A stretch of 64,000 nt of DNA from positions 62,001 to 126,000 of the forward strand of contig NZ_CANMVK010000005.1 in NCBI RefSeq assembly GCF_947501405.1. The letters are read 5' to 3'. The translations under genes and the position numbers were made by a program. Source of the stretch: an uncultured Hoeflea sp. Its GTDB lineage: Bacteria > Pseudomonadota > Alphaproteobacteria > Rhizobiales > Rhizobiaceae. This document shows positions 1 to 64,000 of this stretch, in pieces (within the stretch, counting starts at the first letter, position 1; each line of letters begins with the position of its first letter). The notes beneath the pieces are model-generated. The model was not told the origin of the DNA, ran no database searches, and saw only the letters and a list, made by a program, of their open reading frames with translations.

Positions 1-531
1 ATCGCCCGGGCGCAGGATCGCTGGAAGCTGGTAACAGTCAATCCGTCGCTGGTGATGGGGCCTACCCTTTCCGGGCACTCGACATCGGAATCCCACACCC
101 TCGTCAGGCAGATGGGCGACGGCACGCTCAAGACCGGCGCGCCGCCGCTTCAGATCGGCATGGTCGATGTGCGCGATGTGGCCGAGGCCCATATGCGCGC
201 TGGCTTCGTGGCTGGGGCAGAGGGCCGCTACATCACCTCTGCAGGGTCGGTGTCGTTTCTCGAGATGAGTCGCATGCTACGTGCCGGATTTGGCGACCAG
301 TGGCCGTTTCCGACACGCGAACTGCCGAAATGGCTGGTCTGGCTGGTCGGACCAATGCTGAACGGATCGCTGACGCGGAAGATGATCTCACGCAATATGG
401 GTTACCCCTGGAAAGCGGATCACTCGAAGTCACAACGTGATCTCGGTATGCAGTACGGGCCGGTCAGCAAGGCTGTGACGGACATGTTTGCGGAAATGAT
501 CGAAAACGGGACGGTCAAACCACCGCGATAG
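1..531 (+). CDS. NAD(P)-dependent epimerase / dihydroflavonol-reductase-like SDR (5' truncated)
   Basis: The reading frame is open from base 1, so only the C-terminal 176 residues are in the window. It reads VNPSLVMGP close to its beginning and MVDVRDVAEAHMRA further on, both typical of extended short-chain dehydrogenases of the dihydroflavonol-4-reductase/NAD-epimerase group, where the second stretch lies in the substrate-side half. The Rossmann glycine motif and the YxxxK catalytic pair would be upstream of the window. The substrate cannot be told from this part. The family usually acts in the cytoplasm on hydroxyl or keto groups of small molecules. The start codon is outside the window; an internal ATG at 52 is not the start because homology runs through it. 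Confidence 0.8.
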   Translation: MARAQDRWKLVTVNPSLVMGPTLSGHSTSESHTLVRQMGDGTLKTGAPPLQIGMVDVRDVAEAHMRAGFVAGAEGRYITSAGSVSFLEMSRMLRAGFGDQWPFPTRELPKWLVWLVGPMLNGSLTRKMISRNMGYPWKADHSKSQRDLGMQYGPVSKAVTDMFAEMIENGTVKPPR

Positions 532-751
532 GCAACAGGCGCGTTTGCGCGAGGCCCAGATCCCGGCAACAATTCGGTTGATTGGGTGGTAATCTGGCGA
601 TCACATTGCTGAATGCCGCCACGCCCAACGCGCCAGGCATCACGCACGGTCTGTGAGCCAAGTCGCTGTGTGGCGGCACTCCGAATCGATGAACTGATGC
701 CAGAGCCTGGAGGCGCCGGCATCAGCCAAATTCTCTTTCCGTGGTCAGGCT

Positions 752-1906
<1,155 letters not shown>

Positions 1907-2227
1907 TGGATTGCTCCTTGTGCGTGGAGGATGAGAATTGGTGTCGTGTGACTTCGGCGTGGATCATCTGGGCATCAGCCGTCGCGCGCGTTGCGCGACG
2001 AGCCGTTGGCGCCTTGTGCAGTGGCGGGCGCTATGCCCCTGGAAGGCCACGCGATGATTGCCGGATGTGATTTGGCGTCCGCAAAGGCCGAGAATGACGC
2101 CAGTTTGGCAGATGCAGGCACAGCGCCTGTGAGATCGGGTATCAAGATCAGCCTCCACCGGGTTTGTTTGATGGAGCCAGTCTGATGCATCTATTACATA
2201 ATAAAAAGTTCTATAATGATATTAAAT
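1907..2227. other. Intergenic region between LysR gene and aldo/keto reductase
   Basis: No convincing gene is visible; the short frames here lack ribosome sites and protein-like composition. The part nearest the LysR stop codon (about 2178-2230) is strikingly AT-rich against a GC-rich background, with runs such as ATTACATAATAAAAAG. It is a plausible promoter and LysR-operator zone for the aldo/keto reductase gene read on the minus strand, but no exact site can be fixed by eye. Confidence 0.4.
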
Positions 2228-3124
2228 TCATGCTTTTTCAGCATTGATTGCTTCAACGATCGCTTGCAGCCCTCTGGTGAGGTTTCCGGGTTGTCTGCGG
2301 GTCACGAACAAGAACTCGATGGGAACGGACAGGCCTGCGACGCTGCGGAACTGCACCTGTTGGGGCGGGCGGTGCATATTGGCCGAGTTGACGAAGGCAC
2401 AGCCGACCCTGGCGGAAACAAGGCTGAGAATAGTGGTTTCGTTTTCAGCCTCTTGTACGATGACCGGATCAAAGCCGACGCCTGCAAGCGCTGCAAACAG
2501 AGCGTCATGGTAAGCAGGTGCTGCGGCGCGCGGGAAGGCGACGATGGGCAAGCCATCGATGTCGTCGAGATCAAGCGGTCCGTCCTTTTCAAAGTCGAGG
2601 TCAATGGAAGCCGCCAGGACGACATCATCAATTCGCAGCGGCAGAACCGCGAGCTTGTCTTCGATCAGATTGTTCTGGCGGTAGACGAATGCTGCATCCA
2701 GTTCATCGGCCATAAGCGCGTTGATCTGCTCGACCGAGCCCATGGGAACGATGTCCATGCGCACATTGGGATAGGCGCGCGCATAGCGGCTCAAGGCAAG
2801 GGGAAGGTGCCCGGCCCAGGATGCGCTCTCCAACAATCCGATGCGCAGACGTCCGGCTTCACCCTTGTCAATGCGGCGCGCCTCTTCCGCAGCATCGGCC
2901 GATGCGGCAAGCAGGGCGCGGGCCCGGTGAGCAAAGGCCCGGCCCGCATCGGTCAACACAACGCGCCGTCCCTCGCGCAGCAGCAAGTCCACTCCCAGCT
3001 CCGCCTCGAGATCACGGATCTGACGTGATACGGCCGGCTGCGCGATGCGCAGGCGCTCGGCGGCGTGGCTGATTCCGCCATGATCCGCGACGGCCACGAA
3101 ATAGCGCAGGTGACGAAGCTCCAT
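2228..3124 (-). CDS. LysR-family transcriptional regulator
   Basis: 298 residues from the ATG at 3124, chosen because MELRHLRYFVAVAD is the classical LysR N-terminus; an upstream in-frame start at 3166 would add 14 unrelated residues. A winged helix-turn-helix occupies about residues 1-60 (GGISHAAERLRIAQPAVSRQ) and a periplasmic-binding-like effector domain fills about 90-295. LysR proteins bind a small metabolite and activate or repress nearby genes as tetramers. The gene lies upstream of, and on the same strand as, the Tat-exported aldo/keto reductase with a 321-base gap, so that enzyme is the most likely target. The effector is unknown. Confidence 0.9.
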   Translation of the reverse strand: MELRHLRYFVAVADHGGISHAAERLRIAQPAVSRQIRDLEAELGVDLLLREGRRVVLTDAGRAFAHRARALLAASADAAEEARRIDKGEAGRLRIGLLESASWAGHLPLALSRYARAYPNVRMDIVPMGSVEQINALMADELDAAFVYRQNNLIEDKLAVLPLRIDDVVLAASIDLDFEKDGPLDLDDIDGLPIVAFPRAAAPAYHDALFAALAGVGFDPVIVQEAENETTILSLVSARVGCAFVNSANMHRPPQQVQFRSVAGLSVPIEFLFVTRRQPGNLTRGLQAIVEAINAEKA

Positions 3125-3165
3125 ATTCCATGCCTCAACGGTATCAATCCTAACGACAATTAGCA

Positions 3166-3510
3166 TTGGCGGGCATTGTTCACAAAGGCTATTCCTGGTT
3201 GAGGCGGCGCTGGTTGCTGGACGTGGCGGCCGCCCATGATTTCACCATCCGGGTCGGCATTGCCAGCGGCGATCTGGTCACCGGCACCATCGGCTCGGCC
3301 GACCGGCAGTCATTTACTGTTTACGGGGACGCCGTGAACCTTGCGGCGAGACTGGAAAGCCAATGCAAGGTTCTCGGAGTGTCCGTTCTTGCCGATCAGC
3401 AGACGCGGGACGCATACGGTGTTGCTTCGCCGCTCGAACCTTGCGGTGTCGAGATGATCGATGGTTTGGCGGTGCAGGTCCCCGTGTTCAGCCTGTCCGC
3501 AGCACCGTGA
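3166..3510 (+). pseudogene. Remnant of a class III adenylate/guanylate cyclase (C-terminal end)
   Basis: The frame encodes about 100 residues of the second half of a class III nucleotide cyclase domain: RVGIASGDLVTGTIGSADR followed by YGDAVNLAARLE. In this family the latter motif contains the conserved Asn-Ala-Ala-Arg segment that contacts the nucleotide. The first half, with the two metal-binding aspartates, is absent and nothing resembling it precedes the frame, which abuts the start region of the divergent LysR gene. No start codon with a ribosome site is evident (the first possible one is a TTG). It therefore looks like the tail of a full cyclase whose front was lost when the neighbouring LysR/reductase segment arrived. 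Production of cAMP is not expected. Confidence 0.75.
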
Positions 3511-3606
3511 GGACATGACGAACCGATCGGGCGTCCCGGCGAAACCGGGATCATTCCGAAACGGCCAGCCTATCCGGCGTGGGCCGTTATTTGCTAGGCT
3601 TGCTCA

Positions 3607-4944
3607 ATGTTCGAGGTTCTCAGGCATCCGGTTTTCGCGCGATTGTTCGCAGCCCAGGTGGTGGCGCTTGCCGGCACCGGCCTGTTGACGGTGGCGCTGG
3701 GGCTGCTTGCCTACGATCTGGCCGGAGCTCAGGCCGGAGCGGTGCTTGGAACCGTTTTTGCGATCAAGATGGTTGCCTATGTGGGGCTGGCGCCGCTGGC
3801 CAATGCGATTGCCGAGCGCTGGCCGCGCAAGCGGTTGCTGATCGGCGCCGATCTGGTGCGCGGGTCAGTGGCGCTTGTCTTGCCCTTTGTCGACCAGATC
3901 TGGCAGATCTATCTGCTGATCTTTGTGCTGCAGGCGGCGTCGGCCAGTTTCACGCCGGCATTTCAGGCAACCATCCCCGATGTGCTTTCCGATGAGCGCG
4001 ACTACACACGGGCGCTGTCGTTGTCCCGGTTGAGCTATGATCTGGAAAATCTGCTGAGTCCGGCGCTGGCGGGACTGCTGCTGCTACTGATCAGTTACCA
4101 TTGGCTGTTTGTCGGCACGGTTTTGGGCTTTGCCGGATCGGCGCTTCTGGTCTGGGTCACCGCCCTTCCCGAACGTGCGACGGACGCCGCACAGCGATCT
4201 TTCGCTGAAAGGGTGACGCGCGGCATCCGGATCTATCTGGCGACGCCGCGGCTTCGCGGATTGCTCGCGCTCAATCTCGCGGCCGCCAGCGCCGGCGCGT
4301 TCGTTCTGGTCAACACGGTGGTGATGGTGCGTGCGGGCTATAGCGCGGGTGACGCCCAGGTGGCAATGGCGCTTGCGGCCTTCGGGGCCGGATCGATGAT
4401 TTCGGCGCTGGCGTTGCCGCGTCTGCTCGAATCCGTTGATGACCGGATGGTGATGATCCCCTCGGCGATGCTGCTGGCGGCGCTGACGCTCGGCCATTCC
4501 GCCTATCTCGGCCTGGAAGGCCGGATGGCCTGGGGCGCGTTTGTCGCGGTCTGGTTGTTGAGCGGGCTGTTTTACTCGGCGATCTTGACCCCGTCGGGAC
4601 GGCTGTTGCGGATTTCCGCCCATGCCCAGGACCGGCCTGCGGTGTTTACCGCGCAGTTCACCCTGTCGCATGCCTGCTGGCTGATCACCTATCCGGTCGC
4701 GGGCTGGGCTGGCGGTGCCTTCGGGCTCGCGCCGGCAATGGCCATCCTCGGTGCAATGGCGCTTTTCGGCGCGCTCGTGGCGCTTGCGGTGTGGCCGGCC
4801 GGCGAGGCGGCCGAACTCGAACATGCCCATCCCGAGCTTCCGCCCGGTCATCCGCATTTGCGCGCCCATCCGGCCGATGGCGCGCGGCATCGGCATGTAT
4901 TTGTGATCGATGACGAGCACCGGGCCTGGCCGACTCACGGTTAA
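3607..4944 (+). CDS. MFS exporter with histidine-rich C-terminus
   Basis: 445 residues with about 12 predicted membrane segments and the general fold of the MFS EntS/NreB-type exporters (starts FEVLRHPVFARLFAAQVVAL; SPALAGLLLLLISYHWLFV in the middle). The cytoplasmic-side C-terminus from about residue 400 is rich in histidine and acidic residues (EHAHPELPPGHPHLRAH, later GARHRHVFV and DDEHRAW). Similar His-rich tails occur in the nickel exporters NreB and NrsD, so metal (Ni/Co/Zn) efflux is a reasonable guess, but siderophore or drug export cannot be excluded. ATG at 3607 has only a weak ribosome site. The gene appears monocistronic; the next gene, msrA, is about 200 bases downstream. Confidence 0.85.
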   Translation: MFEVLRHPVFARLFAAQVVALAGTGLLTVALGLLAYDLAGAQAGAVLGTVFAIKMVAYVGLAPLANAIAERWPRKRLLIGADLVRGSVALVLPFVDQIWQIYLLIFVLQAASASFTPAFQATIPDVLSDERDYTRALSLSRLSYDLENLLSPALAGLLLLLISYHWLFVGTVLGFAGSALLVWVTALPERATDAAQRSFAERVTRGIRIYLATPRLRGLLALNLAAASAGAFVLVNTVVMVRAGYSAGDAQVAMALAAFGAGSMISALALPRLLESVDDRMVMIPSAMLLAALTLGHSAYLGLEGRMAWGAFVAVWLLSGLFYSAILTPSGRLLRISAHAQDRPAVFTAQFTLSHACWLITYPVAGWAGGAFGLAPAMAILGAMALFGALVALAVWPAGEAAELEHAHPELPPGHPHLRAHPADGARHRHVFVIDDEHRAWPTHG

Positions 4945-5145
4945 CGGAACGGCGGCCCGGCGGATCACGCCAGGGCGACCGAGCAATTAGGCAACGCGAC
5001 AGGATAATATCGAGATCATCGGGGTCGCGATTGACGCAATTGGCTGAGCGGGCCGGCCCAAGGCCGATTTCACGGCTTTGTGCGGAAGAGTGAGTTGTCA
5101 AACAACGGCGGTGATCTAGCTTGAAGGCAACACAGGAGAGCATTT

Positions 5146-5778
5146 ATGCCCAAATCGGTTTTGTCGTTGGTCGTTATGTTTGCGGCGCTGGCCCTGACGC
5201 CCGCAAATGCACAGGACGCAGCCCAGCAGGGCGCGGCGGACGCGCCGGGCGTGGCGATCTTCGCCGGCGGCTGCTTCTGGTGCGTGGAATCCGATTTCGA
5301 TCACATCAAAGGCGTCAAGGAGACGGTGTCGGGTTATATCGGCGGCCGGCTCGACAATCCGACCTATGAAAGCCACACCTCGAACGGCGACCGCGAGGCG
5401 GTGAAGATCACCTATGACCCGGCGATGGTGAGCTTTGAACAGCTCCTGAGGGTCTTTTTCCGCACCGTCGATCCGACCGATGACGGCGGGCAGTTCTGCG
5501 ATCGCGGCCACAGCTACACGACCGCCGTCTACACGCTCAATGAAGATCAGGCACAACTCGCCGAAGCCGCCAGGCAGGACGCCGCCAAGGCGTTGGAGCG
5601 CACTATCGTGACGGAAATCGTCGATGCGCCCACTTTCTGGCCGGCAGAGGATTACCACCAGAATTTTCACGCCAAAAACCCGATCCGCTACAATTATTAC
5701 CGGCGCGGCTGCGGCCGCGACAAACGCATCGAGGCGCTGTGGGGCGACGAGGCGCATTACGGCCTGGGTAAATCCTAG
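5146..5778 (+). CDS. msrA: Periplasmic peptide-methionine (S)-S-oxide reductase MsrA
   Basis: 210 residues. The first 22 form a cleavable Sec signal peptide (hydrophobic core then TPANAQ), so this MsrA works in the periplasm. The mature protein carries the signature FAGGCFWCVE with the catalytic Cys43 and, two residues on, Cys46; the downstream QFCDRGHSYTTAVY segment and the Tyr-rich YNYY stretch also match the family. MsrA reduces methionine-S-sulfoxide in oxidised proteins back to methionine. A Cys near residue 189 (RRGCGRD) may resolve the sulfenic acid. Start ATG is preceded by ACAGGAGAGC. No MsrB gene lies next to it; it appears to be a single-gene unit. Confidence 0.95.
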   Translation: MPKSVLSLVVMFAALALTPANAQDAAQQGAADAPGVAIFAGGCFWCVESDFDHIKGVKETVSGYIGGRLDNPTYESHTSNGDREAVKITYDPAMVSFEQLLRVFFRTVDPTDDGGQFCDRGHSYTTAVYTLNEDQAQLAEAARQDAAKALERTIVTEIVDAPTFWPAEDYHQNFHAKNPIRYNYYRRGCGRDKRIEALWGDEAHYGLGKS

Positions 5779-5947
5779 TCCGCCGGGATTACAGGCCCAT
5801 CGCCGCACCGCATTGGCTGCGGATTACCCGCATCCGCTCAGTCTGGCTCGCCTAGGTCCGACGCTGAGGGTAGCCGCCTATGCCGCCCGGCCCGGTTTTG
5901 CGCCCCGGCAGGGCTCCCAAAAAGCCACACATTGTTTGGATATTCAC

Positions 5948-5972
5948 CTGGCTGCGGTTACACAGCAGCCAG
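5948..5972 (+). terminator. Hairpin downstream of msrA, possible terminator
   Basis: CTGGCTGC (5948-5955) and GCAGCCAG (5965-5972) form a perfect 8-bp stem around a 9-base loop, followed by TTTGTCTT. The T-tract is interrupted, so termination would be modest. It lies about 170 bases after the msrA stop and 90 before the omp19-like start, which fits separation of the two genes. Confidence 0.4.
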
Positions 5973-6064
5973 TTTGTCTTGCAATTTCCATTTTATAGAC
6001 TTTTTATGCGGCATGATGGGACGAACAGCAGAGCGTACTTGCTTTGTGCAACCGGAGCTAGCCT

Positions 6065-6583
6065 ATGAAAATGCACACCTTGCTGATCGCGGTTGCGGTC
6101 ACCGCCGCTCTTGGCGGCTGTCAGCGCACCTCGTTCGGAGGTTTGAGCACACAGCCGCAGCCGGCGCCGCTCATGCCTGCCCCGGTGGGCGGCGTGCAAT
6201 CGGGTCAGCTGGCTCCGCCGCCCACGCCCGGCGCCACCGAGTTTCCCGCCGCTCCGACTGCACCTGAAACAACCGCGCCACAGGTGGCGGCCGCCAATGC
6301 GCCGGAACTGACCCGTGAGGCGCTGATCGGCCGCTGGTCGGCGGGCACCGGCGGAACGAGCTGTGACGTGTTTCTGTCGCTGACCAAATGGACCGGCGGC
6401 TATCGCGCCGCTTCGCGCGGCTGTGTCGGCGCGGCGGCATCGATTTCCGCCTGGGACGTGCAGGGCAAGCAGGTGATCCTGTCGGATTCGAGCGGCAACC
6501 AGGTGGCGCGGCTCTATCAATCGGCCAATGAACGTTATGACGGCTCGACCGCATCGGGTCAGTCGATCTCTCTGTCGCGCTGA
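6065..6583 (+). CDS. omp19: Omp19-like outer-membrane lipoprotein with AprI/Inh protease-inhibitor domain
   Basis: 172 residues. A lipoprotein signal ends in the lipobox LGGC with the lipidated cysteine at residue 19. A Pro/Ala-rich linker (about 30-75) leads to an AprI/Inh-type eight-stranded barrel (about 80-170) recognised by LIGRWSAG at its start, a Cys pair (SCDVFLS and RGCVG) and ARLYQS near the end. This is the architecture of Brucella Omp19, an outer-membrane lipoprotein that inhibits host and bacterial proteases. In a free-living relative the role is probably protection of the envelope against proteases. ATG at 6065 follows a GGAGCTAGCCT stretch. It is transcribed alone; zapE starts 43 bases later and could be read through. 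Confidence 0.85.
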   Translation: MKMHTLLIAVAVTAALGGCQRTSFGGLSTQPQPAPLMPAPVGGVQSGQLAPPPTPGATEFPAAPTAPETTAPQVAAANAPELTREALIGRWSAGTGGTSCDVFLSLTKWTGGYRAASRGCVGAAASISAWDVQGKQVILSDSSGNQVARLYQSANERYDGSTASGQSISLSR

Positions 6584-6626
6584 CCGGTCCGGCACCGCCC
6601 AGACGTCAGCGAACAGGGTCTGATCC

Positions 6627-7775
6627 ATGCCATGGAGACACCACGAGACCGTCACTGACGCCTATGCGGCGCGTGTCGCAAGCGGCGAATTCTCGCTGGA
6701 TCCGGCTCAGGCCGAACTCGCCAAACGGCTCGACCGGCTGCTGATCGAGGTCGGCAACCGGCGTCTGGCAAAGAAATCCAGCGCGCTGGGCTGGATGTTT
6801 GCGCGCAAGAACAAGTCGCAAAAACCGCCACGCGGTCTTTATGTCCATGGCGCGGTGGGTCGCGGCAAGACCATGCTGATGGACATGTTCTATGAGCTGG
6901 TGCCGGCGAACCGGAAGCGGCGCGCGCATTTTCATGACTTCATGGCCGATGCCCACGCCCGCATTCACGAACACCGGCAGAAGCTCAAGGCCGGCGAGAC
7001 CAAGCAGGCCGATCCGGTGCCGCCGGTGGCGGGGCAACTGATCGCCGAGGCCTGGGTGCTGTGTTTCGACGAGTTTTCAGTGACTGACATCGCCGACGCA
7101 ATGCTGTTGTCACGGCTGTTCGAGCAGTTGTTCAAGCGCGGTTGTGTTCTGGTGGCGACCTCCAATGTGGAGCCGGGCGATCTCTACCGAGACGGCCTGA
7201 ACCGGCAATTGTTCCTGCCATTCGTGGGTTTGCTCAAAGAACATGTCGAGGTGCTCAACCTCGATGCACGCACCGATTACCGGATGGAGACCACGACCCG
7301 GCTGCCGGTCTATCACGAGCTATCCGAAGGTGAGGGCGACGCGGCCATGGATCTCGCATGGACCCGGGTGACCGCGGGCAAGCGCACGGGCCCCGAGACC
7401 GTCGAAGTCAGGAGCCGTTTGGTGAAGGTGCCGGACGCTGCGGCAGGTGCTGCGCGGTTTTCATTTGCTGATTTGTGCGAGGCGCCGCTGGGGGCCGCAG
7501 ATTATGCGGCGATCGCCGAACGCTACCACACCATCTTTGTCGACCGGGTGCCGGTGATGCAGCAAGCCGACCGCAATGCGGCCAAACGGTTCATCACCCT
7601 GATTGACACGCTCTATGACCGCAAGAGCCGGGTTTTCATCTCGGCGGCTGCGGCGCCGGATGCCCTCTATCAGGCCTCGAGTGGCACCGAAAGTTTCGAG
7701 TTTGCCCGCACCGCTTCGCGACTTAACGAGATGCAGGGGGAAGCCTATCTGGAAGCGAGCCGGGCAGCGGCCTAG
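6627..7775 (+). CDS. zapE: Cell division protein ZapE (AFG1-like ATPase)
   Basis: 382 residues of the AFG1/ZapE P-loop ATPase family. The Walker A motif is GAVGRGKT (about 75-82), Walker B is LCFDEFSVTD (about 144-153), and ATSNVEPGDLYRDGLNRQ carries the sensor region. In E. coli ZapE joins the divisome late and affects Z-ring stability in an ATP-dependent way; mitochondrial homologues act in protein quality control. It directly precedes mdh in many Rhizobiales, as here, where 237 bases separate the two. The ATG has only a weak ribosome site, but the N-terminus aligns with family length, so no other start is preferred. Confidence 0.93.
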   Translation: MPWRHHETVTDAYAARVASGEFSLDPAQAELAKRLDRLLIEVGNRRLAKKSSALGWMFARKNKSQKPPRGLYVHGAVGRGKTMLMDMFYELVPANRKRRAHFHDFMADAHARIHEHRQKLKAGETKQADPVPPVAGQLIAEAWVLCFDEFSVTDIADAMLLSRLFEQLFKRGCVLVATSNVEPGDLYRDGLNRQLFLPFVGLLKEHVEVLNLDARTDYRMETTTRLPVYHELSEGEGDAAMDLAWTRVTAGKRTGPETVEVRSRLVKVPDAAAGAARFSFADLCEAPLGAADYAAIAERYHTIFVDRVPVMQQADRNAAKRFITLIDTLYDRKSRVFISAAAAPDALYQASSGTESFEFARTASRLNEMQGEAYLEASRAAA

Positions 7776-7994
7776 GCGCTTTCAAGCGGGTGCGGCGAGC
7801 GGACCGGGAGGAACGTCTTGTGAAAAACTGCTTGAAACGCTTTGCAAACTTTGACGTTTACGTAAAACAATCGAAAGCTAACCGATTGAAAAATAACATA
7901 TCGAAAGTTTGAGTTGCCAGTTTGGGGCATACGGTCTATGCGAAATGCCGAATTCGGGCCCGGGCTCAGAGCACAGGTTCCGTTCGTAAACTGA

Positions 7995-8975
<981 letters not shown>

Positions 8976-9012
8976 TTGCGGCCCGTCCGCTTTCCCAAAG
9001 CCAGGAGTTCCC

Positions 9013-10209
<1,197 letters not shown>

Positions 10210-10212
10210 TTC

Positions 10213-11115
10213 ATGTCCATTTTGATCAACAAGGACACCAAGGTGCTGGTTCAGGGCCTGACCGGCAAGACCGGCACCTTTCATACCGAACAGGCGCTGG
10301 CCTATCACGGCACCCAGATGGTGGGCGGTATTCACCCGAAAAAGGGCGGCTCGACATGGGAAGGTTCGGGCGGCGAGAAGCTGCCGATCTTCGCCTCGGT
10401 TGCCGAGGGCAAGGCCGAGACCGGTGCCAATGCGTCGGTGATCTACGTGCCGCCGGCCGGTGCGGCGGATGCGATCATCGAGGCTGTCAACGCCGAGATC
10501 GAGCTGATCGTGTGCATCACCGAAGGCATTCCGGTGTCCGACATGGTTCGCGCCAAGGCCATTCTCGACAAGTCGAACTCGCGGCTGGTGGGGCCAAACT
10601 GCCCGGGCGTTCTGACGCCGGACGAATGCAAGATCGGCATCATGCCGGGCAACATCTTCAAGAAGGGCTCGGTGGGCATCCTGTCACGCTCGGGCACGCT
10701 GACTTACGAAGCGGTGTTCCAGACCACCAATGAAGGTCTGGGCCAGTCGACTGCGGTCGGCATTGGCGGCGACCCGGTCAAGGGCACCGAGTTCATCGAT
10801 GTGCTCGATCTGTTCCTGGACGATCCGGAAACCGAATCGATCATCATGATCGGCGAGATCGGCGGATCCGCCGAGGAAGACGCCTCGGCCTGGCTGATCG
10901 AGCAGGCCAAGAAGGGCCGCAAGAAGCCGATGGCAGGCTTTATCGCCGGACGCACCGCACCTCCCGGACGCACCATGGGCCATGCCGGCGCGGTGATTTC
11001 GGGCGGCAAGGGCGGCGCCGAAGACAAGATCAAGGCGATGGAAGAGGCTGGCATCCGGGTCTCGCCTTCGCCGGCACGTCTGGGCACAACGCTGGTCGAA
11101 GTGCTCAAGGGCTAG
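10213..11115 (+). CDS. sucD: Succinyl-CoA synthetase alpha subunit
   Basis: 300 residues. The CoA-binding Rossmann part starts [32 protein letters not shown] lies at about 128-138; the phosphorylated histidine is His257 in [12 protein letters not shown]. It is the catalytic, CoA-binding partner of SucC in the TCA cycle. The start codon is 3 bases beyond the sucC stop, with GGGGGCC/GATT as the only ribosome-site-like sequence inside the end of sucC, indicating translational coupling. The next gene, a small NTF2-like protein, starts 15 bases downstream. Confidence 0.98.
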
Positions 11116-11130
11116 AAGGACCAAAGGACA

Positions 11131-11541
11131 ATGAGCGACGCCGTGCGCGACACGCTGGACCGCTACTACGCCGCGCTGAAAGCGGGCGATAGGGCGGCCC
11201 TGCGCGGCGTCGTCTCCGACGACATTGAAGTGCATTACCCGGCGCCGGAAGGGCTGTTGCCCTGGGCCGGGGACTGGTCGGGGTTTGAGCGCTTCGAGGC
11301 GTTTTTGAAGGCCGTGGGCGATCATCTGGTGATCGACACGGTCGAACCGCTTTCCATGCATATCGCCGGCGACACCGTGATCACGGTTCTCAAAGGCGAA
11401 TGGACGGTGAAGGCCACCGGGCGCAAGGTCCGGACAGAGACAGCCAACATATTCACGCTACGCGACGGCAAGATCGCGCGATACCAGGTCTTCAGCGACA
11501 CCGCGGCGCTGGGAGTTGGATTGGGCAGGCTCGCATCTTGA
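11131..11541 (+). CDS. SnoaL/NTF2-like small protein in the suc operon
   Basis: 136 residues with the signature of SnoaL-like NTF2 folds: RDTLDRYYAALKAGDRAAL at the N-terminus, a central PEGLLPWAGDWSG region and an acidic-aromatic C-terminal sheet (NIFTLRDGKIARYQVFSD). This fold forms a cone-shaped pocket used by isomerases, hydrolases and as a non-catalytic ligand binder. It sits between sucD (15 bases upstream) and sucA (69 bases downstream) on the same strand, so it is probably co-transcribed with the TCA genes. No enzyme activity can be assigned. It may bind or process a side product of the 2-oxoglutarate or succinyl-CoA step; that is only inference from position. Confidence 0.85.
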   Translation: MSDAVRDTLDRYYAALKAGDRAALRGVVSDDIEVHYPAPEGLLPWAGDWSGFERFEAFLKAVGDHLVIDTVEPLSMHIAGDTVITVLKGEWTVKATGRKVRTETANIFTLRDGKIARYQVFSDTAALGVGLGRLAS

Positions 11542-11610
11542 AGATTGCGCAAGCCTTAACAAGTCTAGGGAAAGGGGCCGGAACAAAGGCCCCGTGAAAA
11601 GGTGAGATCC

Positions 11611-14601
11611 ATGGCACGCAACGACGAAGCCAACGACATCATGGCGCAGACATCGTTTCTGTACGGTGGCAACGCGCATTACATCGAGGATATGTATGCC
11701 CGTTATCAGGATGATCCGGGCAGCGTTTCCGCGGAATGGCAGGCCTTTTTCGCCGAATTGAACGACGATCCGGATCAGGTCCGCAAATCCGCCGCCGGCG
11801 CATCCTGGAAGCAGCCGGGCTGGCCGGTGCAGGCCAATGGCGATCTGGTGTCCGCACTCGACGGCGACTGGGGCGCGGTGGAAAAGGCCGTCGGCGAGAA
11901 GCTCAACGGCAAGGCGAAGGCCGCGGGCCAGCCGATTGACACCGAGGGCGTGCAGCAGGCAACTCGCGATTCGGTCAGGGCGCTGATGATGATCCGCGCC
12001 TACCGGATGCGCGGGCATCTGCATGCCAATCTCGATCCGCTGAGCCTGGGTCAGCAGCCCGATGACGATTACAACGAACTTGCGCCCGAAGCTTATGGCT
12101 TTACCGCGGCCGATTACGACCGCCGGATCTTCATCGATCACGTTCTGGGTCTTGAATACGCGACCATCCGCGAGATGCTCGACATTCTCAAGCGCACCTA
12201 TTGCTCGACGCTGGGCGTCGAGTTCATGCATATCTCCAATCCAGAAGAGAAATCGTGGATCCAGGCGCGCATCGAGGGCCCGGACAAGGGCGTCGACTTC
12301 ACCGAGCTGGGCAAGCGGGCGATCCTGCAGAAGCTGATCGAGGCTGAGGGCTTCGAGCAATTCATCGATGTCAAATACAAGGGCACCAAGCGCTTTGGCC
12401 TGGATGGCGGCGAATCGCTGATCCCGGCGCTTGAGCAGATCATCAAGCGCGGCGGCAATATGGGGCTGAAGGAGATCGTCTTCGGCATGGCTCACCGCGG
12501 CCGGCTCAATGTGCTCACCCAGGTGATGGCCAAACCGCACCGGGCGGTGTTCCACGAGTTCAAGGGCGGTTCTTTCAAGCCCGACGAGGTCGAGGGATCA
12601 GGCGACGTCAAGTATCATCTGGGCGCATCGTCGGACCGTGAGTTCGACAACAACAAGGTGCACCTTTCGCTGACCGCCAACCCCTCGCATCTGGAGATCG
12701 TCAATCCGGTGGTGATGGGCAAGGCCCGCGCCAAGCAGGATCTGATCGCAACCGAGTTCGATGGTGACATCATCCCGCTCAAGGAGCGCGTCAAGGTGAT
12801 GCCGTTGCTGTTGCACGGCGATGCCGCATTTGCTGGCCAGGGCGTGGTGGCCGAGGTGCTGGGTCTTTCGGGGCTGAGAGGTCACCGGGTCGGCGGTACG
12901 GTACATTTCATCATCAACAACCAGATCGGCTTTACCACCAACCCCGCGTTTTCGCGCTCTTCACCTTACCCTTCAGATGTGGCCAAGATGATCGAAGCGC
13001 CGATCTTCCACGTCAATGGTGACGATCCGGAAGCGGTCGTCTACGCCGCCAAGGTGGCCACGGAATTCCGTATGACCTTCCACAAGCCGGTGGTCATCGA
13101 CATGTTCTGCTACCGTCGTTTCGGCCACAATGAGGGCGACGAGCCGGCTTTCACCCAGCCGAAGATGTACAAGAAGATCCGCAGCCATGAGACCACGGTG
13201 ACGCTTTATTCGCGGCGGCTGATCGAGGAAGGGGTGATTACCGAAGGCGAATTCGAGAAGATGAAGGCCGATTGGCGGGCGCATCTGGAAGGCGAATTCG
13301 ATATCGGCCAGAGCTACAAGCCCAACAAGGCGGACTGGCTTGACGGCCAATGGTCGGGTCTCCGGACAGCCGACAATCAGGATGAGCAGCGCCGCGGCAA
13401 GACCGCCGTGCCGATCAAGGCGCTGAGGGAGCTTGGCAAAAAGCTGTCAGATGTGCCGAGTGATTTCAAGGCGCACCGGACCATCCAGCGGTTCATGGAC
13501 AACCGCGCCAAGATGATCGAAACCGGCGAGGGCATCGACTGGGCGATGGGCGAGGCGTTGGCCTTTGCCTCGCTGGTCCAGGAGGGCACCAAGCTCCGGC
13601 TGTCGGGTCAGGATTGCGAACGCGGTACGTTTTCGCAGCGCCACTCGGTGCTTTACGATCAGGAGACCGAACAACGCTATATTCCGCTGGCCAATATCGC
13701 GCCCAATCAGGCGCGTTACGAGGTCATCAACTCGATGCTGTCGGAAGAGGCGGTGCTCGGGTTTGAGTATGGCTACTCGCTGGCGCGGCCCAATGCGCTG
13801 ACCCTTTGGGAAGCCCAGTTCGGCGATTTCGCCAATGGCGCGCAGGTGCTGTTTGACCAGTTCATCTCGTCGGGCGAACGCAAATGGCTCCGGATGTCAG
13901 GTCTCGTCTGCCTGCTGCCGCATGGCTATGAAGGCCAGGGACCGGAACACTCCTCGGCCCGTCTCGAGCGGTTTTTGCAGATGTGCGCGGAAGACAACAT
14001 GCAGGTCGCCAACTGCACCACGCCCTCGAATTATTTCCACATCCTGCGGCGCCAGGTGAAGCGCGATTTCCGCAAGCCGCTGATCATGATGACCCCGAAA
14101 TCGCTACTCAGGCACAAGCGTGCGGTGTCGACGCTTAACGAAATGTCGGGCGATACCTCTTTCCACAGGCTGTTGTGGGACGATGCGGAAGTGCTCAAGA
14201 ACGAGCCGATCAAGCTGGTCAAGGACAACAAGATCCGCCGCGTGGTGATGTGCTCGGGCAAGGTCTATTTCGACCTTTACGAGGAACGCGAAAAACGCGG
14301 CATCGACGACATCTACCTGCTCCGGCTGGAACAGCTTTATCCGTTCCCGGCCAAGGCCTTGATCAACGAGCTCGGCCGCTTCCGCAACGCCGAAATGGTC
14401 TGGTGTCAGGAAGAGCCTAAGAACATGGGCGCCTGGTCGTTCATCGATCCTTATCTGGAATGGGTGCTCGCCCATATCGACGCCAAGTATCAGCGGGTGC
14501 GCTACACCGGCCGCCCGGCTTCGGCCTCGACGGCAACAGGATTGATGTCGCGCCATCTTGCGCAGCTCGAAGCCTTCCTTGAGGATGCGCTGGGCGGCTA
14601 A
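11611..14601 (+). CDS. sucA: 2-oxoglutarate dehydrogenase E1 component
   Basis: 996 residues from ATG 11611; the in-frame GTG at 11602 would add only three residues and lies within the GGTGAGATCC ribosome region. The thiamine-diphosphate enzyme shows the N-terminal E2-binding segment (TSFLYGGNAHYIEDMYARY), VFGMAHRGRLNVL, HVNGDDPEAVVYAAKVA with the cofactor-binding Asp, and GHNEGDEPAFTQP. The C-terminal transketolase-like half (HGYEGQGPEHSSARLERF) is complete. It decarboxylates 2-oxoglutarate and transfers the succinyl group to the lipoyl arm of SucB. It is the third TCA enzyme in this operon; sucB follows after 78 bases. Confidence 0.98.
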   Translation: MARNDEANDIMAQTSFLYGGNAHYIEDMYARYQDDPGSVSAEWQAFFAELNDDPDQVRKSAAGASWKQPGWPVQANGDLVSALDGDWGAVEKAVGEKLNGKAKAAGQPIDTEGVQQATRDSVRALMMIRAYRMRGHLHANLDPLSLGQQPDDDYNELAPEAYGFTAADYDRRIFIDHVLGLEYATIREMLDILKRTYCSTLGVEFMHISNPEEKSWIQARIEGPDKGVDFTELGKRAILQKLIEAEGFEQFIDVKYKGTKRFGLDGGESLIPALEQIIKRGGNMGLKEIVFGMAHRGRLNVLTQVMAKPHRAVFHEFKGGSFKPDEVEGSGDVKYHLGASSDREFDNNKVHLSLTANPSHLEIVNPVVMGKARAKQDLIATEFDGDIIPLKERVKVMPLLLHGDAAFAGQGVVAEVLGLSGLRGHRVGGTVHFIINNQIGFTTNPAFSRSSPYPSDVAKMIEAPIFHVNGDDPEAVVYAAKVATEFRMTFHKPVVIDMFCYRRFGHNEGDEPAFTQPKMYKKIRSHETTVTLYSRRLIEEGVITEGEFEKMKADWRAHLEGEFDIGQSYKPNKADWLDGQWSGLRTADNQDEQRRGKTAVPIKALRELGKKLSDVPSDFKAHRTIQRFMDNRAKMIETGEGIDWAMGEALAFASLVQEGTKLRLSGQDCERGTFSQRHSVLYDQETEQRYIPLANIAPNQARYEVINSMLSEEAVLGFEYGYSLARPNALTLWEAQFGDFANGAQVLFDQFISSGERKWLRMSGLVCLLPHGYEGQGPEHSSARLERFLQMCAEDNMQVANCTTPSNYFHILRRQVKRDFRKPLIMMTPKSLLRHKRAVSTLNEMSGDTSFHRLLWDDAEVLKNEPIKLVKDNKIRRVVMCSGKVYFDLYEEREKRGIDDIYLLRLEQLYPFPAKALINELGRFRNAEMVWCQEEPKNMGAWSFIDPYLEWVLAHIDAKYQRVRYTGRPASASTATGLMSRHLAQLEAFLEDALGG

Positions 14602-14679
14602 TGCCGCCCACGCTGTCACAAAACTCCGGGACCCGGTCCCCGCGCCCTGTCTGATTGAGAAAGAACGGAAACACACATC

Positions 14680-15888
14680 ATGGCTACTGAAGTCCGCGTC
14701 CCGACCCTTGGCGAATCCGTCAGCGAAGCCACCATCGGCACCTGGTTCAAGCAGGCGGGGGACACCGTCAAGGTGGACGAGCCGCTGGTCGAGCTTGAAA
14801 CCGACAAGGTGTCGATCGAAGTTCCCTCACCGGTGTCCGGCACCTTGAGCGAGATCCTCGCCAAGGACGGCGAGACCGTCGAGGTCAACGCATTGCTGGC
14901 GCATATTGCCGAAGGCGCGGCGCCTGCGGCCAAGGCGGCAGCCGCTCCGGCGGCCAAGACAGAGGAAGCGGCAAAGCCCGCGGCCAAAGCCGGCACCGAT
15001 ATGCCGGCGGCGCCATCGGCACAGAAGCTGATGGCGGAAAACAAGATCGATTCGGGCAGTGTGGCCGGATCCGGCAAACGCGGCCAGGTGCTCAAGGGCG
15101 ATGTGCTCGACGCCATCGGCAAGGGTTCGTCCGCCGCACCAGCTGCCGCACCTGCGGCGGCGCGGCCCGCATCTTCGTCCGAAGACGCACCGCGTGAAGA
15201 GCGGGTGAAGATGACGCGGCTGCGCCAGACCATCGCCCGCCGGCTCAAGGATGCGCAAAACACAGCCGCGATGCTGACCACCTACAATGAGGTGGACATG
15301 AGCGCGGTGATGGATCTGCGCAAGCGCTACAAGGACCTGTTCGAGAAGAAGCATGGTGTGAAGCTCGGCTTCATGGGCTTCTTCACCAAGGCGGTGTGTC
15401 ATGCGCTCAAGGAGATTCCGGCGGTCAATGCCGAAATCGACGGCAATGAGATCATCTACAAGAATTTCTGCCATGTTGGCGTGGCTGTGGGCACCGAAAA
15501 GGGCCTTGTGGTGCCGGTGGTGCGCGATGCCGACCAGATGGGTATCGCCGATATCGAGAAGGAAATCGGACGGCTGGGCCGCGCGGCGCGCGATGGCGAG
15601 TTGTCGATGGCTGACATGCAAGGCGGCACTTTCACGCTGTCCAATGGCGGTGTCTACGGCTCGCTGATGTCCTCGCCGATCCTGAATTCGCCGCAGTCGG
15701 GCATTCTCGGCATGCACAAGATCCAGGACCGGCCAATGGTGGTCGGCGGCGATATCGTGATCCGGCCGATGATGTATCTGGCGCTTTCCTATGATCACCG
15801 CATCGTCGACGGCAAGGAAGCCGTGACCTTCCTGGTGCGGGTCAAGGACAGTCTGGAAGATCCCGAGCGGCTGGTGCTGGATCTGTAA
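14680..15888 (+). CDS. sucB: Dihydrolipoyl succinyltransferase (E2 of 2-oxoglutarate dehydrogenase)
   Basis: 402 residues. A single lipoyl domain covers about 1-80 with the lipoylated Lys43 in [11 protein letters not shown]. An Ala/Lys/Pro-rich flexible linker (about 85-105) joins the peripheral subunit-binding domain ([20 protein letters not shown], about 108-145), a second Ala-rich linker follows, and the catalytic core begins at about 170 ([18 protein letters not shown]) and ends with the active-site [10 protein letters not shown] (His373, Asp377). It moves the succinyl group from the lipoyl arm to CoA. The single lipoyl domain and final residues match the succinyl rather than acetyl enzyme. 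Ribosome site GAAAGAACGGAAACACACATC lies before the ATG, at a slightly long distance. Confidence 0.97.
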
Positions 15889-15900
15889 GGAGCAGGGCCG

Positions 15901-16428
15901 ATGGCCTCAGCCCGCCTCGCCTGTCTGGCGCTGCCTGCCCTGACGGGTCTCCTGACCGGGCTGGTATCGCCCGTGATGGCGGCCTGCCCGCAGGCGCTGG
16001 CGGTCTATGGCGGTGCCGCGGGGGCGGCCGAAATCGCCTTCGCCGGAGCGTTGAACGAGGCAGACGGCATGTTGCACCGGTTCACCATGGCGTTTGCGGG
16101 CAGCGGCGTCACGATGGATGGCGTGGTGATGCTGGCGGGAGAACCCGACCGGCCCTGGGGCATTGTCATGCATGCGTGCCCCGAGGGTGACGCCACAGGC
16201 GCGGAGATTGAGGCCTGCACGGTCTGGCAGGGTCCGATCTACGCAATTGACGGCGGCGGCCAAACCGGTTGGCTGCCCGTTGGCGGCGACCTTCCGGGCC
16301 GGGATGCGACCGAGAACCTGCTGCTGCCGGATTTCAGCGCCGCGTTGATGCAATCGGCGGCCTGGCGGGACAAACAGATAACTATACTGCCGGGCGACGC
16401 ATACCGCTTGAAGGCGTGTCAGGAATAG
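15901..16428 (+). CDS. Secreted protein of unknown function inside the suc-lpd operon
   Basis: 175 residues; not recognised as a named family. The first 27 residues form a Sec signal peptide ([22 protein letters not shown] then AC). The mature part has four cysteines (after cleavage ACPQAL, HACPEG, EACTVW, KACQE), suggesting two disulfides in the periplasm, and alternates short hydrophobic strands with Gly/Asp turns. The start is fixed by AAGGAGCAGGGCCG just before ATG 15901. It begins 12 bases after the sucB stop and ends 32 bases before lpd, so it is co-transcribed with cytoplasmic TCA enzymes although its product is exported. A signal peptide followed by CP could be read as a lipoprotein, but the VMAAC context is a poor lipobox. 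Confidence 0.75.
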
Positions 16429-16460
16429 ATCCGAGCCTGTCTCGACAAAAGGAAAAGATC

Positions 16461-17867
16461 ATGAACTACGATGTCATCATTATCGGTTCGGGCCCCGGGG
16501 GCTATGTCTGCGCCATCAAGGCGGCGCAGCTCGGTCTCAAGGTGGCGGTCATCGAAAAGCGCCCCACCTTTGGCGGCACCTGCCTCAATATCGGCTGCAT
16601 TCCGTCAAAGGCGCTGCTGCATGCCTCGGAAGTCTACGCGCATGCCAGTCACGGCATGGACAGTCTTGGCGTTGAGATCAGCAAGCCGAAGCTCAATCTT
16701 GAAAAGATGATGGGCCACAAGGACGCGACCGTGAAGTCGAATGTCGAGGGCGTGGCCTATCTGTTCAAGAAGAACAAGATCGACAGCTTCATCGGACTGG
16801 GCAAAGTGCTGGGCGAAGGCAAGGTGTCGGTGACTGGCGACGACGGCAAGACCCAGGAACTCGAGGCCAAGAATGTGGTGATCGCCACCGGTTCTGACGT
16901 GGCTGGTATTCCCGGTGTTGAAGTGGCGATGGACGAAAAGGTGATCGTGTCCTCGACCGGGGCGATCGCGCTTGAAAAGGTGCCCGAACATCTGGTGGTG
17001 GTCGGCGGCGGCGTCATCGGGCTGGAAATGGGGTCTGTCTGGGCGCGGCTTGGCGCCAAGGTGACCGTGGTCGAGTATCTCGACGCGATCCTGGGCGGTA
17101 TGGACCGGGATGTGGCCAAGCAATTCCAGCGGATCTTGGTCAAGCAGGGCATGGAGTTCAAGCTCGGGGCCAAGGTCACGGGCGTGGAAAAATCCGGCAA
17201 GGGCGCCAAGGTGACCCATGAACCGGTCAAGGGCGGTGACGCCGAAACCATCGAAGCCGATGTCGTTCTGATCGCCACCGGCCGTATGCCCTATACCGAG
17301 GGCCTTGGGCTGGAGGATGCCGGCGTGGTGCTTGATGAGCGCGGCCGGGTGCGCACCGACAATCATTACCACACCAATGTGCCGGGCGTGTACGCCATCG
17401 GCGATGTGATCGCCGGTCCGATGCTGGCGCACAAGGCCGAGGACGAAGGTGTCGCGGTGGCCGAAATCATGGCCGGGCAAGCCGGTCATGTGAATTACGG
17501 GGTGATCCCGGGCGTGGTCTACACCCAGCCGGAGGTGGCGTCCGTGGGCAAGACCGAGGAAGAGTTGAAAGCAGACGGCATCAAATACAAGGCCGGCAAG
17601 TTTCCGTTTTCAGCCAATGGCCGCGCGCGTGCGATGCAGGCGTCGGATGGCTTCGTCAAGTTTCTGGCCGATGCCGAGACCGACCGGGTCTTGGGCGTGC
17701 ACATCGTCGGCTTCGGCGCCGGCGAAATGATCCACGAAGCGGCGGTGTTGATGGAGTTCGGTGGATCATCGGAAGATCTAGGCCGCACCTGTCATGCACA
17801 TCCGACGATGTCGGAAGCGGTGCGCGAAGCTGCACTGGCGACATTTGCAAAGCCGCTGCACATCTAA
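16461..17867 (+). CDS. lpdA: Dihydrolipoyl dehydrogenase (E3)
   Basis: 468 residues from ATG 16461, preceded by ACAAAAGGAAAAGATC; an open frame extends upstream but only as overlap with the previous gene. FAD-binding [19 protein letters not shown] lies at 7-25, the redox disulfide is Cys41/Cys46 ([16 protein letters not shown]), the NAD-binding [15 protein letters not shown] is central, and the base/acid pair is His447/Glu452 (HAHPTMSE). It reoxidises the dihydrolipoyl arm of SucB using NAD. Being in the suc operon, it is the E3 for 2-oxoglutarate dehydrogenase; a separate copy for pyruvate dehydrogenase is usual in this group. Confidence 0.97.
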
Positions 17868-18050
17868 TTGGGCGAGATCATCCGCCATACTTTAAGTATG
17901 GAGGGAGTCGGCCCACCTTGCGAGTTGCTCTTGTGAGGCTGGTTGGACGCAGGGTTGGGCAATTGGCTCCGAGGCGATCCAGGCTTGCCTGATCCGGATG
18001 TATCAGCGCCCGGAGTTCCTTCGGGCGTTGTGAGATAGGGCCGGAGAGAG

Positions 18051-18524
18051 ATGACCATACGCGAAGTACCTCCGCCGCTGCCGCATCCGGCTTTGGCGGA
18101 TGCCGACTGGGCCGATTGTTTCGAAATGATCGTGCCTGGCGAACGGCTCTCTGCCGAAGCGGTGGCGCGCCGGGCCTTTGAGCAAATGCCGTCCTGGGTC
18201 GACCACCTGATGGCGCTGCGCAATCTTCTGGTGCGGCCATTCGGCCTAAAGCATGACAGCTCCGAGATCCCCGACGGGACACCGCTGGTCGGGTTCTTCC
18301 CGGTACAGAGCGCCAGCGAGCAGGAACTGGTTCTCGGCTTTGACGATCGCCATCTGGATTTTCGCATTGTGGTGGGGGCGCTGCCGGAGCCGCACGGTGG
18401 AACCCGCGCCAGCCTGATGACACTGATCAGGCGTCACAATTGGTTGGGCCGCGCCTATCTGGCGACCATCCTGCCCTTCCACAAGCTGATCGTGCGGCGA
18501 TCCCTGGCAGGGCTGCGAGCCTGA
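18051..18524 (+). CDS. DUF2867 domain protein
   Basis: 157 residues matching the DUF2867 pattern: an N-terminal DWADCFEMIV segment, the PSWVDHLMALRNLLVRPFGL helix, GFFPV, then FDDRHLDFRIVV with a conserved Asp pair, and a positively charged C-terminal helix ending at HKLIVRRSLAGL. The family is soluble, of unknown biochemical function, and sometimes found near or fused with SDR-type proteins. It starts 183 bases after lpd with GGCCGGAGAGAG in front of the ATG, so it probably has its own promoter, or is a late member of the operon. It converges with the TraB/GumN gene on the other strand. Confidence 0.8.
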   Translation: MTIREVPPPLPHPALADADWADCFEMIVPGERLSAEAVARRAFEQMPSWVDHLMALRNLLVRPFGLKHDSSEIPDGTPLVGFFPVQSASEQELVLGFDDRHLDFRIVVGALPEPHGGTRASLMTLIRRHNWLGRAYLATILPFHKLIVRRSLAGLRA

Positions 18525-18658
18525 ACTCCTTGCGCCTGGTCTACGTCAATCGGGGTTAGCCGTCTCTGGCTGTGCCGATCAAGACTTTAGCCGCTACGGC
18601 TGCGATGTCCGATGGCGGGGTGCGCTGGCCAAGCGGCGCGGAGCGCTCTCTCATGGCG

Positions 18659-19756
18659 TTACATCGCGGCACTAACCGTGTAGCCGGCTTGCCGCAACAG
18701 TGAAACCAGCCCTTCTTCACCGGGCAGATGCAAAGCCCCGACGGCGATGAAGGCATTGCCGCGGGCCAGGATCGGTGCAGCACGCTCGGCCATCACATGG
18801 TTGCGCATCAACACGATGCGCTGTTCGAACTCGGCATATCCGGCCGCGTCCTCGTCACTGGCCTCGGGTCCGGCGGCCATGATGGCAGGCATGATCAGTG
18901 CGATTTCGCCCTGAAGATAGAGTTCGGTCATGGTCGCCATGATGTCGGGCATCAAATCGGCGAGCCTGATGGTTTCGACCAGCCCGCGGATGTGAAATTC
19001 CATCGGTAGATCGGCCATGGCCGACATCTGCTCGCCAATGCTTTCAAGGCCGAGCAGGGTCTTGCCCGCCCGTTTCGCGTCATTGGCGATCTTGATGTCG
19101 AGAAATTCTGCGCCGCCGGCCTTGCGGGCAAGTTCGCAGGGCGGCAGCGCCAGCATGCCGGAAATCATCCAGGGTTTCATCTTGGACACCAGCGCCAGCG
19201 GAATTCCACGGTCGGCGAGTTCCGCCTCCACCAGCTCGGCTTCGGTCTCGTCGAGAAACGCGGTCAGCGAACCGTCACCGGTGAACATGGTGAGTTCCGG
19301 CCGGGTCATCAACGCGGCCTGGGCCTTGAGCGGATCGAGAATGTCGATGGTTTCGATCACCACGGTGTCGGAGACCTCCAGGGCGGAGCGTACCGGATCG
19401 GGAACCGCGGTGACTCGCGGGTCGGTGACATGCATGGTGCCGAACAGCCAGGAAGGCTCGATCCCCGTCTTTTCGATCTTCCACAACACGCCGCGGCCAT
19501 TGGGCACGGAGGCCGCCTCGGCACGGGCGGCGGCGAGCGCTTCGGGTTTGGTCTCGGCCAATTCTGCCACAAGGTTACTGCCATCACAGGCAGCATCGGC
19601 GCCGGTGCTGGCCCGGGCCTGGCTGGTGCCCATAATGAGGCCGGCTGCAAGCAGGATCAGCAGGATCAGCGGCAACGCCGCAGCGACCACGAAGGCGAAC
19701 CCCGGCAGGCGGGCGCAGCTGGCCTGCAGCGGCGAAATCGAAGGCAGGTGTCGCAT
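18659..19756 (-). CDS. TraB/GumN family protein
   Basis: 365 residues. A hydrophobic segment at about residues 18-43 (FAFVVAAALPLILLILLAAG) anchors the N-terminus, so the bulk is probably periplasmic. The TraB/GumN domain follows with GVLWKIEKTG, then SWLFGTMHVTDPRV (conserved Gly-Thr-x-His), and ends NAFIAVGALHLPGEEG, which contains the second conserved Gly-x-x-His motif. The paired GxxH motifs and a Glu-rich centre suggest a metal-dependent peptidase fold, as in Tiki-type relatives, but activity is unproven in bacteria. The gene lies downstream of xerC on the same strand with 136 bases between them and converges on the DUF2867 gene. Confidence 0.88.
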   Translation of the reverse strand: MRHLPSISPLQASCARLPGFAFVVAAALPLILLILLAAGLIMGTSQARASTGADAACDGSNLVAELAETKPEALAAARAEAASVPNGRGVLWKIEKTGIEPSWLFGTMHVTDPRVTAVPDPVRSALEVSDTVVIETIDILDPLKAQAALMTRPELTMFTGDGSLTAFLDETEAELVEAELADRGIPLALVSKMKPWMISGMLALPPCELARKAGGAEFLDIKIANDAKRAGKTLLGLESIGEQMSAMADLPMEFHIRGLVETIRLADLMPDIMATMTELYLQGEIALIMPAIMAAGPEASDEDAAGYAEFEQRIVLMRNHVMAERAAPILARGNAFIAVGALHLPGEEGLVSLLRQAGYTVSAAM

Positions 19757-19892
19757 GGCCGGTCGGCTCCCGTGGATTCAACACCAAAATGATAGCGCCG
19801 GGGGCCGACAATCGGGTTAACTGCATTGCACCGCCTCGCGGCGTGGTAAACTGTGGCTTAACAGCTGCAGTGCCTTGAAAAGCCCGGACCGT

Positions 19893-20828
19893 TCAGGCCC
19901 GGGGGTGGGCGCGATCGTAGATGTCGAGCAGGCGGCTTGAATCGACTCCGGTGTAAACCTGGGTGGTCGACAGGCTGGCGTGGCCGAGCAGTTCCTGGAT
20001 GGTTCTCAGATCGCCGCCTCCGGCCAACAGATGGGTGGCAAAGGAGTGCCTGAGTGCGTGCGGTGTCGCGGTGTCGGGCAGATCAAGCGCTGCGCGCAAT
20101 CGCCGCATTTCCTTCTGTATGATCGCCGGCTGCAGCGGGCCGCCGCGGGCGCCGCGAAACATCGGCGCGTCGGAAGCTGGTGCAAAGGGGCTCAGGCGCA
20201 AATAGGCGTCGATCGCCTGGCGCGCCACCGGCAACAGCGGAACAATGCGGGTCTTGCCGCCCTTGCCGGTGATCCTGATTGCATCGCCCGCACGCGGCAG
20301 ATCGCTGCGGGTTAGCGACAGGGCCTCGGAGATGCGCAGCCCGCAACCATAGAGCAAGGTCAGCACCGCCGCGTTTCGAGCGGCGATCCAGGGTTCCTCG
20401 GCGAGCTGAAGATCGGCGTCGACGACGCGGCTCGCATCTAGGGCGCTCAGCGGCTTGGGCAGCGACTTGGGCTGTCTGGGCGCACGGGTGGCGGCGGCGC
20501 CCGCAGCATTGGCCAGGCCCTTGCGTTCGAGATGGCGTAAATACGAGCGAATGCCGGCGAGGCCGCGACCCAGAGTCCGAGCTCCGGCGCCCTCGCGGCG
20601 GCGCTCGGCCATAAAGGCGCGGAGGTCAAGCGGCCGCAAATCGGAAAGATCGGCCAGCGTCGGCGGGCCGCCCAGATGCCTGGTCATGAAGCTCAAGAAC
20701 TGGCGCAGATCGCGTTCATAGGCCTGGGTGGTCAGGACCGACAGCCGGCGTTCGCCGCTTAACCGGGCGAGCCACCGTGCCTGCTCGGTCATGACGTCGG
20801 GTGCTGCGATAACCAGTGGTTTTTGCAT
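19893..20828 (-). CDS. xerC: Tyrosine recombinase XerC
   Basis: 311 residues, the standard Xer length. The SAM-like N-terminal core-binding domain spans about 13-105 and the catalytic domain about 125-305. Catalytic residues visible are Arg165 (YGCGLRISEAL), Lys189 region (TGKGGKTRIVPL), His257 and Arg260 (PHALRHSFATHLL), His283 (LGHASLSTT) and nucleophile Tyr292 (QVYTGV). With XerD it resolves chromosome dimers at dif near the terminus. No integrase-associated genes, att repeats or phage genes flank it, so it is a housekeeping recombinase. It lies back-to-back with the acyltransferase gene (163 bases apart). Confidence 0.93.
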   Translation of the reverse strand: MQKPLVIAAPDVMTEQARWLARLSGERRLSVLTTQAYERDLRQFLSFMTRHLGGPPTLADLSDLRPLDLRAFMAERRREGAGARTLGRGLAGIRSYLRHLERKGLANAAGAAATRAPRQPKSLPKPLSALDASRVVDADLQLAEEPWIAARNAAVLTLLYGCGLRISEALSLTRSDLPRAGDAIRITGKGGKTRIVPLLPVARQAIDAYLRLSPFAPASDAPMFRGARGGPLQPAIIQKEMRRLRAALDLPDTATPHALRHSFATHLLAGGGDLRTIQELLGHASLSTTQVYTGVDSSRLLDIYDRAHPRA

Positions 20829-20991
20829 GAGTTCAAATCACCTGGCGCGACAAACCGGCGCGCATCCCGGCTTGCCACTATTGCATTGAGGGCTTAGCGG
20901 GGGGTAAACGAATGGCGTGTGCAGTGTCATCATGACATCACAATCGCTTGCCATAGCTTTGGCCTAGGCGGAGTGCAGAGGGGTCGATTCC

Positions 20992-21900
20992 ATGGCGTAT
21001 GTGGCGGAGATCACGGACCGTTTACAGGTGCTTGCCCATGGACGCCCGGGCCACGTGATCGATCAACTGATTGGCGAACGCGGCGGCCGGCTGGTGAACC
21101 ACCCGGCCTGGCCGCTGATCCGGCCGTTCCTCTATGCGACCCTGCATTATGGCGCGGCGGTGCGCATGGCCGATGCGGTTGCGTCGATGTCGGGATCCGA
21201 AGCGCTCAAACATCTCAGCGATCTGCTCAAGCTCGATATCCAGTCGCGCGGCGAAGAGCGAATCCCTGCTCATGGCGGCTTCCTGCTGGTGGCCAACCAT
21301 CCGACCGGCATTGCCGACGGGGTGGCGATGTTTGATTTTCTAAGCCGCCGCCGGCCCGACATGATGATTTACGCCAATCGCGATGCGGTGCGGGTCAATC
21401 CGCGCTTTAAGGAGATCATCATTCCGGTGGAGTGGCGCGATGATTTCAAGAGCCGCGACAAGGCCCGGGAGACCCTGCAACTGACCAATCGCGCGGTGCA
21501 GGAAGGCAAGGCCACGGTACTGTTTCCTTCCGGCCGGATCGCATTCTGGCACGAGGGCAGACTGACCGAACGGCCGTGGAAAATCTCGGCGGTCACGCTC
21601 GCGCGCAGGCACGATCTACCGGTGGTGCCGGTGCATGTGTCGGCGCGCAATTCAGGCCTGTTCTACTGGCTGTCGAAACACTCTACCGAGTTGCGCGACA
21701 TGACCGTGTTTCACGAGCTTTTAAACAAGAAGAACCAGACTTTCCGGTTTACGGTCGGCGAGCCGATCCCGCCAGAGGCGCTGGATGGTGATCCCAATGA
21801 GGCGCTCAGGGCGCTGGAGTATCACACCGTGCACGGGCTTGCGGAGAATCCCGACCGGGTGTTCGAAGCAGCACCCAAGAGTTGGCGTCAGGCGGCTTGA
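20992..21900 (+). CDS. PlsC-type glycerol-phosphate/lysophospholipid acyltransferase
   Basis: 302 residues. The acyltransferase domain begins near residue 90: motif I is ANHPTGIADG with His103 and Asp109, an H-x5-D spacing rather than the more common H-x4-D, and motif III is LFPSGRIAFW (about 175-184). VVPVHVSARNSGLFYW matches the motif IV region. Such enzymes transfer acyl groups to glycerol-phosphate, lysophosphatidate or related lipids at the inner membrane. No clear transmembrane helix is present, so it is probably a peripheral membrane enzyme. Substrate not determined. ATG 20992 is weakly preceded by AGAGGGGTCGATTCC. A divergent intergenic region separates it from xerC. Confidence 0.85.
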   Translation: MAYVAEITDRLQVLAHGRPGHVIDQLIGERGGRLVNHPAWPLIRPFLYATLHYGAAVRMADAVASMSGSEALKHLSDLLKLDIQSRGEERIPAHGGFLLVANHPTGIADGVAMFDFLSRRRPDMMIYANRDAVRVNPRFKEIIIPVEWRDDFKSRDKARETLQLTNRAVQEGKATVLFPSGRIAFWHEGRLTERPWKISAVTLARRHDLPVVPVHVSARNSGLFYWLSKHSTELRDMTVFHELLNKKNQTFRFTVGEPIPPEALDGDPNEALRALEYHTVHGLAENPDRVFEAAPKSWRQAA

Positions 21901-21954
21901 CGCCGCCGGCCGGGGACCACCTGATTTCCGTGACGGCGGTAGCTACCAGATCTC

Positions 21955-22608
21955 TTAGCCGATCTTCTGGCCAGTCTTGGCCCAATCGGCGAGGAAGGCT
22001 TCCAGGCCCTTGTCGGTGAGCGGATGCTTGACCAGCGCCTTGATGGTGGAGGCCGGAACAGTGGCCACATCGGCGCCGATCAGCGCCACATCGCGGACGT
22101 GATTGACGGTGCGGATCGAGGCGGCAAGGATTTCGGTCTCGAAGCCGTAATTGTCGTAGATCTGGCGGATTTCGCGGATCAGGTCGGTGCCGTCGATGGC
22201 GATGTCATCCAGCCGGCCGATGAATGGTGAAATGAAGGTTGCGCCGGCCTTTGCGGCGAGTAACGCCTGATTGGCCGAGAAGCACAGCGTGACATTGGTC
22301 TGATGGCCGTCCGAGGTCAGCGCACGGCAGGCCTTCAGTCCGTCAAGCGTAAGCGGCAGCTTGATGCAGATGTTGTCGGCGATCTTCGCCAGCACCGCGG
22401 CTTCCGTCATCATCGCATCATATTCGGTGGCAGTGACTTCGGCGGAGACAGGGCCATCGACGATGGAGCAGATTTCCTTGGTGACTTCGTGGATATCGCG
22501 GCCCGACTTCATGATCAGCGAAGGATTGGTGGTTACCCCGTCGATCAGGCCAAGATCGTTGAGCTCACGAATTTCGTTGACGTCGGCTGTGTCGACAAAG
22601 AATTTCAT
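21955..22608 (-). CDS. tal: Transaldolase, short (TalC/Fsa-like) type
   Basis: 217 residues, the short decameric class rather than the long TalB class. It starts [20 protein letters not shown], shows GVTTNPSLI (about 25-32) and the Schiff-base Lys83 in NICIKLPLT, with Asp6 as the conserved acid. It exchanges dihydroxyacetone units between fructose 6-phosphate and erythrose 4-phosphate in the pentose-phosphate pathway; a fructose-6-phosphate aldolase activity is possible for some homologues. Convergent with the acyltransferase gene and divergent from priA, as commonly seen in Rhizobiales. Confidence 0.93.
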
Positions 22609-22702
22609 TACAGGCTCCAGAGCTGGCGGGCCGGCCTTTGCCGGCGTTTCTAAGACAAATCCGGGTTTCCTTTAGCCCAAAGCGCGGGCAAGGTCACGTC
22701 GC

Positions 22703-24907
22703 ATGAACAAAGATTCGCGACAAAATCATGGTGGGCTGTTCCCCCGCAAGGTGGTGCCGGTGCTGCTGCCCATGCCGGCCGAGCGGGCCTACTCCTATGC
22801 CTTGCCGGAGGGGGCGGACGCTGTTGCGGGTCAGATCGTGCAAGTGCCGCTGGGGCCGCGACTGGTGGCGGGCGTGGTGTGGGACGGTGAAGCCGATGTG
22901 ATCAATCCGGACAAGCTACGCGAAATCGCCCAGGTTTTCGACTGCCCGCCGATCGTCGAGCCGATGCGGCGGTTTATCGACTGGGTGTCGGCCTATACAT
23001 TGTCACCGCCGGGTCTGGTGGCGCGCATGGCGCTACGGGCACCGGCGGCGTTTGACCCGGAGCCGCCGATTGCGGCGCTCAGACTGACTGGTGAGCGCCC
23101 GGAACGCATGACGCCCGCGCGCCAACGGGTGCTCGAGCAGGCAGGCGACGGGCTTGCCTGGACCAAAAGCGGGCTGGCGCATGCGGCGGGCGTGTCGCCC
23201 GGGGTGATCGACGGGCTCGCAGGCCACGGCGTATTTACGCCGGTGCAACTGCCGCCGCCGCCGGTGGTGGCAGCGCCCGATCCCGATTACGCGCCCGCCA
23301 GTCTGGAGGCCGATCAGGATGCTGCGGCGCAGGCGTTGCGCGAGACCATGGCTAAAGGCGGTTTCAGTGTGACGCTGCTCGACGGGGTCACCGGGTCCGG
23401 CAAGACCGAGGTCTATTTCGAAGCCATCGCCGAGACCATCCGGCAGGGCCGCCAGGTGCTGATCCTGCTGCCCGAGATCGCATTGACCAATACGTTCCTG
23501 GACCGGTTTCACGACCGCTTCGGGGCGCGGCCGGCGGAATGGCATTCCGAACTGCCGCCACGGATGCGCGAAAAGGTCTGGCGGCAGCTGTGTGAAAACC
23601 GCGTCAGCGTGGTGGCGGGTGCGCGTTCGGCGCTGTTCCTGCCATTTGCGGATCTAGGGCTGATCATCGTCGACGAGGAGCACGACCCGGCCTACAAGCA
23701 GGAAGACCGGGTGTTTTACAACGCTCGCGACATGGCGGTGGTCCGCGCGCGGCTAAGCGATATCCCGGCGGTGCTGGCCTCGGCGACGCCGTCGATCGAA
23801 TCCCGGGTCAACGCCGCCCAGGGCCGCTACCAGCACCTGGTGCTGCCGGGCCGCTATGCCGATGCGGGCCTGCCCGACCTCGAGCTGGTGGATCTCAGGC
23901 GGCATGCGCCGGCGCGCGGCGGTTTTCTGTCGCCGGTGCTGCTGGGTGCCATAGCGGCGACACTCGACCGCGGCGAACAATCGCTGTTGTTTCTCAATCG
24001 CCGCGGCTACGCGCCGCTGACGCTGTGCCGGGTTTGCGGCCACCGTTTCGAATGCCCGCAATGTTCGTCCTGGCTGGTCGAACACCGGTTCCGGGCGCAA
24101 TTGCAGTGCCATCATTGCGGCCATAACGAGCCGACGCCTCAGGCCTGCCCGTCCTGCGGGGCGCTGGATCATCTGGTGGCCTGCGGACCAGGGATCGAGC
24201 GCATTGCCGAGGAGGCGGATAAGCATTTCCCCCAGGCCCGCACCATCGTGCTGTCGTCTGATATGGCTGGCGGTACGCGACGGCTGAGGATCGAGCTCGA
24301 GGCGATCGCCAAGGGCGAGGCCGATATCGTGATCGGCACGCAACTGGTGGCCAAGGGGCACAATTTCCCGCTGATGACGCTGGTCGGCGTGGTCGATGCC
24401 GATCTGGGTCTGTCGAATGGCGATCCGCGCGCCGCCGAACGGACCTATCAACTGCTCTCGCAGGTGACCGGCCGGGCCGGGCGATCGGGGCGCAAGAGCC
24501 AGGGGCTGATCCAGACCTTCCAGCCGCAGCATCCGGTGATGCAGGCGCTGGCTTCGGGCGATCCGGAGGCGTTTTATGAACGCGAAACCGATGAGCGGCG
24601 AATGGCAACGTTGCCGCCGTTCGGACGGCTGGCCTCGGTGATCGTCTCGGCGACGACAAGGCCCGAGGCGGAAGCTCATGCGCGCGGTCTTCGCGCGGCC
24701 GCTCCCGCCTCAACCGGGATCATGGTGCTGGGCCCTGCCGAAGCACCACTGGCGCTGATCCGCGGCCGCCACCGCTTCCGGCTGCTGGTGCATGGCGCCC
24801 GCGGCAAGGACATGCAGAGCTTTGTCCGCGAAATGCTGGCCAAGGGCCCCAAACAGCGCGGCTCTGTGCAGGTGCAGGTGGACATCGATCCGCAGAGCTT
24901 TTTGTGA
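22703..24907 (+). CDS. priA: Primosomal replication helicase PriA
   Basis: 734 residues. A 3'-DNA-binding N-terminal domain (about 15-110) is followed by a superfamily 2 helicase: Walker A GVTGSGKT (228-235), DEEH box IIVDEEHDPAYKQ (about 325), and the zinc-binding insertion with paired cysteines (CRVCGHRFECPQC and CHHCGHNEPTPQACPSC). GTQLVAKGHNFPLMTLVG and QVTGRAGRSG are the later helicase motifs. PriA reloads the replisome at stalled or repaired forks. The gene starts divergently from tal. The stop is followed by a 279-base stretch without a recognisable gene. Confidence 0.96.
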   Translation: MNKDSRQNHGGLFPRKVVPVLLPMPAERAYSYALPEGADAVAGQIVQVPLGPRLVAGVVWDGEADVINPDKLREIAQVFDCPPIVEPMRRFIDWVSAYTLSPPGLVARMALRAPAAFDPEPPIAALRLTGERPERMTPARQRVLEQAGDGLAWTKSGLAHAAGVSPGVIDGLAGHGVFTPVQLPPPPVVAAPDPDYAPASLEADQDAAAQALRETMAKGGFSVTLLDGVTGSGKTEVYFEAIAETIRQGRQVLILLPEIALTNTFLDRFHDRFGARPAEWHSELPPRMREKVWRQLCENRVSVVAGARSALFLPFADLGLIIVDEEHDPAYKQEDRVFYNARDMAVVRARLSDIPAVLASATPSIESRVNAAQGRYQHLVLPGRYADAGLPDLELVDLRRHAPARGGFLSPVLLGAIAATLDRGEQSLLFLNRRGYAPLTLCRVCGHRFECPQCSSWLVEHRFRAQLQCHHCGHNEPTPQACPSCGALDHLVACGPGIERIAEEADKHFPQARTIVLSSDMAGGTRRLRIELEAIAKGEADIVIGTQLVAKGHNFPLMTLVGVVDADLGLSNGDPRAAERTYQLLSQVTGRAGRSGRKSQGLIQTFQPQHPVMQALASGDPEAFYERETDERRMATLPPFGRLASVIVSATTRPEAEAHARGLRAAAPASTGIMVLGPAEAPLALIRGRHRFRLLVHGARGKDMQSFVREMLAKGPKQRGSVQVQVDIDPQSFL

Positions 24908-25186
24908 GGGGTTGGGAGCGATCAGCGGTGGAGGATGAATGATCGCTATGTGGACCATTGAGCATTGGTTTGATGGCGGTTATCGGCCGGTCTGGAGGAG
25001 AAGCTGACATCTGCTGCAACTGCGCTGAGGTTGTGCTGATTTGAGGAAAGCGGGCATCCGTTTCACGGGTTTTCTCTCGTGATGCTGCCTCGCTGTATGA
25101 TCAATCTGAGCCCACTTCGGGCTTGCGACTGTTCACTGAAACAGGTGAACGCAACGGTCGCCTTCTACCGGTTCGAATAATCCGTC

Positions 25187-25783
25187 CTATCGATTGCATC
25201 GCGTAATTGATCCGGCAGTGCATATTCTGCCATCGGGAAACGATGCTCCGGCCAGTTTCGCATCAGTCAGAACCGCCCCGTTCAGATTTGCCCCACTCAG
25301 GTTGGCTCCGCCCAGATCCGCTCCCTGGAGGTTGGCTCTGCTCAAATCAGCTCCGATTAGATCGGCCCATGTCAGATCCGCTCCTGCCAAATTCGCGCGT
25401 GATAGATAAGCTTTGCGGAGTTCCGCACCGCTTAAATTTGCGCGGGTCAGGTTTGCCCTGTTCAGGCCCGCGCGGGTCAGTTCCGCCCCGCTTAGATTGG
25501 CCCCGCTGAGGTTTGCACTGTTCATGCGCACCGCTCTCATGTCCGCTCTTCGGAGGTCCGCTCCGGACAGGTCTGCACGGTTCAGGTTGGTTCCGGTCAG
25601 GGTTGCCCATGTCAAGTTCACCCCGATCAGGTTGGCTCCACTCAGGTCGACCCTGCGAAAGCTTGCCCGGTTCATATCGCAACCCCGCCAATTGACCCCG
25701 GGGCCCGGCGGTTCGCCGCATGCAGCCAGAACGTTGGATATCGCTCCAAGCGGCAGAAGAATCGCTAAACAAACAAGCTTCAT
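25187..25783 (-). CDS. Exported pentapeptide-repeat protein
   Basis: 198 residues. The first 21 residues form a signal peptide ending in VLAAC, which also fits a lipobox, so the product is periplasmic or a lipoprotein. From about residue 38 to 178 there are roughly 28 tandem pentapeptides of the A(D/N)LxX type (NLSGANLSGAELTRAGLNRA), which fold into a right-handed quadrilateral beta-helix. The tail FPDGRICTAGSITRCNR contains two cysteines that may form a disulfide. Pentapeptide proteins have varied roles (DNA mimicry in the cytoplasm, unknown in the periplasm), so no function is assigned. The repeat makes the plus-strand frames here look protein-like; they are shadows. The start has GGAAATTCCC before it. 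Confidence 0.85.
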   Translation of the reverse strand: MKLVCLAILLPLGAISNVLAACGEPPGPGVNWRGCDMNRASFRRVDLSGANLIGVNLTWATLTGTNLNRADLSGADLRRADMRAVRMNSANLSGANLSGAELTRAGLNRANLTRANLSGAELRKAYLSRANLAGADLTWADLIGADLSRANLQGADLGGANLSGANLNGAVLTDAKLAGASFPDGRICTAGSITRCNR

Positions 25784-25989
25784 GGGAATTTCCCGTTCGT
25801 TGTCGATGGTTCATTTCCGCATCGCCCGCAGAACCGATGGCTTATACAACGCCAGATGGCAGACAAGTGAAGGAATGACTACTTTAAGTCCCCACCCTTA
25901 TCCTGTCCTGTTGCGGCTATTCATCCAAATTATGTGTTAGCTTACCACGATGCAGCGAGTTTTCGTGAAGGAATACGCAGCATGAATGC

Positions 25990-26220
25990 CTACCTCACCG
26001 TTGGTGTTGACGGTATCGCTTGCGCGACCCCCCACCTTACCCTCGCCCACACCCGCTCATGTACGATGAAGAAGGCCAGCCCTATTCCGGCGGTGGAGAG
26101 GGCGAAGGTGAGGGCGGAGGTCACGGAGCCGGTGTGGAGCCAGGCCAGCGCGCCTGTGGTGGCGAGGCCGAGGGCCTGCCAGGTGAGGGCTTTTGCGATG
26201 GTTCTCGACTTGGTTTCCAT
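25990..26220 (-). CDS. DUF2061 small membrane protein
   Basis: About 76 residues if started at ATG 26220 (METKSRTIAKALTWQALG), which matches the usual DUF2061 N-terminus; an upstream ATG would add 19 residues unlike the family. Two hydrophobic segments (LGLATTGALAWL and ALTFALSTAGIGLAFFIVHE) span the inner membrane, followed by the conserved HERVWARVRWG. The function of DUF2061 is unknown; it often stands near membrane or sulfate-assimilation genes. Here it is divergent from an XRE-type regulator, with 150 bases between start codons. Confidence 0.8.
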   Translation of the reverse strand: METKSRTIAKALTWQALGLATTGALAWLHTGSVTSALTFALSTAGIGLAFFIVHERVWARVRWGVAQAIPSTPTVR

Positions 26221-26335
26221 GAGGTGCGCCATCTCCCTGCCGGTTTTGCGATCTGCCTGCGTTGCGATGCGGAACATGTAGGCGGTTTAAGGATTCGCCG
26301 GAATTCTGTATCTTCGCTGCAGAAATCCCTGTTTG

Positions 26336-26349
26336 TTGATAAATATCAC
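26336..26349. promoter_or_regulatory. FNR/FixK-like box between DUF2061 and XRE regulator
   Basis: TTGATAAATATCAC matches the FNR/FixK consensus TTGAT-N4-ATCAA in nine of ten specified bases. The core TGATAAATATCA is a perfect palindrome. It lies 22 bases before the ATG of the XRE regulator in the divergent promoter region. It could alternatively be the XRE protein's own operator. Confidence 0.35.
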
Positions 26350-26370
26350 CAACTGTGTGAATAATCGGCA

Positions 26371-27225
26371 ATGCACAAGAATGATCGCGCAGAGCTGTTC
26401 CGCACCCGTCTGGCTGCCCGGCTGGCGTTGAGCGGTATGAGCCGCAGCGCACTGGCGCGCACTGCGAGCGTTGACCGATCGACGATTGCTCAATTGCTGG
26501 CGAGCGACGAGCTGCGGCTGCCCAACGCGCATCTGGCGGCGGAATGCGCGAGCGCGTTGGGGGTGAGTGCCGATTGGCTGCTCGGCCTGTCCGAGCGGCC
26601 GGAACCTGCTGCGGAAGTTCTGGCTGCCAATTTCCGGATGGCGACGGCGAAGCGGACCCCGGCCGACGACCAGATCATCGCCTGGCATCAGGAGGCCGCT
26701 GGTCACAAGATCCGGCACGTGCCTGCGACGCTGCCGGATTTCCTGAAAACCGAAGCGGTTCTGGAGTGGGAATATGCAGCGTTTCTGGACAAGACCGCCG
26801 AACAGGCCCGCGGCGCCATGCGCGAGACCATCGACTGGCTCAAGGCTCCGGGGTCGGATTATGAGATTTGCGTGTCGGTCGACAAGGTGCGGGCGCTGGC
26901 GCGCGGCGAGGGCTATTGGGAGGGGCTGGCGCGCGAGACCCGCGCGGCGCAGATCGAATTCATGGCCGAGCGCTGTGCCCGGCTCTATCCCTCGCTCAGG
27001 CTCTATCTGTACGATTCAAAAAAGGTGTTTTCAGCGCCGGTGACGATCTTCGGCCGGCTGCTGGCGGCGGTTTATGTCGGGCAGTTTTATCTGGTCTATC
27101 GTGACATCAAGCAGGTGAGCGCGCTCACCGATCATTTTGACGTGCTGGTGCGCGAATCAGAGGTTGAGGCGCGCAATGCCGGCCCGACGATTCGCAAGAT
27201 GCTGGCGGAGGCTTCCAATTGCTGA
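26371..27225 (+). CDS. XRE-family transcriptional regulator with C-terminal sensor-like region
   Basis: 284 residues. An N-terminal Cro/C1-type helix-turn-helix spans about 8-75 (GMSRSALARTASVDRSTIAQLL, then SALGVSADWLLGLSER). The remaining about 200 residues are alpha/beta, soluble, and do not resemble a named domain; they contain the hydrophobic patches FLDKTAEQARGAM and RLLAAVYVGQFYLVYRDI, which suggest an oligomerisation or ligand domain. It probably controls its own promoter and/or the divergent DUF2061 gene; an FNR-like palindrome lies in front. No phage genes are near, so it is not obviously a prophage repressor. Confidence 0.85.
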   Translation: MHKNDRAELFRTRLAARLALSGMSRSALARTASVDRSTIAQLLASDELRLPNAHLAAECASALGVSADWLLGLSERPEPAAEVLAANFRMATAKRTPADDQIIAWHQEAAGHKIRHVPATLPDFLKTEAVLEWEYAAFLDKTAEQARGAMRETIDWLKAPGSDYEICVSVDKVRALARGEGYWEGLARETRAAQIEFMAERCARLYPSLRLYLYDSKKVFSAPVTIFGRLLAAVYVGQFYLVYRDIKQVSALTDHFDVLVRESEVEARNAGPTIRKMLAEASNC

Positions 27226-27274
27226 TGGCGCATAATAACGTTTTGCCTGCAGGAGACAGGAAAGGCGGGGATCC

Positions 27275-27748
27275 ATGGTGCGATTTGGGGTGGCGCGGCT
27301 TACGGCAGCTTTGACGGTGGCGATGATGACGGGCGGGGCGGCGATGGCGCAGGATCCCGGGCCGCGGATTGACGACATCGTCTGGCCGGGAATTGACAGC
27401 TACTGTTCCTTCATGCGGGCCGACCATGAATTCGACTTCAACGACCCGGAGAGCTGGCGCTGGGTGCTGTTTACCAATTTCCCGAGCAACGATGTCGACG
27501 ATCCGATCGAGGCGCCGTTCATGCGGATCAACGGCCAGCTCAAGCAATTGGTGCAGACCGGAGTTTCGGACATTGAGGGTGGCGTCGAGCGCAGCTATGC
27601 CAGCCATGATGCCGAACCCTACACCGTCACGCTGACCATGCTTGACGGCGATGAAGGCTATGAAAGCGCGGCCTATAGCGGGGTTATCACCGTGACGCGC
27701 GGCGGCGCTTCCAGCGAGATTGCCTACAAGGGCGATTGCGGCGTGTGA
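27275..27748 (+). CDS. Secreted protein of unknown function
   Basis: 157 residues; not recognised. The N-terminal 25 residues form a Sec signal peptide (LTAALTVAMMTGGAAMAQ). The mature domain is acidic, with two cysteines (SYCSFM and the final GDCGV) that may pair, and beta-strand-like stretches (AEPYTVTLTMLDGDEGYE, AYSGVITVTRGGASSEIAY). It is a small periplasmic domain, perhaps an envelope-stress or adhesion factor, but that is guesswork. It starts 49 bases after the XRE regulator with the ribosome site AAGGCGGGGATCC and could share its transcript. Confidence 0.7.
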   Translation: MVRFGVARLTAALTVAMMTGGAAMAQDPGPRIDDIVWPGIDSYCSFMRADHEFDFNDPESWRWVLFTNFPSNDVDDPIEAPFMRINGQLKQLVQTGVSDIEGGVERSYASHDAEPYTVTLTMLDGDEGYESAAYSGVITVTRGGASSEIAYKGDCGV

Positions 27749-27866
27749 TGCATTGCCAGGTGGCAGCCATCGCGGCTGTACTTTGGCGCTGTCGCCCGGC
27801 CGTGCTAAGGCGGCGTGATTGCCGCCCTTCAAAAGGGCCTGCGACCGGGCACGGGGAGACAGAGGC

Positions 27867-28256
27867 ATGATCGAATTCTATTGGCCGACAAGCCAGGGCG
27901 AATGGATGGCCTGGAGTTCGGCGGCAGTCACGATCCTTTTCGGGTTGATGTGCCTGTTCGCGCCGCGGCTGTCGTTCAGGATCCTCAGGCTGCAGACCCT
28001 GCCCGATCACCCGGAGGCGATCTCTGAGGCGCGCGCCACGATGGCTGGTTTCTATCTGGGCATCGGGTTGTGCGCGGTGCTGTTTGCGCAGCCGCTGATT
28101 TATCTGGCGCTTGGCGCGGGCTGGGCTTTCACGGCGTTCGGGCGAATCATTTCGATGCTGTCGGACCGCGGTGTAACGCTGTTCAATTTCGTCTCGGTGG
28201 CGATTGAAGCGGCGCTTGCCGCGCTGCCGCTGCTCTACGGGCTCGGGCTTGTCTGA
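27867..28256 (+). CDS. DUF4345-like small membrane protein
   Basis: About 129 residues from ATG 27867, chosen for the strong GGGGAGACAGAGGC ribosome site; the open frame extends 16 codons further upstream without one. Four hydrophobic segments are visible: SSAAVTILFGLMCLFAP, MAGFYLGIGLCAVLF, IYLALGAGWAFTAFGRI and FVSVAIEAALAALPLLYG. The AGFYLGIGL and WAFTAFGRIISMLSDRG pattern resembles DUF4345-type proteins of unknown function. It stands alone before the atp operon, on the same strand, 253 bases upstream of atpH. Confidence 0.75.
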   Translation: MIEFYWPTSQGEWMAWSSAAVTILFGLMCLFAPRLSFRILRLQTLPDHPEAISEARATMAGFYLGIGLCAVLFAQPLIYLALGAGWAFTAFGRIISMLSDRGVTLFNFVSVAIEAALAALPLLYGLGLV

Positions 28257-28509
28257 CGCGAATCTTCGATCTTCGCCGTCGAGTCCACCGGCCGGGTTCG
28301 AGAGGGCATCATCCTAAAGCAGGTGCGTAATGGCGCACCGGGCGTGTTGCGAGTCCTCACACACTATGCTAGACGAACCGCGCAATTCGGGAAAAACAAG
28401 CTTTCCGGCCTGGAAATCCTGAAATTTACCGCAACAAAATCAATGGCTTGCCGTTCCGTCTTTCGGTCATGCGCAGGCTCTTGACCGCCAACGAGAGACA
28501 ATCCCGCCC

Positions 28510-29070
28510 GTGGCCGACAACTCCCAGCTTATTTCCGGTGTCGCCGAACGCTATGCCTCCTCGCTCTACGAGCTGGCGGCGCAAGCCAAATCGGTCGACG
28601 CCGTGGCGAAGGATCTCGCCCGTTTCCAGGACCTGATCGACGGCAGCGACGATCTGCAGCGGCTGATCAAAAGCCCGGTGTTTTCCGCCGATGATCAGTC
28701 CCGCTCGATCGAGGCATTGATCACCAAGGCCGGCATCAAAGGTCTGGTCTCCAACTTCCTGAAGGTCGTCGCCCGCAACCGCCGCCTGTTCGCAGTGCCC
28801 GCGATCGTCCGCGCCTATGGCGAGATCGTCGCCCGCGAGCGTGGCGAGGTGACCGCCGATGTGACCACTGCGCACAAGCTGACAGCTGCGCAGGAAAAAG
28901 AACTCAAGGCCGCGCTGTCGAGCGTGACCGGTAAAACCGTGACGCTCAACGTCACCGTGGATGCGTCGCTTCTGGGCGGCCTGATCGTCAAGATCGGCTC
29001 GCGTCAGGTCGACACATCGCTTCGCACCAAACTTTCCACCCTTAAGCTTGCACTGAAAGAGGTTGGCTGA
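28510..29070 (+). CDS. atpH: F1 ATP synthase delta subunit
   Basis: 186 residues starting with GTG at 28510; the frame has no better ATG and [22 protein letters not shown] is the expected beginning. The delta subunit sits on top of F1 and ties it to the peripheral stalk. The conserved C-terminal [20 protein letters not shown] is present. It opens the atpHAGDC operon. The F0 genes are absent from the window, as is normal in Rhizobiales, where atpIBEF are elsewhere. The stop overlaps the atpA start by one base (TGATG), so the two are translationally coupled. The 253-base leader probably carries the promoter. Confidence 0.96.
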
Positions 29071-30599
29071 TGGATATCCGCGCCGCGGAAATTTCCGCAA
29101 TTCTCAAAGACCAAATCAAAAATTTCGGCAAGGAAGCCGAAGTCTCGGAAGTCGGCCAGGTTCTTTCCGTCGGTGACGGTATTGCCCGCGTCTATGGTCT
29201 CGACAACGTCCAGGCGGGCGAAATGGTCGAGTTCCCCGGCGGGATCCGCGGCATGGCGCTGAACCTTGAGGCCGACAATGTCGGCGTCGTGATTTTCGGT
29301 ACCGACCGGAACATCAAGGAAGGCGACATCGTCAAGCGGACCGGCGCGATCGTGGACGTGCCTGTCGGTCCCGAGCTGCTCGGCCGCGTGGTCGACGCGC
29401 TCGGCAACCCGATCGACGGCAAGGGCCCGATCAAGACCAAGACCCGCGCCCGCGTGGACGTCAAGGCGCCCGGCATCATGCCGCGCAAGTCGGTGCATGA
29501 GCCGATGTCGACCGGTCTGAAGGCGATCGACGCGCTGATCCCGGTGGGCCGCGGCCAGCGCGAGCTGGTGATCGGCGACCGTCAGACCGGCAAGACCGCG
29601 ATCATTCTCGACACCTTCCTGAACCAGAAATCGATCCACGAGAATGGCCCGGAAGGCGACAAGCTCTATTGCGTCTATGTGGCCGTTGGCCAGAAGCGCT
29701 CGACGGTCGCGCAGTTCGTCAAGGTGCTCGAAGACCGCGGCGCGCTGGAATACTCGATCATCATCGCCGCCACCGCATCGGACTCGGCGCCGCTGCAGTT
29801 CCTGGCGCCGTTCGCCGGCTGCGCGATGGGCGAATATTTCCGCGACAACGGCAAGCATGCGCTGATCGCCTATGACGATCTGTCCAAGCAAGCCGTAGCC
29901 TACCGCCAGATGTCGCTGCTGCTGCGCCGCCCGCCGGGCCGCGAAGCCTATCCGGGCGACGTCTTCTACCTGCACTCGCGTCTGCTCGAGCGCGCCGCCA
30001 AGCTCAACGAAGACAATGGCGCCGGCTCGCTGACCGCTCTGCCGGTGATTGAAACCCAGGCCAACGACGTGTCGGCCTATATCCCGACCAACGTGATCTC
30101 GATCACCGACGGTCAGATCTTCCTTGAAACCGAGCTGTTCTTCCAGGGCATCCGCCCGGCGGTGAACGTCGGCCTGTCGGTGAGCCGCGTGGGCTCGGCG
30201 GCACAAGTCAAGGCGATGAAGCAGGTTGCCGGCTCGATCAAGGGCGAGCTTGCGCAGTACCGCGAAATGGCGGCGTTCGCGCAGTTCGGCTCCGACCTTG
30301 ATGCTGCTACCCAGCGGTTGCTCAACCGCGGTGCGCGCCTGACCGAATTGCTCAAGCAGCCGCAGTTCTCGCCGCTCAAGACCGAGGAACAGGTCGCGGT
30401 GATCTTTGCGGGCGTTAACGGCTATCTCGACGCCATCTCTGTCAACGATGTCGGCCGGTTCGAGCAGGGCCTGCTTGCGCATATGCGCAGCGAAGGCAAG
30501 GACGTGCTCGAAGCGATCCGCACCGAGAAGGCGATCAGCGACGACATCAAGTCGCGGCTCAAGGACGCCGTCGACACCTACGCCAAAACCTTCGCTTAA
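29070..30599 (+). CDS. atpA: F1 ATP synthase alpha subunit
   Basis: 509 residues. Walker A is GDRQTGKT (about 169-176), the catalytic-site arginine finger lies in [10 protein letters not shown]-type [14 protein letters not shown], and [10 protein letters not shown] is the usual signature. It forms the non-catalytic nucleotide sites of the alpha3beta3 hexamer. It begins in the stop codon of atpH and is followed after 27 bases by atpG. A large open frame on the opposite strand of this gene is a codon-bias shadow. Confidence 0.98.
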
Positions 30600-30626
30600 G
30601 GGCGAACGACCGAGGACGGATAACGG

Positions 30627-31505
30627 ATGCCTTCACTTAAGGATCTGAAAAACCGGATCGCCTCCGTCAAGGCGACGCAGAAGATCACCAAGGCGATGCA
30701 GATGGTCGCCGCGGCGAAGCTTCGGCGCGCCCAGGAGGCGGCCGAGGCCGCCCGGCCCTATTCGCAGCGCATGGCGGCGGTGATGGCGAACATCGCCGAA
30801 GCGGTGGGCGGTGGTGATGATGCCCCGCGGCTGATGACCGGTACCGGCAGCGACGACACCCATCTTCTGGTGGTCTGCACTGCTGAACGCGGCCTTTGCG
30901 GCGGCTTCAACAGCCAGATCGCGCGGTTTGCACGTGAACATGTGCGCCGGCTGCAGTCTGACGGCAAGACCGTCAAGATCATCTGCGTGGGCAAGAAGGG
31001 CTATGACATTCTGCGCCGCGAATTTGCGTCGCTGATCATCGAGCGGATCGATTTCCGCGAGGTCAAGCAGATGAGCTTCGCCCAGGCTGAAACGGTCGCC
31101 GGCAAGGTGACGGACCTGTTCAACGAAGGCGGGTTCGACGTCTGCACGCTGTTTTACTCCGAGTTCAAGTCGGTGATCAGCCAGGTGCCGACCGCGCAAC
31201 AGCTGATTCCGGCCTCTGCCGCGACCAGCGAAGATGATGCGGGCGCGGCTGCGGTCTATGATTACGAACCTGGTGCGACCGAAATTCTCGAGGATCTGCT
31301 GCCGCGTTCGATCAAGGTGCAGATCTTCAGGGCTCTGCTCGAAAATGTTGCTGGCGAGATGGGTGCGAAGATGTCCGCAATGGACAACGCCACCCGCAAT
31401 GCTGGCGAGATGATCGACAAGCTGTCGATGAGCTACAACCGTCAGCGGCAGGCCCAGATCACCAAAGAACTCATTGAAATCATCTCCGGCGCGGAAGCGC
31501 TCTAA
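30627..31505 (+). CDS. atpG: F1 ATP synthase gamma subunit
   Basis: 292 residues. The N-terminal rotor helix reads [20 protein letters not shown] and the C-terminal helix [33 protein letters not shown]; the two form the coiled-coil shaft that rotates inside alpha3beta3. GLCGGFNS is the conserved central loop. A ribosome site lies in GAGGACGGATAACGG. AtpD starts 25 bases later. Confidence 0.97.
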
Positions 31506-31524
31506 GGAACCGACAAGAGGGTAA

Positions 31525-33048
<1,524 letters not shown>

Positions 33049-33151
33049 TCCAATCCCGGACCGCGCCGGTCCCGGTGATTGGCGCGGACATCTGTCCTGC
33101 CGGGCAAGACCCGGCTAGACGAACATCTGGCAATGCGAAAAAGTGAACGTC

Positions 33152-33559
33152 ATGGCTGACAGCTTCAATTTCGAACTCGTATCCCCGGAGCGGCTGCTGC
33201 TTTCGGCAACCGTAACCGAAGTGGTTATTCCGGGAACGGATGGCGAAATGACCGTGATGGCGCACCATGCGCCGACGATGACGACCATCAAACCAGGCGT
33301 TGTGACCGTTCAGACTTCGGAAGGTCAGGCTGATCGCTTCGTCGTGTTTGGTGGATTTGCCGATATCTTGCCCGACGGCTGCACATTGCTGGCCGAATCA
33401 GCCGTTTCAGTGGCTGACATCGACCGGGACGATCTGGCTCAGCGCCTGCAGGATGCGAAGGAAGACCTGGCTGACGCGACTTCGGATTCGGACAAGCAGA
33501 AAGCGCAGGAATATCTCGATCAGTTGACCACGCTCAACAACGCGATCATGGCTGCCTGA
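33152..33559 (+). CDS. atpC: F1 ATP synthase epsilon subunit
   Basis: 135 residues from ATG 33152 (MADSFNFELVSPERLLL), three codons inside the longest frame. The N-terminal beta-sandwich includes EVVIPGTDGEMTVMAHHAP and the C-terminal helix pair is shorter than in E. coli. Epsilon sits at the foot of gamma and can inhibit ATP hydrolysis; in alphaproteobacteria this inhibition is usually weak because another protein does it. It ends the operon, just before an intrinsic terminator at 33592. Confidence 0.95.
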   Translation: MADSFNFELVSPERLLLSATVTEVVIPGTDGEMTVMAHHAPTMTTIKPGVVTVQTSEGQADRFVVFGGFADILPDGCTLLAESAVSVADIDRDDLAQRLQDAKEDLADATSDSDKQKAQEYLDQLTTLNNAIMAA

Positions 33560-33591
33560 CCGGATACCCGGGAGTAGATACGAAAACAACG

Positions 33592-33617
33592 AAAGCGGCT
33601 GGATGGCCGCTTTTTTT
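33592..33617 (+). terminator. Rho-independent terminator of the atp operon
   Basis: AAAGCGGC (33592-33599) and GCCGCTTT (33606-33613) form an 8-bp stem with a six-base loop, and seven T residues begin inside the stem at 33611. It lies 32 bases after the atpC stop codon, on the correct strand. Confidence 0.85.
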
Positions 33618-33676
33618 ATGCCTTCGGGCCCGCCCCACGCATCTGCACTGGAGTTGGCAATCAAGGAAAAGCTCCG

Positions 33677-34222
33677 TCAGTGCCCGGCGGATTTGGGAAG
33701 TGTGGCCCGGACCACGGCCTCGTAGCTTTCGGGAAAGGTGAGGGGACCTGCCCAGCCTTCAAGCGCCCCGGCGACGAGTTCCAGCGCGAGCAGCCGCGGG
33801 CCCTGCCAGGGGGAAATCGCAGGGTCGGCCAACCCTGATTTGAACCCGAAGCGGCAATAATAGTCCGGCTGTCCGATGACGAAGACCGACCGCCAGCCAT
33901 CGTCGCGGGAGCGGGCGAGCGCGCGGCGGACCAGCTCGGTGCCGATCTGCATGTCACGCCATGACGGCAGGATCGCCAGCGGCGCCAGCGCCAGCGCCCG
34001 ATCGGGCCCTTCAACGCGGGTCAGGAGCACGTGGCCGACAAGCCTGTCGTCGCTCAGCGCGACATGAGACAACGTATCGACCGGCGCGGCGAAAAGGGCC
34101 GGTGAAAGGCCCGCGCCGGCGCTGGAATAGCTTTCCGCCTCCACCTCGGCGATGGCGTCGAGATCGCTCTCCTGACCTTCTCGAAAAAGGATACGACCCG
34201 CCACGCCGCGCAGCTCAGACAT
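33677..34222 (-). CDS. GNAT N-acetyltransferase, YhbS-like
   Basis: 181 residues with a GNAT fold. ALAPLAILPSWRDMQIGTELVRRAL carries the acetyl-CoA pyrophosphate loop (here Met-Gln-Ile-Gly-Thr in place of the usual R/Q-x-x-G-x-G/A) and FVIGQPDYYCRFGF is the YhbS-type signature. Substrate unknown; such proteins acetylate amines of small molecules or proteins. The start codon overlaps the end of the racemase gene by 8 bases on the same strand, so the two are in one operon with rppH upstream. The gene ends 60 bases before the atp terminator on the other strand. Confidence 0.85.
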   Translation of the reverse strand: MSELRGVAGRILFREGQESDLDAIAEVEAESYSSAGAGLSPALFAAPVDTLSHVALSDDRLVGHVLLTRVEGPDRALALAPLAILPSWRDMQIGTELVRRALARSRDDGWRSVFVIGQPDYYCRFGFKSGLADPAISPWQGPRLLALELVAGALEGWAGPLTFPESYEAVVRATLPKSAGH

Positions 34223-34922
34223 GGTTCAAATCCTTCATGGAGCGCTGCACCGCAGCTCGCACATGCAAGCGGGTGGTGTCGTAAACCGGGATAATATCGT
34301 GATCGGGCGGCACGATCATGGTGATTTCGGAACACGCCAGAACCAGCGCCTGAGCACCGCGTTCATGCAGGCGACCAATCAAATTTGCGACGTAGATACG
34401 TGATTCGGTGCGCACCACGCCGTGGCTGAGTTCCTCATAGATGATCCGGTTTACCTCGGCGCGCTCTTCGTACTCAGGCGTGATCACCTCGATTCCGTAG
34501 CGGTTGGCCAGCAACTCCGGATAGAACTGGCTTTCCATCGTATAGCGGGTACCCAGCATCGCCACCTTTTCAAAACCGTCCTTGCGGATTTCAAAGCCGG
34601 TCGGATCGGCGATATGAAGCAGTTCAAGGCCCGAAAAGGAGCGGACGTGATCGGCAATCTGATGCATGGTGTTGCTGGCCATGACGATGAAATCGGCGCC
34701 GCCGGCCTGCAGGCTGCGGCCGGCCTGGCCGAGGATACGGCCGATCTCGTCCCAGTCGTCGCGGCGGCGGCAGAGGTCGATCTCGTTAAAATCCACGGAA
34801 TGCATCAACAGCCGGGCGGCGTGATTGTGGCCGCGCTCACGCCTGACCATCTCGTTGATCATGCGGTAATAGGTGGCCGAGGTTTCCCAGCTCATGCCAC
34901 CCAGCAGTCCGATCAGCTTCAT
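34215..34922 (-). CDS. Aspartate/glutamate racemase family protein (YgeA-like)
   Basis: 235 residues, starting [19 protein letters not shown]. The family is cofactor-independent and uses two active-site thiols. The second is present (LACSEITM, near 200), but where the classical racemases read CNT the sequence is MASNTMH, with Ser at the first position. E. coli YgeA, an L-Asp/L-Glu-specific member, also lacks this cysteine and has Thr there, so an asymmetric Ser/Cys active site is plausible. It may act on acidic amino acids from L to D. Its start overlaps the rppH stop (ATGA), so the two are translationally coupled. Confidence 0.85.
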
Positions 34923-35449
34923 TTACGGACCCCGTCAAGGTGGGAGAAGGCGGCCACGACCTGCTCATAGGCATTGCGCTTGAATGGCACAATCAGGTCC
35001 GGAAGACTGGCCATCGGCTTCCACTCCCATGCGTCAAATTCGGGCTGATTTGCGTCCGGCGGCGGGTTGATGCGGATTTCCTCTTCATCGCCGTTAAACC
35101 GCATGGCGAACCAGCGTTGCCGTTGTCCGCGATACTTGCCCTTGAGACCGATGCCCATCAGATGTGCGGGGAGATCGTAATCGATCCAGTCGGGCGCTTC
35201 GGCGAGCGGTTCGACCGAGGTGATCCCGGTCTCCTCATAGAGTTCCCGGTAGGCCGCCTTCAACGGATCCTCATTGGCGTCGATGCCGCCCTGGGGCATC
35301 TGCCAAAGCTGCGGAGAGCCGTCGGATTCGGTGTTGCCTTCTGACATCCGCCGGCCGGCCCAGACCAAACCTTCCGCATTGAGCACCATAATGCCGACGC
35401 ACAATCTGTAGGGCAGATCGGCCGCGGCCTGTGCTTGTTTTTTCCCCAT
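34919..35449 (-). CDS. rppH: RNA pyrophosphohydrolase RppH
   Basis: 176 residues from ATG 35449 ([24 protein letters not shown]), chosen over a longer frame that overlaps the deacetylase gene. The Nudix box is [23 protein letters not shown], with the Glu residues binding magnesium; QMPQGGID precedes it. RppH removes pyrophosphate from the 5' end of mRNA, or diadenosine polyphosphate in the related IalA enzymes, starting RNA decay. The gene follows the divergent deacetylase and runs into the racemase by a 4-base overlap. Confidence 0.95.
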
Positions 35450-35462
35450 GCCGCTTCCTGCT

Positions 35463-36710
35463 TCACCTTTCCGGATCTTCCGCCACCGCGGAGGCCGAGA
35501 CAATTTCAATGCCGCGCGCCTTGGCCTCCTCGGCCCAGGTGGCGATAGCGTCGACACTGACGTCGAAGGCGGAGGCGACGCCGACAGCTGCGCCGTTGCG
35601 CCGGGCCGTTCGCTCCAGATCATCGAGCTTGGAGAGAATGTATCCGCGCTCTTGCTTGGCGTCGAGAACCATATCCGATGCGGCGAAGGGAATCGCCAGG
35701 GTTTTGGCAAAACGGTCGGTCAGCGAGCGCGCCGAGGTGCCGTCATCCACAAACATCAGCCCGCGCCCGGCAAGATCGCGCATCACCGGCTCGAGCGCCG
35801 TCGGGTCTGACAGAAAGCGCCCGCCCATGAAATTGGTGATTCCAGTGTAATTGGTGATCCGCGCCATGGCTTTGTGGAGCGCGTGAAGGTTGGCCTCGGC
35901 TCCCGCTCCGATGGTCAGTGTGCCGGGTCCGGGATCGTTTGCCGGATAATCAAATGGTTCAAATGGCACCTGCAACAATATTTCATGTCCCTGCCGGCGG
36001 GCTTCCTGCATCCAGCGTTGCAGGCTGTTGCCGTTGGCGGCGAAGGCCAGGGTGATCTCCTCGGGCAAGATTGCGATGGCGCGCTGGGTTCCGGTCTGGC
36101 TCAAACCCAAGCCGCCGACGATGATCGTTACGCGGGCGCCGCGGGCGCCGGACCAGGGCCGGGCATAGATATCAAAGGCCCGTTCGCCGTTGACGCCGCG
36201 AACAGGCAGTCTCCCGGCGTCGGTCGTCTCGACAACCGCCGGGTCCGGCAGATGCGCCAGCCGCGGGTCTTGGCCAACACGGCCGGGCGGGGTCAGCAAC
36301 ACCGGACGGTTGTTGGGCCGGGTGATCGGGGTGATCTTGTTGATTTCACCGCCCTCGCCATCGGGCGTTGCGGTGATGACAGCGCCGGATTCGCCATGCT
36401 GGTTCAATAGGCCGCCTGGCACAGCCGGATCCGGCCCCAGAACGCTGGTCTCCAAACCTGGATCAGCTATCGCAGCGCCGCTGCTTTCCGACGGCGCAGT
36501 GGGCGTCTCTTCCGGCTGGAGCGCTGCGGAGACTGACGGAGACTGGTCAATCCGTGCGCCGGACAGTGCCACCCAACCCGCACCGCCGGCGATTGCCGCA
36601 ATGACCAGCACTGCCGTCGCCGCGGGGATCCAGGACGCCTTGGTACGGGCGCGCTGCCCCCGCGCCGGGGCGCGGTTTTGTCCCAGCGGTCTGTGAATGT
36701 CATTGCCCAC
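35463..36710 (-). CDS. Divergent polysaccharide deacetylase, membrane-anchored
   Basis: 415 residues from a GTG at 36710 ([14 protein letters not shown]), which matches the usual beginning; the ATG 14 codons upstream would overlap the region before ctpA and adds unlike residues. One membrane segment ([25 protein letters not shown]) anchors it, a Pro/Glu-rich linker follows, and from about residue 190 the divergent polysaccharide deacetylase domain reads [14 protein letters not shown], then [17 protein letters not shown] and [17 protein letters not shown]. The family lies next to ctpA and envC in many alphaproteobacteria and probably helps septal peptidoglycan turnover; the enzymatic activity is not proven. 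Adjacent to ctpA on the same strand. Confidence 0.85.
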
Positions 36711-36788
36711 GATAGTGCGTCCGAATCCTTTTACGGTTCGGCATTGAATCACCCCGGCGTGATGCTTTCAAGCCAGTGTGGCGACCGC

Positions 36789-38111
36789 TCAGTTTTCGAC
36801 GGCCGCCTGATCGGGGCTCGGCGGGAAGGCCGGGTCGGTCTTAACGCCGCGCAACAGGTCCAGAGAGTGCCCGAGCTGGACATCGTCTTCGGGATCCGGC
36901 GGGACATAGGCGATCGAACCGGAGCCTTCGTCATCCTCGTTCTCGCCCTGGATGTGGCCGCGCAGTTCGCTTTCGCCCGACGGCCGCACCCGGCCACGCA
37001 ATTCCTCGGGGACTGGCTGTTCGATACGGATATCCGGCTTGATGCCGGTGCCCTGGATCGAGGTGCCCGACGGCGTGTAGTAAAGCGCCGTCGTAAGCCG
37101 CAGCGCGGTCGAGGTATCGAGCGGGATGATGGTCTGCACCGATCCCTTGCCGAAGGAGCGGGTGCCAAGAATGGTGGCGCGGCGATGATCCTGCAGCGCG
37201 CCGGCAACGATTTCCGACGCCGAGGCGGAGCCGCCATTGATCATCACGATCACCGGCTTGCCGCCGGTCAGGTCGCCCGGCCGGGAATTGAAGCGGCGGG
37301 TTTCCTCAGGATTGCGGCCGCGGGTGGAAACGATCTCGCCGCGATCCAGGAAGGCGTCGGATACGCTGATCGCCTGATCGAGCAACCCGCCCGGATTGAG
37401 CCTCAGATCGAGCACGAAGCCCTTGAGCTTGTCCTCGCCGACCTCCTCGGTGATGGTTTCAATCGCGTCGGAGAGGTCGTCATAGGTCTTCTCCGTGAAG
37501 GAAATCACCCGCAGATAGCCGACATCCTCCTCGACCCGGAAGCGTACTGCCTTGACCGCGATGATGTCGCGGACAACCTTGATCTTGATCGGCTGATCGG
37601 CGCCCTCTCGCAGGATCGTCAGCTCGATCGCGGTGTTGACCGGGCCGCGCATCTTGTCGACGGCCTCGCCCAGCGACAGGCCGCGCACCGGCTCGCCGTC
37701 AATTTCGGAGATAAAATCGCCGGCCAGAACGCCGGCGCGAGCCGCCGGGGTCTCGTCGATCGGCGTGATCACCTTGACCAGTTCGTCTTCCATGGTGACT
37801 TCAATGCCAAGCCCGCCGAACTCACCGCGGGTCTGGGTGCGCATGTCGTCGGCGGCTTTCTGGTTGAGATAGCTCGAATGCGGATCAAGCGAGGTCAGCA
37901 TGCCGTCAATGGCGCTTTCGATCAGCTTGTCTTCGGCGGGCGGGGTTACGTATTGAGCGCGTACGCGTTCGAAGACGTTGCCGAAAATGGCCAGCTGGCG
38001 ATAGGTCGCCGTGCCCGCCGCCTCGGCGGTGCCGCCGAAGGAATTGATCGCGCTTACCGCTGTCGCACCCATGAGGGCGCCGACCGCCAGAAGTGTCACC
38101 TTACGTATCAT
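36789..38111 (-). CDS. ctpA: C-terminal processing protease CtpA (S41 family)
   Basis: 440 residues from ATG 38111 (MIRKVTLLAVGALMG). The signal/anchor is followed by an N-terminal helical part, a PDZ domain (GLGIEVTMEDELVKVITPIDETPAARAG) and the S41 core with the catalytic Ser/Lys dyad in GGSASASEIVAGAL and RSFGKGSVQT. It trims periplasmic or lipoprotein substrates and, in E. coli-like systems, degrades peptidoglycan hydrolases with an adaptor. The start overlaps the stop codon of the envC-like gene by 11 bases, so the two are coupled; control of a murein hydrolase activator by a protease fits this pairing. Confidence 0.95.
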   Translation of the reverse strand: MIRKVTLLAVGALMGATAVSAINSFGGTAEAAGTATYRQLAIFGNVFERVRAQYVTPPAEDKLIESAIDGMLTSLDPHSSYLNQKAADDMRTQTRGEFGGLGIEVTMEDELVKVITPIDETPAARAGVLAGDFISEIDGEPVRGLSLGEAVDKMRGPVNTAIELTILREGADQPIKIKVVRDIIAVKAVRFRVEEDVGYLRVISFTEKTYDDLSDAIETITEEVGEDKLKGFVLDLRLNPGGLLDQAISVSDAFLDRGEIVSTRGRNPEETRRFNSRPGDLTGGKPVIVMINGGSASASEIVAGALQDHRRATILGTRSFGKGSVQTIIPLDTSTALRLTTALYYTPSGTSIQGTGIKPDIRIEQPVPEELRGRVRPSGESELRGHIQGENEDDEGSGSIAYVPPDPEDDVQLGHSLDLLRGVKTDPAFPPSPDQAAVEN

Positions 38112-39603
38112 TGCTTGCCTCTCTGGAAGAGATCTCGTCTTTCCACCATTCGCGTGGATCGACGGGTTGACCGTCTTTTCTGAACTCAATGTAGAGCGTC
38201 GGGCGCTCGGAGACCAGCGTCAAAGCCGCCGAGCCTGCAAATCTTGTCTTGCCCATGGCCGCCAGCGGTTCGCCTGAAAGCACGAACTGGCCGGGGCCGA
38301 CCCTGATGTCCTCCATTCCGGCCAGCACCACATGGTGATTGTCGCCGGTGTCGAGAATAACCACCTGCCCGTAGCTGCGGAACGGCCCGGCGTGAACCAC
38401 CCAACCATCGGCGGGCGCACGAACCACGGCATCCTGTCCGGTGGCGATGATCTCGCCGGTCAATCCGTGGCCGGCGCCGTCATCCTCACCGAACCGGCGG
38501 ACCGGATCGCCCTGCACGGGCCTGACGAGGGTTCCGGTCAACTTGGAGAAAGCATATGCCGGGGCAATGCGGTTTTTGTCGGGCAAGGCGGCCGCGGCAT
38601 AGGCGCGCGCGCGCTCGAGTTGCTCGGCCAGGCGGCGTTGCCGCTCCTCTTCGGCGCGCCGTGCGGCTTCGGCGGCCTGTTCGAGCTGATCGATTTCGGT
38701 GGCCAGGGTGGCGATAACCGCCTCGAGCTCCGCCGAACGCACCGACAGCGCTTCGGCACGCTGGCGCTCGCGATCCAGACGCCGCCGGCTTTCGGCTTCC
38801 AGAGCGCTTTTTTCCGACGCCAGTTCAGCGAGCCTGCGTTCCTCGGCCTCGTTTTCTTCCAGTGCCTTGGCAAGCGCGCCGCGTTCCAGGGCAATCGCTT
38901 GCCGCAGAGCTGCCAGTTCCTTGAGATCGGCGGCCAGTGCCTCAGTCTCCGCGCGGATTTCAGGCACCACCGCGCCCAGCAAAATGGCACTGCGAACCGA
39001 GGACAACGCGTCTTCCGGACTGACGAGCAGGGCGGGTGGCGGATCGCGGCCGATGCGCTGCAAGGCGCCCAGCACTTCGGCCAGCACCGCGCGCCGCGAA
39101 ATCAGGGAAAGGCGGACAGCCTCCTGGCGCTCGGACAGACCCGCCATTGATGCTTCTCCCGCGGCGATTCGCTCGTCGAGTTCGGCGCGGCGGGCGGCAG
39201 TCTGTTCAATCTTCTCGTCGAGCTCGCGTTGGTCGTCACGCAGGGCCGCGATATCCTGATCGAGCGCTGCAAGCGCCCGTTCGGCTGCGGCGGACTGCTC
39301 GGCCAGACTGCGGAGTTCGAGATTGCTGGTTTGCTTTTGCTGCTCCAGCTCGCTTGCGACGCCCGGTTCACTGGGGTCCGGCGGCTCGCTCGGATCGGTG
39401 GCGAGCGCAGGCGCTGCCTGGAACAACCACACTACGCCAAGCAGGATCAGGATATTGCGCAGGCCGGTACCCCCGCACCGGTTGCCAGTACGACCGACCG
39501 GAAACCGGGAGCGAGCGGACGCGCCCCGGTTAGGCCGCGGGCTGGGCCCGAAGTCTTCGCCGGGGGCGGATCCTGACACTCGGACTGGCGCTGGGAGGTT
39601 CAT
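38101..39603 (-). CDS. EnvC-like murein hydrolase activator (degenerate LytM)
   Basis: 500 residues. A short N-terminal stretch (possible signal at LRNILILLGVVWLFQAAPALA, about 48-68) leads to a long coiled coil (about 80-330; repeated ELEQQK, RELDEKIEQT, EENEAEERRLAEL) and a C-terminal LytM/M23 fold. The domain lacks the usual zinc ligands: GHGLTGEIIATG and HHVVLAGMEDIRV stand where active peptidases show H-x-G-x-D and Y-x-H-x. In E. coli EnvC is likewise inactive and instead switches on amidases AmiA/B at the septum. The true start may be further in, because the first 45 residues are Arg/Gly-rich and unlike a signal. CtpA overlaps its 3' end. Confidence 0.88.
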   Translation of the reverse strand: MNLPAPVRVSGSAPGEDFGPSPRPNRGASARSRFPVGRTGNRCGGTGLRNILILLGVVWLFQAAPALATDPSEPPDPSEPGVASELEQQKQTSNLELRSLAEQSAAAERALAALDQDIAALRDDQRELDEKIEQTAARRAELDERIAAGEASMAGLSERQEAVRLSLISRRAVLAEVLGALQRIGRDPPPALLVSPEDALSSVRSAILLGAVVPEIRAETEALAADLKELAALRQAIALERGALAKALEENEAEERRLAELASEKSALEAESRRRLDRERQRAEALSVRSAELEAVIATLATEIDQLEQAAEAARRAEEERQRRLAEQLERARAYAAAALPDKNRIAPAYAFSKLTGTLVRPVQGDPVRRFGEDDGAGHGLTGEIIATGQDAVVRAPADGWVVHAGPFRSYGQVVILDTGDNHHVVLAGMEDIRVGPGQFVLSGEPLAAMGKTRFAGSAALTLVSERPTLYIEFRKDGQPVDPREWWKDEISSREASNDT

Positions 39604-39701
39604 CGCTCGACCATAGCAAAGGCGCTGTTAATTCTCCATGAACCATAGGGCACCTGAGGATCACATCTTTGCGACCCTTGGGTGATGGCGTATGGCGGGC
39701 C

Positions 39702-40184
39702 TTAAGCGCGATGATAGGGATGACCCGAAAGGATGGTGACGGCCCGATAGAGCTGCTCGGCGGCCATGATGCGCACCAGTTGATGGGGCCAGGTCATCCG
39801 GCCAAAGCAGATCGTGGCATCGGCGCGCGATTGCAGGGCGGGATCGAGCCCGTCCGGCCCGCCGATCGCCAGGACCAGATCGCGGCGGCCGTCATCGCGG
39901 AAGCGGGCGAGCGTTGCTGCGAATGCCGGAGAGTCGATCATCTTTCCGCGTTCATCGAGCAGGATCAGTGCTGCGCCATCGCTCAGATGCCGTTCGAGCT
40001 GCGCGGCCTCTTCGTGTTTGCGCACTTCATGCGTTGCCGCCCGGCTCTCGGGCACTTCGATCACCCGTGTGAAATCGAGCCCCAGGGCGCTGCCGGATTT
40101 GGTGAAGCGTTCCAGATAGCGCTTGGAAAGCTCGCTCTCGGGACCGGATTTAAGCCGTCCGACGGCAAACAGGGTAATCCGCAT
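39702..40184 (-). CDS. rlmH: 23S rRNA (pseudouridine1915-N3)-methyltransferase RlmH
   Basis: 160 residues from ATG 40184 (MRITLFAVGRLKSGPE); the frame extends upstream by 25 unrelated codons. The SPOUT trefoil knot is visible in LILLDERGKMIDSPAFAATL, LVLAIGGPDGLDPAL and the C-terminal VRIMAAEQLYRAVTILSGHPYHR. It methylates pseudouridine 1915 in helix 69 of the ribosome, using S-adenosylmethionine. It stands between rsfS (upstream) and envC (downstream) on the same strand, the typical nadD-rsfS-rlmH order. A 236-base gap separates it from rsfS. Confidence 0.95.
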   Translation of the reverse strand: MRITLFAVGRLKSGPESELSKRYLERFTKSGSALGLDFTRVIEVPESRAATHEVRKHEEAAQLERHLSDGAALILLDERGKMIDSPAFAATLARFRDDGRRDLVLAIGGPDGLDPALQSRADATICFGRMTWPHQLVRIMAAEQLYRAVTILSGHPYHRA

Positions 40185-40420
40185 GCTGCTCCCCGGCGCT
40201 CCAATCGATGAATTGAGATGAGCATCAATTTGCTGCGTGAAACGCACAAGGTGGTTCAACGCCGCCGGAGCAGAATTCTGCCGGGCGGTGAGGGGTTTCT
40301 GAGCGGCCCATCGGCCTGCCCGCTGGCCAGGCTTTTGCCAATCGGAACAGTTCAGGGCAGGTCTCGCAGCCCGTGCGCACGATCAAGGCGCCACCTGCGC
40401 TGCCTGGGACGGGCAGCGCT

Positions 40421-40834
40421 TCAGTGCAGTTTTTCGTCCTCGATCTCCGGTGTCTGCCACATCTTTTCGATGTTGTAGAATTCGCGGATTTCGGGCCGGA
40501 AAACATGGATGATGACATCGCCGGCATCGATCAGCACCCAGTCGCCGGTCGCCAGACCCTCGACCCGTGGCGCGCCGAAGCCGGCGTCCTTGAGCTCGCT
40601 GATCAGACGATCGCAGACAGCGGCGACATGGCGGTTGGAGCGGCCTGAGGCCACGACCATGTGGTCGGCAAGCGCCGACTTTCCCGCGATATCGATGAAA
40701 ACGGTGTCTTCCGCCTTGGAGTCCGCAAGGCTGTCGCGGACCAGTTGAAGCTGGCGCAGAGCGGCCCTTTCGCCGCTGCCCGCCGCTTGAGAGAAACCGC
40801 CTGCGGCGTTTCCCTTTTCGTGTGCTGTTCTCAG
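40421..40834 (-). CDS. rsfS: Ribosome silencing factor RsfS, probable CTG start
   Basis: About 137 residues if it begins at the CTG 40832-40834. The RsfS fold runs from LQLVRDSLADSKAEDTVFIDI through GKSALADHMVVASGRSNRHV to GDWVLIDAGDVIIHVFRPEIREFYNIEKMW, so the domain starts well before the first in-frame ATG (40658-40660). Between the in-frame stop at 40853 and that ATG there is no ATG, GTG or TTG. The CTG is preceded by AAGGAACTACC, a good ribosome site 6-7 bases away, giving LRTAHEKGNAAGG as the beginning. RsfS binds L14 and keeps subunits apart during starvation. It lies downstream of nadD. Confidence 0.85.
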   Translation of the reverse strand: MRTAHEKGNAAGGFSQAAGSGERAALRQLQLVRDSLADSKAEDTVFIDIAGKSALADHMVVASGRSNRHVAAVCDRLISELKDAGFGAPRVEGLATGDWVLIDAGDVIIHVFRPEIREFYNIEKMWQTPEIEDEKLH

Positions 40835-40927
40835 GGTAGTTCCTTTCCTTGTTCAGAACAGTCCAACAGGCGATTCGCGTCTAGAAGCGAACCGCTTAAA
40901 GAAGATAGTCACGGACCCATTGCAATT

Positions 40928-41566
40928 TCAAGACGCGGGATTTGGGGGGCTGCGTCGTGCGTCGCGAATCGCGCTGGATGAAAGCGGCGAGCGCGGACCG
41001 TGAAGAAAGGTCCATGCCGGGGCCGTGAAAAAGGAAAGCCGGCGCGCATCGGCCTCGTCAACACGGGCATGCGCATAGGCTTTGGCCATCTTGGCCGACA
41101 GATAGGCAAGCGTTGAGCCGGGCCTGTCAACCACCGCGATCGGGAAGGTTTCGGCGATCCTCCGCCAGTTCTGCCACTGGTGGAAGTTTTCCAGATTGTC
41201 GGCGCCCATGATCCAGATGAAACGGACACCGGTATTGCGCCGCCGGACGAAATCGAGTGTCTGGGCGGTGTAGCTGAGATCGTGGGCCGCCTCAAAGGCA
41301 GTGACCTTGACCTGCGGGCCGGGCGCCATCTCGCGGCTCCAGGCGACGCGCTGCTCAAGGCTCGCCAGTTCGTCATGATTTTTAAGCGGATTGCCCGGGG
41401 TTACCATCCACCAGAGCTGATCCAGACCCAGGCGCTTGAGCGCTGTCTCGGCGACCAGAACGTGGCCCTGATGCGGCGGATTGAACGACCCTCCGAACAG
41501 CCCGACGCACATGCCGGCTTCGACATGCGGCATGCGCAGGAACTGTTTGAGCGGCTTAGACTGCAC
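40928..41566 (-). CDS. nadD: Nicotinate-nucleotide adenylyltransferase NadD
   Basis: 212 residues. The nucleotidyltransferase signature is GLFGGSFNPPHQGHVLVAE (about 22-40), including the HxGH-type motif; PLKNHDELAS and the C-terminal SSSAIRD complete the active site. It joins ATP and nicotinate mononucleotide to make nicotinate adenine dinucleotide in NAD synthesis. The beginning of the frame has some uncertainty: MCVGLFGG at residue 19 is another possible start. It begins 2 bases after the proA stop and leads on to rsfS. Confidence 0.93.
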   Translation of the reverse strand: MQSKPLKQFLRMPHVEAGMCVGLFGGSFNPPHQGHVLVAETALKRLGLDQLWWMVTPGNPLKNHDELASLEQRVAWSREMAPGPQVKVTAFEAAHDLSYTAQTLDFVRRRNTGVRFIWIMGADNLENFHQWQNWRRIAETFPIAVVDRPGSTLAYLSAKMAKAYAHARVDEADARRLSFFTAPAWTFLHGPRSPLSSSAIRDARRSPPNPAS

Positions 41567-41568
41567 TG

Positions 41569-42855
41569 TCAGGGCCGGATCTGGCCCGTGCCGCGTACAC
41601 GATAGTTGAACGAAGTCAGTTGCTCGACGCCGACCGGGCCACGGGCATGCATTTTGCCGGTGGCGATGCCGATTTCCGCGCCCATGCCGAATTCGCCGCC
41701 ATCGGCGAACTGTGTCGATGCATTGTGCAAAAGGATGGCCGAATCAACCTCGTTGAAGAATTTCTCCACCACCTCCGGGTTCTCGGCAATCACGGCTTCG
41801 GTGTGATTGGAGGAATAGGTAGCAATGTGCTCGATGGCGCCCGCGACGCCCTCGACAAAGCGGGCCGAGATGATGGCATCGAGATACTCGGTGCGCCAGT
41901 CGTCTTCGGTCGCCGGTTTGGCCTTTGCGACAAGCGCGCGCACCGCCTCGTCGCCGCGGATTTCGCAACCGGCTTCGATCAGTTCATCGAGAATTCCGCG
42001 TGCAGCGTCCTGATTGAGGGCGCGGTCGATCAGCAGGGTTTCGGCCGAGCCGCAAATGCCGGTGCGGCGCATCTTGGCGTTGACCGCGATTGCGCGGGCC
42101 ATGGCCGGATCGGCCGAGGCATCAATATAGAGATGGCACAGGCCTTCAAGATGGGCAAAAACCGGCACCCGTGCATCGGATTGGACGCGCTCGACCAGGC
42201 TGCGGCCACCGCGCGGGACGATCACATCAACCGCGCCGTCAAGGCCTGACAGCAATTCGCCGACGGCGGCCCGGTCGCTGACCGGCACCATCTGGATGGC
42301 GTCCCGCGGCAGGCCTGCAGCTTCCAGGCCCTGGACCAGGCATTGATAGAGGGCGCGGGAGGAATGCAGCGAATCCGATCCGCCGCGCAAGATCACCGCA
42401 TTGCCGGATTTCAGGCACAACGCGCCGGCGTCGGCGGTGACATTGGGGCGGCTTTCATAGATCACGCCGATCACGCCGAGCGGCGTACGCACCCGCTCGA
42501 CCTTGAGCCCGTTGGGCCGCTCCCATGCGGCAATCACATCGCCAACCGGATCATCAAGCGCGGTAATGGCACGAATGCCCTCGACAATCCCGGTAATGCG
42601 GGTGTCATCGAGTTTGAGCCGGTCGACGAAGGAGACGGCCATGCCGCTTGCGACGGCGGCTTCCACATCGCGCGCATTGGCCTCCAGAATGGCCTGACGC
42701 CCGGAGTCGATGAAGCGCGCCATGGCCTCCAGCGCCGCGTTCTTCTGGTCAGTGCCGGCAATCGCCAGTGGCCGTGCGGACGCCTTGGCCCGGCGGCCGA
42801 TTTCGGCCATCAGATCTGCAATACCGGTCGATGTGTCTTCAGCTCTGGTCAGCAT
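41569..42855 (-). CDS. proA: Gamma-glutamyl phosphate reductase ProA
   Basis: 428 residues of the aldehyde dehydrogenase superfamily. The N-terminal cofactor part contains [23 protein letters not shown], the catalytic cysteine lies in [13 protein letters not shown] (about 256), and SSNHTEAVI and the C-terminal [18 protein letters not shown] complete it. It reduces gamma-glutamyl phosphate to glutamate semialdehyde in proline synthesis. It follows the proB and VOC genes with a 174-base gap and precedes nadD by two bases. Confidence 0.97.
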
Positions 42856-43029
42856 GGCGGAGCGTCCTGAATTGCGAAAGCGTCTGTTTAACGTCCGAAA
42901 CGGCGAAGGGCAATCCGCGACGGGCGGGTGTAGCGAGTTGGCATGGTGGCGGCAAAGCTCTCAGGCCCCTGTTCACGAGTGGCGCGCGGATGGCCAGAGT
43001 GCAGGTCGGCTGGTGCACCAAATTCCGGT

Positions 43030-43395
43030 TTAGCCGGACGGTTCCCACAATTCGATCGGGTTGCCTTCGGGATCAGTCAGCCGTGCGAAGCGGCCATTGG
43101 GCAGGATTTCGGGATGCAGTGTCACGGAAATGCCGGCGGCGGTGAGTTGCGCCATCATGGCGTCGAAGTCGCGGACCCTGAAATTGATCATCCATTGCTG
43201 CGCCGGGTCGCCGAAATACTCGGTGTCGCGCGCAAAGGGCGCAAAGACGGTGGGACCGGCCTGCTGCTGCCAAGACGGCGTCTCATAATCCTGAGGCACA
43301 ATGTCGATGCCGAGATTGTCGGCATACCATCGCGCCAGCCCTTCCGGATCCGAAGCCCGGAAGAACATGCCGCCGATGCCGAGCACTCTTTCCAT
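43030..43395 (-). CDS. VOC (glyoxalase/bleomycin-resistance fold) protein between proB and proA
   Basis: 121 residues from ATG 43395 (MERVLGIGGMFFRASDPEGLARWY), inside a longer frame without sense. The two beta-alpha-beta-beta-beta units of the VOC fold are clear: GGMFFRASDPEGLARWYADNLG and VRDFDAMMAQLTAAG with DPEGNPIELWEPSG at the end. His/Glu metal ligands of dioxygenases or glyoxalases are not complete, so a binding or resistance role is also possible. It starts 10 bases after the proB stop and runs toward proA, interrupting the usual proB-proA pair. Whether it takes part in proline metabolism is unknown. Confidence 0.85.
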   Translation of the reverse strand: MERVLGIGGMFFRASDPEGLARWYADNLGIDIVPQDYETPSWQQQAGPTVFAPFARDTEYFGDPAQQWMINFRVRDFDAMMAQLTAAGISVTLHPEILPNGRFARLTDPEGNPIELWEPSG

Positions 43396-43405
43396 AGAAG
43401 ACAGA

Positions 43406-45798
<2,393 letters not shown>

Positions 45799-45828
45799 GA
45801 CGCAGCAACCGGCCCAAAGCCGTGGCTG

Positions 45829-46398
45829 TCAGGGCTTGATCGCCTCGGCGCCTTTCAGGCTGCGGGCGAAATTGACTTTGACCCGGGCCACCGGCAGCGC
45901 GAACTTTGTCACCAGAGCCGTGTTGCGCAAGGTGCCGTCGGGCCTAAGCGTGAGCTTGTCGAAAAACCTCACGATGTTGGGCTTGCCGCCAGGGTTGAGA
46001 TCAACCCGGTAGGAAAACCGCGCCACATTGCCCGAAACGCGGACGGTGGTCTTACCGATGACGTCCTCGCGGTTGCCTTTGTAGGTTTTTGATCCGGTGC
46101 GGGTGAAGACCCAGGTCTTGGTGTCGCGCTCGCCGTCATCATAGATGAAATCTTCGCGCAAGGTGAGCACAGTCCCGCGCACGCGGCCCGTCAGATCCAC
46201 CCGGAAGCTGCGTGTCGTGCCGTTGATCGCCGAAAACCGGCCATAGGCGTAGGTCTTGCCTTTGAAGAAATCCTCCAGCGAAAGGTCCACCGGTTTGGTC
46301 CGGGTCTGTGCTTCGGCCTCAGGCAGCGTGAACGGAAGCGTCGCTATCGCGAGCAAGAAGGTGAACACCGGCGGGGCGAGAAAGCGCAGACTGGTCAT
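45829..46398 (-). CDS. DUF3833 family protein
   Basis: 189 residues from ATG 46398 (MTSLRFLAPPVFTFLLAIATLP), the start giving a signal peptide; the longer frame adds 43 unlike residues. The mature protein shows the DUF3833 pattern: SLEDFFKGKTYAYGRFSAING, FRVDLTGRVRGTVLTLREDFIYDDGERDTKTW and the C-terminal FDKLTLRPDGTLRNTALVTKFALPVARV. The family is secreted or a lipoprotein of unknown function, often near cyclopropane fatty-acid synthase genes. It stands here between the GNAT and obgE genes. Ribosome site GAAGGGACAATC is moderate. Confidence 0.85.
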   Translation of the reverse strand: MTSLRFLAPPVFTFLLAIATLPFTLPEAEAQTRTKPVDLSLEDFFKGKTYAYGRFSAINGTTRSFRVDLTGRVRGTVLTLREDFIYDDGERDTKTWVFTRTGSKTYKGNREDVIGKTTVRVSGNVARFSYRVDLNPGGKPNIVRFFDKLTLRPDGTLRNTALVTKFALPVARVKVNFARSLKGAEAIKP

Positions 46399-46556
46399 GA
46401 TTGTCCCTTCGTCGGCCGGCGTGACGCGGAGCCACGGCAGATCAGATGAGTGCCGCGACCCCGTGCCGTTTCCTGTCACGGGGCCATGCGGCATTGTGCT
46501 CATGAGTCTACGGCAAACGCGGCCCACCGGATTTGCGAGCCGCGTGTTAGCGGGCG

Positions 46557-47126
46557 TCAGCGTGCGTCGTTGGTCCAGCTAATCAGCGAAATCCAAGTCT
46601 TGCGGTCTAGCCGGAACCATTCCATTGATACCGAGGCGCGAAGCGCCATGACTTCGAGCATTTCGGTGCTCTGGAACTGAAATCCGCTTTTCTGCAATAC
46701 CCGCCGCGAGGCCGGGTTGGTGACCCGGCAGCGGGCATCGATGTGGTCGATGTCGCGGGTTCTGAACGCCATGCCGATGAGTGCATGCGCTGCTTCCGTG
46801 GCGATGCCGCCGCCCCAGAAAGGCTCGCCGACCCAGTATCCCAGTTCCGCAGACCGGCCGTCGTCGCGGTTCTGCAAGGCGCAGCAGCCGAGAAAGCGGC
46901 CGCTGTCGGCCTCGGTGATGGCGTAGACGCAATTGCCATTCTCGCGTTTGGCTGAGGCTTGTACAAAGGCCTCGGCGTCAGCTCGCCCGTAGGGATGGGG
47001 CATGCGGGTGACCATGGTGGCGATGGCCGGGTTGTTGGCGAGAATGGCAATGGCGTCGATGTCCTCGGCGTGGGGCGCGCGCAGAACGAGGCTGTCGGTC
47101 AGCAGGACAGGACAATCAAGGCTCAT
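46557..47126 (-). CDS. RimJ/RimL-type GNAT acetyltransferase
   Basis: About 189 residues from ATG 47126 (MSLDCPVLLTDSLVLRAPHAED); a longer frame begins at 47213 but its first 29 residues are Asp/Pro-rich and unlike the family. The GNAT domain starts TDSLVLRAPHAEDIDAIAIL, with GYWVGEPFWGGGIATEAAHALIGMAF as the acetyl-CoA-binding stretch and CRVTNPASRRVLQKSGFQ at the end. RimJ/RimL types acetylate N-termini of ribosomal proteins or small molecules; here the gene is directly after rpmA, so a ribosomal-protein target is conceivable. Both starts remain possible. Confidence 0.83.
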   Translation of the reverse strand: MSLDCPVLLTDSLVLRAPHAEDIDAIAILANNPAIATMVTRMPHPYGRADAEAFVQASAKRENGNCVYAITEADSGRFLGCCALQNRDDGRSAELGYWVGEPFWGGGIATEAAHALIGMAFRTRDIDHIDARCRVTNPASRRVLQKSGFQFQSTEMLEVMALRASVSMEWFRLDRKTWISLISWTNDAR

Positions 47127-47241
47127 CAGCGTGGGCGGCCGGGCTTCGGGACCGCTTTCATCAGGGGGTGCGCTTGCTGCGTCGCTCGGGCATATGCCGG
47201 GATCGTGTCTCATGGTTGGGGCTCCGGTCTGGACAAAAGAA

Positions 47242-47269
47242 AAGGGAGATGGGGTGTCCCATCTCCCTT
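47242..47269 (-). terminator. Rho-independent terminator of rplU-rpmA
   Basis: AAGGGAGATGGG (47242-47253) and CCCATCTCCCTT (47258-47269) form a perfect 12-bp stem with a four-base loop. Read on the minus strand, it is followed by TTTCTTTTGTCC. It lies about 77 bases after the rpmA stop. Confidence 0.85.
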
Positions 47270-47345
47270 GCCTTGATCCGGTAATCCGGAGGATGCCTGT
47301 CGAGGCCGGGTCGATGAGACGCCGGCCTGCTTGATGCGATCCGGC

Positions 47346-47615
47346 TTATTCCGCTGCTTCGGCTTTCGCCACAACGGACACATAGGTTCGGCCGTTGGCT
47401 TTCTTGCGGAAGTCAACATTGCCTGGCTGCACGGCAAAAATGGTATGATCTGTACCGATGCCGACGCCTGTGCCCGGATGCCATTTGGTGCCGCGCTGAC
47501 GAATGATGATGTTGCCCGAAATCACGGCTTCGCCGCCGAACTTCTTGACGCCGAGACGTTTGGAGTTCGAATCGCGACCGTTGCGCGTTGAACCGCCAGC
47601 TTTTTTGTGTGCCAT
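47346..47615 (-). CDS. rpmA: 50S ribosomal protein L27
   Basis: 89 residues. It starts [24 protein letters not shown], the invariant L27 beginning, and contains [29 protein letters not shown]27 reaches the peptidyl-transferase centre and helps place tRNA. It lies 80 bases after rplU, with AGGAGCAGACCC in front of the ATG. A strong terminator follows. Confidence 0.98.
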
Positions 47616-47695
47616 GGGTCTGCTCCTGTTCCGCCCCTTTAAGGGCGATTGTTCGTTTGCGGCCTCATGCCGCCAGGGCCCGAACGGGCGGTTTA

Positions 47696-48364
47696 TTACT
47701 TCGCAAGCGCCTTTGCCTGGTCGCGCCAGTCGGTAATCTGGTCGGCGCTGAACGGCATGGCTTCGTCGATGCGGGCGATGTCCGCGTCGCTCAAAGCGGC
47801 GATCTGAGCAAAGGTGGTGATGCCCTGCTCGGCCAGCTGACCGGCTGCGACCGGGCCGATGCCCTTGATCTTGGTCAGGGTGTCGGCCTCGCCCTCAGGC
47901 GCGGTGAACAGCGGCGCTGCGGCGGCTTCCGCCTTTGGCGCTGCTTCCTTCTTGGCCTCGGCCTTGGGTGCAGCTTCGGTCTTGGCCTCGGCCTTTGCGT
48001 CAGCCTTGGGGGCTGCATCCTTCTTGGCGGCCTTTTTGGCCGGCTTGGCACCATCGGTCAGGATGTCGGTGATCTTGACCACGGTATGGTGCTGGCGATG
48101 GCCGCGAATGCGCTTGGAGTTCTGACGGCGGCGCTTCTTGAAGGCGAGAACCTTGCGGGCGCGGCCCTGTTCAACCACTTCGGCAACGACCATGGCGCCA
48201 TCCACCAGCGGAGCGCCGATGGTTGCGCCGGCGCCTTCGCCGACCATGAGAACTTCGGTGAACTCGACGGTGTCGCCGGCGGCGCCCTCGAGCTTCTCGA
48301 TTGTCAGAACGTCATTGGCTGCAACGCGGTACTGCTTGCCGCCGGTTTTGATGACTGCGAACAT
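47696..48364 (-). CDS. rplU: 50S ribosomal protein L21 with a C-terminal helix-hairpin-helix tail
   Basis: 222 residues from ATG 48364 ([19 protein letters not shown]). The first about 103 residues are the normal L21 ([20 protein letters not shown], the conserved 23S-binding part). Then come an Ala/Lys-rich linker (about 110-155, built of KAEAK, APKAD and KKEAAPK units) and a C-terminal domain of about 60 residues with two helix-hairpin-helix motifs ([20 protein letters not shown] and [16 protein letters not shown]). Longer L21 proteins of this kind occur in several Rhizobiales. The tail may bind nucleic acid on the ribosome surface, but its role is not known. Promoter predicted at 48548-48576. 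Confidence 0.95.
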
Positions 48365-48707
48365 CTTTTGTCCTTTCGTGTTCGTCCGGCTCTCGCTGCA
48401 AATGCCGCGGGCCGTCTTTTTGCCAGTCGGAAACGGATCGGCGGATCCCCGAAGGGTCGCCGGGTGGGCCTTTGGCATATGGCACTCAAACGCGCCGCAC
48501 GATCAAAGGCGAACGGCGCAGGAAGCCCCACGCCGCATTCGGCTCGCGGGATACGTGAGACGGCATAAAGAGTCAAGCCATATCCGCGGGCCGCGGTGTG
48601 CCATGCAATGCCGCCTGGCGTGATGAAAGCGAATTTTGCGCTTGTCTAAGCCACGCTTGGCTAGTAATGAAGCGCCCGCGCACCAAAATTGCGCCGACCA
48701 ACGATGC
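48365..48707. other. Leader region between rplU and tRNA-Ser
   Basis: 343 bases without a supported gene. The part at 48548-48576 contains the rplU promoter candidate on the minus strand. The remainder is GC-rich, with no strong hairpin visible to the eye; a leader for autoregulation by L21 would be in this stretch, but cannot be shown here. Confidence 0.5.
48548..48576 (-). promoter_or_regulatory. Promoter candidate for rplU-rpmA
   Basis: Read on the minus strand, TTGACT (48571-48576) and TATCCC (48548-48553) are separated by 17 bases and preceded by C, giving the alphaproteobacterial CTTGAC-N17-TAT pattern. It lies about 185 bases upstream of the rplU start. Confidence 0.45.
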
Positions 48708-48797
<90 letters not shown>

Positions 48798-49110
48798 TTT
48801 CCATAAAGCAGTCGCGTCTCCGAACCCGTTTGGCGGGATCAGAGTAACACGCTTGAGTTTTCAGGCCCTACATAAGGCTGTTTGGCTTTAGGTTGGGCGG
48901 CTCAAAGGCTAACTGGTCTCGAAATTCGGCAATGCCCGATGGCGGCTTTACGGACTTTGCAGGCATTCAAAAACGCAGGCTAAGTATTTGTGCCGCAAGG
49001 ACAGCATGTCACTCCGGTGTCACCCACTGGCGGGTTGCTGACGTGGTGGGTATGATGATGCCGTATCATGTCAACGTCACCGAGAACTCAGGCGCCTGAG
49101 GAGCGATCAG
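48798..49110. other. Intergenic region after tRNA-Ser
   Basis: 313 bases with no supported gene. It holds one arm (48914-48946) of a degenerate direct repeat whose partner lies at 49805-49837, and begins with TCCGCCATTTCCAT (48791-48804, straddling the tRNA end), nearly repeated at 49765-49778. Together they bracket the HTH-2TM gene. Confidence 0.4.
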
Positions 49111-49593
49111 ATGCTTGTCAGAAAACTACGCATAGAAAGAGGCTGGTCTCAAGAAACATTGGCTGAGATCAGCGATCTCAGCGTGCGTACGATCCAGCGG
49201 GTTGAAAGGGGCGGCAATGCCAGCCTCGAGACCCTTTGCGCTTTGGCTTCGGTTTTTGAGGTGGGAATCACCTCCATTGCAAAGGAGACAAGCATGTACA
49301 AGGAAAATGACCTGTCAGTCGACGAACGCAAGGCTGTGGAGTATGTCCGCGACATGAAGGGCTTTTACAGCCACTTGGTACTTTACCTGATTTGTGTAGC
49401 AGCAATGGCGGTAGCAAATTTCTATCTACAACCTAACAATCTGTGGTTCATCTGGCCGACACTCGGTTGGGGGATGGGAGTTGTGTCCCATGGTCTCGCC
49501 GCCACTGAATTGCTGTCCTTTTACAATGTAGATTGGGAAAGACGCCAAATCGAAAAGTGGCTAGGTCGCGAAAGGCACCAGGAGAACAAATGA
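49111..49593 (+). CDS. HTH-2TM protein (XRE domain plus 2TM domain)
   Basis: 160 residues. The N-terminal helix-turn-helix (about 3-58: LRIERGWSQETLAEISDLSVRTIQRVE) is joined by a short acidic segment (YKENDLSVDERKAVEYVRDMK) to the 2TM domain (about 84-150) with the FYSHLVLYLICVAAMAVANF and WFIWPTLGWGMGVVSHGL helices. Proteins of this kind are thought to be membrane-bound regulators or to signal from the membrane to the DNA; their targets are not known. The ribosome site is GAGGAGCGATCAG. It is low in GC for the window and lies between repeats next to the tRNA. Confidence 0.85.
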   Translation: MLVRKLRIERGWSQETLAEISDLSVRTIQRVERGGNASLETLCALASVFEVGITSIAKETSMYKENDLSVDERKAVEYVRDMKGFYSHLVLYLICVAAMAVANFYLQPNNLWFIWPTLGWGMGVVSHGLAATELLSFYNVDWERRQIEKWLGRERHQENK

Positions 49594-49778
49594 GCTCGGA
49601 GCTGCCATTTGGTGCTCGGTTGCCAATCGATAGCCAACGCAGGCAGTTCCATTTCATCCGGATCTTGATCCGCATGTAAATCAGGCAGCGAACTTAAAAT
49701 TGCTTCCCAGTCTTCCAAGTCTTTGAAAAGATCATTCAGAAGTTTCGGAGTCTCTCCCAGCAAGTCCGCCATTTTCAT
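49521..49778 (-). CDS. Doubtful small open reading frame overlapping the HTH-2TM gene
   Basis: 85 residues on the opposite strand, converging with and overlapping the end of the HTH-2TM gene by 73 bases. The first about 55 residues look protein-like and acidic (LLNDLFKDLEDWEAILSSLP), then become Trp/Ser-rich where it overlaps. There is no ribosome site in front of the ATG, and its start lies in a repeat copy. I keep it as a low-confidence candidate. Confidence 0.2.
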   Translation of the reverse strand: MKMADLLGETPKLLNDLFKDLEDWEAILSSLPDLHADQDPDEMELPALAIDWQPSTKWQLRAHLFSWCLSRPSHFSIWRLSQSTL

Positions 49779-49963
49779 TTGCGCATTGCCGCCATCGGTT
49801 TAGCCAGTCTCAAAGTTTGGCAAAAACCGATGGCGGCAAAGCGTAAAAAACGACCAATTCTTCGATCTGCCTGAAACACTCATCAGCTCCGCAAACCGGC
49901 AGCTAACGCCGCATGTCTTCAATCCCGCGAGTGCTGGCCCCGGCGCAAAGCCGGGGCGTGGGT
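49594..49963. other. Intergenic region with a long inverted repeat
   Basis: 370 bases holding a possible small open frame on the minus strand, a 14-base near-copy of the tRNA-Ser 3' border (49765-49778) and a long hairpin (49786-49839). No other gene is supported. Confidence 0.45.
49786..49839. repeat. Long hairpin, 16-bp inverted repeat
   Basis: TTGCCGCCATCGGTTT (49786-49801) and AAACCGATGGCGGCAA (49824-49839) are perfect inverted repeats around 22 bases that can fold further (GCCA/TGGC). One arm together with part of the loop (49805-49837) resembles 48914-48946 in 25 of 33 bases. It may be a terminator for converging genes or a dispersed palindromic element. Confidence 0.7.
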
Positions 49964-50488
49964 TTAGCGATTGTAGACGGCAGTGATGGTCGAGGACGCC
50001 AAGCTGTTGGCGTTGACCATAAAGCCTGCCAGCGCGTTGCTGACCGAGTTGTCGATCTCAAGCATCGTGCCCAGCGCATGCACGGTGAACTGGTAGCGAT
50101 GGACTTCACCTGGCGGCGGACATGCGCCGCCGAAACCTTCCGCACCATAATCATTGGTCAGCTCGACGCCATTGACTTCACCGCCCCCCGGAATGGATGT
50201 CACGTCGGACGGGATGTTGAAGGCGAACCAATGCCACCAGCCCGAGCCTGTTGGCGCGTCGGGATCATAGACCGTGACGGCGAAGCTTTCCGTGCCCTCC
50301 GGCGCGCCGGTCCACTCCAGCGTCGGAGCCATATTGCTCCCCTCGCAGCCGAAGCCCTGGAAGACGAAATCGCTGCTTAGCTGCCGGCCTTCGGCGATAT
50401 CGGGGCTGGTCAAGATAAAGTCGTCAGCCATTGCGGGAGCGGAGATTGCGGCAGTCATCAGGGTTGTGAAAAGTACATTGCGTATCAT
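49964..50488 (-). CDS. YbhB/YbcL-type Raf-kinase-inhibitor-like protein, exported
   Basis: 174 residues. A signal peptide (VLFTTLMTAAISAPAMA) is followed by the phosphatidylethanolamine-binding-protein fold with LEWTGAPEGTESFAVTVYDPDAPTGSGWWHWFAFNIP and the ligand-pocket GFGGACPPPGEVHRYQFTVHAL. This bacterial family is of unknown function; homology to PEBP suggests it binds a phospholipid head group or anion. The ATG has GGAAAGGACTATCCCG nearby. It stands alone and is on the same strand as the AraC gene. Confidence 0.9.
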   Translation of the reverse strand: MIRNVLFTTLMTAAISAPAMADDFILTSPDIAEGRQLSSDFVFQGFGCEGSNMAPTLEWTGAPEGTESFAVTVYDPDAPTGSGWWHWFAFNIPSDVTSIPGGGEVNGVELTNDYGAEGFGGACPPPGEVHRYQFTVHALGTMLEIDNSVSNALAGFMVNANSLASSTITAVYNR

Positions 50489-50590
50489 CGGGATAGTCCT
50501 TTCCGGGATTGTGCGTTGTTGATGAGCCTATTGTGGCCAATCCAACGCGCCGCCGCCTCCGGTTTCCAATCAAGGAATGTCGAAATTCGA

Positions 50591-51466
50591 TCAATTTGAC
50601 GCTGAGCGAATGTCTTTTGGCTTAATTCCGAACCTTTTTCGGAATGCATCCGAAAAATGTGATGGTGTTTTGAAGCCGCATGCAAGTGCAATCTGGGACA
50701 CCTGGGTGTCGGTGGTTTGAAGAAGGCTCAGGCCATGCTCCAGCCGTGTATGGAGAAGGGTCTTTGCGAAGCCCTGGCCTGTTTTCGACAGCCAGCGGCG
50801 CATGGTGGCCTCGCTCATTGCGAAGTGTTCCGCAACTTCATCGGCCTTCCAGGGGTGGCTGAGATCTGTCTCAATCAAGCTGCGCACACGGCTGACCGGT
50901 TGCTCTTCGACTTGCGTTGGCAGGTAAACACCTTGCTCACGCAACCAGATCAGTGGTTCGAGAAGCCTGTGCTGCCTGATCGCCTCTGGCAGCTTTGTAT
51001 CATTCACGGTGGCCTGAATCAGGGCAAGAATGTCAGCCAGCTGATGTGTGGCGGCGGGCACGACCTGCACGCCCTTCGCTTCCCGCGGGATCGGGAGATC
51101 AGCATAGACGGCATCAATCAGATCATGCGTGAAACACACGCCCAGGGCGCGATAATCCTCCCCCAGGACCGGCCGGTTCACCATTGTGACCATCGATGCC
51201 GGTGGGAAAATCATAAGATCGCCCTCTTCGCCCAGAATCTTGCCTTGACCGGCCGTTTCGACGTGCTTGCTGCCGCGTTTGATGAAGAAAAGGAAAGTCA
51301 GGCGAAAATACAGGTCCACAAAGGTGGCGGTGGTCGCTTGGGAAATCGTAAAAATGGAAACTCTGCTATCCACAGTGGTGTCCCGAGGTGTGCGGGCGCA
51401 GCTCAAGTGCGCCCTATGCCCTTTCTTTTCAGGCAGTATTGCCCTTTGCGAAAAGGGCTCTGCCAT
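50591..51466 (-). CDS. AraC-family transcriptional regulator
   Basis: 291 residues. The C-terminal pair of helix-turn-helices is at about 190-288: WKADEVAEHFAMSEATMRRWLSKTGQGFAKTLLHTRLEHGL and SQIALACGFKTPSHFSDAFRKRFGIKP, the AraC signature. The N-terminal half is a cupin-like sensor (IKRGSKHVETAGQGKILGEEGDLMIFPP). The start is uncertain; the first 40 residues are unlike the sensor, and a later start is possible. It lies 11 bases downstream of the tetR gene on the same strand, so it may be the second gene of a regulator pair. Confidence 0.85.
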   Translation of the reverse strand: MAEPFSQRAILPEKKGHRAHLSCARTPRDTTVDSRVSIFTISQATTATFVDLYFRLTFLFFIKRGSKHVETAGQGKILGEEGDLMIFPPASMVTMVNRPVLGEDYRALGVCFTHDLIDAVYADLPIPREAKGVQVVPAATHQLADILALIQATVNDTKLPEAIRQHRLLEPLIWLREQGVYLPTQVEEQPVSRVRSLIETDLSHPWKADEVAEHFAMSEATMRRWLSKTGQGFAKTLLHTRLEHGLSLLQTTDTQVSQIALACGFKTPSHFSDAFRKRFGIKPKDIRSASN

Positions 51467-51477
51467 TCCGATGCCCG

Positions 51478-52152
51478 CTACTCGTGATGCAACCAGAATG
51501 TATCGGCCATCAGGTCGGCGCTTTCTGAACTGTAGGAGTCCCAGCCAAACGCCATCAGCACCAGAGGGCGCGCCAGATTGAGAAAGACGCTTTGCGCAAT
51601 CAGGTGAATGGCGCGGGCTTTGACCCGGTCACTGTCGGGATCTTCGCCCGTGATGCGCGACACGAGCAGGCGTATGAAAGAGAGCTGGTAGTTGAAGACC
51701 TTCTCGAAGAACAGCTCGGTCGGCTTGCCGCCCTGAATGAGTTCGCGCTGGACAAAGCGCGTCTTTTCGTCGGCGTCTTCCTGGCGCGAAACGCTCTGAA
51801 ACGAACTGCGCATGAGGTGTCTGAGAAAGTTGCGTGCCTCATCGACGCTCATCGCTGCAATTTTTTCGGGCGTCATGCCTGTGAGCGCCGTTCCGGGTCC
51901 GTCCTTCCTGAACTCGGATGCCAGATGATCGATAGCGGCCAGGCGCAAACCTTCCTTGCTGCCAAAATGGTAATTCACGGCTGCCAGATTCACGCCGGCG
52001 TCATCGACCAGGTCGCGCACCGAGGTGTTCTCGTAGCCCTTTCGGCCAAACAGCCGAATCGCCGCAATGAGCAGGGCCCGCTTCGTGTGCTCAGACCGCG
52101 TGTCTCCGCTGACGCGATCACTGGTTGCCTGTGTTGTCATGGCGATGGTCAT
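51478..52152 (-). CDS. TetR/AcrR-family regulator of the RND pump
   Basis: 224 residues from ATG 52152, preceded by GGGAGGATCGGAT; a frame start at 52167 has no site. The TetR DNA-binding domain is HTKRALLIAAIRLFGRKGYENTSVRDLVDDAGVNLAAVNYHFGSK. The C-terminal part (about 90-215) is the CerR-like ligand domain of RND-regulating members, with RKDGPGTALTGMTPEKIAA and the late HLIAQSVFLNLARPLVLM. It lies divergently from a small secreted-protein gene. A palindrome-like site AAACGATTGTTT is in the divergent region and a related AAACAGTTGTTT stands before the pump operon, so it probably represses both. Confidence 0.92.
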   Translation of the reverse strand: MTIAMTTQATSDRVSGDTRSEHTKRALLIAAIRLFGRKGYENTSVRDLVDDAGVNLAAVNYHFGSKEGLRLAAIDHLASEFRKDGPGTALTGMTPEKIAAMSVDEARNFLRHLMRSSFQSVSRQEDADEKTRFVQRELIQGGKPTELFFEKVFNYQLSFIRLLVSRITGEDPDSDRVKARAIHLIAQSVFLNLARPLVLMAFGWDSYSSESADLMADTFWLHHE

Positions 52153-52206
52153 ATCCGATCCTCCCACGCAAGGAAACAGACCTCACAAAAGCCCTATTTG
52201 CATTTC

Positions 52207-52218
52207 AAACGATTGTTT
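52207..52218. promoter_or_regulatory. Putative TetR operator, divergent region
   Basis: AAACGATTGTTT, an imperfect palindrome, lies 29 bases before the start of the small secreted gene and 54 from the tetR start. It shares 10 of 12 bases with AAACAGTTGTTT at 52881-52892, just before the RND adaptor gene. Such a shared motif points to a common regulator, most simply the adjacent TetR protein. Confidence 0.55.
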
Positions 52219-52246
52219 TATACAAACGTGTGAATAGGAGGGTTGC

Positions 52247-52603
52247 ATGGTCGGATCCGGTTTTCGTGCGGTGGGTGTTTTTATTGGCTTGGCGCTGGCG
52301 GCACCTGTGCCGTCACTCGCTTCTGAAGTGCTGTCCGGCGCGCAAATTGAGCAACTGGTCATCGGCAAGACACTGGTTGGGCGTCGCATGGGAATGACGC
52401 TGAGAATGCAGGTGAAGCCCGATGGCAAGATCCAGGCCCGCATGGGGCCGATGAGCAGAGAGGGCCGCTGGTCGATCGAAGGCGACATGTTTTGCACCGA
52501 TATGCCGCAACGTCACGCAAATGCGCCGCGTTGCCAAGTGTTTGAGTTTGTCCCGCCCGACCGGCTTCAAAGCTCCAGCGGCCTTGCCTTGACCATCGAA
52601 TGA
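52247..52603 (+). CDS. Small secreted protein, divergent from tetR
   Basis: 118 residues, unrecognised. The signal peptide (VGVFIGLALAAPVPSLAS) is followed by about 92 residues with a small beta-sheet pattern: IEQLVIGKTLVGRRMGMTLRM, then QVKPDGKIQARMGPMSREGRWSIEGDMFCTDMP, with two cysteines (MFCTDM and PRCQVF) that may form a disulfide. The form WxxDGxxxG..GxWxxxGdxxC is shared with small lipid-binding or copper-related periplasmic domains, but no call is made. AGGAGGGTTGC lies in front of ATG 52247. The region is shared by the TetR operator, so the protein may belong to the pump unit. Confidence 0.8.
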   Translation: MVGSGFRAVGVFIGLALAAPVPSLASEVLSGAQIEQLVIGKTLVGRRMGMTLRMQVKPDGKIQARMGPMSREGRWSIEGDMFCTDMPQRHANAPRCQVFEFVPPDRLQSSSGLALTIE

Positions 52604-52848
52604 GACAGGCACACCCACGCGCGGATCTCGCGGAATGTCGATAGCCCCACTTGCAACATCGTGGTCACGAATGCAGCAAATCGTCTGTGTTTCGCGGTGC
52701 CGGAATACCGGTGGACGAACGGACGCGTGGCCAGCGCTCTGGCCGGCCGGTCAAACCTCCCTAATGTCCCAGATTTTGAACCTGATCCGGAGCATAGCCG
52801 GATCGCGGTCAGCGCTTCCTGTCAAACCCGGCAGGTCAACAGAAAACA

Positions 52849-52870
52849 TGTGAACCGATCGGCGTTCACA
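52849..52870. promoter_or_regulatory. 7-8-7 inverted repeat upstream of the RND operon
   Basis: TGTGAAC (52849-52855) and GTTCACA (52864-52870) are perfect inverted repeats separated by eight bases. It is 38 bases before the adaptor start. The 22-base dyad could be an operator for a second dimeric regulator, for example the AraC or another protein. Confidence 0.45.
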
Positions 52871-52880
52871 ACGTAAGTTA

Positions 52881-52892
52881 AAACAGTTGTTT
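52881..52892. promoter_or_regulatory. Putative TetR operator in front of the RND operon
   Basis: AAACAGTTGTTT is a perfect dyad (AAACA-GT-TGTTT) similar to the 52207-52218 motif. It ends 15 bases before the adaptor ATG, immediately upstream of the ribosome site GAGGA. Confidence 0.55.
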
Positions 52893-52907
52893 CATTTTGA
52901 GGACGCC

Positions 52908-54107
52908 ATGGCATTAATCAAACGGGTTTTGCGAGAAGCGCTTTGGCTCGTTGTGGCTGTGGCCATCACTGCCGGCGGCTGGTTCGGTTTTCAAATCCTG
53001 GGCAGCAACAGTCAGGCGGTGGAAGCGAACCCTATTTCCCCGACTGTTCCCGTCGTTCAGGTCGCCCAAATGCAGGTCCTGGAAGGCGGGATACCGATCA
53101 AGGCCAATGGATTTGTTCAGGCCGCCAAGACCCTGGATATCGCCGCTCAGACCGGTGGACGAATTGTGGAGCTTCACCCCGCCATTGACCAGCGGGCCAA
53201 TTTCTCGCGCGGCGATGTGCTGTTTCGGCTCGATGACCGGCAAGCGCAAGCAAGCCTGGCGCAGTTAACGGCGAACCGAGAAAGCGCCGTGGCCCAGCGA
53301 GGTCTCGTCGCCACCCAACTGGAGCGCACCCGCGCATTGCGCGAACGCGGCATTGTTGCCCAGGATCAGCTCGATCAACTGCAAACCCAAATGCAGGAGG
53401 TCGAAGCGTCGGTGCGGAGTATTGCGGCGAGCGTCAGGGCAGCGGAAGAAAGCCTGGTAGACACGGTCGTGACCGCGCCGTTTGACGGCCGGGTGCAGGA
53501 AAAACTTGCCGAACTGGGCAGTGTGATCGGTCAGGGCGCACCGGTGGCCAGGATCTATTCCTCCGGTGAAATCGAAGTTGAGGTTTCACTGCGTGAGGAT
53601 GAGGCCAGCCTGATTCCCGGCCTCTTCACCGATCCTCAGGCTTCCGGGGTTGTCGAAGCCAGCTTTTCTGACAGGCGCTACCGCTGGGAGGCCGATATTG
53701 CGCGCGTCGAACGGCAGATCAACGATCAAACCCGCACCATTGACGTCACACTGGCTTTGCGTAACCCCGACAATGGACAACCGGTTGGTCATGTCGGGGA
53801 GCCGATCCCTGCCCTCATCAACACCTATGCGACGGTTGAGCTGGCCGCGCCGCAGCGCCAGACGACCTTTGTGGTGCCGGCATCATCTGTTCGCGGCGGA
53901 AACCGGGTCTGGCTGGTGCGCGATGGCGCTCTGCAAATCGTCGATGTCGATGTCGTCCATCGTGAAGGTCCGGAAACCTACGTGATTGCTGACGGTGTTG
54001 TTCAGGGCATGATGTTGATCACCAGCCAACTGGCGAGCGCCATTGACGGAATGCCGGTCGATGTTACGGCCGGCGCGCCTGACACGGCTCAACAGGCGGG
54101 ACTCTGA
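52908..54107 (+). CDS. RND efflux periplasmic adaptor (MFP)
   Basis: 399 residues from ATG 52908 (MALIKRVLREALWLVVAVAITAGGWFGF), preceded by GAGGACGCC. The N-terminal membrane anchor leads to the barrel-sandwich hybrid with the paired lipoyl halves (AAQTGGRIVELHPAIDQRANFSRGDVL and VVTAPFDGRVQEKLAELGSVIGQGAP), a hairpin of two coiled-coil helices (about 110-170, QASLAQLTANRESAVAQRGLVATQL) and beta-barrel domains. It connects the RND pump to an outer-membrane channel. The permease gene begins one base beyond its stop. No outer-membrane factor gene is in the window. Confidence 0.92.
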   Translation: MALIKRVLREALWLVVAVAITAGGWFGFQILGSNSQAVEANPISPTVPVVQVAQMQVLEGGIPIKANGFVQAAKTLDIAAQTGGRIVELHPAIDQRANFSRGDVLFRLDDRQAQASLAQLTANRESAVAQRGLVATQLERTRALRERGIVAQDQLDQLQTQMQEVEASVRSIAASVRAAEESLVDTVVTAPFDGRVQEKLAELGSVIGQGAPVARIYSSGEIEVEVSLREDEASLIPGLFTDPQASGVVEASFSDRRYRWEADIARVERQINDQTRTIDVTLALRNPDNGQPVGHVGEPIPALINTYATVELAAPQRQTTFVVPASSVRGGNRVWLVRDGALQIVDVDVVHREGPETYVIADGVVQGMMLITSQLASAIDGMPVDVTAGAPDTAQQAGL

Positions 54108-54108
54108 C

Positions 54109-57100
54109 ATGAACGGGGCACTCAAATGGATGGCGGAACATCCCGTCGCCGGCAATATGGTGATGGTGCTGGTGCTGATAGCGGGCGCCTTGTCGGCGCT
54201 GTCGATGCCGCAGACGACGTTTCCCGAGTTCGATCTCGACACCGTGTCCATCTCGGTTACCTACCAGGGAGCCGCACCGGAAGAGGTGACCCAGTCGGTG
54301 ATCCGGCCAATCGAGGACCAGTTGGCGTCGGTTGACGGGATTGATGAAATCAATGCAACGGCCCGGGAAGGCAGCGCCTCGGTGATCGTGAGCTTTCTCG
54401 GCTCCGAAGATATCGCCGAGAAACTCGATGAGGTGAAGACCGAGATCGATCGGATCACGGTGTTCCCGGTGGACGCGGACGAACCGGTTGTCACGCGCTC
54501 GTCCAACAACACGCGGGTGATGGAGATCGTCCTGCACGGCAACACGTCGTTGGGATTGCTAACTGCTGAATCCGAGCGTTTGAAGGACGAGCTTGTATTG
54601 CTCGATGGTGTTTCATTCATCGAAACCGCCAATATTCCCGATCGTGAGATTTTCATCGAGTTCGATCGCGACACCCTGGCGGCCTTCCGTCTGAACTTGC
54701 AGGATGTGGCAAACATCGTCCGCGCCAACTCACTCGAGCTGCCTGGCGGGGACATCGATTCGGCCGATCTGTCGATCCCGATCCGCACGATTGGACGAAA
54801 TTTTGACGCCAACGATTACGCCAACATAATCGTACGCACGGGTGACAATGGATCGCGGGTTTTGATGGGCGATATTGCAACCATCCGCGATGCCTTTGCA
54901 GACAACGATCTGGTGCAGCAATTTGCTGGTGAATTGGCAACAACCGTCAACGTCTTCCGCGTCGGCGACGAACAGGTTCTCGAGATTGCCGAAACCGTGC
55001 GCACCTATGTCAATGAGACGTTTCGTCCTTCGCTGGACGCCGGCCTTTCGGTGACATTGTGGCAAGATGAATCGGAGGTTCTTCAGTCCCGTCTTGATTT
55101 GCTTATCAAGAACGCATTCACCGGTCTGATCCTGGTGGTGATCTGCCTGTCCTTGTTTCTGGACATCAGATTGGCGTTTTATTCCGCGGCCAACATTGCG
55201 ATTGCCTTTTCCGGCACTTTCATCGTCATGCAGCTCTTCGACATATCCATCAACATGATATCGCTGTTCGGGTTCATTCTCGCAATCGGCATCGTTGTCG
55301 ACAACGCCATCGTGATATCTGAGAAAATCTTCAAAAACGGCGAGGATGGCCAAGCGCCGATGCCAGCGGCGGTCACCGGTGTTCAGCGTGTCGCCGTTCC
55401 GGTGATTTTTTCGGCGCTGACAACGATTGTGGCGTTTACGCCTTTGATGCAAATGCCTTCGCCACTGGGCGACTTTCTGATCGACATTCCGATCATCGTC
55501 ATCATCGTCCTGACACTGTCGCTGTTGCAGTCGCTGTTTGTCTTGCCCAACAATCTGTCGCGGCTGAACTTTGGTTCGAGCTATCGCCCGCCTTTGGCAT
55601 TCTGGCCGTTGATCTGGATCCGGAAAGGTGTCGACGCAGCACTCCAGTGGTTCATTCGCGTTCCATTGGACGCCATGCTCCACTTTGTTACCAAACGGGT
55701 CCTGGTGCCGATCGCCGGTGTCGTCGCCGCCATGATCCTGACGGCAGGACTGGTGGTTCATGGCTATGTCAAATTCGAATTCTTTCCGGCTATCGACGGC
55801 GAAATCGTCACCGCCAATGTCAGTCTGGTTGAAGGAACAAGCCTGACGCGAACCCGGGCCGTTGCCGATCGTTTGCGCGAGGCTGCAATCGCGGCCGCCG
55901 ACAAACTGGCCGAAGAGCGGCGCATGTCGGTCGACATCATTGAAAACATCAATATGACCATCGGCCGCGGCGCAGCCGGCGGCGGGCCATTTGGCGGTGC
56001 GGCGTCGGTCGGCTCGGCAAATGCGGCGATTGTCGTCAAAATCCTGGCGCCCGAGCAACGGGACTGGCCGACCAGCACGTTCGAAACCGCCTGGATTGCG
56101 GAAATCGGCGAGGTTGCCGGTCTGGATTCGTTGACCGTGGCTTCCTCCCTGGTGGATGCGGGAAGTGCGATATCTCTTGAGCTTTCGCTGCCCGACGGCG
56201 CTGATGTCGAACCGGTGGTCGGTGATGTTCGCGACCAGTTGCGAGCCATACCCGGCGTGTTCGGGATCCTGGACACCAACTCTGCCGGGCGTCTGGAGTA
56301 CAAGCTGGCCTTGCGCGAGGATGCGCGTCAGTATGGCGTGACGCTCAACGATCTCGCCACTCAGGTGCGAAACGGCTTCTTCGGTGTTGAAGCCACCCGG
56401 GTTCAGCGCGGCAGTGACGACGTTCAAGTCACGGTGCGATTTACCGATACTGACCGGCAATCGCTCGATGACATTCTCAGATCAGACATTCAGACCGCCT
56501 CCGGTGCGCAAGTTGCGCTGTCGATCATTGCGTCAGTTGAGGAAGGGCTCGCTCCAACCGAAATCACCCGCCGCAATGGGCGTACGATCACAACGGTCAC
56601 GGCAGATGTCGATACTAGCTTGGTTACCGCCCAGGAAGCCAACACGATCATCCGGCAGGATCTGCTGCCGGTCCTTGAAGACCGTTACGATGGCCTGATT
56701 GTCGACTTTGGAGGCGAGCAACGGACCCAGGGCGAAACCCAGGAGGCACTCGGCCAGGCGACCGGTTTGGCGCTTCTTGTCATTTTCGCGCTGCTTGCAC
56801 TGATTTTTCGCTCCTATGTGCAACCGGTCGTCGTCATGCTCGCCATTCCACTGGGGTTGATCGGCGCCGTGCTGGGGCACTACATCATCGGCGTATCTCT
56901 GGGGCTGTTGTCAATTTTCGGCATCATCGGGCTGGCCGGCGTGGTCATCAACAATTCGCTGGTGATGATCGATCTTTACAATGAGTATCTCGAGAAGGGA
57001 CTGGACACGCGCAGCGCCGTTATCCAAGGCACCAAGGACCGGTTTCGTCCGATCCTTCTGACATCCATGACGACATTTCTTGGCATTTTTCCGTTGATCA

Positions 57101-57372
57101 TGGAAACCAGCCTGCAGGCCCAGTTCCTGATTCCACTGGCTGTTTCGATCGGTTTTGGAGTGCTGTTTGGCACCGTCATCATCGTGTTGGCCGTACCGGC
57201 CTTTTTCATCGCCCAATCACACGTGTTTTTCACTTTCAAAAGACAGGACGCGGAGGACCGGGCGAAACCAGAAGACGATAACGCGGCCGCTGCGCCTGCC
57301 GGTCAAACCAGGGAAAATCGGTTGGAGGCGTCAAACGATCAGACTGCGGCCGTGCCGATAGCAGCGGAGTAG
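54109..57372 (+). CDS. RND multidrug efflux permease (AcrB/MexF-like family)
   Basis: 1087 residues from ATG 54109 (MNGALKWMAEHPVAGNMVMVLVLIAG). It has the RND layout: TM1, a large periplasmic loop, TM2-6, a second loop and TM7-12, with the family marks FGFILAIGIVVDNAIVISE (TM4, acidic pair for proton transfer: Val-Asp-Asn) and GIIGLAGVVINNSLVMIDLYNEY (TM10). The Gly/Ala-rich insertion AAGGGPFGGAASVGSANAA is in the second periplasmic loop. A proton-driven exporter of hydrophobic compounds; the substrate is unknown. Its C-terminus has a long polar tail (about 50 residues) with Asp, Glu and Ala. Confidence 0.95.
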   Translation: MNGALKWMAEHPVAGNMVMVLVLIAGALSALSMPQTTFPEFDLDTVSISVTYQGAAPEEVTQSVIRPIEDQLASVDGIDEINATAREGSASVIVSFLGSEDIAEKLDEVKTEIDRITVFPVDADEPVVTRSSNNTRVMEIVLHGNTSLGLLTAESERLKDELVLLDGVSFIETANIPDREIFIEFDRDTLAAFRLNLQDVANIVRANSLELPGGDIDSADLSIPIRTIGRNFDANDYANIIVRTGDNGSRVLMGDIATIRDAFADNDLVQQFAGELATTVNVFRVGDEQVLEIAETVRTYVNETFRPSLDAGLSVTLWQDESEVLQSRLDLLIKNAFTGLILVVICLSLFLDIRLAFYSAANIAIAFSGTFIVMQLFDISINMISLFGFILAIGIVVDNAIVISEKIFKNGEDGQAPMPAAVTGVQRVAVPVIFSALTTIVAFTPLMQMPSPLGDFLIDIPIIVIIVLTLSLLQSLFVLPNNLSRLNFGSSYRPPLAFWPLIWIRKGVDAALQWFIRVPLDAMLHFVTKRVLVPIAGVVAAMILTAGLVVHGYVKFEFFPAIDGEIVTANVSLVEGTSLTRTRAVADRLREAAIAAADKLAEERRMSVDIIENINMTIGRGAAGGGPFGGAASVGSANAAIVVKILAPEQRDWPTSTFETAWIAEIGEVAGLDSLTVASSLVDAGSAISLELSLPDGADVEPVVGDVRDQLRAIPGVFGILDTNSAGRLEYKLALREDARQYGVTLNDLATQVRNGFFGVEATRVQRGSDDVQVTVRFTDTDRQSLDDILRSDIQTASGAQVALSIIASVEEGLAPTEITRRNGRTITTVTADVDTSLVTAQEANTIIRQDLLPVLEDRYDGLIVDFGGEQRTQGETQEALGQATGLALLVIFALLALIFRSYVQPVVVMLAIPLGLIGAVLGHYIIGVSLGLLSIFGIIGLAGVVINNSLVMIDLYNEYLEKGLDTRSAVIQGTKDRFRPILLTSMTTFLGIFPLIMETSLQAQFLIPLAVSIGFGVLFGTVIIVLAVPAFFIAQSHVFFTFKRQDAEDRAKPEDDNAAAAPAGQTRENRLEASNDQTAAVPIAAE

Positions 57373-57606
57373 TCGATCCGCGGCCTTGGGACGAAGACGG
57401 TGGACGATGGACCAGGGAGCTCTGCGCGCGGCGCTTCCGGCGATCTGGCGAATTCAGGTGCGTTCAGGTTTTTCAGCGGCGAAAGAGTGCGGCGATCGGT
57501 TGTCCTCAAGCTTCCATGATCGGCGTTTGCACGCCTTTGAAGGGCTACCCGCAGCCTCTCCGGTCAAGCCGCCCAGCGGCCATGAACGAACTGCCTTCGT
57601 GAGACT

Positions 57607-58527
57607 TCAGTTGGGAAAAACCAAATCAGCTCTGCCGCTGAAGCTTTCGACCAGATGGTCGACAAGAGCGGTCAGTTTTTTCGGCGCATATCTCTTGGAT
57701 GGATAGACGGCATACAGACCGCGGCTTTGAACCGCCTTGTCGGCAAGCAGGATCTTCAGCTTTCCCGCGGCGGCCAGTGGCAGCACGACGTTGCTTCCCA
57801 CCTGAGCCAGGCCCATGCCAAGCATGGCGGCGCGCGCGGTGCTTTCGGGATCGTTCATAATGCTGTCGGGTGTGATCTCCAGCCGTCTTGGCTGTGACGA
57901 CCGGGGGTCTGCGAATTCCCAGGCGAAGACGCGCTGTGACGGGCTGGACCGCATGCCAATCACACGATGTCCCTCAAGATCGGTTTCAGTTCGCGGCGTG
58001 CCGAACCCGGCGAGGTAATCGGGTGAGGCGCAGACAAGCGGCGTCACCGGGATCAGCAGTCGCGCGATGTATTCACTGTCGGGCAAGATCCCGCCCCGGA
58101 TGGCAAGGTCATATTCCTCTGCAACCAGATCGACAAATCCGTCTGACAGGGACAGCTCGATTTGCAGTTCCGGATGGGCGTCCTGAAACGATGCGACCAA
58201 TGGCAGGATTTCGGCTCTTCCGAAGGCCGTCGTCGAGGTGATGCGCAGCTGTCCCTGAAATGCCTCGCGTTCTTCCTGAATGGCGCTGGCAGCCGATTGC
58301 AGCGCTTCCACTGCAGGGGCGCAGCGTTGCAGGAACCGCCGGCCTTCGGGCGTGAGCTTGACCTGCCGCGTCGTGCGCGTGAAGAGCCGGGTCTGCAACA
58401 GCCCTTCCAGCGATTTGATGTTCTGGCTGACAGCGCCGGGGCTGACACGCAGGGATCTGGCCGCACCGGAGAAGCTCTCGCGGCGCGCAGCCTGAATGAA
58501 GGTCTCGATGAGGCGCAGGTCGATCAT
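57607..58527 (-). CDS. LysR-family regulator, divergent from DUF2798/aldo-keto reductase genes
   Basis: 306 residues. The winged helix-turn-helix is MIDLRLIETFIQAARRESFSGAARSLRVSPGAVSQNIKSLEGLLQTRLF and the effector domain runs from about 90 to 300. The protein is most similar in look to LysR members that control oxidoreductases (RSSPSQRVFAWEF and ILLADKAVQSRGLYAVYPSKRY). It is divergent from the DUF2798 and aldo/keto reductase genes, with a perfect palindrome AGTATTGTCAATACT in the 104-base intergenic region, likely its binding site. It converges with the RND operon. Confidence 0.92.
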   Translation of the reverse strand: MIDLRLIETFIQAARRESFSGAARSLRVSPGAVSQNIKSLEGLLQTRLFTRTTRQVKLTPEGRRFLQRCAPAVEALQSAASAIQEEREAFQGQLRITSTTAFGRAEILPLVASFQDAHPELQIELSLSDGFVDLVAEEYDLAIRGGILPDSEYIARLLIPVTPLVCASPDYLAGFGTPRTETDLEGHRVIGMRSSPSQRVFAWEFADPRSSQPRRLEITPDSIMNDPESTARAAMLGMGLAQVGSNVVLPLAAAGKLKILLADKAVQSRGLYAVYPSKRYAPKKLTALVDHLVESFSGRADLVFPN

Positions 58528-58552
58528 ATGTTATTATTCAGTCAGACTAACA

Positions 58553-58567
58553 AGTATTGTCAATACT
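58553..58567. promoter_or_regulatory. LysR operator candidate
   Basis: AGTATT-GTC-AATACT is a perfect dyad of 6-3-6 in the divergent region, 26 bases from the LysR start and 65 from the DUF2798 start. The spacing is compatible with a LysR regulatory binding site, although the classical T-N11-A is not exactly met. Confidence 0.5.
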
Positions 58568-58631
58568 GGGTGTATTCTAAAAAGAAGCCAGCCGTCGCAT
58601 CTTTGCTCCGTCGAAGACAGGAGATTGCGAC

Positions 58632-58877
58632 ATGCGCCTTGCGGCCCACAGCTTGAAATTGCCCGAACGGTTCGCGCCGGTTCTGTTTGCCCTCATCATG
58701 TCCGCCACTTTGGGAGGCGTGATGTCCGCGATCATCACCGCTGTGAACACCGGAATTGATTCAGGTTTTCCGAGCCGTTGGCTGCGTTCGTATGCGCTGG
58801 CGATCTCTCTCGCTTTCCCCGGTGTGATGCTTGTTGCCCCGGTTGTCCGGCGCTTTGTCGCCCGCCTCACAGACTAA
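58632..58877 (+). CDS. DUF2798 small membrane protein
   Basis: 81 residues with two membrane helices: APVLFALIMSATLGGVMSAIIT and RSYALAISLAFPGVMLVAPVVRRFV. The pattern MSxxmGxxMSxxiTxxNTG fits DUF2798, a family of unknown function. A ribosome site GACAGGAGATTGCGAC precedes the ATG. It ends 16 bases before the aldo/keto reductase ATG, so the two are co-transcribed and under the LysR control. Confidence 0.85.
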   Translation: MRLAAHSLKLPERFAPVLFALIMSATLGGVMSAIITAVNTGIDSGFPSRWLRSYALAISLAFPGVMLVAPVVRRFVARLTD

Positions 58878-58893
58878 CCAAGGAGATTTACCC

Positions 58894-59700
58894 ATGAACG
58901 CTCAATCCAAGAACTCGAATAACACATTCGCCATCGGTGGCGATCTCATGGTCAACCGCATGGGCTATGGCGCCATGCGGTTGACTGGCCAGCCCGCGAA
59001 TTTCGGCCGCTATCCCGATTGGGAACAGGGCAAGGCGCTGCTGCGCCGGGCCGCTGAACTCGGCGTCAACTTCTTTGACACGGCCCGGGCCTACGGACCG
59101 CAGTGGAACGAGAAGCTGCTTGGCGAAGCTCTGGAAGGCCTGCCGGACATTATCTTTGCCACCAAGGGCGGAATCGACAAGCTGTCACCCACTGAAATGG
59201 TCAGGGATGCCAGCCCCGCTGTGCTCAGCCGCCAGATTGATGATGCGCGCGCCAATTTGCGTGTGGATCAGATCGGCCTATTCCAACTGCATTGGGTCGA
59301 TCCAAACACACCGATTGAAGTGTCCATCGAAGCGCTTGCCAAAGCCCGGGCCGACGGCAAGATCCGGCATATCGGCGTGTCCAATGTGAGTGTCGAACAG
59401 CTTCGGGCGGCACAATCAGTTGCACCCATCGCTTCTGTTCAGAACCGCTACAACATTCTCGAACGCGATCAGGATGCGATGATCGATCTCACGGCGGCAG
59501 AAGGCATCGCGTTCATCCCCTATGGGCCGTTGGGCGCGCATCCGATGCAGAAGGGATCACCGCTGGCCGCGCAGACGGGCCACGGCACACGGACAGGAGC
59601 TCAGACAGCGCTGCGGGCGCTTCTCGACCGGTCCGAAAATGTGGTGGTCATTCCCGGCACTACCTCGATCAGCCACCTTGAGGAGAACATGCAGGCATAG
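58894..59700 (+). CDS. Aldo/keto reductase (cytoplasmic)
   Basis: 268 residues from ATG 58894 (MNAQSKNSNNTFAIGGDLMVNRMGYG) with CAAGGAGATTTACCC as the ribosome site; upstream in-frame codons overlap DUF2798. The catalytic tetrad is visible in FFDTARAYGP (Asp, Tyr), FATKGGID (Lys) and QLHWVDP (His). The family reduces aldehydes and ketones with NADPH. No signal peptide is present, unlike the other aldo/keto reductase in this window. It is transcribed with the DUF2798 membrane protein, opposite to the LysR gene. A hairpin (59733-59760) follows it. Confidence 0.92.
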   Translation: MNAQSKNSNNTFAIGGDLMVNRMGYGAMRLTGQPANFGRYPDWEQGKALLRRAAELGVNFFDTARAYGPQWNEKLLGEALEGLPDIIFATKGGIDKLSPTEMVRDASPAVLSRQIDDARANLRVDQIGLFQLHWVDPNTPIEVSIEALAKARADGKIRHIGVSNVSVEQLRAAQSVAPIASVQNRYNILERDQDAMIDLTAAEGIAFIPYGPLGAHPMQKGSPLAAQTGHGTRTGAQTALRALLDRSENVVVIPGTTSISHLEENMQA

Positions 59701-60041
59701 CGCTCACACATCCCCTCCTCGTTCGGATATCCCAGGCGGCGCGACAAATCGTGCCGCCTGAAATGTTTCCGACTGCATGGCTGGGTCAACGAAACGATTG
59801 GTCTAAAGGCTCGATTGCGAACCGCCCCTGCGGCTTTCGACCACGCCATCGGCCTCCGTGCCCGGATATCAGCTCAATGGAGTGCGACGGGCTCTGGCAT
59901 CGCAGGTTGCTTCAGGAACCGGCCCGCCGGGCACCATGCTAACCGTGGCCTGAGGGGATGATTGCGGCATCTCCCGCTGCTTTGGCCACGGTACCCATTG
60001 TGCGGTGAGCGGTTACCGTGGCGCTGAAAACAGCCGCGGTC
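59701..60041. other. Intergenic region between aldo/keto reductase and leuC
   Basis: 341 bases with no supported gene. It holds a 12-bp-stem hairpin soon after the reductase stop, and an inverted pair ACCGTGGCC (59942-59950) and GGCCACGGT (59984-59992) nearer to the end of leuC, which converges from the other side. Confidence 0.5.
59733..59760 (+). terminator. Hairpin downstream of the aldo/keto reductase
   Basis: CAGGCGGCGCGA (59733-59744) and TCGTGCCGCCTG (59749-59760) pair over 12 bases with one G-U and a four-base loop. It begins 32 bases after the stop. There is only a short T-rich tail (AAATGTTTCC), so it may end transcription weakly or protect the 3' end. Confidence 0.5.
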
Positions 60042-61454
60042 CTATTCCCACTCACGGATGTCGACGAAGTGGCCGGCGATCGCGGCCGCTGCGGCCATGG
60101 CCGGCGAGACCAGGTGGGTGCGGCCCTTGAAGCCCTGACGGCCCTCGAAATTTCGGTTCGAGGTGGAGGCGCAGCGCTCTTCGGGTTTCAGCCGGTCGTC
60201 ATTCATTGCCAGGCACATCGAGCAGCCGGGCTCGCGCCAGTCAAAGCCTGCGGCCTTGAAGATGGTGTCGAGCCCTTCGGCTTCCGCCTGTTCCTTGACC
60301 AGCCCGGAGCCGGGAACGATCATCGCTGAAACGCTGGAGGCCACCTGCTTGCCCTCGACCACCGAGGCTGCGGCGCGCAGATCCTCGATGCGGCCATTGG
60401 TGCAGGAGCCGATGAACACCCGGTCGATGGTGATGTCGGTGATCTTGGTACCGGGCTTGAGCCCCATATAGTCGAGCGCCCGCCATTTCGACGTGCGCTT
60501 GGACTCATCAGTGATCTCGTCGGGGTTCGGTACCGCGCCGGTCACCGACACCACATCCTCGGGCGACGAGCCCCAGGATACGATCGGCGGCAGCGAGGCG
60601 GCATCGAGACGGACCACCTTGTCGTAATGGGCGCCCTCGTCGCTGACCAGCGATTTCCAGTAGTCGAGCGCCATGTCCCAGGCCTTGCCCTTGGGCGCGC
60701 GTGGCCGATCCTTGATATAGGCATAGGTCTTCTCGTCCGGCGCGATCAGGCCGGCGCGGGCGCCGCCCTCGATGGTCATGTTGCACACCGTCATGCGGCC
60801 TTCCATCGACAGCGCACGGATCGCTTCGCCGGCAAACTCGATGACATGGCCGGTGCCGCCGGCCGTGCCGATTTCACCGATGATGGCGAGGATGATGTCC
60901 TTGGCGGTGACGCCCTCGGGCAATTCGCCATTGACCTCGACCAGCATGTTCTTGGCTTTTTTCTGAATCAGCGTCTGGGTCGCCAGCACATGCTCGACTT
61001 CGGAGGTGCCGATGCCGTGGGCCAGTGCGCCGAAAGCACCATGGGTCGATGTGTGGCTGTCGCCGCAGACGATCGTGGTACCGGGCAGGGTGAAGCCCTG
61101 CTCCGGCCCGACGATGTGCACGATACCCTGTCGCTTGTCGTTCTCGTTGTAATATTCGACGCCGAATTCGGCGGCGTTGTTGGCCAGCGCCTCGACCTGA
61201 ATGCGGCTTTCCTCATTCTTGATGCCTTGCGCCCGATCAGGCGAAGTCGGCACATTATGGTCCACCACCGCGAGTGTTTTTTCCGGTGCGCGCACCGTGC
61301 GCCTGGCGGTGCGCAGACCCTCGAAAGCCTGCGGGCTGGTCACCTCATGGACCAGATGCCGGTCGATATAAAGCAGGCAGGTCCCGTCCTCCTGCTGATT
61401 GACGACGTGGTCGTCCCAGATCTTGTCATAAATGGTACGCGGTGCGGTCATCAA
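60042..61454 (-). CDS. leuC: 3-isopropylmalate dehydratase large subunit
   Basis: 470 residues. The [4Fe-4S] ligands are the Cys of GSCTNGR (near 350) and both of GCSMCLAMN (411 and 414). The N-terminus reads [23 protein letters not shown], then DHNVPTSPD and [22 protein letters not shown]. With LeuD it isomerises 2-isopropylmalate to 3-isopropylmalate in leucine synthesis. No leuD is adjacent, as usual in Rhizobiales where leuC and leuDB are separate. The start could also be the second ATG, one codon in. Confidence 0.97.
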
Positions 61455-61541
61455 TCGGTCTCCGGGTGGTCATCGGTTTCAAGCGGCGATATGCACTTGA
61501 TGGGCGTGCCGCGTCAAGGATCGATGACAATCAGATGCCGC

Positions 61542-61787
61542 TCAGTTCCGGCGGAAATCAAACAGATGATGACGGTGTTTGCGGTTCGGCGGCTTGATCC
61601 GGCCTTCCCTGAGGTCCTTGCGGTAGAGTTGCAGGGCCCGGTCATCAACGAAACTGTGGCTGGGGTTGAGCTGTGGCGTCAGCAAGCGGTCATAGAGTCG
61701 GCCGGATGAGATTGCATCCCATCGCCCGCTGGCATGCGCGGGAACAGCCACGGTGATGGCGAGAGCTGCGAGGACAATCCTGATCAT
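61542..61787 (-). CDS. Small secreted basic protein of unknown function
   Basis: 81 residues. A signal peptide (IRIVLAALAITVAVPAHAS) precedes a short mature part that is very basic near its end (REGRIKPPNRKHRHHLFDFRRN). No domain is recognised. The ATG is preceded by GGAAAGGAATCG. It lies upstream of leuC on the same strand, with 87 bases between, but is not expected to take part in leucine synthesis. Confidence 0.65.
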   Translation of the reverse strand: MIRIVLAALAITVAVPAHASGRWDAISSGRLYDRLLTPQLNPSHSFVDDRALQLYRKDLREGRIKPPNRKHRHHLFDFRRN

Positions 61788-62012
61788 CTTCGATTCCTTT
61801 CCGGCTTGATAAAGCCTCGTTGAGAGCGTGGTTCAGGCGGCCTTTGGCTGCCACCCTTCTGACAACTGGGGAGGCCGGCGATCAACGTCAAAACACCTTG
61901 CCGTGAAATCGAATTTACAGCGATCCGCCCCGCAAACTGTTCATGGTGACCACGCACGCCGGTCCGGTACGCCGGAGCCGGGCTTCAATTTGATCGCCTG
62001 ATTCCCGCGCAC

Positions 62013-62246
62013 TCATTGCAACGGATTGCCGCGGTCCAGCATCTTTGCGTAGAAGGCTGCCCGGACATCGCGCACACCGATGTTCGCCTCGGGGTTTACA
62101 CCAATGTCGCGCATCAGCTTTTGATCCGGAACCTCAACATCGATGGACACGCGGGTGTCCGCTCCGGCGTTGATCCGCCGGCACAGCTTCGCCAGTTCGC
62201 GAAGCCACGGCAAGCGGCCCCGCGAAACGTTTGTCGCATCGCTCAT
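62013..62246 (-). CDS. Small protein, weak DUF1127-like C-terminal motif
   Basis: 77 residues from ATG 62246, preceded by AAAGGAAAGAGTT; the longer frame overlaps the promoter region. It holds RLPWLRELAKLCRRINAG and later VPDQKLMRDIGVNPEANIGV, where the Lys/Arg-Asp-Ile-Gly run is reminiscent of DUF1127, a small alphaproteobacterial family linked to phosphate and carbon metabolism, but the spacing is different. It is divergent from a GcvA-like LysR regulator with 97 bases between, so it is a probable target. Confidence 0.65.
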   Translation of the reverse strand: MSDATNVSRGRLPWLRELAKLCRRINAGADTRVSIDVEVPDQKLMRDIGVNPEANIGVRDVRAAFYAKMLDRGNPLQ

Positions 62247-62343
62247 AACTCTTTCCTTTTGATATGTTTTGACGTTAGTTTGACGAGTGAATGCCTGAAA
62301 TTCCAACGGAATTACCGTCTGTGCCTATAAAGAGAACTTATCG

Positions 62344-63276
62344 ATGAAATTGTCGCGGAAGTTCCCGCTCAATGCCTTGCGGGTGTTCGAGGCTGTCGCT
62401 CGCCACGGCAGCTTTTCACGCGCGGCGGTACAGTTGGGCATGACCCAGACGGCAGTGAGCTATCAGATCAAGCTTTTGGAGGATGTTCTCGGCGAGCAGC
62501 TCTTCCTGCGTCAGCCACGGCAGATCGTTACCACCGATGCGGCCGAACGCATGCTGCCCAATGTCGGAAAAGCCTTCGAACTGCTTGAAGACGCCATGCT
62601 GTCGGCGCGGCAGGCTTCCAACGAGACCCTGGAGATTCACTCTTCGCCGACCTTCGCCTCGCACTGGCTGGCCCGTAATCTCGGCAGTTTCCAGCTTGCC
62701 TACCCGGCGATTGCCGTCAGGTTATTGCGGGTGAGCAAGATCACCGACTTCAACCGCGATCCGGCGGACATCAGCATGCGCTGGGGTGCGGGTCCCTGGC
62801 CTGGACACGAATGCCACCTGCTTGGCCGGTTCTCCTATGCACCAATGCTCAGCCCGGCGCTTGCGGAAAGCGTCGGTGGTCTGAACGAGCCCCGCGATCT
62901 TCTCAAATTGCCGATCATCGGCGCCCAGCAGAAATCCTGGCTGAGATGGTTTGCCGCAGCGGGCGTGAAGGAGCCGGATCTTTCAGCGCACAGGCCGCAC
63001 AATTACCTTGAGCAGGATCTTTGTGGCAATGCCGCCCTGGCCGGCCATGGCATCGCCATTCTCAATCACATCTACTTTGCCGAGGAACTGGCCAGCGGCC
63101 GGTTGATCGCGCCATTCAACCATCATTGCAGCGATGACATCGGCATCTGGCTTGTCCATCCGAAAAACCGCCGTAACGCTCCCAAGGTCAAGGCATTCCG
63201 GGAATGGGTCCGGCAGGCGGTCGCCTCCGATATGCTGCGAACCGAACCCGCGCCTGGTGAGGCTGGCTCGGACTAA
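62344..63276 (+). CDS. GcvA-like LysR transcriptional regulator
   Basis: 310 residues. The helix-turn-helix is LNALRVFEAVARHGSFSRAAVQLGMTQTAVSYQIKLLEDVLGEQLF, a GcvA-type beginning, and the effector domain is about 92-300. GcvA types control glycine cleavage, beta-lactamase or small metabolic genes by divergent promoters. It is divergent from the small 62013 gene. It overlaps the stop of the methyltransferase gene by 4 bases, tail to tail. Confidence 0.92.
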   Translation: MKLSRKFPLNALRVFEAVARHGSFSRAAVQLGMTQTAVSYQIKLLEDVLGEQLFLRQPRQIVTTDAAERMLPNVGKAFELLEDAMLSARQASNETLEIHSSPTFASHWLARNLGSFQLAYPAIAVRLLRVSKITDFNRDPADISMRWGAGPWPGHECHLLGRFSYAPMLSPALAESVGGLNEPRDLLKLPIIGAQQKSWLRWFAAAGVKEPDLSAHRPHNYLEQDLCGNAALAGHGIAILNHIYFAEELASGRLIAPFNHHCSDDIGIWLVHPKNRRNAPKVKAFREWVRQAVASDMLRTEPAPGEAGSD

Positions 63277-63908
63277 GCGAGAACCTCAAAGACATGGGTG
63301 CTGACCAGCACCTCCGGCTCATCGAGCACAAAGGCTCGGAATGGAGGGCTCTGCTCCAATGGCCGCCAGGCTCCCTGCGCGGAGAGTCCGCCGATAACGC
63401 CCGCGAAGCCGCCGCTTTCGAAGATCTTGTCGCGCACGGTAAAGATCGCATGGCCGCCGGGACGGGTGATCCGGCAGAGTTCGGCAAGGCTTGAGGCCGG
63501 TGCATGCCCTTCGGTGAAGACGCCGGTCGAAAGGAAGGCTGCAAAATGATTGTCGTCCCAGGGCAGCGTCTCGCCCAGCGTTGCCTGCTTGAGTGCGGTA
63601 TAGGCGCTGCGGGTCTCTGCCACCTGCAGCATCTCCTTTGAGATATCGAGCCCCTCGATCCGCCTGTAGCCGAGCGCTGCGAGACAGGGGCCGGACAGTC
63701 CGGTGCCGCAGCCTGCGTCAAGCAAAGGCCCGTCGCCGGGCGCGACGTAACGGGCCACCCAGGCGAGAACCTGAAACGGCAGGCAGTAGCCGGCGGCCAG
63801 GGTGTCGCGGTCATAGGCTACCGCCCACGCTGCATAGGCTGCGCTCAGTTCCTCGGGCGTAGTGGCTGCATAGACCTGCGCAAGCGGATCCGGGGTCTTG
63901 TCGGTCAC
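63273..63908 (-). CDS. Class I SAM-dependent methyltransferase
   Basis: 211 residues. The SAM-binding motif I is PLLDAGCGTGLSGPCL (61-76), with RIEGLDISKEMLQVAE as the acidic loop and GGHAIFTVRDKIFE in the later half. The N-terminal helix DPLAQVYAATTPEELSAAYAAWAVAYD resembles Williams-Beuren (WBSCR27)-type methyltransferases. It has about the usual length. The substrate is unknown. It converges with the LysR gene and overlaps its end by 4 bases. Confidence 0.9.
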   Translation of the reverse strand: MTDKTPDPLAQVYAATTPEELSAAYAAWAVAYDRDTLAAGYCLPFQVLAWVARYVAPGDGPLLDAGCGTGLSGPCLAALGYRRIEGLDISKEMLQVAETRSAYTALKQATLGETLPWDDNHFAAFLSTGVFTEGHAPASSLAELCRITRPGGHAIFTVRDKIFESGGFAGVIGGLSAQGAWRPLEQSPPFRAFVLDEPEVLVSTHVFEVLA

Positions 63909-64000
63909 GGCGCTCTCCCTACCTCGGTCAGCCTAGTGCCGCCCATTTGCAGGGGCTAGCGGTTCCGCTCCAGTTGCATCTGAAAATATTGCCGCTGTTG

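Follow-up and report, generated by a model that had tools for sequence, protein, structure and literature searches.

Near-cognate codons as probable start sites of the ribosome-silencing factor gene rsfS in Alphaproteobacteria

The rsfS locus and its CTG codon

Where does translation of rsfS begin if the reading frame holds none of the three usual start codons ahead of the conserved domain? The question is raised by the window analysed here, a stretch of 64,000 nucleotides in which the gene order is nadD-rsfS-rlmH. A sequence-only reading of this DNA had proposed that rsfS starts at a CTG codon. The features on which the answer turns are as follows.

40928 to 41566, minus strand: nadD, the gene upstream of rsfS (GTG start according to the mechanical ORF list)
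40902 to 40931, minus strand: promoter-like sequence TTGAAA-N18-TATCTT, a consensus match only, at the end and stop of nadD and 67 nt before the CTG
40853 to 40855, minus strand: in-frame TGA stop upstream of rsfS, with 6 codons between it and the CTG
40841 to 40850, minus strand: Shine-Dalgarno (SD) region AAGGAAAGGA, directly before the rsfS CTG; AGG-to-CTG distance 7 nt
40832 to 40834, minus strand: CTG, very probable start codon of rsfS, conserved in 102/102 home-family loci; no ATG, GTG or TTG from the upstream stop to the domain here
40421 to 40834, minus strand: rsfS coding region from the CTG, 137 codons plus stop, matching PF02410 and TIGR00090
39702 to 40184, minus strand: rlmH, the gene downstream of rsfS, read from ATG; it served as a control

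The product matches PF02410 with an E value of 1.8e-30 (105.5 bits, curated cut-off 21.6) and TIGR00090 with 1.2e-32 (112 bits, curated cut-off 56.9). Numbered from the CTG, the domain sets in at about codon 29-33 and the ATG at 40660 is codon 59, so that the RsfS domain does begin upstream of the first in-frame ATG, as the sequence-only reading had it. After the TGA (40855-40853) the frame runs ACA AGG AAA GGA ACT ACC CTG AGA ACA, and the lack of any ATG, GTG or TTG between this stop and the ATG at 40660, also claimed in that reading, is borne out. The CTG stands behind AAGGAA as described there; the spacing, given as 6-7 bases, needs correction, since it measures 6 nt from the end of AGGA at 40841, or 5 nt if AAGGAA is counted.

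Conservation of the CTG in the home family

The home-family set combined the window genome and 16 of 17 congeneric genomes with 80 named records (the best among 553 confirmed stretches) and 10 further genomes. In the genus search one of 18 genomes gave no rsfS match. The named records include Hoeflea, Pseudohoeflea, Sinorhizobium/Ensifer, Rhizobium, Agrobacterium, Neorhizobium, Ciceribacter, Mesorhizobium, Nitratireductor and Aquamicrobium; going by the record titles, we took their genera (Hoeflea, Rhizobium, Sinorhizobium, Mesorhizobium etc.) to form one GTDB family. Removal of five duplicates reduced 107 loci to 102, and a weak second hit (L018) was also dropped. Starts were placed by alignment because a codon-blind SD caller works poorly in this family: it picks the CTG in only 40/102 loci, and in 28 it settles on a canonical codon that is out of frame.

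All 102 distinct loci have CTG at the aligned rsfS start (97/97 in the first alignment), although the proteins range from 57 to 100% identity to the window RsfS. In L186, whose genome is AT-rich and measures 1.5 million bases, the CTG was placed by eye, the pairwise alignment having missed the site; the region reads AAGGATATTAAC CTG. The SD is conserved in position along with the CTG: the distance from AGG to CTG is 7 nt in 97 of the 102 loci, 8 nt in four and 9 nt in one. None of these relatives has ATG or GTG at the same place, which the earlier reading had named as the mark of a sequencing error. Since CTG occupies the aligned position in every home-family locus, the CTG of the window is not such an error, and the proposal of a CTG start gains strong support.

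Could this simply be a leucine codon like any other? At the other leucine codons of home-family rsfS genes CTG accounts for 497 of 1091 (46%), and no other leucine column matches the fixity of the start CTG. The wobble positions that follow the CTG are conserved too, codon 3 being ACA in 101 of 102 loci. In thirteen of the 102 loci, among them that of the window, the frame is free of ATG, GTG and TTG all the way from the stop upstream to the domain, and in 25, again with the window, no canonical codon lies upstream of the CTG; in L073 and L084 a single codon separates the in-frame stop from the CTG. Elsewhere in the family the nearest upstream canonical codon lies 2 to 27 codons from the CTG. 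The codon-position signal is mixed. In 15 loci of the genus (L014 and L015 were left out) the third position accounts for a share of 0.48 of the differences after the CTG versus 0.31 in the interval -48 to -15, but the shorter stretch from -30 to -15 gives 0.43, which goes against a clean contrast, and over the whole home family the contrast is weak (0.37 after the CTG, 0.34 before).

In Rhizobium sp. NLR16a (L356) a 489-kb plasmid carries both rsfS and rlmH; CTG and SD are unchanged there, and the upstream neighbour of rsfS is annotated as a different gene.

The rsfS leader

The promoter-like match at the end of nadD recurs: TTGAAA-N16-20-TATCT is present in 36/101 home-family leaders, 56-75 nt before the CTG, and is absent from all mononucleotide-shuffled leaders. 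This recurrence suggests that rsfS may have a putative promoter of its own.

In the window (40825-40861, minus strand) the leader also contains CTGTTC, complementary to the GAACAG directly after the CTG, and pairing of the two would loop out the SD and the start. Pairing of the CTGTT element with the first codons averages -10.0 kcal/mol in family leaders compared with -6.3 in shuffled ones. We do not claim a ribosome-binding-site hairpin, however: for one of the leader types pairing is stronger with the arms that belong to the other, and the only structure returned by RNAalifold is an invariant 3-bp stem with no covariation. The window leader folds no better than its shuffles (z -0.92), and no Rfam family reached threshold in the rsfS leader.

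Control genes

The neighbouring gene rlmH mostly has canonical starts. In the home family its start is ATG in 94, GTG in five and ATT in one of 100 loci, none of which lacks a canonical codon. ATG, GTG or TTG stands at the rlmH start column in 17/20 loci elsewhere in the order and in 68/76 in the class. The class also includes four loci with ATC (L284, L288, L290 and L292), from four genomes of one alphaproteobacterial order; judged from the sequence, these ATC starts look real. The gene nadD was tried as a second control and given up in favour of rlmH because its alignments often begin inside the gene; for what such a control is worth, loci whose aligned part is not preceded by any canonical codon number 0/80 in the home family, 3/16 in the order and 8/53 in the class.

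As a positive control we used infC, a known IF3-controlled gene. In the window's genus an ATT start was read by eye in 8/8 parsed loci (L339-L342 and L345-L348; one further locus could not be parsed). Two further families of the order contribute one genome apiece in which infC seems to start with ATA (L336, L343).

Other families of the order

Four of 249 genomes in the order search gave no rsfS match. The sample comprised 79 loci of other families (20 given and 59 chosen among the better matches listed) and three loci from the class and phylum searches, and covered 33 of 47 families; L247 was moved from the class set to this one. Outside the home family, 53 of 81 loci have an SD tetramer followed at 4-10 nt by a CTG in frame; they are spread over 23 of the 33 families, and the other two frames give 5/81 and 0/81. 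The start is ambiguous in 21 of the 53, because an ATG, GTG or TTG follows within three codons of the CTG. The remaining loci divide into 10 with a canonical codon and SD in place of such a CTG, four with ATA, ATC or ATT and SD, and 14 with none of these.

Several families of the order have loci in which an ATG stands one or two codons after the CTG (L108, L110, L112, L115, L122, L132, L159 and others). Such loci possibly have a double start, or possibly represent a transition from CUG to AUG.

The class and beyond

Is the pattern confined to the order? In the class search rsfS was found in 144 of 153 genomes (nine had no match), and all 142 loci that remain after setting aside the window genome and one genome of the same order were read. 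Start calling from the single best SD at a fixed gap was abandoned, as it often picked the codon just before the obvious one; a range of 4-9 nt with other-frame controls was used instead. Among the 66 loci whose best SD reaches -8 kcal/mol or lower, 39 have a near-cognate codon in frame at 4-9 nt (18 ATA, 10 CTG, 6 ATT and 5 ATC), eight have a canonical one (ATG or GTG) and 19 have neither; near-cognate codons in the other two frames number 6 and 2. With the threshold relaxed to -5 kcal/mol (119 loci) the corresponding figures are 62, 19 and 41, with 11 and 4 in the other frames. These counts are descriptive, as loci within a family are not independent. Near-cognate and canonical codons number 42 and 5 of 72 loci where the GC content of the stretch is at least 55%, 11 and 2 of 23 at 45-55%, and 9 and 12 of 24 loci with SD below 45%. 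The near-cognate pattern is thus mainly one of GC-rich genomes, AT-rich ones more often having ATG, GTG or TTG. No canonical codon precedes the domain in 17/127 class loci whose upstream stop lies within the stretch, or in 28/192 other alphaproteobacterial loci (not deduplicated).

Two earlier tallies were set aside. A first class count on 69 loci (the 30 best and 39 chosen in favour of larger genomes) had given near-cognate and canonical codons as 23:1 of 32, where the full sample gives 39:8 of 66; a count of 50/63 contained families that had been picked for the pattern. Outside the home family the pattern is less uniform than the first partial sample suggested.

Closer reading by eye was done in groups chosen for one member. 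In a family picked for an ATA member, ATA stands at the same rsfS place in 13/13 loci (one of 14 genomes gave no match); three of these lack a canonical codon, and L265 has ATG-GTG just before the ATA. In a family picked for an ATC member (two of 16 genomes gave no match) the codon is ATC or ATA in 14/14 loci, eight of them without a canonical codon, and both triplets occur at the same rsfS place within this one family. The order to which G416 belongs, chosen because of an ATA member, is more varied: of 24 loci ATA was read in 10 and ATC or ATT in three, a canonical start is plausible in four, and seven are unclear. A Rhodobacterales record (Qingshengfaniella) reads GGAGGACCAAGTC CTG.

In the phylum search three of 120 genomes gave no match; the best 30 of the 117 loci were read, and the 18 of these that come from other Pseudomonadota all have ATG, GTG or TTG near the domain. 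The SD caller finds an SD in 16 of the 18, with five canonical and no near-cognate codons in frame, and 4 and 2 near-cognate codons in the other frames. The rsfS start of E. coli MG1655, read from its sequence, is TTG, in agreement with the account in PMC10917681. The near-cognate pattern of rsfS reaches other families and orders of Alphaproteobacteria, where it appears to involve AUA, AUC and AUU besides CUG; it is wider than the single gene of the sequence-only reading.

Is the CTG the start codon?

We hold with high confidence that the CTG is the true start of the window rsfS. A rather similar outcome could be produced if translation began at an in-frame ATG, GTG or TTG farther upstream, the CTG being an internal conserved leucine codon. 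An in-frame canonical codon is met before the upstream stop in 77/102 home-family loci, and annotators do choose such starts, as in Sinorhizobium meliloti CP090106 (ATG 26 codons upstream of the CTG) and Rhizobium sp. NLR16a (ATG 10 codons upstream). This is nevertheless very improbable: the other 25 loci, the window among them, offer no such codon, in four Sinorhizobium/Ensifer loci (L034, L035, L037 and L038) an in-frame TAG separates the CTG from the GTG that lies 11 codons upstream, the distances of the upstream codons are scattered, the SD directly before the CTG would fall inside the coding region, and the leucine codon should vary synonymously as other leucine columns do. A start at a downstream canonical codon, with the conserved region before it untranslated, would have in its favour that the ATG at 40660 is the first canonical codon of the window rsfS and that in 52/102 home-family loci the first canonical codon after the CTG lies at the same distance; it can be practically dismissed, as a start there would cost 26-30 residues of the RsfS domain and the codons between the two sites show conservation (codon 42, for instance, is GAA in 99/102 loci). 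The CUG could, alternatively, be reached by termination and reinitiation from an upstream frame whose TGA overlaps it (CTGA), and a stop overlaps the CTG in the +1 frame in 98/102 home-family loci. We give this little credence too, since the +1 frame offers a short open stretch of varying length (median 19 codons, range 4 to 367), 39 of the 98 overlapping frames lack ATG, GTG and TTG, and the AUA and AUC sites elsewhere mostly lack such an overlap. One known case does counsel caution over an initiation role for the rsfS CUG: in Caulobacter dnaA a CUG with SD is reported to give a toeprint and yet to go unused in vivo (PMC8443254).

A different question is whether the start is real and its weakness merely neutral, a near-cognate codon being tolerated, with no regulation, because little RsfS is needed. 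Any response to IF3, RsfS or growth is so far a proposal, the 18 loci from other Pseudomonadota have ATG, GTG or TTG near the domain, and so does a good part of the AT-rich Alphaproteobacteria. AUG is, however, a single mutation away from CUG, AUA, AUC or AUU, yet all 102 home-family loci, like the 13 and the 14 loci of the two other families, are free of a switch to a canonical codon at that place, and the wobble positions right after the CTG are conserved as well. Neutral weakness seems to us rather unlikely. Returning to the CTG as start, the window rsfS has a non-canonical codon there and no usable canonical one, and the codon is conserved beyond chance (102/102 against 46%, together with the frame controls), the picture becoming mixed in AT-rich genomes. 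Very probably, then, rsfS is to be added to the genes with conserved non-canonical starts, the CTG presumably being the codon used in the cell.

Proposed mechanism

A real CUG start whose weakness has been kept by selection, with near-cognate codons tying rsfS translation to IF3 and the state of initiation, is the reading that we consider likely. The CUG would be decoded by ordinary initiator tRNA and placed by the conserved SD. Selection would have kept the start weak, as CUG throughout the home family; in other, mostly GC-rich Alphaproteobacteria it appears as CUG, AUA, AUC or AUU. Selection for weakness itself is suggested by the fixation of CUG in the home family together with the occurrence of alternative weak codons in other lineages. 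Near-cognate codons are of the kind rejected by IF3, and rsfS translation would on that account probably be low and coupled to the initiation machinery, in the manner of infC with its AUU. IF3-sensitive attenuation of rsfS is thus a likely consequence by analogy; we infer both the use of CUG in the cell and a benefit of low or responsive RsfS synthesis.

Could RsfS also act on its own start? In other species RsfS is reported to bind uL14 and to block subunit joining (PMC3400551), and the same function is predicted for the window RsfS. Its action on subunit joining makes it conceivable that RsfS feeds back on the weak start of its own gene. By withdrawing 50S subunits from initiation it might shut off its own synthesis first, since a shortage of joinable 50S subunits would fall hardest on the complexes at CUG, AUA, AUC or AUU, which IF3 already slows. 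Lineages might then exchange one weak codon for another and rarely for a strong one, a sensor needing weakness and not a specific triplet. That the near-cognate start is such a feedback sensor across much of the Alphaproteobacteria is a speculative and rather doubtful extension. The sequence-only reading had supposed that a weak start might keep RsfS low during growth. An E. coli rsfS-lacZ translational fusion (UUG start) is reported to peak in exponential phase (PMC10917681), which counts against a plain role of this kind.

Annotation and significance

The rsfS start is annotated upstream of the CTG in the S. meliloti and NLR16a records cited above and downstream of it in two others, 9 codons in Rhizobium sp. 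Q54 and 26 codons from the inferred CTG in Qingshengfaniella; none of these four annotated records places it at the CTG. Database starts of rsfS may thus often be misplaced. Among the titles and abstracts listed, with a coverage that takes in few subscription papers, none describes an rsfS start at CUG, AUA, AUC or AUU. The main text of a S. meliloti Ribo-seq paper (PMC10117765) does not contain the terms CTG, CUG or rsfS, and a term search of the main texts of PMC6538847 (Caulobacter) and PMC7566282 (Zymomonas) gave nothing on such a start. Phenomena of this kind are known; what is apparently new is the gene concerned, its start codon and its taxonomic range.

What does it mean if a ribosome-silencing factor belongs to this class of genes? 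To our knowledge evolution has preserved a non-canonical start in few bacterial genes; several regulators are among them (infC, sigR and ccpN). They would be joined by a gene whose start is invariably CUG throughout one large family and a different weak codon at that position in other lineages. It also becomes possible to test how IF3 and subunit joining are connected with ribosome silencing.

Comparison with known non-canonical starts

The gene for IF3, infC, is alike in being a translation-factor gene with a conserved near-cognate start (AUU or AUA), which is ATT in all eight parsed loci of the window's genus. It differs in that control by IF3 is established in E. coli, and in that rsfS has CUG here and a codon that varies among lineages; we know of no IF3 effect on rsfS. 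The IF3 control of E. coli infC and an AUA start of S. aureus infC are both described in PMC13009471. In Streptomyces, sigR is reported to start with GTC in 32 of 34 species and GTT in the other two, to be repressed by IF3, and to have its annotated GTG within the SD (PMC5472188). Several alphaproteobacterial rsfS loci (f61) likewise have an SD-internal GTG, in the arrangement GAG GTG nnn gcc ATA; gene and codon are different, however, and the sigR case is confined to Streptomyces whereas the rsfS pattern extends across orders.

Non-canonical starts are also reported for ccpN (AUA), cvfC1 (AUU) and citZ (AUA) of S. aureus, two of them conserved beyond the lineage, with AUA and AUU starts reaching some 10% of the activity of AUG when the medium is poor (PMC13009471). 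These are other genes, and their starts were established by footprinting and reporters, whereas those of rsfS are predicted here from sequence. Closest by descent is the E. coli orthologue rsfS (ybeB), which has a weak start as well, TTG in MG1655 (PMC10917681); UUG, however, is among the three usual bacterial start codons, and CUG, AUA, AUC and AUU are not.
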